Shown piece by piece: positions 1 through 64,000 of a stretch of 64,000 nucleotides of DNA (positions are counted from its first letter, which is position 1; every line of letters starts with the position of its first letter). Made by a program: the position numbers and the translations under genes. The notes under the pieces were generated by a model. The model ran no database searches. It was not told the DNA's origin and saw nothing but the letters and a program-made list of their open reading frames with translations. The DNA comes from Desulfurococcaceae archaeon (lineage in GTDB: Archaea; Thermoproteota; Thermoprotei_A; Sulfolobales; Desulfurococcaceae), in assembly GCA_038845865.1 (NCBI GenBank), contig JAWBQJ010000002.1, positions 186,001-250,000 of the forward strand, given 5' to 3'.

Positions 1-502
1 CGGCATATATGTCTACGTAACCGCCTCCCACCATCTTCTCTACCGCGAGAACCCTCAAACCTTCCTCTATTAGCGACGGGTTCTTGGCTAGCACGTCTCT
101 CATTTCCTTCTCATCAATGTACATTGTAAACTCTCCTACATCTCTGAGTCGACTCACCACCAGGAGCAGAATCTTTGTGAATACAACTGTCAAGTACTCT
201 CTAGGTCTATCCCTGAGGGTATGAAGTATTAAACCTATACCAGGCTTGTACACCACTTCTATGGTAGGTGAAGGAGGTTGCCAGTTGACGGGCGAGTAGC
301 CCGTGGGTCTGTGAACTAGTATAGCTCCATCTTGCTTAATAATAACTAATCTCTCACCAGGTTCCAGTCTCGAGGCTGCACGACCTTCATAGTCCACTCT
401 GCACTCGCCTAAAACAACTATCAATTGCTTACTCATAATAGCTTTTTTAAGAGCCGATGCAACGACTTCTAGGTCAGGGTTTTCTAGTACTTTTAATTCC
501 AT
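1..502 (-). CDS. nucS: Endonuclease NucS, N-terminal part (truncated by window edge)
   Basis: NucS/EndoMS is an archaeal and actinobacterial nuclease that acts on mismatched or branched DNA. The gene reads leftward from an ATG at 502, and 167 codons are visible before the window ends. The strongest signature is HRPTGYSPVNWQPP at about residues 67-80, the conserved stretch of the N-terminal DNA-binding domain. The last visible residues, GGGYVDIYA, enter the RecB-like nuclease domain, where the family usually has a catalytic Asp soon after; that part lies outside the window. It diverges from the MBL-fold gene at 569, leaving about 65 bases for both promoters. The family call is firm. Catalytic integrity cannot be judged here. 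Confidence 0.9.
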   Translation of the reverse strand, partial: MELKVLENPDLEVVASALKKAIMSKQLIVVLGECRVDYEGRAASRLEPGERLVIIKQDGAILVHRPTGYSPVNWQPPSPTIEVVYKPGIGLILHTLRDRPREYLTVVFTKILLLVVSRLRDVGEFTMYIDEKEMRDVLAKNPSLIEEGLRVLAVEKMVGGGYVDIYA

Positions 503-568
503 GATTCCCTATCCACTATTAATAGCAGGGTTAGGGGAGCTTTAAGCACATCATGGAGGGGTCTGTCA

Positions 569-1435
569 ATGAAGGTTAAGTTCATATCGTTTGATAGCAT
601 GGGAGTTAGGAGCATGGCTACGCTTGTTGAGACAACCGGTGGCACCTTTTTCATAGATCCTGGTGCGGCGCTCGCACCCCGCAGATACGGCCTTCCCCCG
701 CACGAAGAGGAGCTTGAAGCGCTTGAACGCTTTCTCGGCGAAATACGCGAACGGACTCGCGAGGTAGATTACTTAGTCATAACACACTACCATAGAGATC
801 ATTACCTTTACAGGAATGGGGAAGAGGAGTACTATAGGGGTAAGCTGATATACGCTAAAAACCCTTATGCGCAGATAAATCCAAGCCAGAGGGTTAGGGC
901 TTACACTCTTTTCAAGAAGATGGGAGTTAGCTTCTTAGCTAAACGTGTCCTGTACGCTGATGGTAGCACATTCACCGTAGATGGTGTAAGAGTGGAATTC
1001 TCTCCACCACTGCCGCACGGCGAATGCGGAACAAAGCTCGGTTGGGTTATAGCAGTGACGATGATGGAGGATGACTATGTATTTACGCATGCAAGTGATA
1101 CGCAGGGCTGTATGTGTTCAGAGTCACTCAACTATCTCGGGAGGAGAATGGCTGATCTGCTGGTAATAAGCGGCCCGCCGACATATTTCAGCCCGCGCTA
1201 TGAAGTACCGGAGAACACCATTAAGCTGGTGAAGAGCCTCAAAGAGGGCTCGACGATCGTAATAGATCACCACTTCCTCAGGGATCGCAACTACATAAAG
1301 CACATGGAGCGTTTAAAAAACCTGAGAAAGGACGTGAAGGTATTGACGGCCGCCGAGTACATGGGGTTCGAGGTCAGGCAACTAGAAGCTTACAGGGATG
1401 CTTTATGGGGTGCCAGAAAACACGAAAAAAGGTGA
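569..1435 (+). CDS. Metallo-beta-lactamase-fold protein, UPF0282-like
   Basis: This 288-residue protein has the metallo-beta-lactamase fold. The metal-binding HxHxDH motif appears as THYHRDHY at about residues 71-78, and later His/Asp candidates are in PLPHGECG, THASDTQG and IDHHFLRD. Length and motif spacing resemble the archaeal UPF0282 family of conserved putative hydrolases with no assigned substrate. No RNA-processing beta-CASP domain is visible. The ATG start follows GGAGGGG at 553-559, a good ribosome binding site. It stands alone between divergent nucS and the CDF transporter. Fold confidence is high; the UPF0282 assignment is from recognition only and the biological role is unknown. 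Confidence 0.8.
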   Translation: MKVKFISFDSMGVRSMATLVETTGGTFFIDPGAALAPRRYGLPPHEEELEALERFLGEIRERTREVDYLVITHYHRDHYLYRNGEEEYYRGKLIYAKNPYAQINPSQRVRAYTLFKKMGVSFLAKRVLYADGSTFTVDGVRVEFSPPLPHGECGTKLGWVIAVTMMEDDYVFTHASDTQGCMCSESLNYLGRRMADLLVISGPPTYFSPRYEVPENTIKLVKSLKEGSTIVIDHHFLRDRNYIKHMERLKNLRKDVKVLTAAEYMGFEVRQLEAYRDALWGARKHEKR

Positions 1436-1603
1436 ACTTCAGCTCGAAAGCTACTAGGCCATCACTAACCAGTACCAGAAACCCATAGTTTTCTAGCAGT
1501 AAGCCTCTCGCACAGTCTGCCGATAAGGCGGTATTCGCCATTAAGTATAACGCTTAAAAGGTGTTCTTGGGAGATTATATAACTAGCTGGTGAATGGTGA
1601 GAA

Positions 1604-2503
1604 TTGCATCCGGTAGCCCTGCTCTTCATAATTAACTTGACGTCTGCCATCTTAAAGATCATCAGCGTAACGGGGACTACCGCTACCAGCGTATTTGTAG
1701 ACATGTTAAATGATGTTGGCGACGCCGTTGGATTGGGATTACTACTTCTCGGCCTCAGCTACGAGAGAAGAAAAAGTGACATTGTATATCCATATGGCAC
1801 GCGGCGGGCACTTTACGTTCTCTCTTTAATAACAATATCGATCATTAGCGGTTCAATATTTACGATAGCCTTATTCAAGGTAGTTAACGTACTAAGAGCA
1901 CATGAAGGCATGGTGGTCTCATTGCAGTCCATTTACGCATTTATGCCTGCATTCCTACTGAACGTGGGGGGCTTATTAGTGGTATATCTAAGCATGAGAA
2001 CGGGTAACAGCGATCCGGCACTTGAAGGTGGGTTGTTGGACTCCATGAGCGATGTAGCTGGTAGCGCGCTGGCATTAAGCTCGCTGATACTTGCAAGCGA
2101 GTTCCTTGATATTGTGGGTAGTTTGGTGCTGTCCTGCGTAATATTGATATCCGCGATTAGCGTTGGTTACAGGTACTTCCAAGTACTAATAGGTAAGGCA
2201 CCGCCCAGACAGGTGTTAAGACGTGTACTAGAGCGCTTACTTAACATGGGTGAGATCAGAGATGTGAACGTGTTTAATGCTACGATGATCACCGAAGACG
2301 AATACATGCTCGCACTGGAGGTAGAAGTGGATAAGCACCTGGATGTAGAGGACTTAGAAAGGCTATCAGGTAAGATAGAGGAAGAAGTAAAGAAAATAGA
2401 GCCGAGATTTAGGCATGTAATAGTGGAATTTGTAGCTGAAAAACACGAACCGAAGACGTATAAGAGGCTACTGCACGAGATTGAAAACTCGGAGAGCTTG
2501 TGA
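1604..2503 (+). CDS. Cation diffusion facilitator (CDF) family transporter
   Basis: CDF proteins export divalent metals (Zn, Fe, Mn, Co, Ni) in exchange for protons across the cytoplasmic membrane. The 299-residue sequence has several hydrophobic helices in its first 200 residues, then a charged cytoplasmic domain of about 90 residues like the usual CDF C-terminal domain. Acidic metal-site helices are visible as DMLNDVGD near residue 33 and DSMSDVAG near residue 146. The His often present at these sites is replaced by Asn and Ser, so metal preference may be unusual. The start is a TTG at 1604 close behind GGTGA. It is convergent with the ABC permease gene, with a gap of 9 bases. Confidence 0.85.
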   Translation: MHPVALLFIINLTSAILKIISVTGTTATSVFVDMLNDVGDAVGLGLLLLGLSYERRKSDIVYPYGTRRALYVLSLITISIISGSIFTIALFKVVNVLRAHEGMVVSLQSIYAFMPAFLLNVGGLLVVYLSMRTGNSDPALEGGLLDSMSDVAGSALALSSLILASEFLDIVGSLVLSCVILISAISVGYRYFQVLIGKAPPRQVLRRVLERLLNMGEIRDVNVFNATMITEDEYMLALEVEVDKHLDVEDLERLSGKIEEEVKKIEPRFRHVIVEFVAEKHEPKTYKRLLHEIENSESL

Positions 2504-2512
2504 AAAGCATAG

Positions 2513-3406
2513 CTATATCGCTCTTTCTTCCCTGTAAAACACCTTACCCAGGCTCGTTGGCGGTAGTAGGGCTTTACCTATTCTCGTCTTACTGTAAATT
2601 ATCATGGCTGCAAGCGCCGCTATAAAAGGTATGGACTTAGCTACGTCCACCGGTATTCGGAGAGTAGCCGTGAGAAGTATGCAACTATGATAAAGCCCTC
2701 CAAACAATAGTGACACCGGTATCAGCACTAGGGGATGCCTTCCAGCAACCAACGCTACGGTAAACGCTAGCCAGCCAAGGCCGAGCGTGTAGCTCCTGAT
2801 ATCCCAGTACCTCTGCCAGAGTAGTGGGAACAGTGAAGACCCGAAACCTATTAGCGCGAATCCTATAGCAGCCGCTAATAGCCTAGTCTTCAAGACGTCG
2901 ACTCCAAGGGCTGTTGCGACAGCTGGGTTCTCACCGCACGCCACAATCATTATACCCAGTTTCGTTTCTTTTAGTAGAAAGTGGAGTACAATGCTCACGA
3001 GCAGTGTCGCCGCAAGTAACGTTACGTATGTTTCAGCGCTGATGGTGTAAGCATACGTCGCTATACCGCCAACGAACATTCTCACGGGGTAGCCGAATAT
3101 TATGCCTAAGCCGTAACCAATGAACATCATTGAGAGGCCAACAGCTCCGTGGCTGATGGGCAACACCGTCATGACATATGCAAGTAAAAGCCCTATACCA
3201 CTAGCTACGACTGCCGAGGCGAACGAGCCTACTAGTGGAGATCCTGTACTGCACGCCACGAATACAGCTACGCCGGTTGACAGGAAGAAAACCCCATCTA
3301 TAGCTAGGTTTAAGAGACCTGACTTTTCAAATACGCTATGACCTAGTGCAATTAAGTGCAACGTTGCATACGCTGATATAATTCCCCAGAGCAGGTCTAT
3401 TGACAT
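2513..3406 (-). CDS. BMP-type (nucleoside) ABC transporter permease 2
   Basis: A 297-residue hydrophobic protein of the BPD_transp_2 permease family, the type paired with BMP-family binding proteins in nucleoside importers such as YufQ. Features of this group are the N-terminal ATLHLIALGHSVFEKSGLLNLAIDG region, read here as ALGHSVFEKSGLLNLAIDG, and the central ACGENPAVATALGVD loop that contacts the ATPase. It is the last gene of the operon: the upstream permease stops 2 bases before its start, so translation is probably coupled. Substrate (nucleosides or nucleobases) is inferred from the operon, not from residues in this protein. Confidence 0.88.
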   Translation of the reverse strand: MSIDLLWGIISAYATLHLIALGHSVFEKSGLLNLAIDGVFFLSTGVAVFVACSTGSPLVGSFASAVVASGIGLLLAYVMTVLPISHGAVGLSMMFIGYGLGIIFGYPVRMFVGGIATYAYTISAETYVTLLAATLLVSIVLHFLLKETKLGIMIVACGENPAVATALGVDVLKTRLLAAAIGFALIGFGSSLFPLLWQRYWDIRSYTLGLGWLAFTVALVAGRHPLVLIPVSLLFGGLYHSCILLTATLRIPVDVAKSIPFIAALAAMIIYSKTRIGKALLPPTSLGKVFYREERAI

Positions 3407-3408
3407 CG

Positions 3409-4545
3409 CTATTTCATCACCTTGATTTCGTACTCGGATAGGAAGCTGAGTATAGAGTAAGAAAATAGTACTGTCCCAATGATGAGTAGTGATTGTTCAA
3501 TACCACCTAAACCGGTTATTTGCAACGCTATGCCAGCATTCCTTAAGGCTCCGACCACGTACGCCATTACAGGGATATACTTCAATTCCAGCAGTGACAG
3601 CCAAGCAACAAGTATTGCTAAGTAGCCGTAACCGGCTGTTTGCGCCTCGATCGGGTATGAAAGCCTTTTAGCATAGCTGAGCAGGTACATCGCGCTGGTT
3701 ATGCCTACGAAGAAGCCTGAAGCGGCTAAGGCAATGACGTAGTACTTTTTAACGTTAATGCCGCTTGCCAGGAGGAAGTCTGGATTGTGCCCCAGGGCCC
3801 TAAGTCGTAGCCCTAAGGTTGTTTTGCTCAGTATAAACCACACTACCAGGGCCGTCGCTATAGCTACCACTAACCAGTAAACGTAATAGGTTAACTGGTA
3901 TGTAATGTCGTAAGCCCATCTCAGCACAGGATATAGCGGGCTCGATTCGGGAGTTGGTGAGCTCAGTTTAAGGTATACGTTCAGTGTGTAGTGTTTTGGT
4001 AACTCATCTGTTCTAGTGTAGCCGTATACATGTCGTCCTCTGAAGGGGTAGTATACGAGGTAGTTCACTATGTAGTAAGCTACGTAGTTGAGGATTAGCG
4101 TTATGGGAACCTCATTTACACCAGTATGCGCCTTGATTAGCCCCGCTAACATGGCCCATGATGCACCCATAATACCTGCTAAGAGGGTGGCTAAGGCTAC
4201 CATTAGGCCTGGTAACGGAAATTCAGGGTACTTCACTATTAGTAAGTAGATAAGAGGTATCATCGCGACGAAGAACTGGCCTTCTGCACCAATGTTCCAA
4301 GTAGCTGCCTTAAACGAAAGTAGCAAAGCATAACCCAGCATCGTTAATGCGAGTACGTCTAGCACTATGCTCGGTGACGTGAAAGACATTAAAATAACTC
4401 TTAATACGTCTAGAAAGTTCTTACTTGTTGCTTGCAGTATTAAGCTGAACAGTATTACACCTAGCACTATTGAATAGAGCGATATAATAGGTTTTCCGCC
4501 TTTGAGAGGCTTTTTTCTCTTTAAGATTATAAACTTCAACCTCAC
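3409..4545 (-). CDS. BMP-type (nucleoside) ABC transporter permease 1
   Basis: A 378-residue membrane permease of the BPD_transp_2 family, longer than its partner because of an extra extracytoplasmic loop (about residues 165-215, rich in Tyr and Pro). The typical GAEGQFFVAMIPL motif is at about residue 86 and the ATPase-contacting LGHNPDFLLASGINV loop near residue 252. It resembles YufP/NupP, the partner of the YufQ-type permease next to it. Its start at 4545 overlaps the stop of the ATPase gene by 4 bases, which is the usual arrangement for coupled translation. Function: one half of the membrane channel for nucleoside uptake. Confidence 0.88.
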   Translation of the reverse strand: MRLKFIILKRKKPLKGGKPIISLYSIVLGVILFSLILQATSKNFLDVLRVILMSFTSPSIVLDVLALTMLGYALLLSFKAATWNIGAEGQFFVAMIPLIYLLIVKYPEFPLPGLMVALATLLAGIMGASWAMLAGLIKAHTGVNEVPITLILNYVAYYIVNYLVYYPFRGRHVYGYTRTDELPKHYTLNVYLKLSSPTPESSPLYPVLRWAYDITYQLTYYVYWLVVAIATALVVWFILSKTTLGLRLRALGHNPDFLLASGINVKKYYVIALAASGFFVGITSAMYLLSYAKRLSYPIEAQTAGYGYLAILVAWLSLLELKYIPVMAYVVGALRNAGIALQITGLGGIEQSLLIIGTVLFSYSILSFLSEYEIKVMK

Positions 4546-6056
4546 ATCACCATGAACTTTTCAAGAACGCTCTTTTCTACAGTCCGGGTTTCGAAAGGCC
4601 CATGCAAGATTCCGGAGCTCATTACGTATACGGTGCTACTCACCTGCATCACCTCGTCTAGGTCCTCTGAGACGTAAAGGACTGCGAGCCCTTCTTCACG
4701 GGCTTTCCTTACTATTTGTTTTCTGACAACACTGCTAGTATACTCGTCCAGGTTCCTTGTTGGATTGTATGCCACGAGCGCTTTTTTCGCGTACTCCAGT
4801 TCTCTGCCTATTACGACTTTCATTAGGTTGCCGCCTGAAAGCAGCTTAACGGGGACCTCATCATTTTTAGTGGCGATGTTGTAATCGTTAATGATTTTTA
4901 GAGTTGTTTTCTTCACCGCGTTTAAGTCCAATAAAAGCGTATTCCTACTCAACACTAGAGCGGTATTCTCGAGTATGCTCATGTCTAGCGCGACGCCGTA
5001 CCTAAGCGGGGTATCAGGTATGAAACCCACACCCATGCTTCTCGCAGTACTCGAACCCTTGTTTGTTACGTCAAAGCCATCAATGTATATCTTTCCGCGG
5101 AGGACTTTTCGAAGCCCCATAATAGATTCTACGAGCTCGCGCTGACCATTTCCAGTTAACCCAGTTATGCCGATAACTTCTCCCGCCCTGACATTAAACG
5201 TTACACCCCTCACAGACTCTTCGCCATAGTCGCCGGAGACCACGAGCTCTTTTACAGTGATGACTTCCTTGCCTGAATGGGCGGGTTCACCGCGCTCTTC
5301 TACCATACTGTGGGCGGAGTTTACACCCACACCGAACATGAGTAAGCGCACTTTTTCAGGTGTTGCATCGTTCCTCGATAACACGTCTACGAGAACACCG
5401 CGTCTTAAGATGGCTAACCTATCAGCTACTTCTAGGGCTTCTGATATTTTGTGCGTTACTAGGATAATGCTGTTGCCCTTGGATTTAAAGTCCAGCATGA
5501 ACTTGTAGAACTCTTTTCGTCCACTTTCAGGCAAGTATGTGAGCGCCTCGTCTACTAGCAATACGCGTGCATCGAGTAATATGGCTTTTATAACTTCAAC
5601 TAACTGTCTTTGCGTATATGTAAGCGTATGAACCTTTAGATCGAGGTCTACCCCAATACCGAGTTCGCTAGTGATTTTTTTAACGCGCTCAAGAAAGGCC
5701 TTCCTAGTTGTAAACGAGCCCGCCTCTCTAAGACTTAGTAGTATGTTCTCGGCGCCAGTGAAGTTATCTATGAGCTGGGGAATTTGCGAGATCAGTACTA
5801 TTCCGTGCTTAATAGCGTCTCTCGGAGCACTTATTTTAACTTCCCTGCCGTTGATCAGGATTTTACCTTCATCCGGAACGTACATGCCATACAGTATCTT
5901 GATCAGTGTGGACTTCCCAGAGCCATTTTCACCTAAAAGAGCTAACACCTCCCCAGGATATACATCGAGAGAGACCTTGTAGAGCGCCTTAATCCCCCCG
6001 GGAAAGGACTTCGATATGTTCCTTACCGATATGATTGGTGAGCTATAAGCACCCAT
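4542..6056 (-). CDS. BMP-type (nucleoside) ABC transporter, duplicated ATP-binding protein
   Basis: This is a tandem ATPase of the sugar/nucleoside type (YufO/NupO-like). The first half has a canonical Walker A, LLGENGSGKSTLIK; the second half has GITGLTGNGQRELVESI, where Gly/Gln replace the Lys-Ser pair, as is common in the second half of this class. Walker B of the first half is ARVLLVDEAL, with the signature-like TYTQRQLVEVIKA before it. An upstream in-frame codon at 6143 exists, but the ATG at 6056 (MGAYSSPIISV) has an excellent AAGGTGG site just upstream, so the shorter 504-residue form is preferred. It energises the two permeases that follow. Confidence 0.92.
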   Translation of the reverse strand: MGAYSSPIISVRNISKSFPGGIKALYKVSLDVYPGEVLALLGENGSGKSTLIKILYGMYVPDEGKILINGREVKISAPRDAIKHGIVLISQIPQLIDNFTGAENILLSLREAGSFTTRKAFLERVKKITSELGIGVDLDLKVHTLTYTQRQLVEVIKAILLDARVLLVDEALTYLPESGRKEFYKFMLDFKSKGNSIILVTHKISEALEVADRLAILRRGVLVDVLSRNDATPEKVRLLMFGVGVNSAHSMVEERGEPAHSGKEVITVKELVVSGDYGEESVRGVTFNVRAGEVIGITGLTGNGQRELVESIMGLRKVLRGKIYIDGFDVTNKGSSTARSMGVGFIPDTPLRYGVALDMSILENTALVLSRNTLLLDLNAVKKTTLKIINDYNIATKNDEVPVKLLSGGNLMKVVIGRELEYAKKALVAYNPTRNLDEYTSSVVRKQIVRKAREEGLAVLYVSEDLDEVMQVSSTVYVMSSGILHGPFETRTVEKSVLEKFMVM

Positions 6057-6174
6057 AAATCCACCTTGAAAACGATGCTGGGAAGCGCGATGAGAACGTT
6101 CTAGAAGGAGTTTTAGGAACTGAAAAAAACAGAGATTGAACACTACTATTCAAGGTCGTCCGCACCCTTTGCCT

Positions 6175-7638
6175 CTAGCCGCCCACTTTAACTACCCACG
6201 ATACAAACCAATCCATGTTCCACAAATCGGCGTGACCTAGCATCAGGCCGCTAGGTATTTTAACGGTCCCCCCTGGTCCTGGGCTCTGGCACCACGAACT
6301 ATAAGACCTCTCTGGTGGTAGTAGACAGTAGCCTTCAAGGGGCCCAGTAAACGGCTCGAAGAGCTGTGCTACCGGGTACTTCACCACTCCTATCTTACCG
6401 GCCCAGTTAACGCTGATGTACGAGGTGTTTGTGTATTTATGTCCAATGGCACTAGTATCCAGTATCGTTGGCAACATTCCCGATCTCATCTGGTAGTACC
6501 TCTTCATGACGAGGTCATAAACGTTCACGCGCTCACCGGTAAGTTTGTCTACAACGTGGACAGTACTGAGCACCTGCTCGTACATCGGGTTAATCATTAC
6601 TACCGATCCGTCAGGGTTGATGTCAGCTCCTAGTTCAACTGCACCCGAGCTTAGAAGCCACCAGTAATCCACGTTCTCCAAGTTGTATGGTGTGTAGATG
6701 CCGCTCCTGATCTTTAGTAGTATGTCCGCGTATATGTACTCCCATCTGACGAGCTGCCCGCTCACCACCACGTCCTGACCGAACTTGAGCATGGGCCCAT
6801 AATGGCTAAAGACGTAGAGTCCATTCTCTTTCGCGTATTCAACCACAGCCGTTGAGTCTTCCGTAAACGCTAGCACGTCTACACCATACTGTCTGTGAAG
6901 AACCTCTGCCGCCTGCCTAGCTCTAGCGGGGTCGTACCATGCACCTATTTCAATCACGTACACCTTAATGTCCTTGCCGAGCTGTTCACCCACCTCTTTT
7001 GCACCAATGGCAAACGCGTTAATGTGCCTAACTACTTCTGGTATCAGATGTGCCGCAACGTAGCCTATTTTATCGGTCTTTGTAAGCGCGCCTGCTAATA
7101 ACCCATTCAAGTAGTAAACCTGGTAGAGGTCTGCAAAATACGTCCCCACGTTAGGCGCCCTCTTGTAACCGGAACAGTGGAAGAACATTACGTCCGGGTA
7201 CTTCTTAGCTGCCTCGATCGTCATGTCCATGAACTCGAAGGATGTCGTGAAGATTACGTTGTATCCTTGCGCTACAAGCTCGTCAATCACGCTAAGAAGT
7301 TGCGCCTCAGTAACGCTCTCTTTATACGTTGTCTTAAGCCAATCTCCAAACAGCTCCTCTACCACCCTCCTTCCAATATCATGCATGTAGCTCCAGCCCA
7401 TGTCCCCGACCGGCCCCACATATATCCACGCCGCCCTGATCCTCTCAGGGGGAGTCCATGCCGGTTGCGATGACGGCGTTGGTGTAGTGCTCTGTATAGG
7501 AGATGCGGGAGTTGTTGACGGTAGAGGGCTTTCTTCACTCACTACGGGCGGCTTCGTCAATACTCCAATATAGTACCCGGATATTGCTGCGACGATTGCG
7601 ATGACTAGTACTATAGCAATTAAAGCGTGCTTCTTCAT
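6175..7638 (-). CDS. BMP family substrate-binding protein (nucleoside-type)
   Basis: Extracytoplasmic solute receptor of the Bmp/PnrA family, which binds purine nucleosides in characterised bacterial members. The preferred ATG (MKKHALIAIVL) gives 487 residues: a hydrophobic membrane anchor at residues 5-27, a Ser/Thr/Pro-rich linker to about residue 65, then the binding domain. Family landmarks are VGPVGDMGWSYMHDIG, the FTTSFEFMD segment and FTEDSTAVVEYA. There is no lipobox Cys, so it is probably held by its N-terminal helix. An alternative start 18 bases upstream would add six residues. A TATA box lies 48-57 bases upstream. It leads the transporter operon; 118 bases separate it from the ATPase gene. 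Confidence 0.9.
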   Translation of the reverse strand: MKKHALIAIVLVIAIVAAISGYYIGVLTKPPVVSEESPLPSTTPASPIQSTTPTPSSQPAWTPPERIRAAWIYVGPVGDMGWSYMHDIGRRVVEELFGDWLKTTYKESVTEAQLLSVIDELVAQGYNVIFTTSFEFMDMTIEAAKKYPDVMFFHCSGYKRAPNVGTYFADLYQVYYLNGLLAGALTKTDKIGYVAAHLIPEVVRHINAFAIGAKEVGEQLGKDIKVYVIEIGAWYDPARARQAAEVLHRQYGVDVLAFTEDSTAVVEYAKENGLYVFSHYGPMLKFGQDVVVSGQLVRWEYIYADILLKIRSGIYTPYNLENVDYWWLLSSGAVELGADINPDGSVVMINPMYEQVLSTVHVVDKLTGERVNVYDLVMKRYYQMRSGMLPTILDTSAIGHKYTNTSYISVNWAGKIGVVKYPVAQLFEPFTGPLEGYCLLPPERSYSSWCQSPGPGGTVKIPSGLMLGHADLWNMDWFVSWVVKVGG

Positions 7639-7685
7639 GCCTAGGCACCAGAACAAATTGTAACTTCGTTAAAATCGCTTAAAAA

Positions 7686-7695
7686 GTATATATAA
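7686..7695 (-). promoter_or_regulatory. TATA box of the BMP transporter operon
   Basis: The leftward strand reads TTATATATAC here, a strong archaeal TATA element. Transcription would start about 26 bases downstream, near 7660-7665, giving a short leader of about 25 bases before the ATG at 7638 (or essentially none before the alternative start at 7656). No operator repeat is evident around it. Confidence 0.6.
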
Positions 7696-8001
7696 GATAG
7701 GGTATCAGCATATATTGATATTTTGGAAACAGTACGGGTATTATTGGATCATCTAAAGCATGTAACGCCGTTAACCTGGAGCCACCAAGTTCATAGTAGT
7801 TACAAGGACTTTTATACCCTCTCGTTGAAGCCGAGTCTACGCGTTTCTTCTTGTGGGTATAAAGTGGGCAACTTATTCTATCTCCATTTAACCTCTCTTT
7901 TTGGGTCTTCTCAGGTTTATGTGAGATGTAGCACGCTTAATTAGGAAGGTTATGCCTACTAGTTTTAGGTGTTAGTGCTTAGAACATCTAAGGTGTGGCC
8001 C
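7696..8001. other. Intergenic region between BMP operon and dehydrogenase
   Basis: About 300 bases without a convincing gene. A rightward TATA-like GGGTATAAAG lies at 7857-7866 and could serve the dehydrogenase with a leader of roughly 115 bases. A 73-codon open frame at 7723-7944 shows no recognisable protein features. No repeats or strong hairpins seen. Confidence 0.4.
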
Positions 8002-9048
8002 GTGAAGGCGGCGGTCCTCTATAAAAACGCGGAGATCTTCGTTGAAGGCTTACCTCGTAGATCCATGGAGCTTCCACTAAAAGAAGACCCTCTTACACTT
8101 ACAGACCTCGACACCCCCGCTCCGAGTAATAACCAGGTACTTGTACGCGTAGAAGCCTGTGGTGTCTGCTACACAGACATAGATATTATTGAAGGTAGGA
8201 TTAAGTGCAAACTGCCCATAATACCTGGACACCAAGTTATCGGTAAAGTCGTAGAAGCCCCGAAAACTATTAGTAGGATCGCACCGGGGGATAGAGTTGG
8301 TATTGCTTGGATTGCTTGGACGTGTAGTAACTGCGATTTCTGCAAGAGGGGCTTAGAGAACCTCTGCGTGGACTTTAAGGCCACGGGGTGCCACATCGAT
8401 GGCGGCTACGCGGAATACACCACGGCTTACTTAGACTATGTATACCGGGCTCCGGTGAACGTTAACTCCGTTAAGCTCGCGCCATTAATGTGCGCTGGCG
8501 CAGTTGGATACCGTGCACTTAGGTTAACTAACATGTCTAACGGTCTTAGACTAGGCTTGTTCGGTTTCGGCGCATCTGCTCACATAATAATACAGGTCGT
8601 TAGGAGGCTGTACCCAGACGCCGAGATATACGTCTTCAGCAGGAGCTCCGAGCACAGAGAGCTGGCTAGAAGGCTTGGAGCGGATTGGACAGGCCACCCG
8701 CAAGAAGACCCTCCTGCGAGGTTAGACAGGGCAATAGACTTCACACCCGTGGGAGAGACCGTTAAACGCGCTCTTGAACTACTGAACAGAGGTGGAAGAC
8801 TCGTTATAAATGTTATTAGGAAGCAGACGCCTGTAAATCTCGTTTACGAAAACCACTTATGGGAAGAGAAGGAGATCAAGAGCGTTGCAAATGTTACAAG
8901 ACGAGATATAGAGGAGTTACTGCGACTGGCGGCTGAAGTACCCATAGATATCCACGTAGAGGAGTATGAGCTTGAAGGGGTCAACATCGCGCTGAGAAAC
9001 TTAAAGTCGGCGAGGATCAAGGGATCGGCTGTACTACGAATAAGCTAA
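8002..9048 (+). CDS. Zinc-dependent medium-chain alcohol dehydrogenase-like protein
   Basis: An MDR-superfamily dehydrogenase expected to oxidise or reduce an alcohol/aldehyde with NAD(P). Catalytic-zinc ligands are in CGVCYTDID, PGHQ and the later LMCAGAVGYRA; the structural zinc site is the four-Cys CSNCDFCKRGLENLC. The Rossmann segment GLFGFGASAH resembles the GFGxSAH type seen in a distinct zinc-ADH subfamily. The residue after the catalytic His is Gln, where many family members have Glu. The GTG at 8002 (VKAAVLY) is preferred because AAGGTG lies seven bases upstream and family members begin at this position; an upstream frame start at 7969 would add 11 atypical residues. Substrate unknown; no pathway neighbours. 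Confidence 0.88.
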   Translation: MKAAVLYKNAEIFVEGLPRRSMELPLKEDPLTLTDLDTPAPSNNQVLVRVEACGVCYTDIDIIEGRIKCKLPIIPGHQVIGKVVEAPKTISRIAPGDRVGIAWIAWTCSNCDFCKRGLENLCVDFKATGCHIDGGYAEYTTAYLDYVYRAPVNVNSVKLAPLMCAGAVGYRALRLTNMSNGLRLGLFGFGASAHIIIQVVRRLYPDAEIYVFSRSSEHRELARRLGADWTGHPQEDPPARLDRAIDFTPVGETVKRALELLNRGGRLVINVIRKQTPVNLVYENHLWEEKEIKSVANVTRRDIEELLRLAAEVPIDIHVEEYELEGVNIALRNLKSARIKGSAVLRIS

Positions 9049-9084
9049 GTTTGGTTGATGCGGTAAGGTGACTGGATTTCAGCT

Positions 9085-9714
9085 CTACCGAGACGTTATC
9101 TCCTTCCATATATCATCCCTCATCTTGCGGTATTTTAGATAGTACTCTAAGCCGTTTGCTATTAGCGGTCTGCTGTTGACGAGAGGATACCGGTACGGCA
9201 GGTACACATACCCCTGATCGGTTTCGATGTAAATGCCATCAACGTATTTGAAGCGTGCTAAGTCTTTGTTCCTCCATAAGTAATCAATGTAGTACGTTGC
9301 CCCATCTATGCTGTATTGCCCGTTACCGATATTGCGCGATTTCACGCTATGTGGTAGTCTACTTGTTATGTACTGATGCGTCCTTCCACGCGGCGGATGA
9401 TCACCCAGTATGCCGCCAACTATTACGTACTTCGCCGTTGCCAGGTCCTGGTAGGTTAAGGGCGTTTCAGCTCTTGGGTCCAGCACTATGATTTCCTCGA
9501 GCTTCATCTCGCCATTGCTGACAAGGGCAATTACGCTTTCGCGCCTTACTTTACCGTACCTAGCCAATAGCTTGTGGTACCTTTCAGGTACGTTAGTGAA
9601 TATTACGTGGTCGCGGCCATATATCAGCGAAGCGTGTCTGTATTCTAGAATAAGCCATGGACTTAAATCCGGCTCGCAGTGCTCGATAACTAGCATGGGT
9701 TTACGCGTCGACAT
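9085..9714 (-). CDS. SFM1-type SPOUT methyltransferase
   Basis: This 209-residue protein matches the PF04252 (formerly DUF431) group, whose yeast member Sfm1 methylates an arginine of ribosomal protein uS3; the archaeal members were first predicted as RNA methyltransferases. The key segment is GGILGDHPPRGRT at about residues 98-110, the SAM-binding trefoil-knot region. The N-terminal IEHCEPDLSPWLILEY and the C-terminal YLPYRYP segments also fit. It is the distal leftward gene after the HAD hydrolase, with 65 bases between. Protein versus RNA substrate cannot be decided from sequence. Confidence 0.82.
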   Translation of the reverse strand: MSTRKPMLVIEHCEPDLSPWLILEYRHASLIYGRDHVIFTNVPERYHKLLARYGKVRRESVIALVSNGEMKLEEIIVLDPRAETPLTYQDLATAKYVIVGGILGDHPPRGRTHQYITSRLPHSVKSRNIGNGQYSIDGATYYIDYLWRNKDLARFKYVDGIYIETDQGYVYLPYRYPLVNSRPLIANGLEYYLKYRKMRDDIWKEITSR

Positions 9715-9779
9715 GATCGCGCCACTTCAACTCGGTGTTACCCTGACTCGCGGCATTAAAGGTCAACGCTACGTGAACG

Positions 9780-10502
9780 TTACCTGGTCCGTAGACTACT
9801 CGCTTCTTCGAGTACTTTCACCACCTCTTCTAGGCTTTTAACAACCCTCAATTCGGGTATTTGACGGCATAACTCTATGGCCTCTTCGCTCCTTGCGAGA
9901 AGTATCGGCTTTATTCCAGCAAGATACGCTCCAATGACATCTCTAACGCAGGAATCCCCTAAGTGAACGGCTTCGCTTGGCTCTACGTTTACAGCTTTAA
10001 GCGCGGCGTAAAATATTCTTGGATTAGGCTTCACCACCTCGGTGTCCGCTGAAGAGACTATGTAGTCAATGTATTGTAGTAAACCGGAGTTTTCCAGAAT
10101 CTTCGCGATTGCTTTAGCTGAGAATGACGTGTTCGAGACTACAACGACCTTTAAACCCCGTTTTTTAACGTATTCGAGTAGTATTTGAGCGCCCTCCATC
10201 ACTTTTGGTTTATAGGCATATACAGCTTCCTCGTAAGCCCTTACGGCTTCTTCCGTAACCGGGTTACTTGGTTCAAACCCCTGTAGTAGTGCTAGTATGC
10301 GGGCAAAGAGCCGGGGCGGTATTGTGTCTTTGTAACGCATGATTTTCATATATGTGCGCAGAAGGTCATCTATTTCGATAGACCTATATTTACTTAGTGA
10401 GTATCTAAGTGCCTCGAGCTTCATCAGCGTGTAAGATTCTAAGGGCCCCTTCTCATTCTCTATTATCGTGCCCCAGAGGTCCAGCGAGACCGCTTTTATC
10501 AC
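9780..10502 (-). CDS. HAD-superfamily hydrolase
   Basis: A 240-residue haloacid-dehalogenase-like phosphatase. Motif I is present as SLDLWGTI (Asp nucleophile, with Trp in place of the commoner Phe-Asp pair: DLWGT rather than DxDGT), motif II as VVVVSNTS, and motifs III/IV as KPNPRIF and HLGDSCVRDVIGA. The helical cap between motifs I and II is of the C1 type. A GTG start at 10502 is preferred: it overlaps the stop of the upstream membrane gene (GTGA) and is preceded by a GGGGTGAG ribosome site; the longer frame from 10559 would overlap the neighbour heavily. Because motif I carries a single Asp, it may be more dehalogenase-like than phosphatase-like. Substrate unknown. Confidence 0.85.
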   Translation of the reverse strand: MIKAVSLDLWGTIIENEKGPLESYTLMKLEALRYSLSKYRSIEIDDLLRTYMKIMRYKDTIPPRLFARILALLQGFEPSNPVTEEAVRAYEEAVYAYKPKVMEGAQILLEYVKKRGLKVVVVSNTSFSAKAIAKILENSGLLQYIDYIVSSADTEVVKPNPRIFYAALKAVNVEPSEAVHLGDSCVRDVIGAYLAGIKPILLARSEEAIELCRQIPELRVVKSLEEVVKVLEEASSLRTR

Positions 10503-10807
10503 CTTCTCACCCCCAAATGACCTGCAACCTCGTAGAGTACTATTGCCGTTAATAGCCACGCGCCGTAAAAAGTTGCAAGACCTCGAAGATATGTTTGGAA
10601 CCTGCTAGTGGGCTTGTACTTGACCACGATGTGAACTACCGTTACGTAGTATACTAGCACAGACGTAGACCATGCTAGGGGGGAGAGCGTGAGTGGAGGG
10701 ACGAAGAAGGACGCGGCGAAGACTGCAGCTCCGAAGATGATCCCCACTACGAGTCTGTGCAGTACGATCCTGTCTTCGATGGTCAGGTTCTTGAGTACAC
10801 TTATCAA
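10499..10807 (-). CDS. Small three-helix membrane protein, unknown function
   Basis: A 102-residue hydrophobic protein with about three predicted membrane helices (roughly residues 18-38, 44-64 and 78-96) and short charged ends (Lys/Arg-rich loop KYKPTSRFQTY between helices two and three). No family is recognised. Its stop overlaps the GTG start of the HAD hydrolase, so the two are translationally coupled. It diverges from the NFACT gene at 10867 with about 60 bases between. Confidence 0.65.
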   Translation of the reverse strand: MISVLKNLTIEDRIVLHRLVVGIIFGAAVFAASFFVPPLTLSPLAWSTSVLVYYVTVVHIVVKYKPTSRFQTYLRGLATFYGAWLLTAIVLYEVAGHLGVRR

Positions 10808-10866
10808 GCACTACACCTAAGTGTGTAATATGAGGTCCCCCTGCTTAAAAGCCACTCCAGGTGTTA

Positions 10867-12849
10867 ATGGTGCTCAAGAAGTCTATGGACGTCGTGGATA
10901 CTTATGTTTGGACAAGCCTTCACAGTGAGGATCTGAAAGAATGCTTCGTAGATAACGCGTATAGGTTGAAATATAGCTGGCTTTTGAAGATCAGGTGCAA
11001 GGGCTCTACTAAGTTGCTAAAGGTAGAGCCCGGGCAGCGAATACACATCTCCGTTAGCGAGCCCGGGGAAAAAAGTATCGACAATGTGGCTAGGTACTTG
11101 CGTGCGCATGTAAGAGATGGAAAGATCGTGAGCGTTGAAATGCCGTGGTGGGAAAGAATAGTAGTTATCAAGGCTCTAAAAGGTAGTAAAGAGCTAGTAA
11201 ACTACGTTGAATTACTGCCACGGGGTCTATGGGTATTAACGGATGCAACCGGTAAGGTTATCTACTCTTCGCGCTTCGAGGAGTTCAAGGATAGAACTAT
11301 AAAGCCCGGCCTACAGTACCAACCACCACCGGTAAGAGGGCTACCACCTTGGAACGTTAAAGCGCTAGTAGACGCTGTGTTGAAGGGAAAGGACCTTGTA
11401 AGGGGTCTAGTCTCTGAATGGGGATTACCCGGCTACATCGCCGAAGAATTACTTTTGAGAACGGGGCTTTACGAAGATAAACTAAAGAAACCTACAGAAA
11501 TTCCCAAATACGCTTTAGAAGAACTTGCACGCTATTATGTGCTATTGGTAACGGAGTCTCTAGAAGGCAAAGGATACTTAGTCTACGGGAACAAGGGAAT
11601 TGAGTTTTACTCGCCCTATAAACCAAGGCTTTTCGCCGAGATCTACGGGTTAGAGGTTAAGGAAGTCGGAGACTTTGACAGCGCAATAGACGCGTACTTT
11701 ACTGATCTAGAAGCTTACTTTAAATCCGAAGAGGAAAGAATGAAGGCCGAGAAGCAGGCTGAGATGTGGAAAAAGAGCATTGAAGAGCAAAAAAAGGCTA
11801 TTGAAGAGTACCGAAAAGAGCTTGAAAGGGTCACGAAAGCCCTTTCACTCATTTACGAAAACTACTACACCGTACTAGGAGTACTAGAGTGCGCGAGGAA
11901 AACGCGCGTTGAGAGAGGATGGCAGTATTTAGCGGAGTGCAACGTAGTGGAGTACGACGAGCGACGTGGAACTATAAAAATCAAGACCGGTGACAACGAG
12001 CTAGAGCTCTCCATTAGGGAAGACCTCGATAACCAGGTTTTGAGGTTGGAAAAGCGGCGCGGCGAACTCCAGAAGAAGATTGAAAGGGCACTGGAAGCCC
12101 TTAAGGCCCTTGAGAACAAGTCTATCGAGCTGGAAAAGCGTCTGGCTCCTCGCATACACGCTAAACCTCCACCTAGATACTGGTATGATAAGTTTAGGTG
12201 GAGCTTAACCAGGAACAACCTTATTGTTGTAGCCGGGCGCGACGCTGCTCAAAACGAACTACTTGTCAAGAAGTATTTGGGAGAAGACGATGTATTTCTC
12301 CATGCCAATGTACATGGTGCGCCGGCAACTGTAATGCTAAGAAACAGAGCAGAGCTTAACGAGGATGACATAGCCGACGCTGCCGTTATTGCCGCGTGCT
12401 ACTCCAAGGCGTGGAAAGCCGGTTACAGCTACGTGGAGGTTTACTGGGTTAAGGGAAGACAGGTCTCGAAAAGCCCACCTTCAGGAGAATACCTTTCCAA
12501 GGGCGCGTTCATGGTTTATGGCGAGAGAAACTATCTCAGGGTTCCGCTAAGGCTCGGAATAGGTTTAAGGGTGTTCTGTGATAGTATTTATGGAGCTTAC
12601 GTCAAAGTTTACGCGGCCTCTCCTGAACTAGTAAAAAAGACTTGCGTTTCCTACGTCATAGTGGTACCGGGTGATGTAAAGCCCGTGGAGGCGGCCGGCG
12701 AGATCGTGGGAATTCTAGTAAACAAAGCGCTCGAAAAGACCGGTACCAGATACGTTTTAAGCGAGCAGCAAGTACTTGATGTGCTGCCCGGTCCGCTTAG
12801 GGTAGTAGAATACGGTATCGGTGAAGGGCCCTTTTATTGTGAGGAGTGA
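10867..12849 (+). CDS. NFACT-family protein (archaeal Rqc2/RqcH homologue)
   Basis: About 660 residues with the domain order of the NEMF/Rqc2/RqcH family: an N-terminal NFACT-N-like region, a basic helical middle part, long coiled coils (about residues 295-335 and 400-435, rich in Glu, Lys and Arg) and a C-terminal NFACT-R domain. The NFACT-R signature is clear: RWSLTRNNLIVVAGRDA, then DVFLHANVHGAPATV. Relatives bind the large ribosomal subunit carrying obstructed nascent chains, and bacterial and eukaryotic members direct C-terminal tailing. Start choice is uncertain among 10861 (GTG), 10867 (ATG) and 10870 (GTG); the AGGTG at 10858-10862 fits the latter two. It is followed 82 bases later by the MAT gene. 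Confidence 0.9.
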   Translation: MVLKKSMDVVDTYVWTSLHSEDLKECFVDNAYRLKYSWLLKIRCKGSTKLLKVEPGQRIHISVSEPGEKSIDNVARYLRAHVRDGKIVSVEMPWWERIVVIKALKGSKELVNYVELLPRGLWVLTDATGKVIYSSRFEEFKDRTIKPGLQYQPPPVRGLPPWNVKALVDAVLKGKDLVRGLVSEWGLPGYIAEELLLRTGLYEDKLKKPTEIPKYALEELARYYVLLVTESLEGKGYLVYGNKGIEFYSPYKPRLFAEIYGLEVKEVGDFDSAIDAYFTDLEAYFKSEEERMKAEKQAEMWKKSIEEQKKAIEEYRKELERVTKALSLIYENYYTVLGVLECARKTRVERGWQYLAECNVVEYDERRGTIKIKTGDNELELSIREDLDNQVLRLEKRRGELQKKIERALEALKALENKSIELEKRLAPRIHAKPPPRYWYDKFRWSLTRNNLIVVAGRDAAQNELLVKKYLGEDDVFLHANVHGAPATVMLRNRAELNEDDIADAAVIAACYSKAWKAGYSYVEVYWVKGRQVSKSPPSGEYLSKGAFMVYGERNYLRVPLRLGIGLRVFCDSIYGAYVKVYAASPELVKKTCVSYVIVVPGDVKPVEAAGEIVGILVNKALEKTGTRYVLSEQQVLDVLPGPLRVVEYGIGEGPFYCEE

Positions 12850-12931
12850 AACTAGCTGCTCAAGGAGCTATGGCAGTAAACTTTAAAATCTTTGGATTAA
12901 TTAGCAGAAAATAGCATTCAGGGTGCTCGCG

Positions 12932-14170
12932 GTGGGGGTTTCCCGAAATATTGAAGTGGAGCTTCTACGTATGCAGAACGTTCAAGACATGAAAGTGGAA
13001 CTGGTTGAGAGGAAAGGTCTCGGACACCCCGATTACATCGCGGACTCCGCCAGCGAGGCGGCTTCCCGGATGCTCTGCAAGTACTACTTAAAGGAGTTTG
13101 GTACTATTCTACACCATAACCTAGATAAGACGCTACTGGTGGGTGGGCAGGCGTCCCCGAGATTTGGGGGCGGAGATGTAATAGAGCCTATATACATAAT
13201 CGTCGCCGGCCGCGCGACTACAGAGGTTAGAGTTAGTGGTGTTACCTACAGCATTCCATACGGTAAGCTTGTAGTGGAAGCAGTAAAGGACTGGATTAGA
13301 AAGAACTTCAGGTACCTCGACCCCGACCTCCACGTGATAGTGGATTACAAGATCAGAAAGGGTAGTACGGACCTGGTAACCGTCTTCGAAGCCGGCAAGG
13401 AGTACGTACCTTTAGCTAACGATACAAGCATCGGAGTAGGTTTCGCCCCGTTAACGGTTCTCGAGAAACTGGTCTACGAAACCGAGAGACTTCTCAATAG
13501 CAGGGAATTCAAGAAAAAGTACCCAGCCGTGGGAGAGGACATCAAGGTGATGGGGCTGAGAAGAGACAGGCAGGTAATACTCACGATAGCTGCGGCTATT
13601 ATCGATAGTGAAGTAAGCAATAAATACGAGTACTTGAAGGTTAAAGAGAGCATAGTCGAGGAAGTTATGGAATTGGCCCACAAGATCGCGCCTGAATATG
13701 ATGTCAAAGTATACGTCAACACCGCTGACATCCCTGAAAAAGACAGCTTCTACATCACGGTGACGGGTACTTCAGCCGAACATGGCGATGATGGGGCTAC
13801 AGGTAGAGGTAATAGAGCTAATGGCCTGATAACGCCGATGAGGCCTATAAGCCTCGAAGCGACAGCGGGCAAGAACCCAGTTAACCATGTTGGAAAAATC
13901 TACAATGTACTAGCGAAGATCATTGCGGAAAGGGTTCACGCCGCGCACGGGGATATACTAAGCAACGTCTACGTCGAGATCCTTAGCCAGATAGGCAAGC
14001 CCATAGATCAGCCGCTCATAGCCAGCGTGAAGCTTGTACCGGGAGATATGAATATTCCAGACATACCTGGACATGTAAAGAACGACATCATAGGAATCGT
14101 AGAGGAGTCTCTTCTCAACATCAAGAAGATAACGGAGCTCATTATAAACGACCAGGTCATCCTCTACTGA
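12932..14170 (+). CDS. mat: S-adenosylmethionine synthetase, archaeal type
   Basis: Makes S-adenosylmethionine from ATP and methionine. It belongs to the archaeal MAT family, which is distinct from bacterial MetK. Landmarks are [17 protein letters not shown] near the N-terminus, [18 protein letters not shown], and the conserved [20 protein letters not shown], quoted here only to its first 20 residues, followed by [19 protein letters not shown]. Length of 412 residues is normal. The GTG at 12932 is preferred since GGGTG precedes it by six bases and family proteins begin close to xxRNIxVE; 12923 is an alternative. Its end overlaps the convergent DUF460 gene by 7 bases. Confidence 0.96.
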
Positions 14171-16083
14171 GTCTTTTTTCTAAGCTCTTGATACTCCTTT
14201 ATCATTTTGAATATCCGTTCCCTCCTTTCGCGTGCCTCCAGCTCTTCAATTCTTTTCCATTCGTTCTTTATTTCTTCGAGAACGCCGCTATTTACCAGGA
14301 CATAGTCTCCGAGATCTGCAACAACGTCCACCTCTACTACAGGTACGCGAAGCGCTTCTAAGCCCTGTACCCCAAAACGCCTCGGAACAAGTATACCTGT
14401 TCTGTGACTTCTAGCGTACTCCACACACTTAGTGATGTCTAGTTCCTTTTCAACGTATGCAGGAAGCCCTTTACACACGGATATTGCCTGGGCTTTACAC
14501 GCTATAGTGTTCTTACCCATGGCTGTGTCTACGAGCAGTTTCTCGAACAAGGAAACCTTATCGCGTAGCGTACCAACCAAGTTAGACCTCTCGTCTAGGA
14601 GCCTTTTGAGGGCATCCAGCTCGACTTGTACCTGGTTAAGTTTTCTTTCGCATTCCTCGTCTAGGGGTCTTTTCTTAAGTAGCTTTAATTCCACTTCAAG
14701 GCTCTTTAACAACTCTTCCCTACGCTTTAACTCCTCTTCGAGTCTTTTTACAGCGTTCTCGAGCTCGGAGACCTTACTACGTAGCCTCGCCGTTTCATCG
14801 CTATCTCTGTATGGTTTTTCCACCTTCCTCTCAGCGGCTTCAACGCCTCGTATTCTTCTCCTGCTAAGCACCTTCAAGAACACCTCTTCTAGGACATCTG
14901 AGAGCGTCCTGCCTCGTAGAACTTGAACTACGACTTCGTCTCTGTCTACGCCGCTCATGCCCCTGATCTTGGACTCTATCTCCTCCATGAGGGGTCTGAT
15001 GTGTTTATACGCCTTTATGGCCGCTGCGAGAGCGTCTCTGGCATGCGTATCTGGCACATCAATGTTGTGCTGTGACAAGTACTCGTTTACTATTTTTTGC
15101 TTCTCCTCGAAGCTTAAGTCCTCGTCAGGGGTGTGGAGTTGTGCCCTGAGCATTGAAGCTATCTTTCTGACATACTCCGGTGGCTTAGCAACGTCTACCG
15201 TTACTATGACGGGTTTACCCACCGAGAACACCTCTGCAAGAATTTGCTCTCTATCTGGATTCTTGTAACTTCTAACGAGAAGGGGCCTTCCGTCAAAGTC
15301 TAATACGGCGACGCCGACGCTAATACCCGGGTCTAAACCCAGTATCACCACTCTGCGGTGTTTCGTGACCGTTCTTACGGTAGTCACGGGCTTAACCGAG
15401 ATCTTGACGTTTCTGCACCTTACCGGCGATATTATCGCACGTACCTTATCCGGTGAAGCATAGACGACGAATAGCCCCCTTTCGAGCCCTCCATCGCTTT
15501 CCTTAACTACGAGATCGTAATCTACGTGGTTTTTATCTAGAGCTTCCTTGATTTCTCTCACTAGTTGAAGAACAGATGCTCTGATACTTCGTTTAAACCT
15601 ATCACTACTTGCACCCCCCTGACTCGGGGTTCTACCCTTAGATACAATGATGTAAACTCTCTCGGGAGGGAGTTTTACTACTCTCCCGTAACCCAAATAC
15701 GCAGCGTAGGCGTTGATTAATGCTGTGTCAAGGGACGTTGTAGGCTTGACTTGCAAGTTCAATATCGTGGCAAGCTCCTCTACGCTAACAAAACCGCTTT
15801 CAGTGCTTGTAACCTCTACCACTTTGCACCATGAGGGAATTATTCTGGATATCCTTGCAAGGTCTTTCGAGCTCCCTACGACCTCGTAGATGTTGTCGAC
15901 TGCGAGCACGTCGACATGGTACTCTATTACGAGCCTTATGATGCTGTGTAGTGGCACGTCATCTAGCCTACTGATTACCCGACCATCTCTCAAGATCACA
16001 ACTGCATATTTAGGTGTCCTGGAGGACCTGGGTGAATGTCCTGGCTTTATATCAATGCCCATAACCGTGACTAATGCGCCCAC
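14164..16083 (-). CDS. DUF460 protein, RNase H-like (RuvC/YqgF fold) nuclease candidate
   Basis: A 639-residue protein of the archaeal DUF460 family. The N-terminus (VMGIDIKPG near residue 8) and a central [21 protein letters not shown] segment (around residue 250) are the two RNase H-like beta-hairpin starts with acidic metal-binding Asp. [16 protein letters not shown] at about residue 345 carries the C-terminal acidic motif. These are followed by a long coiled coil (about residues 430-530) and a C-terminal basic helix. Family members are predicted nucleases; no activity is established to my knowledge. It tail-overlaps MAT by 7 bases and lies 54 bases downstream of RIO2 on the same strand. 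Confidence 0.82.
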
Positions 16084-16137
16084 CCGTGCACCAAGCCACC
16101 TTTAATGACAATTAAGCGTTTGAACTTTTATATCTCC

Positions 16138-17028
16138 TTATGTACTCTGCCAGCTTAATACGCGTTTAAAGGCGTCTTCGAGACGAACTTCTACGCCATA
16201 GACCCTATTGAAGAACTTTGCTATGTAGTAGACGTCTCTCTTAAGTAACTCCGTGGAACTAGGGTCGTCCCTGTAAACGTACTGCGGCCAGTCTATTATG
16301 AATGGGGCCTCATCACCCTTCCTTATCAGTACATTATATTCGCTTAGGTCTCCGTGAACGATTTGAGCCCTATGATAGGCTACGGCGATCGTCTCTACTA
16401 TTTTGTCTAGGACTTCCTCTGGGCTTTCTAAAGGAGGCCTCCTGAAGAGTTCAATGCCGTCAATAAACTCTGTTACCACTACGTGTCTGTTGTACCCCAC
16501 CGGCACGGGGACCTGCGCCTTAAACTCCACCAGCTTCTTTAAGGCCCTGTATTCCCGTTCAGCTGCCACTTTTGACTGAGTGTACCACGAGAGGCTCCCA
16601 TCACGCGTCCATACCCTAACTCTTGCTGTTTGCCTAAAGCTTGTTTTGCCTATTCTCAAGAACTTCACGGCGACCTGCATCCCGCCCCGTGCAAGGCCCA
16701 GGTATATCTCGCTCTCTTTGCCTGTGCCGACCTTACTCCCTAACGCCTCGATAACGTCAGCTTTCACGAGAGCTCGTAAGGCTAGCATGTCATAACCCAA
16801 GTAGGTGAGCCTATACATCTTCTCGCCACCGACTGTTTCGCGTTTAATGAGCTTAAGGTCGTGTAGTTTCCTGAGAACCAGCTGCAATCTTTCTTCATAC
16901 ATACCGCTAAGCCTTTCAAGCACCCTTAATGGAACATACTCGTGGTCTGCTAAGCCCTTTTCTAGTGCGGCTAAAACCTTGAAATCCTCCTCCACAAGGC
17001 TCTTATACGTTACCCCGATGTGTACCAA
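16138..17028 (-). CDS. rio2: RIO2-family atypical serine kinase
   Basis: RIO2 kinases act in small-subunit ribosome maturation. The 296-residue protein has an N-terminal winged-helix domain (residues 1-85) that is diagnostic for Rio2 over Rio1, then the kinase core: the flexible P-loop GKESEIYLG, the catalytic Lys in VAVKFLR, the hinge VVTEFIDGIEL, the catalytic loop VHGDLSEYNVLI and the metal-binding FIIDWPQ. All catalytic residues are present. It is divergent from TtuA at 17116, with an 87-base spacer, and heads toward DUF460. Confidence 0.95.
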   Translation of the reverse strand: MVHIGVTYKSLVEEDFKVLAALEKGLADHEYVPLRVLERLSGMYEERLQLVLRKLHDLKLIKRETVGGEKMYRLTYLGYDMLALRALVKADVIEALGSKVGTGKESEIYLGLARGGMQVAVKFLRIGKTSFRQTARVRVWTRDGSLSWYTQSKVAAEREYRALKKLVEFKAQVPVPVGYNRHVVVTEFIDGIELFRRPPLESPEEVLDKIVETIAVAYHRAQIVHGDLSEYNVLIRKGDEAPFIIDWPQYVYRDDPSSTELLKRDVYYIAKFFNRVYGVEVRLEDAFKRVLSWQST

Positions 17029-17115
17029 CTGCTCCCAGCCCTACGTTCTTGGCGTTTCACGAGGCAGCCTCCTACACACTATTAAGTAGTACTTAGGCTA
17101 ATAACACTACCATGG

Positions 17116-18153
17116 ATGCCAAGAAACGCTCTAGGTGGTTACTCGTTGAGTTTTTACATTTCAAGCGGTTTCAAGGTAAAGTGCAATAAGTGTAGCTCAC
17201 AAGCTATTGTAAGGGTGCCGTACGCTAAGCTAAACTTGTGTAGAGAACACTATCTCAAGTACATCGAAAGCAGGGTGCATAAGTTTATCGAGAAACGTGG
17301 ACTGTTAAAGGGCGTTAATAGTCTGCTCGTGGCCCTCTCCGGGGGGAAGGATAGCTTGAGCTTACTGTACATTTTAAATGAACTAAAAGACGCCCTCGGG
17401 CTCAAGGCCGTTTACGGCGTTCACTTAGATCTCGGAATAGGGCTGTATTCTGAAATGTCAAGGAAGGCCGTAGAGTTGGCGTGTGAAAACGTAAACGCGA
17501 AGTGCTTTACCGTTGCACTCAGCGAATTGGTGGGACATACTCTTCCAGAGCTCGTTAAGTTGGTTAAGAGGCCTGCTTGTAGCCTTTGCGGCATGATTAA
17601 GCGGTACTTCATAAACTTATTTGCGGTGGAACTAGGTGTAGATGCCGTTTCGCTTGGACACCACATGGATGACATCTTAGTGTTCATACTAAAGGACTTC
17701 ATGCTACAAGACCTGGTGGACATGAGCAAAATGGTGCCTGCCATACCCGGCATACCGGGCATTGCCACGCCAAAGCTCAAGCTTCTATATGAGACATATG
17801 AGAACGACCTCTTGATGTACGCCTCATTACGGAACATCAAATACGTCGAAACGGACTGCCCCTTTAAGTACAGGGATCCATTTAAAGCATCTATTCGCAA
17901 GATGCTGGATGAGCTCGAAGAGGTAATGCCGGGCTTTAAGCTTTCTCTAGCGAGAAGAATCTTCAAGAACCTCTCAAAGTACGTTAGTGCCAACATCGAG
18001 AAGAAGGTAGTGCCGTGCAAATATTGTGGAATGCCCTCATCAACGGGTACTTGCGCCTTTTGTAGGCTAACCGAGAGAGCAACGGGCGCGCCTCTAGGCC
18101 CCGTAACTAGGGAAAGAATCAAGAACATTGTAAAATTAGCCAGAGGGTATTGA
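17116..18153 (+). CDS. TtuA/Ncs6-type tRNA 2-thiolation enzyme
   Basis: An ATP-dependent tRNA thiolase of the TtuA/Ncs6 (TIGR00269) family, which transfers sulfur from a ubiquitin-like carrier to a tRNA uridine. Visible elements are an N-terminal zinc finger (CNKC and CREH), the PP-loop ALSGGKDS, the catalytic Cys pair ACSLC, a third conserved Cys in TDCPFKYRD, and a C-terminal zinc finger CKYCGMPSSTGTCAFC. Three Cys are expected to hold the [4Fe-4S] cluster of this family. The ATG at 17116 adds about 18 residues before the zinc finger; an internal start is possible. A JAMM protease at 20013 is a plausible functional partner for the ubiquitin-like sulfur carrier system. Confidence 0.88.
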   Translation: MPRNALGGYSLSFYISSGFKVKCNKCSSQAIVRVPYAKLNLCREHYLKYIESRVHKFIEKRGLLKGVNSLLVALSGGKDSLSLLYILNELKDALGLKAVYGVHLDLGIGLYSEMSRKAVELACENVNAKCFTVALSELVGHTLPELVKLVKRPACSLCGMIKRYFINLFAVELGVDAVSLGHHMDDILVFILKDFMLQDLVDMSKMVPAIPGIPGIATPKLKLLYETYENDLLMYASLRNIKYVETDCPFKYRDPFKASIRKMLDELEEVMPGFKLSLARRIFKNLSKYVSANIEKKVVPCKYCGMPSSTGTCAFCRLTERATGAPLGPVTRERIKNIVKLARGY

Positions 18154-18411
18154 AAGGTCGTTTGGGTAGAGGGCTGGCTGTAAGAAGCGGTAAGCGTAAT
18201 GGGATGAATGTAATCGGTAGCTGAAGTCGATGTAGCCGTTGTAGGTGAAATAGTTACGTAGCATTTTGGAAGCTACCAAGCATGCAAGCGTATTCCCATT
18301 TAGGTCTTTACCCGTTGACCTGAGAAGGGTCACCACCGGTTCTCCCGGGTCCTCTCTCCACAGATAACTATGGGTCTCAGGAACCCAGAGCCGCTGGTAA
18401 GCATTTTCCAC
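18136..18411 (-). CDS. Doubtful 91-codon open frame
   Basis: A GTG-initiated frame of 91 codons lies opposite the TtuA tail and runs into the following gap. The translation is soluble-looking and aromatic-rich (many Tyr, Phe, Trp) with one central stretch, GNTLACLVASKMLRNYF, that could form a helix. I recognise no family, and there is no strong ribosome site. It could be a small gene or chance. Confidence 0.25.
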   Translation of the reverse strand: MENAYQRLWVPETHSYLWREDPGEPVVTLLRSTGKDLNGNTLACLVASKMLRNYFTYNGYIDFSYRLHSSHYAYRFLQPALYPNDLSIPSG

Positions 18412-18569
18412 GGCAAGGCCCGTAAATGATCACCACTAGCGACCCCGAAAGCCTCAAAAAAAGCCTTAACCTACAAAACCTAGAAGCGAAGAAACGGCAA
18501 CCAGCTCGTGCATAAAAGGTCTCCGTTTCACGAGGAGTGGCGGTTTGAACTTTGATCTGGTGTACTTGG
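18412..18569. other. Short intergenic region downstream of TIP49
   Basis: No gene seen. On the leftward strand it has a T-rich run (complement of 18456-18462) that could act in transcription ending after the TIP49 gene. No convincing RNA structure. Confidence 0.3.
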
Positions 18570-19928
18570 CTATTTGAGGAATTTCTCTTCGTGCTGTCTC
18601 AAGTACTCTACGCTAGTTGATAGGTCTATGAATAGTTTAGAAGCCTTCTCCACGTCTTGCACGTCTATAATCTGTGAACCACGTTCTTCGGATATGATAC
18701 GGGCTGGTTCTAGTAATTGAACAGCGTACCTTAAGCTCCTCCTTGTTCCGAGTTCAACGAGCTTTTCAAGCGCCTCTTTTGAAAGCTCTATTTCCATCTC
18801 TTCTGCCCTGATCCTAATTATCTCGCGTATTTCATCGGCAGTGTAAGGCCTCGTAGGTATAATTAGTAGTCTATCTAGAAGGTCTAGAGGCATTCCATGT
18901 GGAGATTCCAGGTCAGTGCCTCTTATCTTTGCAAAGCCTCTGTTAGTAGCTAGTATCATTATTGGAGCGAGCTCGCTTTCCATAGCTCTTGTTAAGAAAC
19001 TGAATGCCTCTATGTCAAGCATGTGAGCATCATCTATGAATAGCACTCCGGGCACGAGCTCCGCCTTCCTCTGGTCAAGCCATTTCTTAACCGTTTCATC
19101 GACATCTCTCCTGACTTCACTGGGTATTTCACGTTCAAATGTCAAACCGAAGAAGCTTACCAGGCTTCTCTGGGCAGCAAAGTAGACATCGAGGTTGTGT
19201 AGTGTCACGACTGTAACTATTTCCTTTTCCTTCTTGACGGGGCCCTTGGGAATTTCAACGAGCCTCTTGATTTCGATGTCGTACGTCTTAGCGCCTTCGA
19301 TTTCACGGGTTCTGCCAACCCTGTTAACTCTACCCGTTTCTGCGTCAATCCATATGACATCTCCTTTCCTGATACCAAGTTCTAAAATTTGCTGTGTAAC
19401 CTCTTCCGGCACCGTTAGAGTCATTTCTTCGTCCTTCGTCGACAGCGTTATCTTAGCCTCCACGGGCACTGCATAGTATGGTATCATTGGGTGTCTGGCC
19501 CTTCTGATCTTTACCTCCTTAACCACGCCCTCGTAGACTTTCCTAACCTCTTTAATTCTGACTCCCAGGGCCTTTCTGACAGCTTCCATTAAGATCTCGG
19601 TTTTCTTTCTCTCCGTGCTATAAATTTCGCTACCAGACATCATTACGAACGGCGTGTCTTCACCCAGCTCCCTAGCAATAGCAACCGCTATAGCTGTTTT
19701 ACCAGTACCGGTAGGGCCTACTAGGAGTATTCCTCTACCGGCCATTTTACCTTCCTTTATCATCCTAACGACTATCCCGGCAGCCTCCCTCGCTTCAACC
19801 TGCCCTACTAGGCCGTCTGCTTTGAATACCGCCTTACCTTTCTCATCTAGTCCAAGTCCACGTATATGACTGTGAGCACCGATCCTTCTCCTGGCCACGC
19901 TTTCAACCCTTATATCGGTACCACTCAT
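18570..19928 (-). CDS. TIP49/RuvB-like AAA+ ATPase
   Basis: Archaeal homologue of eukaryotic RuvBL1/2 (TIP49), an AAA+ ATPase of multiprotein assembly and chromatin complexes. Walker A is GPTGTGKTAIA; Walker B reads FIDDAHMLDIEAFSFL, so the usual catalytic Glu of the DEVH box is Asp here. The sensor region ILATNRGFAKIRGTD and the arginine-finger/sensor II parts follow. A beta-rich insert (about residues 140-280) matches the TIP49-specific domain II. An upstream codon at 19985 would add 19 residues, but the ATG at 19928 (MSGTDIRVE) has GGGGTGG just upstream. Its gene follows the JAMM gene on the same strand by 84 bases. Confidence 0.93.
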   Translation of the reverse strand: MSGTDIRVESVARRRIGAHSHIRGLGLDEKGKAVFKADGLVGQVEAREAAGIVVRMIKEGKMAGRGILLVGPTGTGKTAIAVAIARELGEDTPFVMMSGSEIYSTERKKTEILMEAVRKALGVRIKEVRKVYEGVVKEVKIRRARHPMIPYYAVPVEAKITLSTKDEEMTLTVPEEVTQQILELGIRKGDVIWIDAETGRVNRVGRTREIEGAKTYDIEIKRLVEIPKGPVKKEKEIVTVVTLHNLDVYFAAQRSLVSFFGLTFEREIPSEVRRDVDETVKKWLDQRKAELVPGVLFIDDAHMLDIEAFSFLTRAMESELAPIMILATNRGFAKIRGTDLESPHGMPLDLLDRLLIIPTRPYTADEIREIIRIRAEEMEIELSKEALEKLVELGTRRSLRYAVQLLEPARIISEERGSQIIDVQDVEKASKLFIDLSTSVEYLRQHEEKFLK

Positions 19929-20012
19929 AGATACCACCCCAGTTGGCAGGCATGCCCCTAAGTAGAGATATCTTACATCTTTCACACTACTTTTTAGCTT
20001 TATTAAAGCATC

Positions 20013-20420
20013 TTAACTCGATTCCTCAACGGTGACTTCATGTAATTCGCCATTAACTAGCATCCACGCCTTGTAGTCTCCCGTGAGCGAGCTTACTATT
20101 AACCACGGAAGCGGCCAGTGTTCCATGCCCTTTCGATCCTCTGCACTGGGTACTGGTTGTGCTGGGTGGCTGTGGACAAGTACAACTATCTCCAGGACCC
20201 AGCTCTCCGCCTTCCTGTGAATATCATACAGGCAAAGGGGGTCCGCTTCGAAGCGCGTACTTGGCTTCTCCGCGATGTTTGGACATTCATGTAGATCTTT
20301 GACGACGTACACGTTGCCACTTCTATGCCCAATACCAATGAATACTTTCTCAACGCTCGAGTTCAACGAGTCCTTTACCACCCTTTTCAGCTGTTTAGAG
20401 GGTACGATTAATGTTACCAT
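20013..20420 (-). CDS. JAMM/MPN+ domain metalloprotease
   Basis: A compact 135-residue JAB1/MPN/Mov34 domain protein. The zinc-binding JAMM motif is present as HSHPAQPVPSAED (HxH, seven residues, SxxD), and an upstream Glu (in VEKVFIG) could be the catalytic base. Archaeal JAMM proteins such as HvJAMM1 remove ubiquitin-like SAMPs from targets or process sulfur-carrier precursors. No other domain is present. It precedes TIP49 on the same strand and lies near the TtuA gene. Substrate is inferred from the family. Confidence 0.87.
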   Translation of the reverse strand: MVTLIVPSKQLKRVVKDSLNSSVEKVFIGIGHRSGNVYVVKDLHECPNIAEKPSTRFEADPLCLYDIHRKAESWVLEIVVLVHSHPAQPVPSAEDRKGMEHWPLPWLIVSSLTGDYKAWMLVNGELHEVTVEESS

Positions 20421-20493
20421 GAAGTGTCAACTTGTCGTCTACTTTCATATTCAAGTATTTAAGCACGTAACTTAAATGGGTTTATGGGTTTGA

Positions 20494-21336
20494 GTGGTCG
20501 GTTTGAAGATACTAATAGATGACGTTTTGAGAAGGCTAGACACGCTTATATCTATTCTTGAAAGCCGTGAGTATTGCGCCTGGGGCCGTGGCGAGGTTTC
20601 CAGGCTTAAAGACACGATCATTAGGGCACGGAAGCCGTTAGTGCCTTCGCGCACGGTGTGGGAGAGGTACACCGTGCTGGTTGCACTGATAGAAGAGATT
20701 TCAAAACTTGCAGACAATCCAGGCTACGAGTACGCGCTCTACTCGAGTCTCCTTTCACTGAGAGAGCGTGTAACCGAGTTCAAGGACGTCCTTGAAAAAG
20801 CATACGTAATGGAAAAAGTTCAGGTCGCTTTACCCGCCGTACTCGGCTTCATGGTTACAGCAATACGTATAGTGTCCGTGGGCCTCGATTTCGAACTAGT
20901 ATACCTGGCAGTCTCCACGGCGTCGTTAATTCTCACATTGCTGAAACCAATTCTAGGACTTACAGGTACCGTTGCTCTTGGGATACTACTAATAGCCTTA
21001 GAGGCCGAACTGAGTAGCGCCCTTACCGGTACCTTGCTCGTGGTCATTTCAATGACGTACATTTACCTACTCCTCTTGGCCAGGTCTTCTAAGTTCGAAA
21101 AGAAGATCAAAGATGCCGTTAGGGGGGTAGAGCAGTTATTACAAACGCTAGCGCCGGAACAAGCTAAAATAGACGATGTTATCACCCTGCTGTTGGAAGC
21201 TTACAGTGTAGACGATACGGGTATTTTCAAGTACCTAGATAAGCGGGAGCTTCTGAGGTATAAAGCAGGCCTTCTCGTAGCATTAGGGCTCGCGCCGAAG
21301 GCGCCAGTACTTCACAGCAATAAAAGCCACGAGTAG
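20494..21336 (+). CDS. Membrane protein with flanking helical domains, unknown function
   Basis: A 280-residue protein not assigned to any family. Residues 1-105 are soluble and alpha-helical, residues 110-200 carry about four hydrophobic segments (starting VALPAVLGFMVTAI, LVYLAVSTASLIL, GTVALGILLIAL and TGTLLVVISMTYI), and the remainder is soluble and helical. GTG start at 20494; it diverges from the JAMM gene with a 73-base gap. It is followed 38 bases later by the small wHTH-like gene at 21375, so the two may form a unit. No catalytic motif stands out. Confidence 0.7.
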   Translation: MVGLKILIDDVLRRLDTLISILESREYCAWGRGEVSRLKDTIIRARKPLVPSRTVWERYTVLVALIEEISKLADNPGYEYALYSSLLSLRERVTEFKDVLEKAYVMEKVQVALPAVLGFMVTAIRIVSVGLDFELVYLAVSTASLILTLLKPILGLTGTVALGILLIALEAELSSALTGTLLVVISMTYIYLLLLARSSKFEKKIKDAVRGVEQLLQTLAPEQAKIDDVITLLLEAYSVDDTGIFKYLDKRELLRYKAGLLVALGLAPKAPVLHSNKSHE

Positions 21337-21374
21337 TATATTTAACATGGTACGGATTTTACGGTGTAAATCTT

Positions 21375-21863
21375 ATGGGCGGGTTAAAGAAATCCAAGGC
21401 GGCTACTCCACAGGCTGGTACCGAAAAAGGCAAGGAAATAAAGATCCTGACCAGGCATGTTATAACGGTATCCGATATATTAAAGAATCAGAGGATCCTC
21501 AGGCTACTATATCTGATCTCCTTAGCTACGAACGGCATAAGTGAAAAAGCACTAGCCCACTTGGTATACAGTGTCGAAAAGAGCTCAAATATTAAGTTAG
21601 GCTACAACTTCGTTCTACTGGGCGATACGCCCGTGAGTAAAGATCTGATCAATGACTTGACGTCACTCAAGTACACGGGGCTCGTAGAAATGTCCACTAA
21701 GAGCAGAAAACTAGTCATAACGGGGCTGGGTAAAGAAGTTTTAGACAAAGCCGCGGAGAGCATTCAGGGTGATGTAGATACCTTAAGAAAGGCCTTCGAG
21801 GAGGCTTGGCCCAAGATCGCGCCTGTAGACGTTGAAACTACCTTGAAGGCTACTAAACGTTAG
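21375..21863 (+). CDS. Small protein with winged-helix-like fold, unknown function
   Basis: 162 residues. A basic N-terminal tail (MGGLKKSKAA) is followed by a helical region (about residues 34-135) whose pattern ILRLLYLISLATNGISEKALAHLVYS, then a KLVITGLGKEVLDKA end, looks like a winged-helix transcription-factor domain (helix, helix, recognition helix, wing). No ligand-binding domain is seen. It lies behind the membrane protein gene and its end overlaps the convergent DUF2153-like gene by 4 bases. The regulator suggestion is from fold appearance only. Confidence 0.65.
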   Translation: MGGLKKSKAATPQAGTEKGKEIKILTRHVITVSDILKNQRILRLLYLISLATNGISEKALAHLVYSVEKSSNIKLGYNFVLLGDTPVSKDLINDLTSLKYTGLVEMSTKSRKLVITGLGKEVLDKAAESIQGDVDTLRKAFEEAWPKIAPVDVETTLKATKR

Positions 21864-22267
21864 AGTACTGGTGTTGGGGGCTGCCTTCTGCCTTCCTTTT
21901 CTTCACGTGAAGGCCTAATAGTAAATAATGGGTTAATGGCGTTCGTCTCCTCTAAGTTCTTTAGGTGCTCGGCGAACTTCGAAGTATGTTCTATATCCAG
22001 GTCTATCAACTTATAGAATATTTCCCTGAGGCTGTCCCAGAGCTCTATTAGCAGTTCGCGGGGCATGTGGGTGGTTATCATGGGGTCCTTAAGCCAGCTA
22101 TCAAAAGCCTCGATCGTTTTCCCCATGTGCTGAAATGCCAGCCTGGAGAGTGTTATTAGTGTAAGCCTGTCCGCCTCCTTATACTTCTCTTCAGCCTTCA
22201 TGAACATTTTCTTAACTTCGCGTTGCCTCTTAACCCATGTTTCTAAGTTCTCGTAAAACCCGTCCAC
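21860..22267 (-). CDS. DUF2153-like archaeal helical protein
   Basis: A 135-residue, almost wholly alpha-helical protein: long charged helices begin at LETWVKRQREVKKMF and LTLITLSRLAFQHMG, with MPRELLIELWDSLREIFYKLIDLD later. It resembles the archaeal DUF2153 family from memory, which has no known role. The C-terminus is Arg/Pro-rich and disordered-looking. Convergent with the wHTH-like gene. Confidence 0.65.
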   Translation of the reverse strand: MDGFYENLETWVKRQREVKKMFMKAEEKYKEADRLTLITLSRLAFQHMGKTIEAFDSWLKDPMITTHMPRELLIELWDSLREIFYKLIDLDIEHTSKFAEHLKNLEETNAINPLFTIRPSREEKEGRRQPPTPVL

Positions 22268-22508
22268 GCAAAATCACCTAGGTTACTACAAGAGTAAACC
22301 CTACTTTATACTTTACTGTTCCATGAGGTACAGCAACCTTCCTCACTGACACCTTTATGCTTAGAGGGGTTTGCAGTTCTTCCTAGATATTTTACCGCTT
22401 ACGAGCTCATGTGCTTCATGCCACTATTCGGTACCTTCGCCACTTGCTGATAAATGGCTAAAACCTCTTTACCACTCACACCAATATAAAGCTCTGGGAG
22501 CAGCCGTA

Positions 22509-23231
22509 ATGAAGGAGAACTCGTTGACTCGCATTGGCATAGATGAGGCGGGACGGGGGCCGCTAATAGGTGACATGATCGTATCAGGTGTTCTGGTGTC
22601 CCCCGACATGCTTGAAAAGCTTAAAAATCGAAGCTTAAAGGAAAGCAAGCGGTTAAGCCCTAAGAAAAGGTACTGGTTTTATAAACAAGCACTTAGAGAG
22701 GGGGTAGTTGTAGTTGCCGTATACGTGCATCCCTGGAGAATGGACCGGGAAAACCTTAACGACGTCGAAGAAGAATGCATTGGGTGGATCCTGCGCATAC
22801 TCTGCACGCTAATCGACCCCGACGTAGGCGGGGTGCACATATATGTAGATGAAATTAAAGGACGTGCTAGCAGAATCAGGGACATTGCGGAAACCTGTTT
22901 TAAAGGGTTTCCGGTAGAGTTCGTAATGGAACCTGGCGCCGATGCCAGGTATCTTCCAGTAGCACTTGCAAGCATTTTTGCAAAGGTAATGAGGGACCTC
23001 GACCTCGTTAAACTAAGGAAACACGTTGGAAACTTCGGTTCAGGTTACCCGGCAGACCCGCTTACAAAGAAGTGGCTTAAAGAGATGTATACGCCGGGTT
23101 CGGACCCCCCTCTATACGTTAGAAGGAGCTGGCGCGTACTGAAAAATATAGCACCCACATGGTATAGGGAAAAGAGAAGAGGTGGAAAAGCTCCTAAGCA
23201 CAAGAGCTTACTAGACTACGCCAGACGGTGA
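22509..23231 (+). CDS. rnhB: Ribonuclease HII
   Basis: Removes ribonucleotides and RNA primers from RNA-DNA hybrids. The diagnostic GIDEAGRGPLIGDMIVSG motif is near the N-terminus (catalytic Asp-Glu), with further catalytic Asp candidates in IYVDEIKG and GADARYLPVALASIFAKV; the Tyr-containing C-terminal segment FGSGYPADP is typical. The ATG at 22509 gives 240 residues, close to the family length; the frame from 22371 would add 46 residues with Cys/His that look unrelated. A TATA-like CAATATAAAG at 22482-22491 lies only about 22 bases upstream of this ATG, so translation may be leaderless. Its stop overlaps the GTPase gene region. Confidence 0.93.
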   Translation: MKENSLTRIGIDEAGRGPLIGDMIVSGVLVSPDMLEKLKNRSLKESKRLSPKKRYWFYKQALREGVVVVAVYVHPWRMDRENLNDVEEECIGWILRILCTLIDPDVGGVHIYVDEIKGRASRIRDIAETCFKGFPVEFVMEPGADARYLPVALASIFAKVMRDLDLVKLRKHVGNFGSGYPADPLTKKWLKEMYTPGSDPPLYVRRSWRVLKNIAPTWYREKRRGGKAPKHKSLLDYARR

Positions 23232-23236
23232 AACAC

Positions 23237-24397
23237 ATGCCTACGAACCTACCGGCTGAAGCTAGGGCTAAGTGGATAAGGGTAATGGATGCCAGAACTA
23301 TCGAAGAAAAGATCAAAGCTCTTGAAGACTTCATTTCCAGTGTACCGAAGCATAAGGGTACAGAAAGACTTCGTGAATGGGCTACAAAGAGGCTTGCCGA
23401 GCTACGCGACGAGCTCGAAGAAAGAAGAAGGAAGAGGGCGGGTTCACGGACATCCTTCTTCGTTGAAAAGGAAGGGGACGTTCAAGTGACTGTAATAGGG
23501 CCTCCAAACAGCGGAAAGAGCCTCCTGGTGCATAAATTAACTGGTGCAAAAACGATAGTAGCTGATTATCCCTTTTCCACGACGTACCCCGTACCCGGTA
23601 TGTTGAAGTACAATGACGTCTACTTTCAACTCGTAGATACCCCTCCACTAGTCTCGGGATCGCTCTTTAGGAAGGTCGTTGGGCTCATAAGGAACGCTGA
23701 TGGAGCACTGATCGTACTGGATGCGACTTCGAACATACTTCACGAGCTCGAAAACTTGGTGAGTTTGTTAAAGCGCGAAGGCGTCCTTCTCGTTAAGCCT
23801 CGTGGCAGGGTCGTGCTGAACGTGATGAGAACGGGTAAACTGGGTATACGTATAACCCTTATGGGTAAGCTGCTGGACGCTACAGCCGATGAAGTTCGTA
23901 AACTCCTCGAAAGCTATAGAATATATAATGCGCACGTGAAGATCTACGGCGAAGTAACCATAGATGACGTTGAACAGTCAATATTTGAGGCAACGGTATA
24001 CAAGCCGTCGGTGGTGTTTATCAATAAGGCTGATCTGGCCAGCCCCGATCGCGGCGTGGTGGAGGCGATCGGCCGGGCACTACCGGGTACGCCAGTCATA
24101 GTGGGATCCGCTATAACCGGTGAAGGCCTGGACTCCATTGCGCTGACACTCTACAATGTCCTCGAAATTATAAGAGTTTACACGAAGGCGCCAAACGCGC
24201 CACCCTCTCAGAGACCATTGGTACTTAGAAAAAACGCTACAGTAAGGGACGTTGCTATTGGTATTCATAGCGAGTTCGTTGAAAACTTTCTTTACGCGCG
24301 CGTGTGGGGTACCTCTGTCAGGTATCCCGGCGAGAGGGTGGGCTTAGATCACATGTTACACGACGGCGATATCGTGGAAATTCATGCTAAGGGCTAA
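23237..24397 (+). CDS. DRG/Obg-type GTP-binding protein with TGS domain
   Basis: A TRAFAC-class GTPase of the DRG/Obg group, probably ribosome- or RNA-associated. After a helical, basic N-terminal region (residues 1-85) come G1 GPPNSGKSLL, G3 VDTPPLVSG and G4 NKAD, with the G5-like GSAITGEG; the end of the protein, around residues 305-386, looks like the TGS domain (VRDVAIGIHSEFVENF, then GDIVEIHAKG). G3 reads DTPP rather than DxxG, as in many DRG proteins. ATG at 23237 has a GGTGA site; GTG at 23228 is an alternative that overlaps the RNase HII stop. The two genes are probably co-transcribed. Confidence 0.88.
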   Translation: MPTNLPAEARAKWIRVMDARTIEEKIKALEDFISSVPKHKGTERLREWATKRLAELRDELEERRRKRAGSRTSFFVEKEGDVQVTVIGPPNSGKSLLVHKLTGAKTIVADYPFSTTYPVPGMLKYNDVYFQLVDTPPLVSGSLFRKVVGLIRNADGALIVLDATSNILHELENLVSLLKREGVLLVKPRGRVVLNVMRTGKLGIRITLMGKLLDATADEVRKLLESYRIYNAHVKIYGEVTIDDVEQSIFEATVYKPSVVFINKADLASPDRGVVEAIGRALPGTPVIVGSAITGEGLDSIALTLYNVLEIIRVYTKAPNAPPSQRPLVLRKNATVRDVAIGIHSEFVENFLYARVWGTSVRYPGERVGLDHMLHDGDIVEIHAKG

Positions 24398-24741
24398 CAT
24401 TCAATTTGCTTTACAGGGGTTATTCTGAGAAAGTCTACGAGTACCTTTAGTGCACCGTACTTATCGCACGTGTATATAATATCGGGAGTAGCAACCTTAA
24501 AGACCCTGAGGGCGAGTTCTTCCGGCTTCTTGCCAGCAAACACTACCATTTTATTCTCGTTAACTTTTGACAGTATGTTAGACCTCGCAAGAATCTCGGT
24601 GGATTTCTTGTCAACAACGAGCCAGATGCGGTCTCTGTGGTGCTTTTCAATGACCACCTTAACCCAGTTAAGCTCATCATTCTTTCTAATCGATGCAGCG
24701 ATCAAAATATTCAAGTTTAACGCCCTCACGCCCACAACCAT
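24394..24741 (-). CDS. Conserved-looking small protein, unknown function
   Basis: A 115-residue protein with alternating beta/alpha pattern: LNILIAASI, VKVVIEK, IWLVVDKKSTEIL, KMVVFAGKKPEELALRV, then DIIYTCDKYGALKVLVDFL. The layout suggests a small Rossmann-like or nucleotide-binding fold, but I recognise no family. It converges on the GTPase gene with a 4-base overlap. Confidence 0.55.
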   Translation of the reverse strand: MVVGVRALNLNILIAASIRKNDELNWVKVVIEKHHRDRIWLVVDKKSTEILARSNILSKVNENKMVVFAGKKPEELALRVFKVATPDIIYTCDKYGALKVLVDFLRITPVKQIEC

Positions 24742-24898
24742 TTAGAGAGTAAATCCACCTTAAATTAAGCCGGTTTCTCGAATAGTGACTGCGCGTTGCA
24801 GCACCATTTAGCTGATCTAAGATACTATAGTGCTACGTTAACGCTACAAGCACATCAAGAGGGGCTTTTTAACCCGTTGGTAACTTAATATTGGAGTT

Positions 24899-25297
24899 AT
24901 GGTTTTACTTACCAGGGTGCGTGTTTTGAGCATCGTAAATGAGCTCGCAGAGCATCTCAAATCCCTTAATTACATCGTTATACTTCATAGCGAGCATGAA
25001 ATACGTGTCTTGCACCCCTCACTTCCCATTTACCTTCAAGTAGAGGTTAGAAATAACTTCGTTTACATGACTATAAAGCACGGTGAGGGGCTTAGAGAGG
25101 TTCTCGAAGATCTCCGCGATAGCGGTGAAGATATCGAAAACACCATTGAAGAGGTACTAAGTTACCTGAGCGTCGTCTCTTTAAAGGTTAGAAAATGGGT
25201 TGAAGAGCGGGGCTACGTTTCTGTTTTTAAGCTACGTGATGGTAGTCTTGAGATTTACGAAATGCTCGAAGAACTTTTAGAGGAGGAAGAGTATTGA
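24899..25297 (+). CDS. Small acidic protein upstream of GlmM-family mutase, unknown function
   Basis: 132 residues, acidic at the C-terminus (EEEEY). Predicted helix-strand-helix pattern with a beta segment (EIRVLHPSLPIYLQVEVRN) flanked by helices. No family recognised. The ATG at 24899 has no clear ribosome site and may be leaderless, with a weak TATA-like CTTAATATT about 15 bases upstream. Its stop overlaps the TTG start of the mutase by 4 bases, so the two are translationally coupled. Confidence 0.65.
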   Translation: MVLLTRVRVLSIVNELAEHLKSLNYIVILHSEHEIRVLHPSLPIYLQVEVRNNFVYMTIKHGEGLREVLEDLRDSGEDIENTIEEVLSYLSVVSLKVRKWVEERGYVSVFKLRDGSLEIYEMLEELLEEEEY

Positions 25298-26658
25298 AGA
25301 AGCTCTTCGGGACAGATGGTGTAAGAGGGGTAACCGGGATAGATCTGGTGCCTAACTTTATAGTGAGGCTCGCATCGGCCATAGGCGCGTTCTTCGGGGA
25401 GAGGTCCAAGATACTCGTAGGCATGGACATGAGGGCTGGCGGTGACGCGATCAAGAGGATAGTGGAGGGCACTCTCATTCTTTCGGGGCTTAGGGTTTAC
25501 GATGCCGGGTATACGCCAACACCTGCACTACAATACGCCATTAAGACCCAGGGCTTCGATGGAGGGGTGATGATCACCGCCAGCCACAACCCACCCGAGT
25601 ACAACGGTATAAAGGTCATCGGGCCTCACGGAATAGAGATTGATAGGGATGAGGAGCGTGTTATAGAGGAGTACTTCTGGGAAGAGCGGTTCAGAGTAGT
25701 AGACTGGAAAGAGGCAGGCGAGAGTGTCGTAAGGTATCCGCTCGTGAATGACATGTACGTCAATGCCGTTATAAGCCATGTTGATAGAGAAGCCATCGCA
25801 AGGCGGCATTTTAGAATACTCGTAGACCCCGTTAATAACGTAGGTACGTTGACAACGCCCTTAGTTCTCAAAAAACTAGGCGTTAAGCCGGTAGTAATTA
25901 ATGGAACACTCGATCCGTTTCCAGCGAGGCTACCAGAGCCCACACCGGAAACACTCGCGGAAACGGCCAAGGCCGTTACGATCTACAAATGCGATCTCGG
26001 GGTGGGGCACGACGGGGATGCCGATAGAGCTATATTTATAGATGAAGGTGGAAGAGTTCATTGGGGTGATCGGTCCGCAACCTTGCTAGCTAAACACCTG
26101 GTAGTACATAGAGGTGAACGAGGACGCATATATACGGGCGTATCATCTAGCACCATTATCGTAGATGTATTAAAGCATTTTAACGTAGAGGTCGTATGGC
26201 TAAAGGTGGGCAGTGTAGACATAGCCCACACCATGAGGAAAAGCGGCGATGCGCTATGCGGCTTTGAAGAGAACGGTGGATTTATGTACCCACCACACCA
26301 ATACGTACGTGACGGTGCAATGACAACAGCGCTATTCCTCGAATTAATGGCCAAGGAAGGTAAGAGGGCATCCGAGCTCTTTGATGAACTTCCCCAGTAC
26401 TACACGATCAAGGTGAAATACAGGTTAAACCGTGGTCTGGCCCTTGAAGTAATCAGGCGCGTCGAGGAGGAGTTCAAAGATGCCCTACTGATCACTATTG
26501 ACGGTGTGAAGGTCGTATCAAGAGATTACTGGTTATTGGTGAGGCCTAGTGGTACCGAGCCCGTGCTAAGGGTCATGCTCGAAGCTAAAACAGAGAACTT
26601 AGCTAAAGAGATACTGGAAAGAGTTGATAGCATAGTTAAGGGGGTGGTGGGCTCTTGA
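25294..26658 (+). CDS. glmM: Phosphoglucosamine mutase / phosphohexomutase (GlmM family)
   Basis: Alpha-D-phosphohexomutase family. Archaeal members next to this one interconvert glucosamine-6-P and glucosamine-1-P, or mannose/glucose phosphates; the exact substrate is not fixed by sequence. The phosphoserine active site is TASHNPPEYNG, the metal-binding loop GHDGDADRAIF, the sugar-binding loop CGFEENGGFM and the phosphate-binding loop RPSGTEPVLRV. All are intact in 454 residues, a normal length. The N-terminus MKKLFGTDGVRG is the GlmM type. TTG start, coupled to the small upstream gene, and its stop overlaps the Trm112-like gene. Confidence 0.94.
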   Translation: MKKLFGTDGVRGVTGIDLVPNFIVRLASAIGAFFGERSKILVGMDMRAGGDAIKRIVEGTLILSGLRVYDAGYTPTPALQYAIKTQGFDGGVMITASHNPPEYNGIKVIGPHGIEIDRDEERVIEEYFWEERFRVVDWKEAGESVVRYPLVNDMYVNAVISHVDREAIARRHFRILVDPVNNVGTLTTPLVLKKLGVKPVVINGTLDPFPARLPEPTPETLAETAKAVTIYKCDLGVGHDGDADRAIFIDEGGRVHWGDRSATLLAKHLVVHRGERGRIYTGVSSSTIIVDVLKHFNVEVVWLKVGSVDIAHTMRKSGDALCGFEENGGFMYPPHQYVRDGAMTTALFLELMAKEGKRASELFDELPQYYTIKVKYRLNRGLALEVIRRVEEEFKDALLITIDGVKVVSRDYWLLVRPSGTEPVLRVMLEAKTENLAKEILERVDSIVKGVVGS

Positions 26659-27065
26659 TGAGGTATTGGGGCTTAGATGTACTTAAATGCGTTCACTGCA
26701 AAAGTTTTCCGCTGGAGATGTATGTTATTGAGGAGGAAAAACAAGAAGTTGACGTAAGTGGCTTGGAAATGCCTCTTTGCAAGTCTTACTGTGGTTACTT
26801 AAAGGAAAGTGTCCAGCAGGGGAAAGAGTATCCATGTAGCGAGTGCCTTAGAATGGCCATTAAGACAGCCGTGCTTTACTGCCCAAGTTGCAAGCACTGG
26901 TACCCTGTGAGAAACGGCATAGTCGTGATGCTAACTAATAGCAGGCGCAAGGTGGAACGGGACCTTGACTTTCTGAAAACTTACAAGGACAAGATACCAG
27001 CCTTCATACTAAACGAAGGTAAACCCATAAACCTGGCCGGAGGACTTTCAAGGACTACCCAGTAA
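26658..27065 (+). CDS. Trm112-like zinc-ribbon protein
   Basis: Trm112 proteins are small activators that bind and stabilise several SAM-dependent methyltransferases acting on tRNA, rRNA and translation factors. The 135-residue sequence has an N-terminal LKCVHCKSFP zinc-knuckle half, an insert with additional Cys (LCKSYCGY and CSECLR), and a second half YCPSCKHWYPVRNGI, the usual Trm112 motif. The end KDKIPAFILNEGKP is typical of archaeal members. The ATG overlaps the upstream stop by one base (TGATG). More Cys-rich than minimal Trm112. Confidence 0.85.
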   Translation: MRYWGLDVLKCVHCKSFPLEMYVIEEEKQEVDVSGLEMPLCKSYCGYLKESVQQGKEYPCSECLRMAIKTAVLYCPSCKHWYPVRNGIVVMLTNSRRKVERDLDFLKTYKDKIPAFILNEGKPINLAGGLSRTTQ

Positions 27066-27173
27066 TTTTACCGTACCCTTCCCTACTAGGCCGTTAAGAG
27101 GCGGCTCGTCGCTGTTTCCTAAGCCCCTCTTTTCACAGGCCACGAAGCAGGTTAAAACTTGTAAACCACTGTA

Positions 27174-27183
27174 CTTTATAAAC
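27174..27183 (+). promoter_or_regulatory. TATA box CTTTATAAAC
   Basis: A near-perfect archaeal TATA element (TTTATAAA core) with no protein gene immediately downstream. The expected transcription start, about 26 bases on, falls at the beginning of the structured segment starting near 27198. This supports an RNA gene or a long leader for the P1B ATPase. Confidence 0.55.
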
Positions 27184-27197
27184 CTGTCTTAATAAGC

Positions 27198-27395
27198 GGC
27201 TAAGAACCGGTTGAGGCCTCGTAGCTTGAACGCGTGTGGACTACAATGTAGCGCGCAACCAGTTAGCTTATTATAAGTTCGAATCGGTTTAGCCTTCCAC
27301 GAGGCGCGTGAGCGAGAGGTGGGCTGGTACCTTTAGACTTCTTAGTCTTCACCATCTAGGCTATAGAAATAAAAGCTTCCAGCCAGATATTTTAT
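27198..27395 (+). ncRNA. Candidate structured RNA
   Basis: An intergenic segment with its own TATA box and strong pairing potential. Bases 27198-27212 can pair with 27282-27294 (GGCTAA and ACCGGTT, with a two-base bulge), 27231-27235 with 27251-27255, and GCCTCGT at 27216-27222 with ACGAGGC at 27299-27305, which would be a pseudoknot with the first stem. GGCTGG at 27324 can pair with CCAGCC at 27381, near the 3' limit, and a T-rich stretch follows. I recognise no family (not tRNA, SRP RNA or RNase P RNA by their conserved cores). The 3' end is a guess. Confidence 0.35.
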
Positions 27396-27643
27396 TGTGG
27401 CTACGTGGGTGTTATCACCGTTGATACGAGGAGAGGTACCTCCTGTTCTTACGAGTAGTGCGAATCCTCGTAGAGCACCATGTGTACGTATTCAGACTCC
27501 TCGCAATTATGCTTTGCACTGTTTTCATGGCATTTTGTACCTTGGAGTCCCAGAGCAACCCCCGCTTACAGCTTTCTGCGCGAACCCAACACATACAATA
27601 CCCTTCCTGCTGTCGGTGCAATGTCTCTAGGGGCAACTCGGTT

Positions 27644-30067
27644 ATGAGGTATTCGAGTGAGAAGCTGAGGATCTTAGGGGTTGACAGCAAGACATGTATA
27701 GCTACCATGGAGAGCCGCCTTCACAGGCTCGACTGCGTCTTAGTCTTTAACGTGGATATACGCTCGGGATTGGCAGAGGTAGTATACAATGCCGATAAGT
27801 GCAATCTGAACGACATTTACGAGGCAATAAAAGATGCCGGTTACGATGTGCATAAGGGATCTGTAATTTTCAAAGCGGATAAGTTAAGCCCCCGCGATGC
27901 CATACAGTTAGAAGGCGAATTGCTAAGGATGGCAGGAATACTTGAAGCAAGGGCCTCACCAGCTACCAGGCTGATTAAAGTGGTATATAATCCGCTAACT
28001 ACCGACATGCAAAGCCTTTTAGGTTACTTGAAAGACACCGGGTTCAATGTAAGGCCCGTTACCAGGGCGAGGCCTACTACCTACACGTACCGCTTCCGGC
28101 GGTTTATAGCTTCAATGAGGATCTTCACATTCATCGTTAGTGTCGTGGTGATAAGCGATGCGCTGATCTCCGCGTCACGCGTTATTGAACTCGAATACTT
28201 AATTCCGCCTCAAGTTCACCTAACCTTAGCTATGACGGCTATCGCTTTAACGGGCGACGTGCTGATTAGGGGGATAAAGGCCCTCTTAAAATGCTCTCCA
28301 ACGTCAGAGTCTCTCGCCGCCTTATCCACGCTAATTTCGTTCATGGCAGGGACTCTTACGTTAACAAGTTACTTACAGTATCCCGGCATAGATGCGAGTC
28401 CAAGGTTTTTTCTCGGAATCGCTGCAGGTATTTGTGGATTCTTAAGTCTGGGAGTATTTCTAGAAGAAAGACTAAAATCGTGGAACGCTGGGTACCTGGA
28501 AGAGTCGGTGCAGAGGTATCTAGGCAAGGCGAGAGTGCTACGGAAAAACGGTACCTCAGAAGTTGATGCCTTTAAGGTAAAGCCAGGCGATATCGTCGAG
28601 GTCAATGCCGGGGAGATGATACCCGTTGATGGGGTCGTGGTGGAGGGTTGGGGGTACGTCAATGAGATCAGTTTCACGAGTTCGCCTTTACCGGTAGTCA
28701 AGAGAAGTAATTTAAGGGATCCCGTATACGCGGGCAGCCTCTTAGTGTCAGGTTCTATGAGGGTGAGGGCTACGAGGCCTGGTGAGGAAGCGCTATTCAT
28801 GCATATAATCGAGGCCGCGAGGGAGGCGCGGTCGAGGAAGCCGACTGTACGCAAGGCCGTAGACAAGGTGTGTAATGTAATTACATGGATGGCCTTGGGC
28901 ATAGGGATCTTTACTGCGCTGTACTGGTGGTTCACTAGGAAATCCCTCCAACTAGCTCTAATATTTACAGCTACAGTGTTTGCTACCACATACCCCTGGG
29001 CCCTGGGAATAGCTGCACCGCTCATCATAACGCTCGCCGCTTACAAGGCCTCTAAAACGGGAATACTGATCAGGAGCGGTGACGTGTTCGAACGTGTTCC
29101 AAAGGTAACGGTAGTTCTTTTCGATAAGACGAGGGTACTTACAGTTGGTAAGCTGGCCATAAAATCCCTGTACGTCGCTAATGCTCTTAGTGACGAAGAA
29201 GTACTCTACTACGTGTGTGGCCTAGAGTCCAGAGGTAGCCACCCACTAGCCTTAGCGATCAACGAGTATTGCTCTAGTAGGGGAGTTAGATACGGTAGCC
29301 CTAGCCACTATAAACACGTCCCCCAAAAGGGCACAGTTGGCCGTGTTGGTGACCGCGAAGTGATAATTGGCAGGTACGAAGCAGTAAAGGGGTTGAAGAT
29401 TAGGGTAAACGAGGGCACCGAGTTCCTGGTAAACTACTTAGAAAACCGCGGTTCGCTGCCGCTAATTATAGTGTTTGACCGTAAGGTGGCAGGCATCTTA
29501 GAGGTGGCTGACAGTGTACGAAACGGCTCCCTAGAAGCCGTTAAAGCACTCAAGAGGCGCGGACTAGCTGCGGGCATTGTGAGCGGGGATCGTGGGGCTT
29601 CCGTATCCTACTATGCCAGGGTTTTTGAGCTGAATCTAGCATACCCTGAAATGAGACCACAAGACAAAGCGAAATTAGTCGCGGAAATGCAACATAAAGG
29701 TGAAAGGGTAATGTTTGTTGGTAAGGGGATAAATGATGCTATTGCGCTGTCAGCCGCGTTTGTAGGAGTAGCTATGGGCAACGACTTCGGCATCGTGAAG
29801 GAATTCGGGGATGTTGTCCTATCAAACGACGATTTAGCAGGTCTTTTAAGACTATTCGAGCTGAGCGAGTTAGTTAAGAGAAAGCTGTACCAGAACCTGG
29901 TATTAGCGTTTATCTATAATGTTTTCCTAGCACTACTAGCAACTGGTGTATTGTACGAACTCTTCGGACTAGTGGTAAAGCCGCTGTTAGTATACGCGGC
30001 GATGATTCTAGGGCTTTTAAGCGTGGCTATGAATGCCGGTACTTTACTTAGAACGCGGATAACCTAA
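27644..30067 (+). CDS. Degenerate P1B-type (heavy-metal) ATPase
   Basis: An 807-residue protein with the full architecture of Cu-type P1B ATPases: two HMA-like domains (about 1-140), eight membrane helices, actuator, P and N domains. The key motifs are changed. First HMA GMTCxxC is GVDSKTC, losing a Cys; the membrane CPC is YPW; actuator TGES is FTSSP; DKTGT is DKTRV (the phosphorylated Asp kept); GDGxND is GKGxND. The nucleotide-domain SHPLA, the SGD motif and the YN of the seventh helix remain. The frame is open throughout. The ATG at 27644 starts just before the first HMA domain; an upstream frame from 27458 would add 62 Cys-rich residues and looks unrelated. Likely a non-transporting or altered-function homologue. 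Confidence 0.85.
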   Translation: MRYSSEKLRILGVDSKTCIATMESRLHRLDCVLVFNVDIRSGLAEVVYNADKCNLNDIYEAIKDAGYDVHKGSVIFKADKLSPRDAIQLEGELLRMAGILEARASPATRLIKVVYNPLTTDMQSLLGYLKDTGFNVRPVTRARPTTYTYRFRRFIASMRIFTFIVSVVVISDALISASRVIELEYLIPPQVHLTLAMTAIALTGDVLIRGIKALLKCSPTSESLAALSTLISFMAGTLTLTSYLQYPGIDASPRFFLGIAAGICGFLSLGVFLEERLKSWNAGYLEESVQRYLGKARVLRKNGTSEVDAFKVKPGDIVEVNAGEMIPVDGVVVEGWGYVNEISFTSSPLPVVKRSNLRDPVYAGSLLVSGSMRVRATRPGEEALFMHIIEAAREARSRKPTVRKAVDKVCNVITWMALGIGIFTALYWWFTRKSLQLALIFTATVFATTYPWALGIAAPLIITLAAYKASKTGILIRSGDVFERVPKVTVVLFDKTRVLTVGKLAIKSLYVANALSDEEVLYYVCGLESRGSHPLALAINEYCSSRGVRYGSPSHYKHVPQKGTVGRVGDREVIIGRYEAVKGLKIRVNEGTEFLVNYLENRGSLPLIIVFDRKVAGILEVADSVRNGSLEAVKALKRRGLAAGIVSGDRGASVSYYARVFELNLAYPEMRPQDKAKLVAEMQHKGERVMFVGKGINDAIALSAAFVGVAMGNDFGIVKEFGDVVLSNDDLAGLLRLFELSELVKRKLYQNLVLAFIYNVFLALLATGVLYELFGLVVKPLLVYAAMILGLLSVAMNAGTLLRTRIT

Positions 30068-30084
30068 GACCCATCGCGTGTCGA

Positions 30085-30954
30085 CTAGCGACCTCTTTCC
30101 TGCCTTATCTCCGAGACGGTCGCTATGTACAGTGATAGCAGTATTAATCCACCACCCACCATCTTATACGGTTCTACGGTTTCAAGCCCCATTAGCACGG
30201 AAAACTGTGTCGCGAACACCGGTTCTAGTAGGAATATTAAGGCCGCTGTTGAGGCGGACACATACCTCTGACCTAGTACTTGGAAAAAAGTTGCTAGAAT
30301 GGAGCAGACCAATGCCAGGTAAACTATGTAGATCACCGCTTCGCGCGTCAACGTTATACCCGTGTAAAGCGATGGGGGGGCGAAGATCGCCCCCGCCATG
30401 AACGTGCCGAGCAAGAATTCGAGGATGCTCGACCTTCTATACCTAGCTATCAGTATTATCTGTAGGGCCCACATGAAAGTGCTAGCGAACACTAGCAACT
30501 CTCCAATGCCTAAACCGCCTACAGGGAGGGTTAAGCAGTATAGCCCGGCTATGGCTATAGTTAACGCGACGAGGTCCAGTATTGTGTACTTCCTGTTTAC
30601 CACGGCTACGTAGAAATGAACATGTATAGTACTCAGCCCGGTTATGAAGGCGCTCATTGAAGGGTCAATGTAAGAAGTGCCAGCAGCCTGTAGGCAAAGA
30701 CCAATTGAATATACCAACCCTGTTATAAAGCCGCGTTTAATGCTTAGGGGGTCCAGGCGGCCTTTAATGTACTTAACTAATATTAGTGGTAAGAGCAGTG
30801 CTGAGGCGGTCATGGTTCTTACAAAGGTGTAAGTATAAGGAGAAGTTTCACCCATGGACAGCTTTATGAAGGCGAAGGAGGTCCCCCAGAGAGCAGTAGT
30901 GGTGATTAGCGAAGAGACTCCTCCCAGCTTTAAAAGGGAACGCCTCTCTACCAC
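30085..30954 (-). CDS. EamA-family (DMT superfamily) transporter
   Basis: A 289-residue protein with ten predicted membrane helices in two EamA repeats. The repeat starts are TTTALWGTSFAFIKLSMGE and LGIGELLVFASTFMWALQIILI; the end of each repeat has the expected small-residue-rich helix (STAALIFLLEPVFATQFSV). Family members export metabolites or amino acids. The ends of this gene and the convergent P1B ATPase are 17 bases apart. Substrate unknown; carbamate kinase lies 5 bases upstream on the same strand. Confidence 0.85.
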   Translation of the reverse strand: MVERRSLLKLGGVSSLITTTALWGTSFAFIKLSMGETSPYTYTFVRTMTASALLLPLILVKYIKGRLDPLSIKRGFITGLVYSIGLCLQAAGTSYIDPSMSAFITGLSTIHVHFYVAVVNRKYTILDLVALTIAIAGLYCLTLPVGGLGIGELLVFASTFMWALQIILIARYRRSSILEFLLGTFMAGAIFAPPSLYTGITLTREAVIYIVYLALVCSILATFFQVLGQRYVSASTAALIFLLEPVFATQFSVLMGLETVEPYKMVGGGLILLSLYIATVSEIRQERGR

Positions 30955-30959
30955 CGTGG

Positions 30960-31928
30960 CTATCCCGGTATAATTCTAGTACCCGCTTCTCCCTGCAACG
31001 CGTCAAGAGCCTGTCTTAAATGTGCTATTATTGCTAGTCTGCCACCGTTTTGCACGAACCTTACACCGGCTAGTATTTTTGGCCCCATACTGCCCGGCTT
31101 GAAGTGCCCTTCCCGGTAATACTTTAAAGCCTCGCTCGCAGTCATGACCTTGAGCGGCCTAGCGCTTGGTGTGCCGTAATTTAAATATGCCGAGTCCACG
31201 TCCGTTAGTATCATTAATATATCGGCTCTAAGCGCCGTTGCCATTTTTTCAGCGCCCAGGTCCTTATCTATTACGGCTTCCACACCGTTAATTCTTCCAT
31301 CCTCCTCTACCACGGGTACGCCCCCACCCCCATCCGCTATAACTACGAAACCGTTTTCCACTAGAGTTCTTACCGCCTCTATCTCAACCTGTAAGACGGG
31401 GTCTGGTGATGGTACTACGCGCCTGTAGCCTCCACGCGGGTCCGGCTTGAACGTCCACCCGAACTCTTTAGTTAGCCTTTCAGCCTCCTCTTTCTCGTAC
31501 CAGGGTCCAATGTACTTGGATGGATCCCTGAAATCCGGGTCGTCTTTTTTAACGAGTGTCTGCGTTATGATAGTCACGACGCCTTTAACCTTACCTGGTA
31601 GAACGTTCCCTTCCCTTAACTTATTGTACAATGCTTGTTGCAGTAAATACCCTAGCCATCCCTGACTCATAGCTCCGGCGATATCGAGGCTCATTGGTGG
31701 AATGCTCTTGTATTTCATGCCTAGAGTCATCCATTCTTCTATGATACCCACCTGTGGGCCGTTGCCGTGTGTGACAACTACTTTGTAGTCTTCCTTGATA
31801 AGCCGCGTTATTATCTCGGCTACTATGTATGCGTTTTTCCAGTAATCTTCGACCGTTCCCCGGTCACCTTTGGTCTGGAAGGCATTACCACCTAGTGCTA
31901 CCACTATGAGGCCTTTACACCTGCTCAT
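30960..31928 (-). CDS. arcC: Carbamate kinase
   Basis: Catalyses carbamoyl phosphate + ADP to ATP + carbamate, or the reverse. Family signatures are VVALGGNAFQ at the start, VVTHGNGPQVG, ADGGGGVPVVEEDG, VIDKDLGAEKMA and the GSMGPKILAGVRFVQNGGRLAII end. Length of 322 residues is normal. The ATG at 31928 is chosen for its GAGG site; a TTG at 31949 is an alternative. No arginine deiminase or ornithine carbamoyltransferase is nearby. It follows the purine cluster on the same strand, 132 bases downstream of purE. In archaea it can also act with carbamoyl phosphate synthesis. Confidence 0.95.
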   Translation of the reverse strand: MSRCKGLIVVALGGNAFQTKGDRGTVEDYWKNAYIVAEIITRLIKEDYKVVVTHGNGPQVGIIEEWMTLGMKYKSIPPMSLDIAGAMSQGWLGYLLQQALYNKLREGNVLPGKVKGVVTIITQTLVKKDDPDFRDPSKYIGPWYEKEEAERLTKEFGWTFKPDPRGGYRRVVPSPDPVLQVEIEAVRTLVENGFVVIADGGGGVPVVEEDGRINGVEAVIDKDLGAEKMATALRADILMILTDVDSAYLNYGTPSARPLKVMTASEALKYYREGHFKPGSMGPKILAGVRFVQNGGRLAIIAHLRQALDALQGEAGTRIIPG

Positions 31929-31991
31929 ATTTTCCTCGACCTGTGACAATTGTAAAGGTTTAGGTGGGGGTTTGCGCAGCCGGAGACTTCT

Positions 31992-32006
31992 CTCTATATA
32001 ATAGAG
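31992..32006. repeat. Inverted repeat around a TATA-like core
   Basis: CTCTAT, ATA, ATAGAG forms a perfect 6-bp inverted repeat with a 3-base centre. It lies between purE and carbamate kinase. It can be read as a leftward TATA box for carbamate kinase (start near 31970) or as a small protein-binding palindrome. Either is tentative. Confidence 0.4.
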
Positions 32007-32060
32007 GAGGATAATATACTTTGGGGGAGGCTCGAGTAGGGCGGGTTTTCCCCTTACCGG

Positions 32061-32537
32061 CTAGTATTCTATTCTAGTGGATAGGACCTGCGCTTTCATG
32101 TCTTCCATGTACTTAAGTAGCTTTTCACTTATCCACGGGTATTTAAGGCCAAGGATCCTTAGTGCTAATATAGCTGCGTTTTTTGCTGAACCTATACCAA
32201 CAGTGGCCACGGGGACTCCTGACGGCATTTGGACAATTGATAGTAGGGAGTCAAGCCCGTTAAGCTGTTTAGAGGGTATTGGAACACCTATTACCGGTAG
32301 GGGGGTTAGCGCCGCTAAAATACCCGGCAGGTGTGCAGCACCTCCGGCCCCGGCTATTACTACCTCTATTCCCCTTTCATGCACGGTCTTAGCATATTTG
32401 AACACTTCTTCGGGCGTTCTGTGAGCTGATAAGACCCGCACCTCCACTTCTACTCCAAATTCCTTTAGAAGGTCTACGGCTTCGCGCATGTAATCCCAGT
32501 CGGATTTACTGCCCATCAATATTGCAACTTTCGGCAC
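32061..32537 (-). CDS. purE: AIR carboxylase / N5-CAIR mutase (PurE)
   Basis: Makes carboxyaminoimidazole ribonucleotide. Short 158-residue PurE with the usual [10 protein letters not shown] start, [10 protein letters not shown] and [13 protein letters not shown] motifs, and the [33 protein letters not shown] segment, quoted in parts: the substrate-binding loop is [17 protein letters not shown]. No PurK is in the window, so the protein may use CO2 directly on AIR (class II type) or work with a distant PurK. It is the last gene of the leftward purine cluster, 39 bases after the purP stop. Confidence 0.95.
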
Positions 32538-32576
32538 GGTTCCTCACCCAAATACAGCTAAGTGTATACACCGCTT

Positions 32577-33650
32577 TCACGTTAAAACCTTTTCCAATGA
32601 TGCTGCCTTGAGCGCTAGTTTCAATTCCCTAGCTATTCTACGACCTACGCTCATAGGCTCGTCCCAGTACAGGTACGAGTATGGACTACCGCTAACATAC
32701 AAGTTCGTGCCCGCTACTATGCGCCCTGAAAACTCAAATACGACTATTTCAAGGTCATCCCTTACAACGCTCTCCAAGCAGAATGGCCCGATGGCGCCGG
32801 GCGGACTCTGCTTCCTGGTGTATTCTACGAACTTTATGCCGTATTCGAGTATAGTTGGTAGCAGGCTTTCACGTACAACTAAAGGTAAGTTTCCCGTTAC
32901 AACAAAGGATGGCTCCACGTCTTCAGCTAGGTATTTCAGTGGCACCCTTCGCAGTCCATCAACGTTACTCTCATACCTGATGTCAGCTCCGAGAACCTCC
33001 ACTCTATTCAGTACTGGACTGTAAAAGTAGTGAAAATAGGCGGGAGTCCCAATAACGTATTCCTGTATTATAACGTCATCAACGCTCTTTATGGCTCCCT
33101 CTTTGGCCATTTGTTCTAGTTTTTCCTTGATGTGCGTAGATGAGCGGGAGAGAAAGTATCCCTTACCACCCTTAGCCCCTGGGAGCTTTACTATAACGAG
33201 CTTGTCGATTTCTCCACCGTACTTGTAAATTCTCGGGGTCTTAATGCCGGACTCCACGAGGTATTGCATTTTTAGTCGCTGATCACTTTCAACCCTAAAC
33301 AGGTATCTGTTGCCGAAGTAGGGTACTGGTATGTTTTCAGCGCATTCCAGGCCAACGTATTCGATGATGCTACCGTGAGGCACCATTACGGCGTTTTCTC
33401 TCCGGAGTTCCTCTAAAACCTTACCGGTGCATAGCTCCTTCCAGCCGTTTACTACGATGAACTTGTCTACTATGTGATCGAATTGCCTATAAAACCACTC
33501 CCTACTAGCTAGCGTCACTAACAGGGTCTTGAACCCCTCTTTCTTGGCTCCGTGAAGTATCTGTAAAGAGCTGTGACTGCTAAGTGTCGCAATAGATACT
33601 TCTCCCCTGCTTGCATAATCCTCGATTATCCTAGACACATCCTTATTCAT
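32577..33650 (-). CDS. purP: FAICAR synthetase PurP (canonical copy)
   Basis: Archaeal PurP converts AICAR, formate and ATP to FAICAR, replacing the folate-dependent PurH step. It is a 357-residue ATP-grasp protein; the N-terminal ATLSSHSSLQILHGAKKEG (His in SHS) and the ATP-binding VIVKLPGAKGGKGYF are textbook PurP features. The end QSPPGAIGPFCLE and VVFEFSGRIVAGTN fits the conserved C-terminal domain. It starts with an ATG whose codons overlap the purB stop by 4 bases, so translation is coupled. A second purP-like gene lies just beyond purB. Confidence 0.94.
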   Translation of the reverse strand: MNKDVSRIIEDYASRGEVSIATLSSHSSLQILHGAKKEGFKTLLVTLASREWFYRQFDHIVDKFIVVNGWKELCTGKVLEELRRENAVMVPHGSIIEYVGLECAENIPVPYFGNRYLFRVESDQRLKMQYLVESGIKTPRIYKYGGEIDKLVIVKLPGAKGGKGYFLSRSSTHIKEKLEQMAKEGAIKSVDDVIIQEYVIGTPAYFHYFYSPVLNRVEVLGADIRYESNVDGLRRVPLKYLAEDVEPSFVVTGNLPLVVRESLLPTILEYGIKFVEYTRKQSPPGAIGPFCLESVVRDDLEIVVFEFSGRIVAGTNLYVSGSPYSYLYWDEPMSVGRRIARELKLALKAASLEKVLT

Positions 33651-35002
33651 GGGTGCTCACCAGATCCGAGAACGCTTTTAGCGTATTCAGCTGTCCGTGC
33701 CACTATTTCTCGGACGCAACCGATGTAGTTTTCGGGTTGGAGAAGCGCTTCGAGCTCTTCGCGCGTAAAGTACTTTGAAAGCTCAGGGTCTTTCAGTACA
33801 GCGTCTACTAGGGTCTCTCCTTCGCGCACTTTCCTGGACAGGCTCATCAGCCTGGAGTGCGCTGTGTGCCTAGCCCAACCCCTCTCAACCAGCTTCATTA
33901 CGAGCATTTCGGTGTATATCAGGCCGCGAGTAATGTCTAGGTTTTTCCTTCCAGCTTCAGTATTTACGTAGAGTACCTCAAGGAGCTTCAACATGTCTTC
34001 TAGCATCTGATCGATCGTTAGGAACGCGTGTGGAACTATTATCCTTTCACTCGAGCTATTGGTCAAGTCTCTCTCGTGCATTAATGGAATGTTTTCAAGC
34101 GCCGTAAGTACGAATCCTCGCATTACTTTTGCAAGGCCTGAGATCCTCTCGGAGATGACCGGGTTCCTCTTATGAGGCATGGTGCTACTGCCTATTCTCT
34201 GTGCCGATTCGTACATCTCATCTATTTCAGGCCTCGAAAGCTCTCTAACTTCTAGCGCGAACCGGTCAAGTTGAGATGCCAGAATGGCGAGTACCGAGAT
34301 TAGTTCAGCGAATCCATCTCTAGGGGCTACTTGCGTGGTTATGACGTGTGGTTCTAAACCAAGTTCTTCTGCAACTAGTCTTTCTATTAGTAATCCCTTG
34401 TCGCCCCACGCTGCCATCGTTCCAACGGCTCCCGACATCTTTAACCTTATAACCCTCTTACTAGCGTCCAGCAACCGCTCGTAGGACCTCGTTAGCTCGT
34501 AAACATAGTTGGCAAATTTAAATCCAAAGGTTATTGGTACAGCATGCTGGTTATGCGTTCTACCAGGTGCCACGTCATTAAGGTACTTAAGTGAGAGCTC
34601 TACTAGCCGCTCTATTACTAGTTTTAGTTTTTTCGTAACAATGCTTAGCGCGCTTTTAATGAGGAGGGCCCATGTGGTGTCCACTATATCATAGCTTGTT
34701 GCACCCAGGTGTACGTATCTACCGCACTCGCCGCATCTCTCTCCGAGTATGTATGTTAGTGATGCTATGTCGTGCCCTAGCAGTTTTTCTCGTTCATACA
34801 CGTCTTCGGGCTTGACATCTCTACTGCAAATTTCAAATTCCTCTACACACTTTGCGGGGGCCATCCCTGCGCGTGTTAGTGCTTTAATCAGCGAGGCTTC
34901 CACTTTCACGTACGTGTTTACAATATTGGATGCGGAAAAGAGTTTTCTCATATCGCTCGATCCGTACCTCCACTCGAGGACGCATGTGTGGTCTAGCATC
35001 AA
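33647..35002 (-). CDS. purB: Adenylosuccinate lyase
   Basis: Splits SAICAR to AICAR plus fumarate, and adenylosuccinate to AMP plus fumarate. Fumarase/aspartase superfamily signature SSTMPHKRNPVISERI (catalytic Ser in the flexible loop) at about residue 268; further active-site parts are HLGATSYDIVDT and RTHNQHAVPITFG. 451 residues is the usual length. It sits between two purP genes, with 8 bases from the preceding one. Fumarate released here could feed the fumarate-reducing module at 52-63 kb, though they are separate operons. Confidence 0.96.
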   Translation of the reverse strand: MMLDHTCVLEWRYGSSDMRKLFSASNIVNTYVKVEASLIKALTRAGMAPAKCVEEFEICSRDVKPEDVYEREKLLGHDIASLTYILGERCGECGRYVHLGATSYDIVDTTWALLIKSALSIVTKKLKLVIERLVELSLKYLNDVAPGRTHNQHAVPITFGFKFANYVYELTRSYERLLDASKRVIRLKMSGAVGTMAAWGDKGLLIERLVAEELGLEPHVITTQVAPRDGFAELISVLAILASQLDRFALEVRELSRPEIDEMYESAQRIGSSTMPHKRNPVISERISGLAKVMRGFVLTALENIPLMHERDLTNSSSERIIVPHAFLTIDQMLEDMLKLLEVLYVNTEAGRKNLDITRGLIYTEMLVMKLVERGWARHTAHSRLMSLSRKVREGETLVDAVLKDPELSKYFTREELEALLQPENYIGCVREIVARTAEYAKSVLGSGEHP

Positions 35003-35010
35003 GCATCACT

Positions 35011-36123
35011 TCACGTAATCAAGTCTTCTAAGCATCCACGATAGATACACTCCTTTATTTCAATTGATATCCTCTGACCCAGGCTAATAGGCTTCCTGAA
35101 GTATAGCTTACTGTACTGACTTCCAATACCCATGTAGGCGTTCGTTCCGCCTCCAATTCGTGGTGCTATATCGAATACAACTGCCTCTAAGTTCTTCGTG
35201 ATCATCAACTGCAAGGTGAACGGGCCGATGATGCCGGGAGGCTCTAGTCTCTTCGTGGCCTCTACGAATTTCTCGCCTACTTCGAGTATTTTCTCTAGGA
35301 GGCTCTCCCTTATTGTGACGGGTTCGTGTCCCACCTCGATCATCTCTACGTCAAAGTACTTGCTTAGTTCTAGCTGTACATCTGCCGGTAGTTTGAGGTA
35401 GCCCGCTAGATCTGACTGTATCCGCCTATCTATGCTGATCAGCTCCAGCCTCTTGTACGCCACGGAATAGAAGAAGTTCACGTTGAAGTCTGCTCCTAGC
35501 ACTAGCTCTTCTATCGATGCACGTTGCAGGTCCTCCTCCCTTATTACACCTGACCCGACCAGCCTCCTAGTCTTCCTGGTGAAGTCGTCTTTATCGACAG
35601 CGATGAAGAAGCCCCTTTCAACTCTCTTAGTGGCGTGTGGTACCTTTACGATGACTGGTCTATCGATCTCGACGGGATCCTTGAAGGTCTTGGGTCTCCT
35701 GATCCCGGCCTCATCTAGTAACCTGTAATAGTTCTTCTCGCCAGTTCTCTCTTCGTAACGAAGAAGCCATCTATTACCGAGTACCGGTACCGGAAAGCAG
35801 TTTTCAATGTTATCGTAACCAACGTAAACAGCGAAGCTCCTATTTGGCACAAAAATTGCGTTCTTCGACCTCAAGTACTCCGTCACATCCTTGTCAACTA
35901 CATGGGAGAACTTTTCCAGTACTAGTGTCTCGTCTACGACTGTTGAGAAGTACTTTGTATACGTCTTTTCGCGCCCTTTCTGACATACCGCTATAGTGTA
36001 AAAGCCCTCATCCTTTGCGCCGTCAAATACATCTAATGCGGAATGGCTTGCTATTGTTGCGATTGATATTTTACTTAAGTCGTACCTCTTCGCTACCTCA
36101 CGAGCCTGGAATCTAGAACTCAA
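35011..36123 (-). CDS. PurP-like ATP-grasp protein (divergent paralogue)
   Basis: A second PurP family member, about 370 residues. It keeps the N-terminal [19 protein letters not shown] with the SHS His and the C-terminal [12 protein letters not shown] / [18 protein letters not shown] region. The ATP-binding loop differs: canonical GAKGGKGYF is [11 protein letters not shown] here. Two-copy PurP genomes are known among hyperthermophilic archaea, and the second copy's role is unsettled; it could be another FAICAR synthetase, a hetero-subunit or a related ligase. The start is taken at TTG 36123 with GGGGTGA five bases upstream; GTG 36132 is possible. It overlaps the end of purM. Confidence 0.85.
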
Positions 36124-37129
36124 CGATTTCACCCCGAGCCCATGAAGGCTTAATCGCGATTCTCCCGGAACCGGGCTTAACCGTTCCCAGAACGTGAGGT
36201 TCGAAGCCGTGGCCCTCGACGATGCCGGCAACTGTTTGTAGCGTGTGTGGTTTTGTAAACAGTACGAGACCTATACCCATGTTAAAAACCCTGTAGGCTT
36301 CACTTACGGGCACATCACCGCTCTCGATCAGGAGCTTGAATATAGAGGGGGGTTCAGGCGGTTCTAGTTCGAAGTCCAGCGTCTCACCCAGTACCCTTTT
36401 GAGCTTACTCCATCCCCCTCCTGTTATGTGTACGGCAGCCGTTATGAGGCCCTTCTCCCTGAGCTCGTGAACTAGGTTATAGTAGAGGGCAGTAGGCTTT
36501 GATAGCTCTTCTCCCAGGTTGATTCCGTTGACCACTGCGGTGTAGTCTCCACCCAGCCTCTCTTCAACTATTTTTCTAACCAGACTATATCCGTTTGCGT
36601 GCAAGCCACTACTGCTCACACCTAACGCTACGTCACCCGATTCTGCCCTGTTAGCGCGTTCTTTCTCCCTATAACTAAGCGTTATGCAGACAACGTCAAT
36701 GCCCTTAACTAGTCCCGGCATTATTGCCGTTTCGCCTGAAAGGAGCGGGGCTTTAATCTGTACGAGTGCTTCCTCAATACCCTTCATTACCTCTTCAAAT
36801 AGTGCCAGATTCGATGACTCCAGGGCTATGTAGTCTGATAACGCCAGTATTTTAAATCCATCGCAAGCAACGTCATTAGCGTTCATCGCAACGCAATCCC
36901 AGCCGGCTGTTCTCATCTTTCCGGTTTTCAATAATACCAGGGTTTTTGTACCCACCCCGTCAACGTGGATGTTTAGTTCCACGTTTCCAAAGTTTATTGA
37001 GGGAGCATATCCTTCCATGTTCTTGATGCGAATACCGGTTAACTCGGAGAGCCTCGTAGCGGTATCCCTAGCCACTCTGTGCATTAACCTGTGCACGTCG
37101 AGGTTAACGCCGGCGTCGGAGTACTTCAA
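36113..37129 (-). CDS. purM: AIR synthetase
   Basis: Closes the imidazole ring: FGAM + ATP to AIR. PurM signatures are YSDAGVNLD at the start, the Gly-rich [34 protein letters not shown], and the C-terminal [14 protein letters not shown] and [12 protein letters not shown]. 338 residues. TTG at 37129 is preferred because it overlaps the purF stop (TTGA) and has AGAGGTG six bases before it; GTG 37138 is an alternative. It keeps cluster order purL-purF-purM. Confidence 0.95.
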
Positions 37130-38550
37130 ATACAACACCTCTGCTCGAAGACCTTGAACCAGTCTTGCTTGACTTGGAACGGATAGTTACATGAAAAACA
37201 CGCATGACAGACACTGGGTAACCCAACCGCTTTAACGACGTTGTCTAGCGTATTATACACAACGCTGTCGGCTCCCAGCTCCTTGGCCACCTCGCCACCA
37301 CTTGTATCATATATTAGTTCTCTGGTCGAGGCGACGTCTATGCCCATGAAACACGGGCACTTGAAAGGTGGAGATGCTATTCTCACATGAACTTCGCGTG
37401 CACCCCGCTCTTTCAGCCTCTTGATCAGGTGCTTCAATGTAGTTCCCCTCACAATGGAGTCATCTATCAAAACTACCCGTTTACCGTTCACTACGTCACC
37501 TACAATTCCGTATTTTAACGAAGTAACGGCTTCCCGGCGTGCAGGTGACACTATGAAGCCCCTCCCAAGGTACCTGTTTATGATCAAGCCCTCGTGCACT
37601 TCGATCCCGGTCTTCTTGCTGTAACCTAAGGCTATGATCCTACCACCCTCGGGTATGGGCACCACCACGTCGGCGTTTACGGGAGCTACTTCAGCAAGCA
37701 ACCTGCCCATCCTAAACCTCACCTCGTACACGCTTACATCGTTAAAAGTGGTGTCAGGCCTACTGAAGTATATGTATTCGAAGACGCAGGGAGTGGTTTC
37801 TACGGTTGCGTTCATGTAGTGCGCTTCGAGACCATGCCCATCATAAGATAGCACCTCACCGGGTTTAACCTCGAACCACTTGGTTAAGTCCATCACTTCT
37901 AGGCTGATATTTTCGGATGCGACATAGAGTTCACCATCCTTGTAGCTGTATACTAGTGGGTGGAATCCGCGGGGATCCTTGGCTACAACTAACCTTGGTT
38001 CATTCGTAAAAACGATAACGTTGTACGCTCCCGTTACGTGGAGCGGCAGATCCTTCATGGCCTCTACCACATCGTACTTATGCTCGGCCATCAACCTGCT
38101 CATGAGTAGTGACAACGCCACGGCATCATTCAACCCTCTATTCACCGGTGTGTATTCTACGCTTCTTCTTTCCTCCCTCACATTGTTCAGTATCTCGACG
38201 TAGTTTGTTATAGTCCCATTGAATACTAGCGAGAACTTCATTTTCGGGGCCTTAACGAGTACTGGTTGAACCGGGTAATCGTATACGCCGGTGGTGGAGT
38301 ACCTTGTATGCGCTACTCCACCAACAGCGTCCACGCCGCTAAGTGAATTTGTGAGCTTGAATTTATACCTGTCGAGGTACGGGGTGGGAGTCATAGTAGT
38401 TCTGATTACCCGGAAAGAGCCGTCTTTATGCAGTACACTAATACCGAAGCCTTCTTGACCTCTGTGTTGCAGATTTATCAGCATTTTTATAAGGGTGAAA
38501 AACGTGCCGACGTAATCTCTTGGACCATAAACGGCGACGATACCGCACAT
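37126..38550 (-). CDS. purF: Amidophosphoribosyltransferase (catalytic PurF)
   Basis: Commits PRPP and glutamine to purine synthesis. The Ntn-hydrolase start MCGIVAVYG provides the Cys nucleophile (after Met removal, without a propeptide). Glutaminase residues AHTRYSTTG, FNGTITNY and GLNDAVALSL follow, and the PRTase loop VLIDDSIVRGTT binds PRPP. Four Cys positions like the B. subtilis [4Fe-4S] sites are present (PCVFEYIYF, CPCFMGID and CHACFSC). 474 residues. A second, glutaminase-dead paralogue lies at 44422-45681. The purL stop is only 1 base away from this start. Confidence 0.96.
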   Translation of the reverse strand: MCGIVAVYGPRDYVGTFFTLIKMLINLQHRGQEGFGISVLHKDGSFRVIRTTMTPTPYLDRYKFKLTNSLSGVDAVGGVAHTRYSTTGVYDYPVQPVLVKAPKMKFSLVFNGTITNYVEILNNVREERRSVEYTPVNRGLNDAVALSLLMSRLMAEHKYDVVEAMKDLPLHVTGAYNVIVFTNEPRLVVAKDPRGFHPLVYSYKDGELYVASENISLEVMDLTKWFEVKPGEVLSYDGHGLEAHYMNATVETTPCVFEYIYFSRPDTTFNDVSVYEVRFRMGRLLAEVAPVNADVVVPIPEGGRIIALGYSKKTGIEVHEGLIINRYLGRGFIVSPARREAVTSLKYGIVGDVVNGKRVVLIDDSIVRGTTLKHLIKRLKERGAREVHVRIASPPFKCPCFMGIDVASTRELIYDTSGGEVAKELGADSVVYNTLDNVVKAVGLPSVCHACFSCNYPFQVKQDWFKVFEQRCCI

Positions 38551-38551
38551 C

Positions 38552-40768
38552 CTACAACTCCTCCATTTCTCTTACTAGCTTGTTGTAGTAAGTATCAACC
38601 AGGCCGCCAAGATCTAGGTTAGCTATCTCCTTTGACCTGTTCATCACTTTAACGCACGGGGTATCCAATGTCCTTCCAATTACACCTATTTCAACACCGT
38701 GCTTAGAGGCAATCCTCTTCACCTCGTCCAGTGCGCCTTGATCTATTTCTAGTATGTAGCGCGCTTGCGTCTCGGAAAATAATAGCTCTACGATGTCACA
38801 GCCATTGTGAGGAATAGCAGAGACCTCCACTATTCCTCCTATTTTCCCGGTAACATTCATTTCCAGCAATGCCGTTATGAGCCCGCCCACTCCCACGTCG
38901 TGTACCGAGATCACGAGGTCCTCTTCCACGAGTTCTCTTACAAGGTTAAATGCCCTTAGCTCGCTGAGGGGTCTAGGTCTAGGTATTTCTCCTTCCTCCA
39001 CGTTGAACAGCGATTTTAGGAATTCAGAGCCGCCGAGCTCCGGGTAGGTTGTCCCTGCAACGAGTATTAACGAATTGCTGGACTTAAAGTCGAATGTTTT
39101 TGCCCTAGACACGTCATCGATTCTGCCTACCCCTATAACAGTGAGCGTCGGCTTGACCTGCACACCACGCGCATCTTCATTGTAAAAACTTACCTTGCCA
39201 CCTACTACCGGCGTGTTTAACTCGCTGGTAATCCAGGAGAGGCCTTTAATCATCATTTCGAAGTACCAGAAGTGCCACGGTTTCTCCGGGTTACCAGCAT
39301 TAACCTCGTCTACGAATGCTAATGGGGTAGAGCCCACCGCTACCAGGTTCCTGAAGCACTCACACACGACATTGGCAGCGCCGTTGAAGGGATCTAAGCT
39401 CGTATATCTCGGGTTAGCATCACCTTTAACCGCTATGCCACGTAAGTCGTATTTGTCTTCTGGGTTTACCCTGAGCACCGCGGCATCGCCAAGACCCGGC
39501 TTTATAACCGTTCTAACGCCGACTTCGTGATCGTACTGCTCGTAGATCCATTTCCTAGACACGATGGCAAGGGAGGAGAACACCTTTAAAATCGCGTCTT
39601 CAAGGCTTACCCGCGGTAAATTGTAAACAGGCTTCAATCCTCTCAGTGCTTCAGGCGGGGGTTCCGATTCACGCCTTATACTGCGCGGCTTAGCCAGCTC
39701 TTTGACAGGTACATCTGCTACTAGTTTACCATTGTAGTAAGCCCTTAGCCTACCGGTCTTGTTAACTACACCTATTACTGAAAACCTTAACTCGTACTTT
39801 TCTAGGACTCGTTTTAGCTCATCTAGCTTGTCGGGAGACACGATAACGAGCATTCTCTCCTGGCTCTCGGACACTAGTATTTCGAGCGGCGTAAGGTTTG
39901 TTCTGAGGTGTAAGCGCGTGAGCTCTATTTCGGCTCCCCTATCAAACTCTGCTAGCGTCTCACTAAGCGCTGTCGTGAGTCCACCCCCACCGAGGTCTTT
40001 AACGAACTTAACTACGCTGTTTTTAATGAGCTCTAATGTGGCGTTAATTAGTAGCTTCTCGGTCAGCGGATCACCTATTTGGACCGCGCCTATTTCCTTG
40101 GAGACATCTTCGCTCAACGCCTTGGAAGCGAAGCTACTTCCCAGTAGGCCGTCCCTGCCCGTGGGATTGCCGTATACAACTACAAGGTCGCCGTCCTCGA
40201 TCGAGGTGTTTATGACAGCTATCAACACGTCTCTGCTTACTAAGCCTATGCAACCAACGTTTACGAGTGGTTGCTTATTGAATGCATCGTCAAACCACGT
40301 ATCGCCGGCAAGCGTTGGTATCCCTATTCTATTACCATAGTCACTTATGCCTTTCACTATGCCTTTTATTAACCAGTTAGCATGGGGGTCTTTGGGGTTA
40401 CCCATGTACAGTAGGTCGAGCAACGCTATGGGCTTGGCGCCTAGTGTTAGGACATCCCTCACTACGCCTCCAATACCCGTTGCCGCGCCGCTATAGGGTT
40501 CGACAGCTGAGGGGTGGTTATGGCTTTCTATTTTTAAGATCACCACCGTATCCGGGTATACTTCCACAGCCGCCGCATCTCTACCCGGGCCCACGAGCAC
40601 GTGATCTCCTCTAGTGTGTAGTAATTTCAGCAATGGTCTGCTACTTTTGTAGGAGCAGTGTTCGCTCCACTGCGCTTCGAACATTGCTAGCTCTTCTATC
40701 GTGGGTTCTCTCGAGAGAATGTTCTTAATCTCCTCTACTTCCTTCTCGTTCAGTGGCGTATTTACCAC
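38552..40768 (-). CDS. purL: FGAM synthetase subunit PurL
   Basis: Large ATP-binding subunit of the three-part (PurL-PurQ-PurS) FGAM synthetase; it uses ammonia supplied by PurQ. The 738-residue small-type PurL has the diagnostic AQWSEHCSYKSSR near residue 33, KIESHNHPSAVEPYSGAATG, LDLLYMGNP and GDTWFDDAF, and the second half has FVDEVNAGNPEKPW and ISVHDVGVGG. The N-terminal start overlaps purQ by 7 bases. Confidence 0.97.
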   Translation of the reverse strand: MVNTPLNEKEVEEIKNILSREPTIEELAMFEAQWSEHCSYKSSRPLLKLLHTRGDHVLVGPGRDAAAVEVYPDTVVILKIESHNHPSAVEPYSGAATGIGGVVRDVLTLGAKPIALLDLLYMGNPKDPHANWLIKGIVKGISDYGNRIGIPTLAGDTWFDDAFNKQPLVNVGCIGLVSRDVLIAVINTSIEDGDLVVVYGNPTGRDGLLGSSFASKALSEDVSKEIGAVQIGDPLTEKLLINATLELIKNSVVKFVKDLGGGGLTTALSETLAEFDRGAEIELTRLHLRTNLTPLEILVSESQERMLVIVSPDKLDELKRVLEKYELRFSVIGVVNKTGRLRAYYNGKLVADVPVKELAKPRSIRRESEPPPEALRGLKPVYNLPRVSLEDAILKVFSSLAIVSRKWIYEQYDHEVGVRTVIKPGLGDAAVLRVNPEDKYDLRGIAVKGDANPRYTSLDPFNGAANVVCECFRNLVAVGSTPLAFVDEVNAGNPEKPWHFWYFEMMIKGLSWITSELNTPVVGGKVSFYNEDARGVQVKPTLTVIGVGRIDDVSRAKTFDFKSSNSLILVAGTTYPELGGSEFLKSLFNVEEGEIPRPRPLSELRAFNLVRELVEEDLVISVHDVGVGGLITALLEMNVTGKIGGIVEVSAIPHNGCDIVELLFSETQARYILEIDQGALDEVKRIASKHGVEIGVIGRTLDTPCVKVMNRSKEIANLDLGGLVDTYYNKLVREMEEL

Positions 40769-41454
40769 CCCTCTTTGAGGCTTTTCTCTAAGCTTTTGAA
40801 GAGAAGGTGCCCGTTGGCGGTGAATCCGCGTGGTGCCAGGCTCCTATTACTAGCCCTTTCGGGGTGGGGCATGAGCCCTAGAACCTGCCCGTTGGCGCTT
40901 CCTACACCAGCTATGTCGTGTACGCTTCCGTTAGGGTTATTGCCTTCCAGGTAATATATTACCGGGCTTGCACTGGCTATTATTTTAGCGTATTCTTCTT
41001 CGTGTATGTAGTACCTTCCCTCACCGTGCGCAACTGGCATGTGTATTTCCTGGTTGTCTTTCACGAGCCTTAGCCACGGCCCTTTGGGATTTTTAACCCT
41101 TGTCTTAATCCATCTACATATGAACCTACCGCTTTCATTAGCTAGTAGCGCGCCGGGTAAGAGCTCCGCTTCTACGAGTATTTGGAAGCCATTACAAATA
41201 CCGAGAACGGGAGTTCCGTTCTCCACGTCCTTTCTCAGCTCGTCTATCGTCTTTGTTCTAGCTGCAACTGCTCCGGCGCGTAACCAGTCTCCATAGCTAA
41301 ACCCCCCGGGAAGGATCGTGGCGTCGTAGATTCCAGCCTTATACTCCGTGTACCACACCACTTCTGCGTGAAGGCCGGTCGTTTCGTGTACGGCGACAAC
41401 AACATCTTCGTCGCAGTTTGTTCCAGGAAAACTAACTACTGCTACTCTCGCCAC
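40762..41454 (-). CDS. purQ: FGAM synthetase glutaminase subunit PurQ
   Basis: Class I glutamine amidotransferase that supplies ammonia to PurL. The 230-residue protein starts VAVVSFPGTNCDED; the nucleophile Cys is in VLGICNGFQIL, and the His-Glu pair in LMPHPERASN. Gly-rich ILPGGFSYGDWLRAGAVAA is typical. It overlaps purS and purL, in the order purS-purQ-purL. Confidence 0.97.
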   Translation of the reverse strand: MARVAVVSFPGTNCDEDVVVAVHETTGLHAEVVWYTEYKAGIYDATILPGGFSYGDWLRAGAVAARTKTIDELRKDVENGTPVLGICNGFQILVEAELLPGALLANESGRFICRWIKTRVKNPKGPWLRLVKDNQEIHMPVAHGEGRYYIHEEEYAKIIASASPVIYYLEGNNPNGSVHDIAGVGSANGQVLGLMPHPERASNRSLAPRGFTANGHLLFKSLEKSLKEGW

Positions 41455-41716
41455 GAAGCATCACCTCGATTTCCTGCACGACGGGATTGTATAGTCTGAG
41501 TTCCTTACACATGTGCTTAACGGTGTTGATCGCCTCTTCGGGTGAACCGGCTTCAATCCACATATTGAAGAACTTGCCCACTTCGAGCTTCTTCACTGAT
41601 TTGTATCCTTTCCTTAGGATGAGGTCCTTGTATATTACCTCGCTCTCCGGATCTCTTAACTCCCTCTTGTAGCGCACTACTACCCCGACATTATATAATA
41701 CCAAGGCCTTCACCAT
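41432..41716 (-). CDS. purS: FGAM synthetase subunit PurS
   Basis: Small subunit that joins PurQ to PurL and helps ammonia transfer. About 94 residues, with KALVLYNVGVVVRYKRELRDPESEVI and GKFFNMWIE in parts matching the family's ferredoxin-like fold. The ATG at 41716 overlaps the purT stop; a GTG at 41713 (GTGA overlap) and an upstream GTG at 41722 are alternatives. Its 3' end overlaps purQ by 23 bases. Confidence 0.95.
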   Translation of the reverse strand: MVKALVLYNVGVVVRYKRELRDPESEVIYKDLILRKGYKSVKKLEVGKFFNMWIEAGSPEEAINTVKHMCKELRLYNPVVQEIEVMLRGESSSS

Positions 41717-42936
41717 GTGCACTTTGGTTGCAGTAATTTCTTTGCACTCCTAGCCTTATTCAATGCATCTTCCACCGTAGTACCTCTAGCCAGTATTACT
41801 GCCATCCTTCTCCCTCTGTACGTTTGAGGCTTACCGAAGATTCTGATATCAACACCGGGTGTTTCAAGGGCCTTGTATACCCCCTCGAGAACGCAATTCC
41901 ACTTAGAGTCCTCGTCTACGTAGAGAGCTATGCTGGCTCCAGGCGTTAGTATCCGCGGCTTAGGCACGGGTAGTCCGAGTAATGCTCTAACGTGTATTGC
42001 AAACTCGCTCAGTTCCTGGGTAGCCATGGTCACCATCCCGGTATCGTGAGGCCTCGGGGCCACCTCGCTGAACAATACCCTTCCCTCTTTTGTCAGGAAG
42101 ATCTCCACGCCGAAAATGCCAAGACCCCCAAGCGCGTTGACTATCTTCGAGGCAATGCTTCTTGCCACCTCTAGCACTTCCTTAGGCCTCGGAGACGGCT
42201 GCCATGACTCTATGTAGTGGTATTCCCCGTACCTCCAATGTTCTACCGGATCGCAGGCATCTGTTACCACGTTCCCGCCTGTACCCAGGTACCTGTAGGT
42301 TAGTACAGTGAATTCTGTTTCGAGATTAACGTACTCTTCAATTACCACCTTCCTGCCCTTACCTCTGGCATGGGCGATCGCGTATTCGTACGCCTTTACA
42401 ACACCCTCTTTACTGGGTTCGGTTATCTTTACGTGCCCGTGACCACTACTACTCATTTCGGGTTTGATGATGCATGGATAGCCCACCTTCTCACAACCGT
42501 TTACCGCTTCTTCAGGCGATTCCGCGAAGGCGTACCTCGTGGTAGGCAACCCGACCACCTCGTGCGCGAATTTCCTCAGTTCAACTCTATTCATTGCTAT
42601 TTTCACCGCGTTCGCGTTCGGCGCAACGAAGTAGCCTTCTTCTTCGAGGTCTACGAGGGCGTCCGCGTTTATCGCCTCGATTTCAGGTACTATTACGTCC
42701 GGGTTTTCACGGTACACTATAGACTTCAGCGCATTGTAGTTCAGCATGTCTATTACATACTTCCTCTGCGCGACGAGCATTGCCGGCGCGTTATCATACC
42801 TATCTACGACAACAACCTCTACTCCGAGCCGGGCTGCCTCTATCGCGACTTCTTTTCCAAGCTCCCCTCCACCTAGTAGTAAAAACTTTACTGGTTTGTA
42901 TATGGAGGTTAGAGGTAAACTAGTTCTAGGGTTCAT
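41710..42936 (-). CDS. purT: Formate-dependent GAR transformylase PurT
   Basis: ATP-grasp enzyme that makes formyl-GAR from GAR, formate and ATP. It takes the place of the folate-dependent PurN. Signatures: LLLGGGELGKEVAIEA, PEIEAINADALVDLEEEG, KPEMSSSGHGHVKI and the C-terminal FSEVAPRPHDTGMVTM. About 408 residues. The ATG at 42936 (MNPRTSLPL) has a GGTGGG site; GTG 42945 is possible. It overlaps purD by about 11 bases. Confidence 0.96.
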   Translation of the reverse strand: MNPRTSLPLTSIYKPVKFLLLGGGELGKEVAIEAARLGVEVVVVDRYDNAPAMLVAQRKYVIDMLNYNALKSIVYRENPDVIVPEIEAINADALVDLEEEGYFVAPNANAVKIAMNRVELRKFAHEVVGLPTTRYAFAESPEEAVNGCEKVGYPCIIKPEMSSSGHGHVKITEPSKEGVVKAYEYAIAHARGKGRKVVIEEYVNLETEFTVLTYRYLGTGGNVVTDACDPVEHWRYGEYHYIESWQPSPRPKEVLEVARSIASKIVNALGGLGIFGVEIFLTKEGRVLFSEVAPRPHDTGMVTMATQELSEFAIHVRALLGLPVPKPRILTPGASIALYVDEDSKWNCVLEGVYKALETPGVDIRIFGKPQTYRGRRMAVILARGTTVEDALNKARSAKKLLQPKCTW

Positions 42937-44422
42937 GGTACCCACCCATAAGCATGATCAGCGGGTTCGAGACTAGCCCCTTCGACGGTAACCACACGTA
43001 CAGCTTTCCGAGAAGGCCTCGTTCCTCCCTGTACTTGTATACTCTTCTCGTTCTCTCGGCCACCTGCATTCTCCTCTGAACTAGTTCGGGGGAGCCGATA
43101 TCGCTTCTATGGAAAAGTGGCCAGCCGTCTAGCGTGTTCACGAACTGCATCGAGTTTTCGGACTTGATATACGCCTTCTCGTAGGACTCATCACCGCAAA
43201 TCACTTCAACGATCCTGGAACCCATCGTTATCAGCTTGCCGTTCTCCAAGCTTACACTACCGTACACTACGTCACACCCCTGCTCGGCAATGCCTGCCTC
43301 GTTTACTGTTACCGGGTGTCCTTGAGCGCTATGCCTGTCAACTGGATAACCCACGGGGGCGATCGCTTTCACTACGGCTACTCTGCTTTCATCTATTTCC
43401 AGCTTTACACTACTCAGCTTCCTCGATGCAGCTTTTTCAAGTACTTCCAAAAAGTCTGATTTTAGTATGGGAAGGAGGGCGGAGATTTCGGGATCTCCAA
43501 ACCTACTGTAGAATTCTATGATCGTGGGGCCCCACACCCAGGTCAGCATCATCTGCCCGGCCAAGACGCCAGTGTATGCCTCGCTCACTTCCTCTGCAAG
43601 CTTCCCGAGAACCTCGCCTACTATTGAGACGCTTCTCTTGAATTCCTCCATGGTCAGGAAGGGGGGCACCCAGCCCGGCCCGGCTATGCACCCCATTCCA
43701 CCCGTCTCGGGGCCTATATCGTGGTCGTAAGCGTGAGGGTGATCTTGTATAGCGGGTAATGCGACGTAGGCCGTTCCGTCCGTGATCAGGTGGACTGTGT
43801 ATTCGACGCCTTCAACTCTCTGCTCAACGAGGATTTTGTACTCAATGTCCTCGTACCTTTCTATTTCGCGCATTATGCTACCAGTAGCGCTCAGCTTCAC
43901 CTCGCTCTTGTTTAAATACGCCTTAGTGTCTTTCAGCACCCTAACGCCCTTACCCCCAACCTGTCTTGCTGGCTTCACCACAACGTCACCGGAAAACTTC
44001 ATGAATTCCTCCGCTTCTTCGAGGCTCTTAAATGCCTGGAAGAAGAGCCTGCCGGGGATGTTGTGTTTCCACATGAAGCTCCTCGCATAGACCTTATTCT
44101 GCTCTATCCTGGCTAGGTTTTTCGTTGCCCCGAACACCGCGAACCCCCTATCCTTCAGCGCGTCGACCACCCCGCTGAACTGCGGCTCTTCGGGGCCCAC
44201 GACTATCAAGTCCGGCGAAGACTCCTCTGCCGCCTTAAGGGCGGCGTAAGGGCTGGTGGTTTTCCCCAGGAAGACCACACCTCCAGTTATCTCGCACGCT
44301 CTCTTCAAACCTGGATTTGCGTAGTCCGAGAGCGAGTATATTCTCACTGGATGGGTACTCTTAAGCACGAGTTTCGCAATAGCGTGTTCACGTGCACCTG
44401 AACCTATTATCAAAACCCTCAC
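42926..44422 (-). CDS. purD: Phosphoribosylamine-glycine ligase
   Basis: Joins glycine to phosphoribosylamine. 498 residues; PurD signatures are VLIIGSGAREHAI at the start, VVGPEEPQFSGVVDALKDRG, VVKPARQVGGKGVRV and the metal-site region TGGMGCIAGPGW. It is longer than the usual roughly 430 residues, with an extended C-terminal part (after about residue 350). The GTG at 44422 is chosen because it overlaps the upstream stop (TAGTG); an in-frame codon at 44455 would lie inside the neighbouring purF paralogue. Confidence 0.94.
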   Translation of the reverse strand: MRVLIIGSGAREHAIAKLVLKSTHPVRIYSLSDYANPGLKRACEITGGVVFLGKTTSPYAALKAAEESSPDLIVVGPEEPQFSGVVDALKDRGFAVFGATKNLARIEQNKVYARSFMWKHNIPGRLFFQAFKSLEEAEEFMKFSGDVVVKPARQVGGKGVRVLKDTKAYLNKSEVKLSATGSIMREIERYEDIEYKILVEQRVEGVEYTVHLITDGTAYVALPAIQDHPHAYDHDIGPETGGMGCIAGPGWVPPFLTMEEFKRSVSIVGEVLGKLAEEVSEAYTGVLAGQMMLTWVWGPTIIEFYSRFGDPEISALLPILKSDFLEVLEKAASRKLSSVKLEIDESRVAVVKAIAPVGYPVDRHSAQGHPVTVNEAGIAEQGCDVVYGSVSLENGKLITMGSRIVEVICGDESYEKAYIKSENSMQFVNTLDGWPLFHRSDIGSPELVQRRMQVAERTRRVYKYREERGLLGKLYVWLPSKGLVSNPLIMLMGGYHEP

Positions 44423-45681
44423 TAACGGACACCCAGTACAGGCTTTCCCAAGCAATACCCGCAGAGCTTTAAGTTACAGCGCCGTGACACAGCTTCAAGT
44501 ACGTCTAGGTCTAGCCAGGTCACGCTGTCCACTTCCAGGTACTCTACGACCTCGCTATCCTTTAAGTTAAGGGATATGAGTAAACGTTCATTTATTGGCA
44601 TGTAGTTGAAGGGGCAGTTCTTCAGGAGCTTAGAGCTCGCTATCATTAAGTGTATCTCCTTTACGCCGACCTTGTTTCTCAAGAGCTGAGATACGACCTT
44701 TATGGTTGTACCTGTCACCATGCTGTCGTCTATTAGGGCTATGCGCTTACCCTCAAGCAGGTTCTTTACCGGGTTCATCTTCAAGTGTATAGCGATAACC
44801 CTATCAAGGCCGCTTTTCCGAAGCATCGACCTTGCTCTTCCAGGTGTCGGTATGAAGCCCATCTCCATTGGCTTGCCTAGTACTTGGGAAACTCCTAAGG
44901 CGTAGACGTAAGACGTCTCGGGGACGCCCACTACGAAGTCTACATCGTGTTTAAGCATTTTGCCGAGCTCGTATCCAAGTAGTTTCCTAAACTCGTATAC
45001 CGATACGTTACCGATCGCCGAGTCAGGCCTCATTAAGTACAAGGGCTCGAAAATGCACATGGAGCCTTGTAGCTTAGTTTCAGGAGCATAGACCTTTGTC
45101 AGCTTCTCGGACGCGTAGAGTAGTTCCCCCGGGTTGAGTAGTGCTTGTGGTTCGCCATCCAATATCTCGATCGCCGAGCTCTCGGATGCCGCTATTAACA
45201 GGTCAAACCCGTAACCACCTACATATACGGGGCTCACCCCGCTCGGGGACCTTAGAACCAGAATTTCCCCTCTACCGGTTAACGCCATGAGTGATGGTAA
45301 GTCCTCGTTGCTATATTCATTGACGAGTTTACTCAGGTGTCTTGGATGCCCATCCAGGTAACTTACCAGTTTTGAAGCGAACTCCTCAACGGTGTTCGAT
45401 TCTCTATCGTATACCAGTGCGATTTTAAGACCCTTTGCGCAAGTCTCGTAGTAGTAATTTAACGGACTCTCCGGGGTTTTCACCGCTATTCCGGGTCCAT
45501 GTATTTTATCGTTCTCTTCGGGCTCGCCTTCGGAACACGCTATTTCGTCCCCATTTTTATAGCAATACAGTATTTTACTATCTCCTCGGTGCTGAAGCGC
45601 CAAGTTACCGTACTTTATAAACGGTGCAATATTCCAAGAGTGGTAATCGAAGGGAAGTATGGAAAGAAGCCCAGCGACCAT
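44422..45681 (-). CDS. PurF paralogue with lost glutaminase active site
   Basis: A 419-residue amidophosphoribosyltransferase-like protein. The start MVAGLLSIL aligns with MCGIVAVYG of the active PurF but lacks the nucleophilic Cys, and the RYSTTG, NGT and NDA motifs of the glutaminase site are absent; only the LQHRG landmark remains. The PRTase domain is kept: LKMNPVKNLLEGKRIALIDDSMVTGTT, quoted in parts, retains the PRPP loop with Thr replacing one Arg. Cys positions for a [4Fe-4S] cluster look conserved (MCIFEPLYL, KNCPFNY, LCGYC). It lies between purC and purD and is translationally coupled to purD, so it should be expressed with the pathway. It may use free ammonia or partner the active PurF. 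Confidence 0.9.
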   Translation of the reverse strand: MVAGLLSILPFDYHSWNIAPFIKYGNLALQHRGDSKILYCYKNGDEIACSEGEPEENDKIHGPGIAVKTPESPLNYYYETCAKGLKIALVYDRESNTVEEFASKLVSYLDGHPRHLSKLVNEYSNEDLPSLMALTGRGEILVLRSPSGVSPVYVGGYGFDLLIAASESSAIEILDGEPQALLNPGELLYASEKLTKVYAPETKLQGSMCIFEPLYLMRPDSAIGNVSVYEFRKLLGYELGKMLKHDVDFVVGVPETSYVYALGVSQVLGKPMEMGFIPTPGRARSMLRKSGLDRVIAIHLKMNPVKNLLEGKRIALIDDSMVTGTTIKVVSQLLRNKVGVKEIHLMIASSKLLKNCPFNYMPINERLLISLNLKDSEVVEYLEVDSVTWLDLDVLEAVSRRCNLKLCGYCLGKPVLGVR

Positions 45682-45708
45682 ACGAGTGCAACCTGGTAGC
45701 GTACATGG

Positions 45709-46446
45709 CTAAGAAGAGTTTACTCCGGAAAGGTCTACTCCAACCCTTCTAGCTAGCTCTATATACCTGCTCATTAGTAGCTTTACGTCTCTTGTCTGCC
45801 TAAAGATCTCCTTATCTAAGTGATTGTTCTGCTCGTCGAGAACCCTTATAGTGTCTCCCGTAATTTCGTCTCCTAGGATGACATTTTCCTGCTCGTCGAA
45901 CCCGAACTCTAATTTAAGGTCGACCAATTTGAGGTTTAGCCCGGTAAGGTATTCCTTTAACTTATCGTTTATTCTTAAAGCAAGCTCCTCGATTTCTGCC
46001 AGTTGCTTATTCGTTAAAAGCCCCGAGTGAACCACATCTTCGCGCAGTATTAGAGGGTCGTGTAACGCATCATCCTTGTAGTGATACTCTACTACCGGAG
46101 GTGTTAACGCCTGCAGTTTTTTAAGTAACGGTAGTCTCTTAAGTTGAGACCCGTAGGCATAGTTTCTTACAATTACTTCCACGGGAACGATCTTCAGTTT
46201 CTTAACATACATAGAGTCGCTTCCATCGTAGCTAGCAAGGTGCGTTTTAATGCCGTGCCTTTCGAGTAGATTCATGAAAAACGCGCTTGTTCTAGCACAA
46301 ACAATGCCCTTGCCCGGCGCATTCATCCTTATGGCCCCGTCTCCAGCTGTCACGGTATCTTCGAATTTCATAAGTAGTAGGTGGGGCTGATCTTTAATTA
46401 AGTAAAGAGTTTTACTTTTGCCCGAATAGTACCTTAGAAGATCCAT
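45709..46446 (-). CDS. purC: SAICAR synthetase
   Basis: Joins aspartate to CAIR. 245 residues with the LYLIKDQPHLLLMKFED start, GAIRMNAPGKG, and the conserved CARTSAFFMNLLE and VPVEVIVRNYAYGS motifs; the later LKLVDLKLEFGFDEQENVIL and GDEIT parts bind the substrate. ATG at 46446 with AAGGTG about seven bases upstream. First gene of the leftward purine cluster, preceded by an AT-rich promoter region. Confidence 0.96.
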   Translation of the reverse strand: MDLLRYYSGKSKTLYLIKDQPHLLLMKFEDTVTAGDGAIRMNAPGKGIVCARTSAFFMNLLERHGIKTHLASYDGSDSMYVKKLKIVPVEVIVRNYAYGSQLKRLPLLKKLQALTPPVVEYHYKDDALHDPLILREDVVHSGLLTNKQLAEIEELALRINDKLKEYLTGLNLKLVDLKLEFGFDEQENVILGDEITGDTIRVLDEQNNHLDKEIFRQTRDVKLLMSRYIELARRVGVDLSGVNSS

Positions 46447-46632
46447 TCATAACACCTTTAAAACATGTTGAAGTATATATTCCTATGTATTTTTAAAGCT
46501 TTATATATATACGCAGTTAAAAGATCGTGATTCGCTATAAGCTAGTATTATTTAAAAATTTAAATAATTGATTAAAAAGTAGATCCGATCAGTTAGATAA
46601 ATTTACCCAAAATAAGTAGTTATGGAAGAGGG
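46447..46632. other. AT-rich upstream region of the purine cluster
   Basis: Strongly AT-rich compared with the flanks, especially 46535-46620. It has two leftward TATA-like elements (complement of 46472-46480 and of 46501-46512). The second would start transcription near 46480, giving a leader of about 35 bases that holds the purC ribosome site. No convincing protein gene. Confidence 0.5.
46501..46512 (-). promoter_or_regulatory. TATA box of the purine cluster
   Basis: The leftward strand reads GTATATATATAA. A start about 26 bases on falls near 46480 and leaves the AAGGTG ribosome site of purC inside the leader. A weaker TATA at 46472-46480 is too close to the ribosome site to be the main one. 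Confidence 0.5.
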
Positions 46633-46644
46633 GGTTTATAAACC
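46633..46644. promoter_or_regulatory. Palindromic TATA element GGTTTATAAACC
   Basis: A perfect 12-base palindrome with a strong TTTATAAA core that could drive transcription both ways. Rightward, the start would fall near 46665, beside a stable hairpin. Leftward it would feed the AT-rich region before purC. The element shares the TTTATAAACCT form with the TATA box at 27175. Confidence 0.45.
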
Positions 46645-46664
46645 TATCGCTCCGCGCTCCCCAA

Positions 46665-46735
46665 GGAACAGGAAACAAACGCACTACTATGGCTAAGGAT
46701 TAGCCCTGGGGGCAGCTTTTCTTTGATTTTGAATT
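46665..46735 (+). ncRNA. Candidate small RNA
   Basis: Downstream of the palindromic TATA box lies a perfect 6-bp hairpin, GGCTAA-GGA-TTAGCC (46691-46705), a small CTG/CAG stem, and then a T-rich run CTTTTCTTTGATTTT, as in a short transcript with a terminator. No box C/D or H/ACA features are complete. A 101-codon frame on the other strand (46644-46949) is judged spurious. Tentative. Confidence 0.3.
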
Positions 46736-46962
46736 TACCTAAATAGTTGTCCATGCTTAAGCGTATCTTACTGGGGGTATATAAATACGCTGTGCAGAGT
46801 ACTTCATGTAATGCTTGATTTGAAACCCCGGTAACACCTGAAACCAACGGTTTAGAACCAGTAGTTATACCCCCTTTCCTTAAAATGTGTTCTAGTTTAG
46901 TAGTACCGCTACTGTCACGGAGAGGGCCTTGCGTGAAAGCGTGGGGCACGCCGCGCCCTTGC
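46736..46962. other. Remaining gap before radical SAM gene
   Basis: No gene assigned. A rightward TATATAAATA at 46777-46786 is a possible further promoter, with only very short frames downstream before the convergent radical SAM gene. Nothing else recognised. Confidence 0.3.
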
Positions 46963-47742
46963 TTAGATCATGAAGTCGGGCACGCCACTGGGATCATAGG
47001 CTATTCTCGGCATTAACCTGTTCTTTCTTAAAAGCTCCTTTACGTGCGGGTACAGTATAACGTACTCTTCATCAATACACTCTACTAAGGATGGATGTAT
47101 TTCTGCGAGTCTTCTCTTAAATGAGCCATATGATTCGCCGGAGCTGAAGCTGAGCATTACGGCAGGATAAAAGTCTTTGCATGGTTTTAACCCGGAGCTG
47201 TAAAGGTTTTCGAGTGCAAGAAACTGGTATTCGTAGTGCTCACTCTTAGCCCCCGTCAAGTACTCAAATTCCTCGGGTGTACAACCCTTGAAGCTAATCC
47301 TTACTATGAGCTTGCTGTATTTTGCTAGTTTTCCTGCATCGTCAGCATTTCTACCAATTAGTAGTCCGTTTGTTTCCAGTATAAAATAGAGTCTCGTGTC
47401 CTCAACTAACTCTAGTAGCCTGTATAAGTGGTCTAGCCCTATTGTCGGCTCACCACCACTGAGCCTTAGGTACCTATACCTGTACCTGTTTGCGATTAAA
47501 ATGAGTTTATTAAATGCAGATTCCGGTGACTGAAACTGGCCTTTCTCGACATAATAGCTGTACCTCCAACTCCAGCAGAACTTGCACCTTAAATTGCACC
47601 CTACAACGTCGCCGGTAGCTACACCACCATACCACTTACCGCCACGAAACCTGTAGTACCGTCTCTCAATGCCAGTACTAGTTCTCCTGGTTACGTGCTT
47701 TTCTACGAGCTCCGTGAGTTTGAAGGGGTCTAAACCAGGCAT
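46963..47742 (-). CDS. Radical SAM protein, unknown substrate
   Basis: A 259-residue radical SAM enzyme. The iron-sulfur motif CNLRCKFC (CxxxCxxC) lies near residue 48, followed by a Gly-rich SAM motif RLSGGEPTIG and ILETNGLLIG, which are typical of the superfamily. There is no C-terminal auxiliary-cluster Cys group. The nearby residues WSWRYSYY are unusual. It may act on RNA, protein or a small molecule; none can be chosen from sequence. A leftward gene of its own, 54 bases from the next gene. Confidence 0.82.
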   Translation of the reverse strand: MPGLDPFKLTELVEKHVTRRTSTGIERRYYRFRGGKWYGGVATGDVVGCNLRCKFCWSWRYSYYVEKGQFQSPESAFNKLILIANRYRYRYLRLSGGEPTIGLDHLYRLLELVEDTRLYFILETNGLLIGRNADDAGKLAKYSKLIVRISFKGCTPEEFEYLTGAKSEHYEYQFLALENLYSSGLKPCKDFYPAVMLSFSSGESYGSFKRRLAEIHPSLVECIDEEYVILYPHVKELLRKNRLMPRIAYDPSGVPDFMI

Positions 47743-47796
47743 GCCTTACTCCACTACACTATGTTATGTAAAGCACGCTATAATAGTTAGTACCCG

Positions 47797-48699
47797 CTAC
47801 CGATCGGAACAGGGTTTATACAGCCTTCCCGTTAAGAGTTTCGAGTACGATAACAGCTTCTCGAGCTGGTCAGCGTAATACTGCGCATCCTTTACTAGTA
47901 TCTTCTCCAGCTTACTTCTCCTACCGAGTACTAGTCTCCCATAAATGTACACTAGTGATTGCAACACACCGTTGAACACCCCATAGCTCCTGGTAGAGTA
48001 CGAGTAGGGGCAGTGCCTCGTGCAAACATTACATCTTAATGAAAACTTTATACAAGTGCTTTTCGCGGGACTCGCAGTCTTCACGTTGAGAAACTCCGCA
48101 TAATGCCTATCTACTGGCGCGTGTTCAGTTAACCCATACGCGTGCAGTAGATAGGCCTTTGCCAATTTTACACCGAATCCGCGTAGGCTCATTAACCCGA
48201 TAGCTTCACGTAAAGGCTCATCACCTCTTCCAAGTACGTAGTCTACCTGGTGCTTCACGTTGTTAAATTCCCGTGCAATGTACGACGTTGACTTAATAGC
48301 GCCTCTGCTTATTAAGCCCCTCACCCACTGTACTGTGTTAATGTAGTAGTCGGTGTTCCTAGACAGGTATACTGAGTAGGCTACGTACTTCTTGTAGCTT
48401 GGCTCGTGCATTAGCGTAATGCTACTTGCCACGCACTTATCGAGTCCGAGTAGCTTGCAAAGCTCCATGAATAGGGCATGCCTATCAAGTCCGAGTAGCC
48501 GTTCCACTAAACTGTGCTTCGAGGAGTTAATCGTACACTCCGTTTCAAGGATACCTTCCCTGAACACGCATTGGAGGCCCGCCGCGGAGCCCACTACGTA
48601 CTTGAACTTAAATCCATAACTCGTCTCTTCCACATCTATTACTGGTAGCAGATAAGAGTATAGTAGCGTCAAACCATAGTGTATGCCTTTAATCTTCAA
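47797..48699 (-). CDS. HhH-GPD DNA glycosylase with Fe-S loop
   Basis: An endonuclease III-superfamily base-excision enzyme of about 300 residues. The helix-hairpin-helix LMSLRGFGVKLAKAYLL holds a Lys at the position of the endo III catalytic Lys, and PVDRHYAEFL supplies the catalytic Asp. The iron-sulfur loop is CIKFSLRCNVCTRHC, spacing 6-2-3, where endo III and MutY have 6-2-5. The long N-terminal domain (about 120 residues) is unlike endo III and more like AlkA/OGG types. Start is uncertain among 48726 (TTG), 48708 (GTG) and 48699 (TTG, GGTG six bases before). It overlaps the upstream peptidase gene. Damage specificity unknown. Confidence 0.82.
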   Translation of the reverse strand: MKIKGIHYGLTLLYSYLLPVIDVEETSYGFKFKYVVGSAAGLQCVFREGILETECTINSSKHSLVERLLGLDRHALFMELCKLLGLDKCVASSITLMHEPSYKKYVAYSVYLSRNTDYYINTVQWVRGLISRGAIKSTSYIAREFNNVKHQVDYVLGRGDEPLREAIGLMSLRGFGVKLAKAYLLHAYGLTEHAPVDRHYAEFLNVKTASPAKSTCIKFSLRCNVCTRHCPYSYSTRSYGVFNGVLQSLVYIYGRLVLGRRSKLEKILVKDAQYYADQLEKLLSYSKLLTGRLYKPCSDR

Positions 48700-49309
48700 A
48701 TGCGACACCGGTAGAGGCCTCGACAATGCACTTCACGGTGTCGGCGATTTCCTCAAGTGGGGTGCCGAACTCCGACTCGCGTCTAAGCATGTTAACGGTT
48801 GAGGGGGGTATGTGTACGAATCCTGCTGGCACGCGGCGTTCCAGCCCGTACCTCATAATCATGTACGCCGCAACATTGCATAAATACAAGCCAGTGCTTA
48901 AACTAGGCTTAATCGGGTATCCTCGTTGCGACTTACACTTTTTCACGACTGCTTCGACCGGTAGAGTTGTGTAAACTACTGGGGGGCCCCGAGGATCTAT
49001 TTTTTCCAGCTCTGCTTTAACCCCATTTACGTCCGGTTGAGTGAAGTATACGTAGTTCACGGCCACGAGCTCCACTTCGAGCATTCTAGCGAGAGGCGCC
49101 AACCCTAACCCCAATACAAAGTCTGGCTTAAGCTCTTCCAGTACCTTTTGGAGAGTAGACCTAGCTGAGTTGAAAGACGCCGGTAACACAAGCGACTTAA
49201 CCCTGTACACGGATATTTCCGAACCATCTAGCAGTTTCGCTACCTCACCACTCGGGTTAAACCAGTACTTGCCATAATAGCTGTAACCGGTGATCAGGGC
49301 CGTCTTCAC
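48689..49309 (-). CDS. Pyroglutamyl-peptidase-like protein (peptidase C15)
   Basis: A C15 family cysteine peptidase homologue that removes N-terminal pyroglutamate in studied members. The Glu (in VELVAVNY), the Cys in GLYLCNVAAYMIM and the His in GFVHIPP sit in family positions, and KTALITGYSYYGKYWFNPS is the expected start with FNPS. About 206 residues. GTG at 49309 has GGTG six bases before it; an upstream TTG at 49321 is possible. It overlaps the glycosylase gene, implying coupled translation of two unrelated activities. Confidence 0.85.
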   Translation of the reverse strand: MKTALITGYSYYGKYWFNPSGEVAKLLDGSEISVYRVKSLVLPASFNSARSTLQKVLEELKPDFVLGLGLAPLARMLEVELVAVNYVYFTQPDVNGVKAELEKIDPRGPPVVYTTLPVEAVVKKCKSQRGYPIKPSLSTGLYLCNVAAYMIMRYGLERRVPAGFVHIPPSTVNMLRRESEFGTPLEEIADTVKCIVEASTGVAFED

Positions 49310-49321
49310 CCCCAACACCAA

Positions 49322-49533
49322 GTATTGCTAAAATGTAGCGAGGGTATTTACCCCGTTCATAGGTGTTTTCATCGAGAGTAATTAACCGCAAGCTACTTAA
49401 CGGTACTATTCGTCGTTAAAGGGTTAATGTTGAAATGCCGGAGCGCCTTCTAATGTACTCGACATGTAGCCGGGAATGTGCTTTGTTCTCCAAGCCTAGC
49501 TCCACTCCCACCAAGAAAACTAACTAAGTATGA
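49322..49533. other. Intergenic region before aldolase remnant
   Basis: No gene seen. May hold decayed sequence of the aldolase fragment further right, but no in-frame homology is visible before 49534. Confidence 0.3.
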
Positions 49534-49938
49534 AGGGACCAAGCGCTGATCCCCCGCCCCTTTGAGAATGCACCCCGCTTACGGGGCGGTCGGAGTAATT
49601 GCCCACCGAGAGTGGTAGTGCTCCCTCGAGGGCGAGCCTACGAGAACCTGGAGGAAATTGTTTCTTTTGAAGGCATTACGGGCGTGTTTGTGGGACCTTC
49701 AGATCTTTCCGCCTCGCTCGGTATGTACGGCAAAATTGAGAGCGAGGAGTTCATCGACACGCTGGCTGATATTGCAAGACGCGCGAAGACGTACAGGAAG
49801 CTAACCGGGTTAATGGCACACACGCTCAGCATTGCCCGTAAAGCCGTGGAATTGGGCTACAACTTCATATCGCTAGCACATGATACGAAGTTCTTAATGG
49901 AGGGTGCTAAAATGTTTTTAAGTGAGTTCAAGAAGTAG
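49534..49938 (+). pseudogene. Remnant of HpcH/HpaI-family aldolase (C-terminal half)
   Basis: The frame 49612-49938 (108 codons) encodes only the C-terminal half of a 2-keto-3-deoxy-acid aldolase, which is normally about 250 residues. ENLEEIVSFEGITGVFVGPSDLSASLGMYG is the clear family stretch, given here as ENLEEIVSFEGITGVFVGPS. The N-terminal half, including the catalytic His/Arg region, is missing; the frame stays open back to 49534 but that part is not recognisable. The acidic metal ligand in the IEx motif before ENLEEI is replaced (LPRGRAYEN). The fragment starts near a GTG (49612) and could be translated, but activity is unlikely. Confidence 0.7.
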
Positions 49939-50085
49939 TTTTCCCTAACGTGATCTGGTAAACGCGTTCACCGTGTCTCGTGGAGGGCTTGGCAACTACT
50001 CCGAGGAGCTTAAAGCTACCGGGCTCGCTACGGTAAGGAGGTTGGGGGGTATAAGGGGGAGGATAAAAATGGTACTGGTTTTTCA

Positions 50086-51453
50086 TCATGATGTTTTTAC
50101 TTCAGCAGCCTCTTTAAGCGCTACTCTAACCAGGTAGAAGAGTACTGGTATTATTAGTAATACAACGGCACCGGCTATGCCGTATGCGACTACTCTTAGT
50201 ACTTCGATGGCGCCCGGTATTTGCGATAGTATTGTCGTTAGCCCTACGTAGACTATTATGAAGACGAACACGGCTCCGAGTAGCGGTAAGAACCTGGCGA
50301 ATAGTGGCGATGTCTCCTTTAACAAGCTAACAACGGTATCGACTACTATGACGCCGAGTGCGATTATAACAGCACCGATTATGAAAGAATACACGTAGTT
50401 ACCCGGCAACACTACAACGTTCAGCGCTATGGTTATGAACACTGCTACCAGGCCTATTGCTACCAGGTTTTCTACGAGGTCTCCGAGAACAGCGTACTTT
50501 TCTTTAACTACCGCCTTAAACACCTTACCAATGTACTTGGATAGTATTAAAACCAGAGGTAGACCTAGTATCAGGATTACGAGGGCCCCGAAGATCCTCG
50601 GCAAGTAGAAAGTTACTGCTCCGAGAATCTCTGCCGCGATTCCCGTAACGGCGATCATCCCAAGACCCACAGTTATTGCTATAACCACGATGAGGGCCTT
50701 TACTAATCCGGCTATTAGGCCTGGGGCATCTAAGCCCGTAGCCTTTATTGCTGCGCCAATATCCGTCGCCTCAAGCGGCTTTGCAAGTCTTTCAATGACT
50801 ACCTTAACCATTCTGCTAACTAGGTCTCCTACGATGTAGCCGACTATTATTACTACGCCGGCTGTGAATGCTGATGGAAGCACGGCTGTGAGGCCGGCTA
50901 ATAGTTCTGACGCACCGAACATTACCGCTACCGCTAAGCCTAGCACAAATAAGACAAATAGTATGGTTAGCACAGTCTGCAATGTTGTAACGAAGCCTTC
51001 CTTTTCCCTTTCACCGATTGCCAATCCTATTAACCTGGCTAGATACTCCCCGGCGAGCGTCGCCAGTGGTATGCCCACTATTAATATAACTACTCCTCCT
51101 AGGATGCCTATTACTAGGTTGATAAATGAAGTTATGATATTTACTGCGGGGCCGAGGAAACCTAACATGTTAATTGCCAGTAATATTGAAAGGGCCACGA
51201 TGATAGCCATCACAACCGCTCCCAGCACGTCGCCGATGCTTATACCGTACTCCTCGAACTTCTGCCCCACAACAGTTTTTCTTAGGAACCTCCATACCGC
51301 TCTGTCGAATAAAAGCCTAATACCACTTCTCACTGCGCTACCGATTAAATAGCCGATTAGGATCACTATTAGTGCGAGTATTACTGCGGGTATTGCGGCG
51401 ATGATCTTCAATGCTACGTCCGTTAACGCCTGGACAAGCTGCTCGATGATCAT
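50086..51453 (-). CDS. Conserved TM-helix repeat (mechanosensitive-channel-related) membrane protein
   Basis: A 455-residue protein with about eleven membrane helices. Repeats of the type IVILIGYLIGSAVRSGIRLLFDRAVWRFLR and IIVGYIVGDLVSRMVKVVIERLAKP match the conserved TM_helix (PF05552) family; related MscS-like proteins carry the same helix before the channel domain. At least four copies of the pattern helix-GYLIG/GxxLA-amphipathic helix are seen in tandem. There is no MscS beta domain, so channel function is a guess. Single gene, leftward. Confidence 0.8.
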   Translation of the reverse strand: MIIEQLVQALTDVALKIIAAIPAVILALIVILIGYLIGSAVRSGIRLLFDRAVWRFLRKTVVGQKFEEYGISIGDVLGAVVMAIIVALSILLAINMLGFLGPAVNIITSFINLVIGILGGVVILIVGIPLATLAGEYLARLIGLAIGEREKEGFVTTLQTVLTILFVLFVLGLAVAVMFGASELLAGLTAVLPSAFTAGVVIIVGYIVGDLVSRMVKVVIERLAKPLEATDIGAAIKATGLDAPGLIAGLVKALIVVIAITVGLGMIAVTGIAAEILGAVTFYLPRIFGALVILILGLPLVLILSKYIGKVFKAVVKEKYAVLGDLVENLVAIGLVAVFITIALNVVVLPGNYVYSFIIGAVIIALGVIVVDTVVSLLKETSPLFARFLPLLGAVFVFIIVYVGLTTILSQIPGAIEVLRVVAYGIAGAVVLLIIPVLFYLVRVALKEAAEVKTS

Positions 51454-51566
51454 GAGTTATACCCATTTCTATATCCCCATGAAGGGAAAATAAACTTTTT
51501 CACCGAACATATAACATCCTTATCTATTAGGCTAAGTTATTTACTTATAAATTATTCTTACTTACG
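51454..51566. other. AT-rich gap with divergent TATA-like elements
   Basis: An AT-rich stretch with a rightward CTTATAAAT at 51544-51552 that could drive the candidate RNA next to it, and a leftward TTTATAAG over the same bases that could serve the membrane-protein gene. No protein gene. Confidence 0.4.
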
Positions 51567-51770
51567 CGGGAGGTCGTAGAGCCGTTTCCTCTTATGGCGT
51601 TTTTAGGGAGTTTTTGTTCTTGTAGGCTGCGTAGAGATGCTAGGCGGTGATGAGGACCCAGTACATCCAGGCTTAACCGTCGTCCATGCAACCCGCAAAG
51701 GTGCCGGGATCTCCGCGGGCGAGGTGCGAGTTCCCGAGCGTGAAAACCGTGAACAGGTGAGATTAGTCAA
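51567..51770 (+). ncRNA. Candidate structured RNA
   Basis: A GC-rich island after a TATA box (about 24 bases before). Paired elements include GCC/GGC around 51581-51598, and CCCGC at 51692-51696 with GCGGG at 51714-51718. A box C-like GTGATGA occurs at 51647-51653, but no matching D box (CTGA) follows, so it is not a C/D guide RNA. No family is recognised and the ends are uncertain. It converges on the flavoprotein gene. Confidence 0.3.
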
Positions 51771-51799
51771 TGTGTAAAAGTTCTGAGCTTATTTTCCCG

Positions 51800-53461
51800 T
51801 TAGATCAGTTTGAGAGATCTTAGTAAAGCCCTTTCCCCCCTATAATCTGGTAGGATTATGGGTGATTTGCGCTCTCTCGGTACGTTCAGCGCCTTCAACT
51901 CCTCCACGAATTTTTCTAAGTGCTTGAATGAGAGCCTGGGCTTAACTGCCTGCTCTTTCACGATTTTGGCTGCTGTAACGCCCGCTCTTCTGCCAAACAC
52001 TAGTATGTCTGCAAGCGAGTTACCTACAAGCCTGTTCCTCCCATGAACACCGCCCGTAACTTCCCCGGCTGCCAGTAATCTCGGCACAGGCGTTCCATCG
52101 GGCCTTAAGGCCCGTGTAGCGGGGTCTATCTCGATACCTCCGTTTTGGTAATGGAGCGTCGGATACGTGAGTATGGGTTCCTGCGTTATGTCAATGCCGT
52201 GTCTGGCGAACATCCTGTAGAGTGCGGGCAACGCCTTCTTAATGGTGCCGGGTCCTCTAAGCTCTTCAATCATTGGCGTATCTAGCCAGACTCCGTATGC
52301 CCCGGTTGGCGTTGTTATGCCCCTACCCTCAGCGCACTCTTTGATGATAGCTGATGCAACTGCATCTCTCGTTTCAAGCTGATAAACAAATAGCTCTCCG
52401 TGTACATTGACTAACTGTGCACCCAGACTCCTCGTTTTTTCCGGTATGAGCTCGCCTCTAATCGCTTCAGGAAATGCCACGCCTGTAGGGTGGTATTGGA
52501 AGGTGTCCAAGTGCACGACCTTTGCTCCGACCCTATAAGCCATGACAACTCCATCCATCGTAGCGCCATAATGATTTGAGGTGGGAAATCCAGCTATGTG
52601 TACCCTACCCGCACCCCCGGTAGCTAGGATCGTTGCCTTAGACCTGACAACGTAGTATTCTTCCGTTTCCATGTTCCACAATACGGCGCCCGAGACGCCT
52701 CCATCCTCAGGGTCTACTAGGAGCTCTACAGCGGGCGTGTACTCGAGGACCTCGACACCGTAACTTAGTACTTCATCTTTTAGAACCCTCATGAACTCTA
52801 AGCCTGTGTAGTCTCGGGCACAGTGCAACCTTCTCCTACAAGCGCCACCACCACTGTACTCTACAAAGTCCCCCTCCGTGTTCTTATCAAACATTACTCC
52901 CAGGTCTTCAAGCCACTTTATTATATATGGGGCCTCAGTCACGAGGACCTCAACCAGCTCCGGCTTGTTAGCGTAAAGCCCTCCTCCTATGGTATCTATG
53001 AAGTGCAATACCGGGCTGTCCTCGGGCCTGTCAGCGGCTTGAATACCTGACTGTGCTTTGCACGTATTCGAATCCCCAAACCTGAGTTTAGTTGCCAAGA
53101 GGATGGCGTCAGGGCTCACACCACTGTAAATAGCCCAGAGCACCGCAGCGGCTCCTGCACCGCCGCCACCTATTACCAGGACATCTACGTCGTAGTCTAT
53201 CTTGCTTAAGTCTATTTCGTTAGGCTCGATGAGAGGCCATGCTTCTAAGAGGTCTGCAACCTCGTTATACACGGTAGCGCCTTTAGAGGCCCCGACCCTT
53301 AATTGCCTCCTCGTACCTGGCTTATAGTCTGGGTGCCATTCCTTTAGTAGTTTTTCACGCTCTTCAGGTGTTAACCTCCTGTACTGCTTCTTGAGCCTCT
53401 CCGGTCTCGTTTCCTCGACGTACTTGATCAGCTCCCTGATCCCGGGAGGGTAACCTGTCAT
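51800..53461 (-). CDS. tfrA: Fumarate reductase/succinate dehydrogenase flavoprotein (TfrA type)
   Basis: FAD-binding catalytic subunit that interconverts fumarate and succinate. 553 residues: FAD-binding VLVIGGGGAGAAAV near residue 51, substrate motifs HPTGVAFPEA, GGIEIDPATR and GRNRLVGNSLADILVFGRRAG, quoted in parts. Where covalent SDH/FRD flavoproteins have SHT with FAD bound to His, this one has SNT (DSNTCKAQSG), so FAD is probably non-covalent, as in thiol:fumarate reductase TfrA. It is the last gene of the array; the Fe-S subunit is 9 bases upstream. Direction of reaction is inferred as fumarate reduction. Confidence 0.9.
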   Translation of the reverse strand: MTGYPPGIRELIKYVEETRPERLKKQYRRLTPEEREKLLKEWHPDYKPGTRRQLRVGASKGATVYNEVADLLEAWPLIEPNEIDLSKIDYDVDVLVIGGGGAGAAAVLWAIYSGVSPDAILLATKLRFGDSNTCKAQSGIQAADRPEDSPVLHFIDTIGGGLYANKPELVEVLVTEAPYIIKWLEDLGVMFDKNTEGDFVEYSGGGACRRRLHCARDYTGLEFMRVLKDEVLSYGVEVLEYTPAVELLVDPEDGGVSGAVLWNMETEEYYVVRSKATILATGGAGRVHIAGFPTSNHYGATMDGVVMAYRVGAKVVHLDTFQYHPTGVAFPEAIRGELIPEKTRSLGAQLVNVHGELFVYQLETRDAVASAIIKECAEGRGITTPTGAYGVWLDTPMIEELRGPGTIKKALPALYRMFARHGIDITQEPILTYPTLHYQNGGIEIDPATRALRPDGTPVPRLLAAGEVTGGVHGRNRLVGNSLADILVFGRRAGVTAAKIVKEQAVKPRLSFKHLEKFVEELKALNVPRERKSPIILPDYRGERALLRSLKLI

Positions 53462-53470
53462 TGTCTCACC

Positions 53471-54196
53471 TCATTCTTCAGGTTCTATAGTACGCGAAGC
53501 GTACAGTTTCTTTAATTCATCAACGGGCATTTTCTTTAGTTTTTCAAGTTCTACGATATACTTGCCCTGAGCTATTTCTTTTAGCCTTTCCTCGAGGCGC
53601 CTCGATCTGGGTAAGGCGAATTTACCGTATAGCCGGCGTACTAGTAGGAATATCTCCGGGTGCCTGATCTCCGCTGGGCACCTCGTAGCACATATCCCGC
53701 AAGCAATGCAGTCGAAGACGAGGTTGGATGCCCTGGCCAGATCACCGCGCTTCACGGCTTGTACGGCGTCCATTACTTGCAGTCCTTGAGGACACCCCTT
53801 GGTACAGGTGTTGCATGCAACACATCTAGCTATTTCCGGGAACAGCTTGAACACCAGACCAGCATCTAGTTTTAAGTTCTCTAACCTGTACCTGGTCTTA
53901 GGTATCGGAGTATAGGGTAGCATTACTATGTGCATTTCATCCTCAACGGTGTTTTGGCAAGCCAAGGCTATCTTCAACCGGTATTCTCCGGGCTTCCTGT
54001 AGAGAGTCGCGCATGCACCGCAGAAGCCTCCTCTACAACCAACACCTCGTACAAGTCTAAAACCAGCGTATTCCAGTGCTTTGAGTATAGTCAGGCCTTC
54101 TGGCACTAGGTATTCACGACCCATCACGTATATCCTGATCATCTTGGGGGCACCAGCCTCGACGCTCTCTACTTGTGCCTGAGCCCGTAAACCCAT
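53471..54196 (-). CDS. tfrB: Fumarate reductase iron-sulfur subunit (TfrB N-terminal type)
   Basis: Carries electrons to the flavoprotein. 241 residues: a ferredoxin-like N-terminal domain with CRGGFCGACATL for [2Fe-2S], then two cubane motifs, CVACNTCTKGCPQG and CIACGICATRCPAE. In methanogen TfrB this portion is fused to a CCG domain; here it is separate and the adjacent gene (54257) supplies the CCG part. The ATG at 54196 is preferred with GAGGGG upstream; the frame from 54250 would add 18 residues. Its C-terminal tail is charged and coiled. Confidence 0.88.
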   Translation of the reverse strand: MGLRAQAQVESVEAGAPKMIRIYVMGREYLVPEGLTILKALEYAGFRLVRGVGCRGGFCGACATLYRKPGEYRLKIALACQNTVEDEMHIVMLPYTPIPKTRYRLENLKLDAGLVFKLFPEIARCVACNTCTKGCPQGLQVMDAVQAVKRGDLARASNLVFDCIACGICATRCPAEIRHPEIFLLVRRLYGKFALPRSRRLEERLKEIAQGKYIVELEKLKKMPVDELKKLYASRTIEPEE

Positions 54197-54256
54197 ATTA
54201 AGCCCCTCTAATACTATGGAGCGTGAGTTATTAAACTTGGGTTTGAACAAGGCATT

Positions 54257-55054
54257 TTAGACACCGAGAGCCCTTAATAGTATATCCGTTAAGTATACGA
54301 TGTTTACGTTCACCTTTTTACCAGTTAACTTGAGCGCTCTGCTTAGGTTGTAATGGCATAGCGGGCACACCGTGGCTATCGTGTTAGCCCCTCTAGCTAC
54401 TGCTTCTTCTACGATCTCCATGGGCTTGGTAGACGCGACTTCTTTGCTGATCAGCGTCATGTACGATCCGCAACACTCGGTCTTGAACGGAAACTCTACG
54501 ACCTTTACGCCAAGGGCTTTTAGAACAATATCCATCGATTCAGGGTTCTCCGCGTTGTCAAAGGACACTTCTCTAGGCCTTACCAGTGTACATCCGTAAT
54601 ATGGTGCAACCACCACTTCTTCCAGCTTGCTGGTTACTAACGCCTTTAGCTCATCTCTATGATCTCTCAGGATTTCTAGCAAGTGTACTACCTCTATGGC
54701 TACTGAATAGCGTTCTTCCTCGTCCATGAAAAGCGTCAGCGTTTCGAGGTTCTCGGGCAGCGTCTTGATCATCACATTTATCCTTTTAAGCACGTTATAG
54801 CACATGGGGCATAGCGTTAGCAACTTGGTCGTGTTATGAATCCTAGAGGCTGCCTGGGCTTTAATAAGCGTCCTCAACCCTCCAATGTGCTTGGCTACGT
54901 CGTCTCTAACGGTACCGTAAAGCACTCCACAACAATACCAGTCAGGTAACTCGTGCACTTCGATACCAATTTTTCCCAGTATCTCCACAGCCTTCTTCTC
55001 GTAGTCAGCAGCATTCCTCTTGATCGTGCAGCCAGGGTAATATAGGACTTTCAC
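54257..55054 (-). CDS. hdrB: HdrB-like CCG-domain protein
   Basis: 265 residues with two complete CCG motifs (CXnCCXnCxxC): YPGCTIKR, WYCCGVLYG and LCPMCYN in the first; YGCTLVRP, TECCGSYM and VCPLCHYN in the second. These bind the non-cubane [4Fe-4S] clusters of heterodisulfide reductase HdrB. Only one HdrB/CCG gene is in this array, so it may serve both as HdrB of the HdrABC hub and as the CCG part of a split TfrB. The HdrC gene is 6 bases upstream and the Fe-S subunit 60 bases downstream. Confidence 0.9.
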   Translation of the reverse strand: MKVLYYPGCTIKRNAADYEKKAVEILGKIGIEVHELPDWYCCGVLYGTVRDDVAKHIGGLRTLIKAQAASRIHNTTKLLTLCPMCYNVLKRINVMIKTLPENLETLTLFMDEEERYSVAIEVVHLLEILRDHRDELKALVTSKLEEVVVAPYYGCTLVRPREVSFDNAENPESMDIVLKALGVKVVEFPFKTECCGSYMTLISKEVASTKPMEIVEEAVARGANTIATVCPLCHYNLSRALKLTGKKVNVNIVYLTDILLRALGV

Positions 55055-55060
55055 AGTGTA

Positions 55061-55432
55061 TCACCCCGTAAGCTTTCTAGATGTAGCTATGAGGGCCATT
55101 GAAGGCGCCTCTTCAACGTCATAGAGCTCTTCGTACTTAACCTTGTCAATACCCTGCCTTAGAACTATGACCCTTAAAGCCTCGAACACCTCTCCCGGAT
55201 CTACGTCTCTTGGACATCTATCAACGCACCTCATACAGCTCACGCAAATCCATGGGGTATTGGCTGAAAGTACCGCGTGTTCTGCCCCAATCTGTAGAAG
55301 CCTTATGATCACGTGTGGAGGGGTGTTCATGTACCTTATCATCGGGCACACCGCCGAACACATCCCACACTGGTAGCATGCATACGGGTTTTTACCGCTA
55401 TACTCTATTACCCGGTTTAGTAGTTCAGACAC
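55061..55432 (-). CDS. hdrC: HdrC-like iron-sulfur protein
   Basis: A 123-residue HdrC with two [4Fe-4S] motifs, CYQCGMCSAVCPM and CVSCMRCVDRCPRDVDP. HdrC passes electrons from HdrA to HdrB. A small two-cluster form, without membrane helices. It is tightly placed between the hydrogenase large subunit gene (9 bases upstream) and hdrB (6 bases). Confidence 0.93.
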   Translation of the reverse strand: MSELLNRVIEYSGKNPYACYQCGMCSAVCPMIRYMNTPPHVIIRLLQIGAEHAVLSANTPWICVSCMRCVDRCPRDVDPGEVFEALRVIVLRQGIDKVKYEELYDVEEAPSMALIATSRKLTG

Positions 55433-55441
55433 GCGACCACC

Positions 55442-56899
55442 TCACGAAATTACCTTGACGAGGTTGCCACGAGAATCATAAATGAGTAACTTAACCGTGT
55501 GCGAACCGGCAGTGTGAGTTGCGCAGGAGTTGCACGGGTCGAAGGCCCTCACGGCCATTTCTAGTCTCGCTACTAGGTCAGCCAAGTCCGGGTCCTTGTA
55601 GTCTAAGGTCCCCTTCCCTATAACTATTTTTCTCAACTGGGTGTTTATTGCGGCATTGTTTATAGCTGTTGGAGTTATCACGTTCACCTCCTTTACGATG
55701 AAGTTCTGATCTACCTTGTAGTGGTGTATCAATACGCCCCTCGCCGCTTCTACGATGCCTACGCCTTCGTATAAGGGCTTGCCCTCAAAGTTAACGACCT
55801 CGTCACGGAGTATCGAGTCCCTGTTTTCCGTTAAAATCCTTTCCACAACCTCATACGCGTGCACGTTCTCTATGAGGCGGGCCCAGTGATATGCAAGAGT
55901 GTTGTTCACGATTTTTTCATTACCGAAGAATTCTCTCATGACCTTATACTCTTCTGAAGCCAACTCGGTTGGTAACTTACTGCACACATTTAAGCGCGCA
56001 AGGGGCCCGACTCTAACCGTGCTTTCTTCCTCGAAACCACGCCAACCAACATGTACCAGGTACGGGAACTTGGAGTAACTCCACTCCTCGTGGTGTTCTG
56101 CAATGTACTTGGTGTACTCTTCGGGCTTGAACGTCATCACTTCTCTGCCTTTCCAGTCAACCACTTTGAGTATACCATCGTACATGCTCAGCGACCCGTC
56201 CGTGCCTACAAGCCCCATGTAGTAGGTCTTCAATGAATACTCTTCACCTTTCATGCACTCTACAACTTTCTGCGACTTTAACACGCTGTGCTTGAAAAGG
56301 TCTAGTGCGAACAGTATGTGCTCCTTTAACTCCTTTACCCTCTTCTCGACGAATTCCAGGTCCTCTCTACTGGGCCTCCTGGACACCCCTCCAGGTATCG
56401 CGATGGGCATGTGTATGCTCTTACCACAAAGCCGTTCGAGGATGCCACTCGTTAACGCTCTAGCGTTAATGAGCTTTTTAACGATTTCGGGATACCTCTT
56501 AACGATGTCAACGAATCCGCGCACGGTGTTCGCGCCCTCCACGAGGAGGTCGGGCAATGCCATTACCGCAAAGTGCAGTAGGTGGTCATCGATCATGTAC
56601 ACGTGGTGCACGAACTCCCGTATTTTCACCGCCGCCTCCGGCGGTTTTCGACCATATAGCGTGTCAACGGCTTTTGCAGAGGCCAGGTGGTGCGGGGTGC
56701 TACAAACCCCACATATTGCCTGAGCTATGCGTGGCATTTCCTCAGCGTACCGGCCACGGCAAAAGGCCTCGAAGCCTCTGAGCTCTAGTACCTGATAGTG
56801 TACGGTCCTCGCATTTCCAGTTTCATCTAACGTAATGATGATCCTCGCATCTCCTTCAATGCGAGTTACGGGTTCTATCACTATGCTCCTATCCTTCAT
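55442..56899 (-). CDS. mvhA: NiFe hydrogenase large subunit (MvhA type, group 3c-like)
   Basis: Ni-Fe active-site subunit that activates H2. L1 motif ICGVCSTPHH near residue 60 and L2 motif DPCNSCATHT near the end give the four Cys ligands. A tail of about 19 residues follows the L2 motif His, so maturation by a hydrogenase endopeptidase is expected. 485 residues, larger than many group 3c proteins. The ATG at 56899 has AAAGGTG before it; an upstream GTG is at 56908. Context with MvhG, MvhD and HdrA indicates the Mvh/Hdr type. No hydrogenase maturation genes are in the window. Confidence 0.93.
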   Translation of the reverse strand: MKDRSIVIEPVTRIEGDARIIITLDETGNARTVHYQVLELRGFEAFCRGRYAEEMPRIAQAICGVCSTPHHLASAKAVDTLYGRKPPEAAVKIREFVHHVYMIDDHLLHFAVMALPDLLVEGANTVRGFVDIVKRYPEIVKKLINARALTSGILERLCGKSIHMPIAIPGGVSRRPSREDLEFVEKRVKELKEHILFALDLFKHSVLKSQKVVECMKGEEYSLKTYYMGLVGTDGSLSMYDGILKVVDWKGREVMTFKPEEYTKYIAEHHEEWSYSKFPYLVHVGWRGFEEESTVRVGPLARLNVCSKLPTELASEEYKVMREFFGNEKIVNNTLAYHWARLIENVHAYEVVERILTENRDSILRDEVVNFEGKPLYEGVGIVEAARGVLIHHYKVDQNFIVKEVNVITPTAINNAAINTQLRKIVIGKGTLDYKDPDLADLVARLEMAVRAFDPCNSCATHTAGSHTVKLLIYDSRGNLVKVIS

Positions 56900-57869
56900 G
56901 AGAGACACCTTTAATGCTCAACCTAAGTCTATATAAACGCGAGCCCGGCAAAGTGTACCTGTAGAGAACTCCGAGGCGGTCTATGACTTTGTCCAGTACC
57001 CTAGCTAGACCGGGCTCCATGAGCTCCCTTTCCCTGTCACTCGCTATTAGTGCTAACACTCCTGCAATATACCTAAGCCCTACATCCTCTGCACCGGGTA
57101 ACGGCCCGAAGCAACCTGTACACGGCATGTTCACTTTAATGCAACTGTGATCGCAACCTTCCCGCGTTACCGGCCCTAAACACAAAATGCCCTGCTCCAA
57201 GAAGCAGGCGTCTTCTCTGATCCTGACCTCGTGTATCCTTTTCACGTCGTTAATTTGCATCTTGGAGGGTTCCTTGGGCTTTCTTGGACACGTCTCACAA
57301 AGCGCTTTTAACCCAGCTACGATTACAGGCTCTTTCACCCCCCCGCTTTTAACGTACTTTAACAACACATCTACCAGGTGATTAACGCTCTTAACCGGTG
57401 GCGGGCAACCAGGCACCACTACATCCACTTTAATGGCGTCAGGTAGCGCTCTGTACGTCTCTATTTCCGGTAACTTGGGTAGCTGCACTTCACCGGCCCT
57501 TCCATACGAAGTTGTCGTAGTAGTCGCCCTGACGTAATCTACGAGTTCACTTGGTGGTATTAAAGCAGCGAGTCCCGGAATACCGCCATACGCTGCACAG
57601 CTACCGAAGGCTACTACTATGGAAGACCTTTCCCTGATCCACTTCGCCAATTCCCCGTCTTCCCTGGTCCTAATACCCCCCATGAATATTGTCACGTCTA
57701 TCTTGTCTAAGGACATGAGCTCGGTTGCTCTTGCATCAACCGCCACGCTCCAGTAAGCTAAGTCGAAGCTCTCCAGCACGCTTAATAGCGCGCCGCCACT
57801 ATTAGCTAACGCTACATCACACCCACCACATATAGCTCCGTGAACAATTGCAATTGTTGGTTTTCTCAT
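56889..57869 (-). CDS. mvhG: NiFe hydrogenase small subunit (MvhG type)
   Basis: Iron-sulfur subunit wiring the NiFe site to MvhD. The proximal cluster motif appears as HGAICGGCDVAL at residue 10 and GSCAAYGG at about residue 93, PGCPPPVKSV later; the C-terminal region adds CETCPRKP, REGCDHSC and PCTGCFGP. No Tat signal, in line with a cytoplasmic enzyme. 326 residues; it overlaps mvhD by 4 bases and mvhA by about 11. Confidence 0.92.
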   Translation of the reverse strand: MRKPTIAIVHGAICGGCDVALANSGGALLSVLESFDLAYWSVAVDARATELMSLDKIDVTIFMGGIRTREDGELAKWIRERSSIVVAFGSCAAYGGIPGLAALIPPSELVDYVRATTTTTSYGRAGEVQLPKLPEIETYRALPDAIKVDVVVPGCPPPVKSVNHLVDVLLKYVKSGGVKEPVIVAGLKALCETCPRKPKEPSKMQINDVKRIHEVRIREDACFLEQGILCLGPVTREGCDHSCIKVNMPCTGCFGPLPGAEDVGLRYIAGVLALIASDRERELMEPGLARVLDKVIDRLGVLYRYTLPGSRLYRLRLSIKGVSHEG

Positions 57870-58294
57870 CTACAATCACCTCGATTACATCTTTTGAGGG
57901 GTCCAAGCCTTCTTATAGTGGAGGTGAAGTCATCGAAAACCGCTTTCAGTTTTTGAGCTTCTACGGCACTAACCCATTCCAATCTCAGCCTCTCGGGCTC
58001 TATGCCGAAATCTTCTAGCAACTTCTTAAGCACGTAAACTCTTTTGAACGCCTTGAAGTTACCTGATATGTAATGGCAATCCGATGGCGTGTGGCATCCA
58101 CTCACAATGACACCGTCAGCGCCGTTCATGAAGGCGTTGACTATGACATCTGGGTCCACGCGCCCTGAACACGGTACAACGATCGGGGTCACGTTCGGCG
58201 CGTACAGAAGTCTGCTAACACCTGCCAGTTCTGCTGCCGCCCCCGAACACCACTTGCATAGAAACGCCACTATTTTTGGTTCCCACGAGCTCAT
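57866..58294 (-). CDS. mvhD: MvhD-like [2Fe-2S] hydrogenase-Hdr linker
   Basis: Connects the hydrogenase to HdrA. 142 residues with the MvhD/FlpD pattern: FLCKWCSGAAAELAGV, VVPCSGRVDPD and SGCHTPSDCHY, the conserved Cys that hold a [2Fe-2S] cluster. It is a separate small protein rather than a fusion to HdrA. The gene is 1 base downstream of hdrA and overlaps mvhG by 4. Confidence 0.93.
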   Translation of the reverse strand: MSSWEPKIVAFLCKWCSGAAAELAGVSRLLYAPNVTPIVVPCSGRVDPDVIVNAFMNGADGVIVSGCHTPSDCHYISGNFKAFKRVYVLKKLLEDFGIEPERLRLEWVSAVEAQKLKAVFDDFTSTIRRLGPLKRCNRGDCR

Positions 58295-58295
58295 G

Positions 58296-60251
58296 TCAGC
58301 TCACCACGGCCTTGACCATCTCTGCTAGCTGTTCAGTCGTGTAATTCTTCAGATCTATAGCCCTATTGGGGCAAGCAACTACACAAGCTCCGCAACCCTC
58401 ACACAACAACTCATTCACTCTAGCCCTACCTTCTACCAGCTCTAACGCACCGTAGGGGCAAATACCTATACAGACTCTACAGCCGCTACAGAGGTCCTCA
58501 TTAACCACAGCGGTTAGTGGTTCTCGCGTAATGAACTCCGAGGAAAGCATTGCAATGGCTTTAGCGGCGGCTGCCGATGCCTGCGCAACGGACTCCGATA
58601 TGTCCTTAGGTCCGTGGACAACGCCACAAACGTAGATACCGCCTGTAACGGTTTCAACAGGCCTTAGTTTGGGGTGTACTTCTTGCGCGAACCCGTATTT
58701 GTCAACCGGTATCCTTAGCTTTGATGCCAGATCTCGCGGTAATTGCGGCACTAGCCCGGTTGCCAGTACTACCAAGTCTGCTCTAACGGTTACTGGCTGG
58801 TTCGTTAGCGTATCGAACCCCGTGACTACGACATCACCCGTTGCCGGGTCTTTGTAAACTCTGTTAACCCTGCCACGTATGTAGTTGACTTTGAATTCGT
58901 CCTGAACTCTTTTAACGAACTCTTCGTAGCCTTTACCCGTCGCTCTTATGTCAATGTAAAATACGTGAACTACGCCCTCTTGCACCCGTTCTTTGAATAT
59001 TAGAGCATGTTTTGCTGTAAACATGCAACATATCTTTGAACAGTATTCGAGGTAGTTGGCATCCCTTGAACCGGCACACTGTATGAACACTATCCTTTTA
59101 ACGGGCTTTCCATCACCAAGCCTCAATATGTTACCCTTCGTGGGGCCTCCGGCTGATAGTATTCTCTCAAACTGCAAGGAATCTATCACATCTTTATACA
59201 CGCCGTAGCCGTACTCTCTCAGCTTCTCCGCGGGGAACACCTCGTACCCCGTGGCTATGATTATGGCGCCTACTTCCTCTTCCATTAGCTTATCGCTGTC
59301 ATCAAAGTTTATTGCCTTAGTTGGACATACCTTTAAGCACCGGTCACAGCCATCTATCCAGTGTTTGCAATTAGCTCTGTCTATCACATAGGCCGAGGGC
59401 ACAGCCTGAGGGAAGGGTATGTAGATGGCCTTCCTCTCGGAAAGCCCTCTGTTAAACTCGCTTGGTACCTTGACGGGGCAGACTCTTTCACAGAACCCGC
59501 AGAGCCTGCAATCCTCTACTTTCACGTACCTAGCACGCTGTAGAATCCTTACTCTGAAGCTCCCAACAACGCCGTTTATGTCTGTTACCTCGGCGTTGGT
59601 GTAGATCTTGATCAGGGGGTGCCTGGCCACCTCCGCCATTTTAGGTGTTAATATGCACTGCGCGCAATCGAGCGTGGGAAAGGTCTCGCTAAGCATCGCC
59701 ATTTTACCGCCGATCGTCGGGCTCTTCTCAACGAGAATAACCGGTATACCAGTACTAGCGATATCCAGCGCGGCCGTTATTCCGGCTATTCCCCCGCCGA
59801 TTACGAGTGCTTTCCGGGTAACCTTACCCTTCACAGGCTCTAAAGACTGGTTCCTAGCCGCTTTTACTACTGCTGCTTTAACGAGTTTAATGGCTTTCTC
59901 GGTAGCGCGCTTCTTGTCCGGGTGAACCCAGCTACAGAGCTCTCTTATTACTGCCATTTCAAGCTTATACCTGTTTAAGCCGGCTGACTCGACTGCCCGC
60001 GCAAAGGTCTCGTAATGCATTGTAGGCGTGCATGCAGCTACAACGACGGCGTTAAGCTTCTTCTCGGCTATGGCGCGCTTAATTAATTCTTGGCCGGGCG
60101 CAGAGCACATGTAGACGTAGTCTTCCGCGTGGACTACATTTGGAAGCTTTAAAGCCTCTTCTACGACGTTCTTCACGTCCACCGTCCCCGCGATGTTGAG
60201 GCCGCAATGACACACGAAAACGCCTATGCGCGGTTCTTCTACATTGTTCAC
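58296..60251 (-). CDS. hdrA: HdrA, flavin- and Fe-S-containing hub subunit
   Basis: The 651-residue electron-bifurcating subunit of heterodisulfide reductase-type complexes. FAD-binding GGGIAGITAALDIA at about residue 151 and SPTIGGKMAMLSETFPTLDC; N-terminal Cys motif VCHCGLNIAG; a central ferredoxin-type region CRLCGFCERVCPV and CDRCLKVCPTKA; C-terminal two-cluster ferredoxin domain CSGCRVCIGICPY and CEGCGACVVACPN. All are typical of HdrA. It lies 59 bases from the fumarase beta gene, so it may begin a sub-operon or be read through. HdrA would split H2 electrons between ferredoxin and the HdrC/HdrB branch. Confidence 0.94.
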   Translation of the reverse strand: MNNVEEPRIGVFVCHCGLNIAGTVDVKNVVEEALKLPNVVHAEDYVYMCSAPGQELIKRAIAEKKLNAVVVAACTPTMHYETFARAVESAGLNRYKLEMAVIRELCSWVHPDKKRATEKAIKLVKAAVVKAARNQSLEPVKGKVTRKALVIGGGIAGITAALDIASTGIPVILVEKSPTIGGKMAMLSETFPTLDCAQCILTPKMAEVARHPLIKIYTNAEVTDINGVVGSFRVRILQRARYVKVEDCRLCGFCERVCPVKVPSEFNRGLSERKAIYIPFPQAVPSAYVIDRANCKHWIDGCDRCLKVCPTKAINFDDSDKLMEEEVGAIIIATGYEVFPAEKLREYGYGVYKDVIDSLQFERILSAGGPTKGNILRLGDGKPVKRIVFIQCAGSRDANYLEYCSKICCMFTAKHALIFKERVQEGVVHVFYIDIRATGKGYEEFVKRVQDEFKVNYIRGRVNRVYKDPATGDVVVTGFDTLTNQPVTVRADLVVLATGLVPQLPRDLASKLRIPVDKYGFAQEVHPKLRPVETVTGGIYVCGVVHGPKDISESVAQASAAAAKAIAMLSSEFITREPLTAVVNEDLCSGCRVCIGICPYGALELVEGRARVNELLCEGCGACVVACPNRAIDLKNYTTEQLAEMVKAVVS

Positions 60252-60310
60252 GCCTTGACCCCTGGACTAGGTGTACTTGTTGCAATTAAGAGGGACCGGG
60301 TAAAATGGCT

Positions 60311-60913
60311 TTATGCAACTCCGAGTTTTCTGAGCACTTCTTCGCGCTTACGCTTAGCCTGCTCCACGACTTCCTCCGTTATGTTACGTCCTGCACTATC
60401 TATCGTGACTAGCAGTGGCCCAAAGTCCTCTACTTCGAGAACCCACAAAGCTTCAGGTATTCCTAGATCGAGCCACTCCACCTTTAAGACGCGCTTTATA
60501 GCGTTAGCGGCTAGAACGGCTGCCCCGCCCGTGAAGTACACATATACGGCTCCGTACTCTTTGCATGCCTGGGCGGTTCTCGCGCCCATCCCACCTTTTC
60601 CAATAACCATTTTCACGCCAAAGTTCTTTATTACGTCGGCTTCGTAGAGGTCCATTCTAGCACTCGTAGTGGGGCCTGCAGCAACGACTTTCCATTCCTC
60701 GTTAACCTTCTGGACGACGGGGCCGCAGTGGTATATTACGCCTCCCTTCAAGTCTACTGGAACCGGTTTACCCTCTTTTAGGTAATCTAGCATTCTCCTA
60801 TGTGCAGCGTCACGGGCGGTTACAACTACGCCTGTGAGGTACACTATGTCCCCGGCTTTTAGCCTTCTGACATCCTCATCTGAGAGAGGCGTTTTGAGCC
60901 TATACTCGACCAT
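60311..60913 (-). CDS. fumB: Class I fumarase, beta (C-terminal) subunit
   Basis: Fe-S fumarase second subunit, reversibly interconverting malate and fumarate. 200 residues with GPTTSARMDLYEADVIKNFG and GKGGMGARTAQA, quoted in part as PTTSARMDLYEADVIKNFG, and IYHCGPVVQK. It follows the alpha subunit by about 12 bases. The ATG at 60913 has GGGGTG upstream; a GTG at 60922 is an alternative. Gene symbols for two-subunit archaeal fumarases vary. Confidence 0.93.
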   Translation of the reverse strand: MVEYRLKTPLSDEDVRRLKAGDIVYLTGVVVTARDAAHRRMLDYLKEGKPVPVDLKGGVIYHCGPVVQKVNEEWKVVAAGPTTSARMDLYEADVIKNFGVKMVIGKGGMGARTAQACKEYGAVYVYFTGGAAVLAANAIKRVLKVEWLDLGIPEALWVLEVEDFGPLLVTIDSAGRNITEEVVEQAKRKREEVLRKLGVA

Positions 60914-60925
60914 AACTAACACCCC

Positions 60926-61819
60926 TTACTGCTCCACTACGTATTTTCCATCGGGATACACCTTTACGGTAGCCCTCCTCACGGCCCAGCACACGAAGGC
61001 GACGGCAACGGGCATTGCTGCAGGGTGCCTGTGCGCGTAATCTATGTGCACTGCGAGCACCGTGTACTTCCCCCCTAAGCCCATGGGACCTATGCCTAGT
61101 TCGTTTAGAGCGTGATATAGCTCTTTTTCGAGTTTGTCTAAGGTGGGGTCCGGGTTAGTAGTACCTAGTTTCCTCACACACGCAGCCTTCTTAGCTAAGT
61201 AGATGGCTACGTCTGCTCCTCCCCCGACACCCACGCCGACGATTGTCGGTGGACAGGGCATGGAGCCCGCTCTCAAAACGGCGTCTACCACGGCGCGTTT
61301 AATGGCTTTAACACCTTCACCCGGTGGAGGTAGTTCGAGGTATGATACGCCTTCGGAGCCTCCTCCCTTAGGTACAACGACGAATTCTAACTTGTCTCCT
61401 TCAACTAGTTCTAGGTGTATGTAAGGCATGTACCTACCTGTATTGTCACCGGGATTCTTGCCTGTGATCGGATCTACTGTGTTCGGTCTGAGCGGAACTA
61501 CCTTAGTTGCCTTTCTCGTCGCTTCTGTGAGCGCTTCTTTGAGTACCCTTAAACCGGGGAACTCGTAGCCGACCGTAACATAGTAAAATATGGATCCCGT
61601 GTCTTGGCATACAGGCTTTTTGAATTTCTCGGCAAGTTCTATGTTTTTCAATATCGCTGCGAGCTGAGACCTGGCCAGCTCGCTCGTCTCTTCCCGGTAA
61701 GCCTTCATGAGGGCCTCCTTCACGTCGGGAGGTATGTATATAGCCGCTCTCTCGATGGCCTCGATGGCCGCTTTCTCAATAACGTCTCTGAACTCCTGAA
61801 AACCCGCCAATACGGGCAC
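60926..61819 (-). CDS. fumA: Class I fumarase, alpha (N-terminal) subunit
   Basis: First subunit of the two-part, [4Fe-4S] class I fumarase. 297 residues; cluster Cys in KPVCQDTGSIFYY, then GSMPCPPTIVGVGVGGG and a further conserved Cys in KKAACVRKLG; substrate residues in VPKGGGSEGVSYLEL. The IDYAHRHPAAMPVAVAF end is typical. It lies 9 bases from the malic enzyme gene upstream. The enzyme is oxygen-sensitive in relatives, in line with anaerobic life. Confidence 0.94.
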   Translation of the reverse strand: MPVLAGFQEFRDVIEKAAIEAIERAAIYIPPDVKEALMKAYREETSELARSQLAAILKNIELAEKFKKPVCQDTGSIFYYVTVGYEFPGLRVLKEALTEATRKATKVVPLRPNTVDPITGKNPGDNTGRYMPYIHLELVEGDKLEFVVVPKGGGSEGVSYLELPPPGEGVKAIKRAVVDAVLRAGSMPCPPTIVGVGVGGGADVAIYLAKKAACVRKLGTTNPDPTLDKLEKELYHALNELGIGPMGLGGKYTVLAVHIDYAHRHPAAMPVAVAFVCWAVRRATVKVYPDGKYVVEQ

Positions 61820-61828
61820 CTTTGAGGT

Positions 61829-63172
61829 TTAAGCTTTTAGCTCTCTGTATTCTGGGTATAACGTTATTAAGCCGGCTTTAATGAATACCTCCATCTCTTT
61901 TCTGGGCCTTTCGATGAGCTCTCTGATCTCCGCTTCGAGCTCCGATTTCGAGATCTTCCTTCTAGCGTAACCTAGTTCGATTGCCTTCTCGGCAACCGCC
62001 ATAGCCTCCCTCACATACATTTCTGTTTCCTCCATTCGTGGGACTATTCTCTCTTCATGAATGCCCGTCTCTTCGGTGTATCGTGCTATTGCGTACGCGG
62101 CAGCCAAGAACATCTCGTCGCTCATTTTTCTAGCTCTCACAGAAAACGCCCCCCTGAAGACTGCCGGAAAGCCAAGGCTATTGTTTATCTGGTTGGGGAA
62201 GTCTCCTCTACCGGTAGCAACTATTCTTGCACCTGCCTCTTTCGCTTCCCATGGCCATATCTCGGGTACTGGGTTGGCCTCGGAGAACACGATTGCATCC
62301 TTATTCATCAACCTAACCCATTCCTTCTTGATAACGCCCGGACCTGGCCGGGAAGCCGCTATGACCACGTCCGCGCCTTTGAAGGCATCTGGTATTTCCT
62401 TGACATTTTCCTCGTTCGCTTCCAGCACGATCTGGTACTTCCACGGATTAGATGTTTTCATCTCTTCCACATCGGGCCTTTCCTTGTAGAGAACGCCCTG
62501 AGAGTCTATTACCACGATGTTCTTGGGATTAGCTCCTGCAACCTTTAAGTACCTGTACGTGCAAATGTTTGCCGCCCCTGCACCAAATAGTACTATTTTC
62601 ACCTGGTCCAGCTTCTTACCAACAATTTTGAGGGCGCTGATCAAGCCGGCAAGGGATACTAGGGCTGTCCCCTGCTGATCATCGTGCCACACGGGGACGT
62701 CCAGCACTTCTTGTAGCTTTTCTAGGAGGTAGAAGCATTTTGGCGATTCTATATCCTCCAGGTTTACGCCTCCGAAGCTGGGCTCCAGAGCTTTAGTTAT
62801 GTACACGAGCTTGTCGGGGTCCTTCTCACGTACAACCAGTGGAAAGCAGTCTACTCCACCAAGGTACTTGAAGAGCAGGCACTTGCCCTCCATGACCGGT
62901 AAACCAGCTGCCGGGCCTATGTTGCCAAGTCCTAGAACTCTCGTACCATCGCTAATAACTATGACAGTGTTCCACCTCCAAGTATAGTCAAAAGACGCGT
63001 CTTCACCTTCTTTCTGTATTCTTCTACACGGTTCAGCAACGCCGGGCGTATACCAGATGTTAAAGTCCTCGAACCTCGTGATAGGGGCCTTAGCGACCGT
63101 TTCTATTTTGCCACCGTACAACTTGTGGAGTTTTACAGCTAAAGAACCCCAATCAATCTTTACTTGTGACAA
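61829..63172 (-). CDS. Malic enzyme (oxaloacetate-decarboxylating malate dehydrogenase)
   Basis: Interconverts malate and pyruvate plus CO2 with NAD(P). 447 residues: substrate region ISDGTRVLGLGNIGPAAG, with Lys in MEGKCLLFKYLGGVD, WHDDQQGTALV for divalent metal and nucleotide, the Rossmann-type VLFGAGAANICTYRYL, and FSEANPVPEIWPWEAKEAGA. These are the bacterial/archaeal MaeB-type features, without the phosphotransacetylase domain. TTG start with AAGGGG before it. It heads the array and may supply malate for fumarase, or drain it. Confidence 0.93.
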   Translation of the reverse strand: MSQVKIDWGSLAVKLHKLYGGKIETVAKAPITRFEDFNIWYTPGVAEPCRRIQKEGEDASFDYTWRWNTVIVISDGTRVLGLGNIGPAAGLPVMEGKCLLFKYLGGVDCFPLVVREKDPDKLVYITKALEPSFGGVNLEDIESPKCFYLLEKLQEVLDVPVWHDDQQGTALVSLAGLISALKIVGKKLDQVKIVLFGAGAANICTYRYLKVAGANPKNIVVIDSQGVLYKERPDVEEMKTSNPWKYQIVLEANEENVKEIPDAFKGADVVIAASRPGPGVIKKEWVRLMNKDAIVFSEANPVPEIWPWEAKEAGARIVATGRGDFPNQINNSLGFPAVFRGAFSVRARKMSDEMFLAAAYAIARYTEETGIHEERIVPRMEETEMYVREAMAVAEKAIELGYARRKISKSELEAEIRELIERPRKEMEVFIKAGLITLYPEYRELKA

Positions 63173-63205
63173 TGCTCTATCCCCTTACCACTTAGGGAAG
63201 GGAAG

Positions 63206-63217
63206 TAGTATTTAAAT
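63206..63217 (-). promoter_or_regulatory. TATA box of the malic enzyme-Hdr array
   Basis: The leftward strand reads CATTTAAATACT, a plausible TATA element. A start about 26 bases downstream, near 63185, gives a leader of about 12 bases before the TTG at 63172. It could be the main promoter for the whole run to 51800. Confidence 0.45.
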
Positions 63218-63348
63218 GTTTTCATTTATACACGTATTAGCATGTACTTACACTATTACGATTCTTGAAGGCTTAAACCCAGTGAAGCGATACCGAGGCA
63301 TTCGCCAACGGCATCATGGAGGATTTATAGAAAAGCACACTTATAAGC

Positions 63349-64000
63349 TTAGATCCTAGTTTTCCGGGCACCGTTCGTGTTACCTATCACTGGTTTTAAC
63401 CAAGTATACCTCATGGTCCATGTCAGAGCTATTAGCCCGGTTACTACGTTGCTTATAGCCATCCCAATCCAAAGCCCCTTAACGCCCATTTTGAGCGGGC
63501 CGGGTCCAAATACGTATGCTAGAACGTTTCTTAAAACCCAGAGTCTAAGGACGCTCAGGTACATTACCGGCTTGGTGTGGCCACTCCCATTGGCAATGGC
63601 CCTTGCCGTTTCAAGCATTGATAGTGGTATTATCGAAATACCCATGTACAACATGAAGTCTGAAGCGTAAGACGAGACCTCTATGTCTTGCGGCGAGAAC
63701 GCCGAAGATATGTACGTTCTTAGAGCGATTAGCGGCGTGATTATTAGAGATGTTAAGATGACCTCGTATACGAGTATTCTCGTAGCCGATTCCCTGGCCT
63801 TACCGAGTAGCCCGGCTCCAAGGCTCTGGCCGACTATCACGGAGCAGGCAGTAAGCAACCCAGCCGTGATGATCGTTATAACGCCGAAAGGCCTATCGCC
63901 AATGCTCCACGCGGCTAGCGCCTTACTACCCATTAAGCTGATGATACCGGCTAGCATCGTAAACCCGGATGCTTCCGCGAGAGCGGCTCCTGAAATCGGC
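63349..64000 (-). CDS. MATE-family efflux transporter, C-terminal part (truncated by window edge)
   Basis: The frame is open from 63349 to the window end; the start codon lies outside, since an ATG at 63957 is internal. The visible reading from the edge begins ISGAALAEASGFTMLAG, then six membrane helices with GQSLGAGLLGKARESA and the MYMGISIIPLSMLETARAI pattern, which fit MATE proteins (Na+ or H+ driven export). It faces the same direction as the malic enzyme array but is 176 bases upstream. Substrate unknown. Confidence 0.85.
   Translation of the reverse strand, partial: PISGAALAEASGFTMLAGIISLMGSKALAAWSIGDRPFGVITIITAGLLTACSVIVGQSLGAGLLGKARESATRILVYEVILTSLIITPLIALRTYISSAFSPQDIEVSSYASDFMLYMGISIIPLSMLETARAIANGSGHTKPVMYLSVLRLWVLRNVLAYVFGPGPLKMGVKGLWIGMAISNVVTGLIALTWTMRYTWLKPVIGNTNGARKTRI

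Follow-up and report, generated by a model that had tools for sequence, protein, structure and literature searches.

The closest described systems to the protein analysed here are the CopA copper exporters of Archaeoglobus (3j09) and Legionella (3rfu/4bbj). In the Legionella enzyme (LpCopA), roles have been assigned to Met148 and Glu189 in copper entry and exit, to the metal-site CPC motif and to the TGE motif of the dephosphorylation loop (PMC11213822, PMC11970713). One gene in the window, the whole 64,000-nucleotide stretch of a Desulfurococcaceae contig that was analysed, encodes a protein that shares with these exporters the HMA, A, P and N domains, the eight membrane helices and the fold, at ~24–33% identity over a long alignment. 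In contrast to both, however, the equivalents of CPC, TGE, TGT, the Asp of GDG, the HMA Cys pair, Met148 and Glu189 are replaced. Among kinases and phosphatases, pseudoenzymes are familiar. In the open-access full-text literature, we found no P-type ATPase described as having lost its catalytic set with its fold under selection, and no pseudoenzyme or otherwise inactive case from a prokaryote.

Results

A full-length CopA-type gene with most pump motifs replaced

The first-pass annotation of this DNA described an intact frame of 807 codons in which most catalytic and metal-binding motifs are substituted and the HMA domain keeps a single Cys. Translation and alignment recovered all of this. Neither the CPC motif in M4 nor the HMA CxxC by which a functional CopA is recognized is present (YPW and SKTC, with Cys18 kept), and the three signatures of an active P-type ATPase, DKTGT, TGE and GDGxND, read DKTRV (Asp kept), TSS and GKGIND. 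The losses extend further than first described, to M221S, E258G, G561Q, W754L, S790G, D791L and the change of SEH to GSH. The equivalences to LpCopA Glu189, CPC and Ser721, the last being the position of D791L, come from alignment to 3rfu; Met221 we take to be LpCopA Met148, given the shared Met motif and the Legionella sequence. In M6 of this CopA clade, an Asp (MxxSD) stands where Legionella CopA has Ser721, and it is found in 29/29 relatives that cover the region.

The residues kept are D494, K495, T496, D623, GD649, K675, N697, D698, Y758-N759 and M787, together with the equivalents of LpCopA E205, D337 and M717. Asp494, GD649 and YN had been listed as intact from the outset, and rightly so; SHPLA, listed with them, is not, since the relatives read SEHP, Ser531 and Glu532 are Gly and Ser here, and only His533 remains. 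Across 31 relatives 94 residues are invariant, of which 20 are changed in this protein, compared with 0–5 when each relative is in turn left out and scored. The changes fall disproportionately on metal-path and catalytic residues (12/33 vs 8/61 for the other invariants; Fisher p = 0.016, an indicative value, as the residue list was drawn up after the alignment had been seen).

The heavy-metal P-type ATPase profile TIGR01525 was matched with 389.7 bits (cut-off 346.25), whereas the copper-translocating subfamily TIGR01511 reached 316.9 bits, below its cut-off of 397. Pfam matches and comparison of a structural model with 4bbj indicate the A, P and N domains and the 8-helix membrane part, the model not being independent of the relatives. 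This AlphaFold2 model, built with the relatives, has a complete P1B fold (pLDDT 85.3, pTM 0.72), and the structure closest to it is that of E2P-state Legionella CopA (4bbj; 650 residues, Z 34.8, rmsd 3.9). As its alignment contains canonical relatives, it shows compatibility with the fold and is no proof of it. The relatives' consensus has no CxxC in the second HMA-type domain either.

A GTG at 27458 was considered as an alternative start (869 aa) and rejected: codon usage in the 62-codon extension is non-coding-like (−0.30 bits per codon; mean of the gene, +0.195), and the ATG at 27644 was therefore kept. If translated, these 62 codons (27458–27643), over which the frame is open, would give a hydrophobic stretch as well as a CCRC cluster. 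A candidate structured RNA had also been proposed upstream of the gene; the fold z-score of −0.18, the lack of an Rfam or tRNA match and the lack of convincing conservation there do not support it.

Table 1. Features of the CopA-like gene, numbered from the first nucleotide of the window
Feature	Position	Strand	Basis
CDS, 807 aa, putatively pump-dead CopA-type P1B ATPase; single open frame without stop	27644..30067	+	Translation; Pfam HMA, E1-E2_ATPase, Hydrolase; NCBIfam TIGR01525
HMA domain 1 (residues 9-68), CxxC reduced to SKTC (C15S)	27668..27847	+	Pfam, alignment
Second ferredoxin-like HMA-type domain without Cys (72-140)	27857..28063	+	Model secondary structure, alignment
M221S, copper-entry Met; 'MDSL' Met of relatives (LpCopA M148)	28304..28306	+	Alignment; role PMC11213822, PMC11970713
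E258G, copper-exit Glu (LpCopA E189)	28415..28417	+	Aligned to 3rfu residue 189; role PMC11213822
E1-E2_ATPase region (A domain with M3 and M4)	28526..29056	+	Pfam
Dephosphorylation loop TGE to TSS (345-347; G346S, E347S)	28676..28684	+	Alignment
Metal-site CPC in M4 to YPW (450-452; C450Y, C452W)	28991..28999	+	Alignment
P and N domains (Hydrolase, 489-705)	29108..29758	+	Pfam
DKTGT to DKTRV (G497R, T498V); phosphorylatable Asp494 kept	29123..29137	+	Alignment
ATP site SEH to GSH (531-533)	29234..29242	+	Alignment
ATP site GxG to QKG (561-563; G561Q)	29324..29332	+	Alignment
GDGVND to GKGIND (693-698; D694K in Mg2+ site)	29720..29737	+	Alignment
M5 YN (758-759), kept	29915..29920	+	Alignment
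M6 MxxSD to MILGL (787-791; S790G, D791L)	30002..30016	+	Alignment

The replacements appear confined to a single branch

The closest sequences are canonical CopA proteins of order-level relatives (L008-L022, L135-L150), which align over the full length at 34–42% identity. In these 31 relatives CPC (31/31), TGE, DKTGT, GxG and GDGxND are canonical wherever the residues can be read; the departures seen are in L011, whose HMA CxxC reads LPLC, and in L143, whose SEH reads GEH. In a CopA tree, the protein nests inside this canonical group on a terminal branch of 1.61, compared with ~0.6–0.9 for comparable single-gene branches. Canonical residues in the relatives, and nesting among them, indicate that the losses arose on its own branch, and sequence comparison places the substitutions as derived and so far unique to one genome. 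A fast-evolving genome as the cause was set aside, as two neighbouring proteins are 68–77% identical within the genus.

Recurrence of the substitutions in homologues had been proposed as a test in the first-pass annotation. The outcome was negative: no homologue among the 31 relatives carries the same set, and a search for the GKG pattern across the class returned no other P-type ATPase. At a second match of that pattern (G224, L151) no such ATPase was seen; the longest frame at this locus encodes an unrelated 217-aa protein. A search of genome contigs with the protein alone gave no match, and a search with the alignment gave mostly distant named relatives, the nearest being Desulfurococcaceae archaeon UBA285.

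Two observations concern the relatives themselves. Another genome of the genus carries two P1B ATPases side by side in divergent placement (L050; G004:C6:5-694 and 2137-4488); the second is truncated where the contig ends and shares ~30% identity with the query. The CopA matches L140 and L141 (G129, G128) each hold one in-frame TAG in the matched span, with long open frames and canonical motifs present.

Genomic context

The gene lies on a 265 kb contig of a 1.45 Mb draft genome (8 contigs, 99.5% complete, 0.65% contaminated). A canonical CopA elsewhere in this genome, which the first-pass annotation had suggested looking for, was not found, nor does the genome encode any further P1B ATPase or any further HMA domain above the Pfam cut-off. 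The gene is isolated, flanked by a Trm112-like gene and a gene for an EamA transporter, and no metal-related neighbour was seen at the locus. In four genomes of the same genus, CopA is not near the phosphoglucomutase-type neighbour gene but at another site, and branching in the CopA tree departs from the genus; CopA therefore appears to move between these archaea. A close CopA match is absent from half of the family's genomes.

Of the genome's other P-type ATPases, classed as Ca type and PMA type from their sequences, the Ca-type gene is intact and has canonical motifs, one PMA-type gene is split by a frameshift, and a further PMA-type copy is a small remnant. The split gene lies outside the window (G000:C2:27211-29576; L002, L004, L045), has one frameshift near C2:28,400 and retains all catalytic motifs; either it became a pseudogene recently or the assembly is in error here. 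Just downstream of it, a degraded PMA-type fragment is found in two frames (G000:C2:30059-30718; L045).

Tests for decay and constraint

The nearest homologue is ~40% identical and synonymous sites are expected to be saturated. As there is no close relative for dN/dS, constraint was judged by simulation, by multi-base codon changes and by codon usage. In the simulation, a canonical relative drifted neutrally until it had lost equally many invariant residues, the core being defined as the 175 columns with hydrophobic residues in 11 relatives. The simulated genes carried on average 4.5–9.8 stops and 6.9–9.5 charged, polar or proline residues in the core columns. The real gene has no stop and no violated column (0/175), a combination that none of 2400 runs produced, and it lacks any insertion or deletion unique to it among its relatives.

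The nature of the changes points the same way. At 11 of the 20 changed invariants, 2–3 base changes are needed; uniform drift expects 1.2, and none of 12,000 runs reached 11. This multi-base share corresponds to a neutral distance of about 1–1.5 per site at the released positions; at such a distance, ~26–32 stops would be expected in a gene that was neutral throughout. With 11/20 multi-base changes and the other 74 invariants untouched, some sites have therefore been released and heavily changed. Synonymous codon usage is within the range of neighbouring genes. The stops, frameshifts and proportional loss of core hydrophobicity that mark a pseudogene are absent, and the three tests argue against a neutrally decaying one. 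In combination they fit an old non-canonical protein whose fold, but not whose pump chemistry, is selected; the earlier proposal that the fold was kept while the chemistry changed is borne out by the open frame, the intact core, the localized multi-nucleotide replacements and the ordinary codon usage.

The replacement excess, on the other hand, is about even across conservation classes (f 0.14–0.26), and constraint has therefore been loosened in general. This evenness would also fit a pseudogene, in a lineage where copper export had become useless and unselected decay had by chance spared the frame. That the substitutions are confined to one genome, that many family members without a close CopA match mark the gene as dispensable, and that other P-type ATPase copies in this genome are broken also speak for such decay. 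Drift to equal loss nonetheless predicts several stops, indels and polar core residues, and the multi-nucleotide changes at 11 of the 20 changed invariants, with 74 untouched, and the normal codon usage also speak against decay. Moreover, the genome's frameshifted PMA-type gene has the opposite pattern, with a broken frame and intact chemistry. We therefore regard a pseudogene as improbable.

Discussion

The alignment, the tree and the drift comparison show descent from a canonical CopA, motif loss, an intact frame and hydrophobic core, and site-specific release of constraint. Based on these findings, we propose that the protein descends from a working copper exporter, that its transport and phosphorylation cycle was lost long ago and that it has been retained as a folded membrane protein, a reading to which we assign a probability of roughly two in three. 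The even replacement excess also fits general relaxation, and restriction to one genome, with unshared substitutions and a gene lacking any metal-related neighbour, counts against this reading.

Less probable than decay is that the protein still works as a P-type ATPase, on a different substrate or by altered chemistry. Asp494, Lys495, Asp649, Lys675, Asn697, Asp698 and most HAD core invariants are kept, as are YN in M5 and Met787 in M6. However, the dephosphorylation Glu is gone with TGE, D694K places a positive charge in the Mg2+ site, G497R and T498V alter the phosphorylation loop, the N domain has lost Glu532 and Gly561, and the copper ligands at entry, CPC and exit are all missing. To our knowledge, no active P-type ATPase has this combination of substitutions. 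Sequencing error, chimeric assembly or a misannotated frame can practically be dismissed: although the genome is a draft, 807 open codons with the codon usage of neighbouring genes align over their full length to relatives, the contig is long and the genome nearly complete with little contamination, and errors would not yield scattered in-frame multi-base codon changes.

The protein has lost TGE, the CPC ligands, the Mg2+ ligand D694, the TGT loop and its N-domain ATP residues, and without them would be unable to cycle; from established P-type ATPase chemistry, we infer that Cu(I) occlusion and normal phosphorylation or dephosphorylation, and hence transport, would not occur. Lys694 could replace the Mg2+ charge beside Asp494 and thereby lock the P domain. 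The retention of D494, K495, T496, D649, K675, N697 and D698 makes residual nucleotide binding, or even phosphorylation, possible.

As to function, the first-pass annotation offered a sensor, a scaffold or a novel ligand-driven protein, which is only a guess; no neighbour or partner points to any of them. We speculate that the protein might be held static in one conformation as a membrane sensor or scaffold, and that a ligand might be sensed through the single-Cys HMA domain or the P and N domains and signalled to a partner. Even granting loss of pumping, this one-conformation form with a ligand read by those domains is unlikely. The proposal of a prokaryotic P1B pseudo-ATPase, a non-pumping membrane receptor or scaffold selected for a signalling or structural role, is also doubtful.

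Were the retained, non-pumping protein confirmed, it would mean that a pump scaffold can be put to a new use in which nothing is pumped, and the gene would provide a natural set of substitutions that separates fold-holding from chemistry-holding residues. It also serves as a warning that full-length CopA matches alone are insufficient for annotating copper resistance.

Compared with the CopA proteins of its own order, in which the catalytic and CPC motifs are canonical, this protein has lost both. A partial parallel is CATP-1 of C. elegans, a Na+/K+-ATPase-like protein for which a pump-independent role has been proposed but disputed (PMC11631496). The resemblance is that part of the action of CATP-1, also a P-type ATPase, has been suggested not to depend on pumping (PMC11631496); the differences are that CATP-1 has pump activity, and that it comes from an animal and belongs to a different P-type class.
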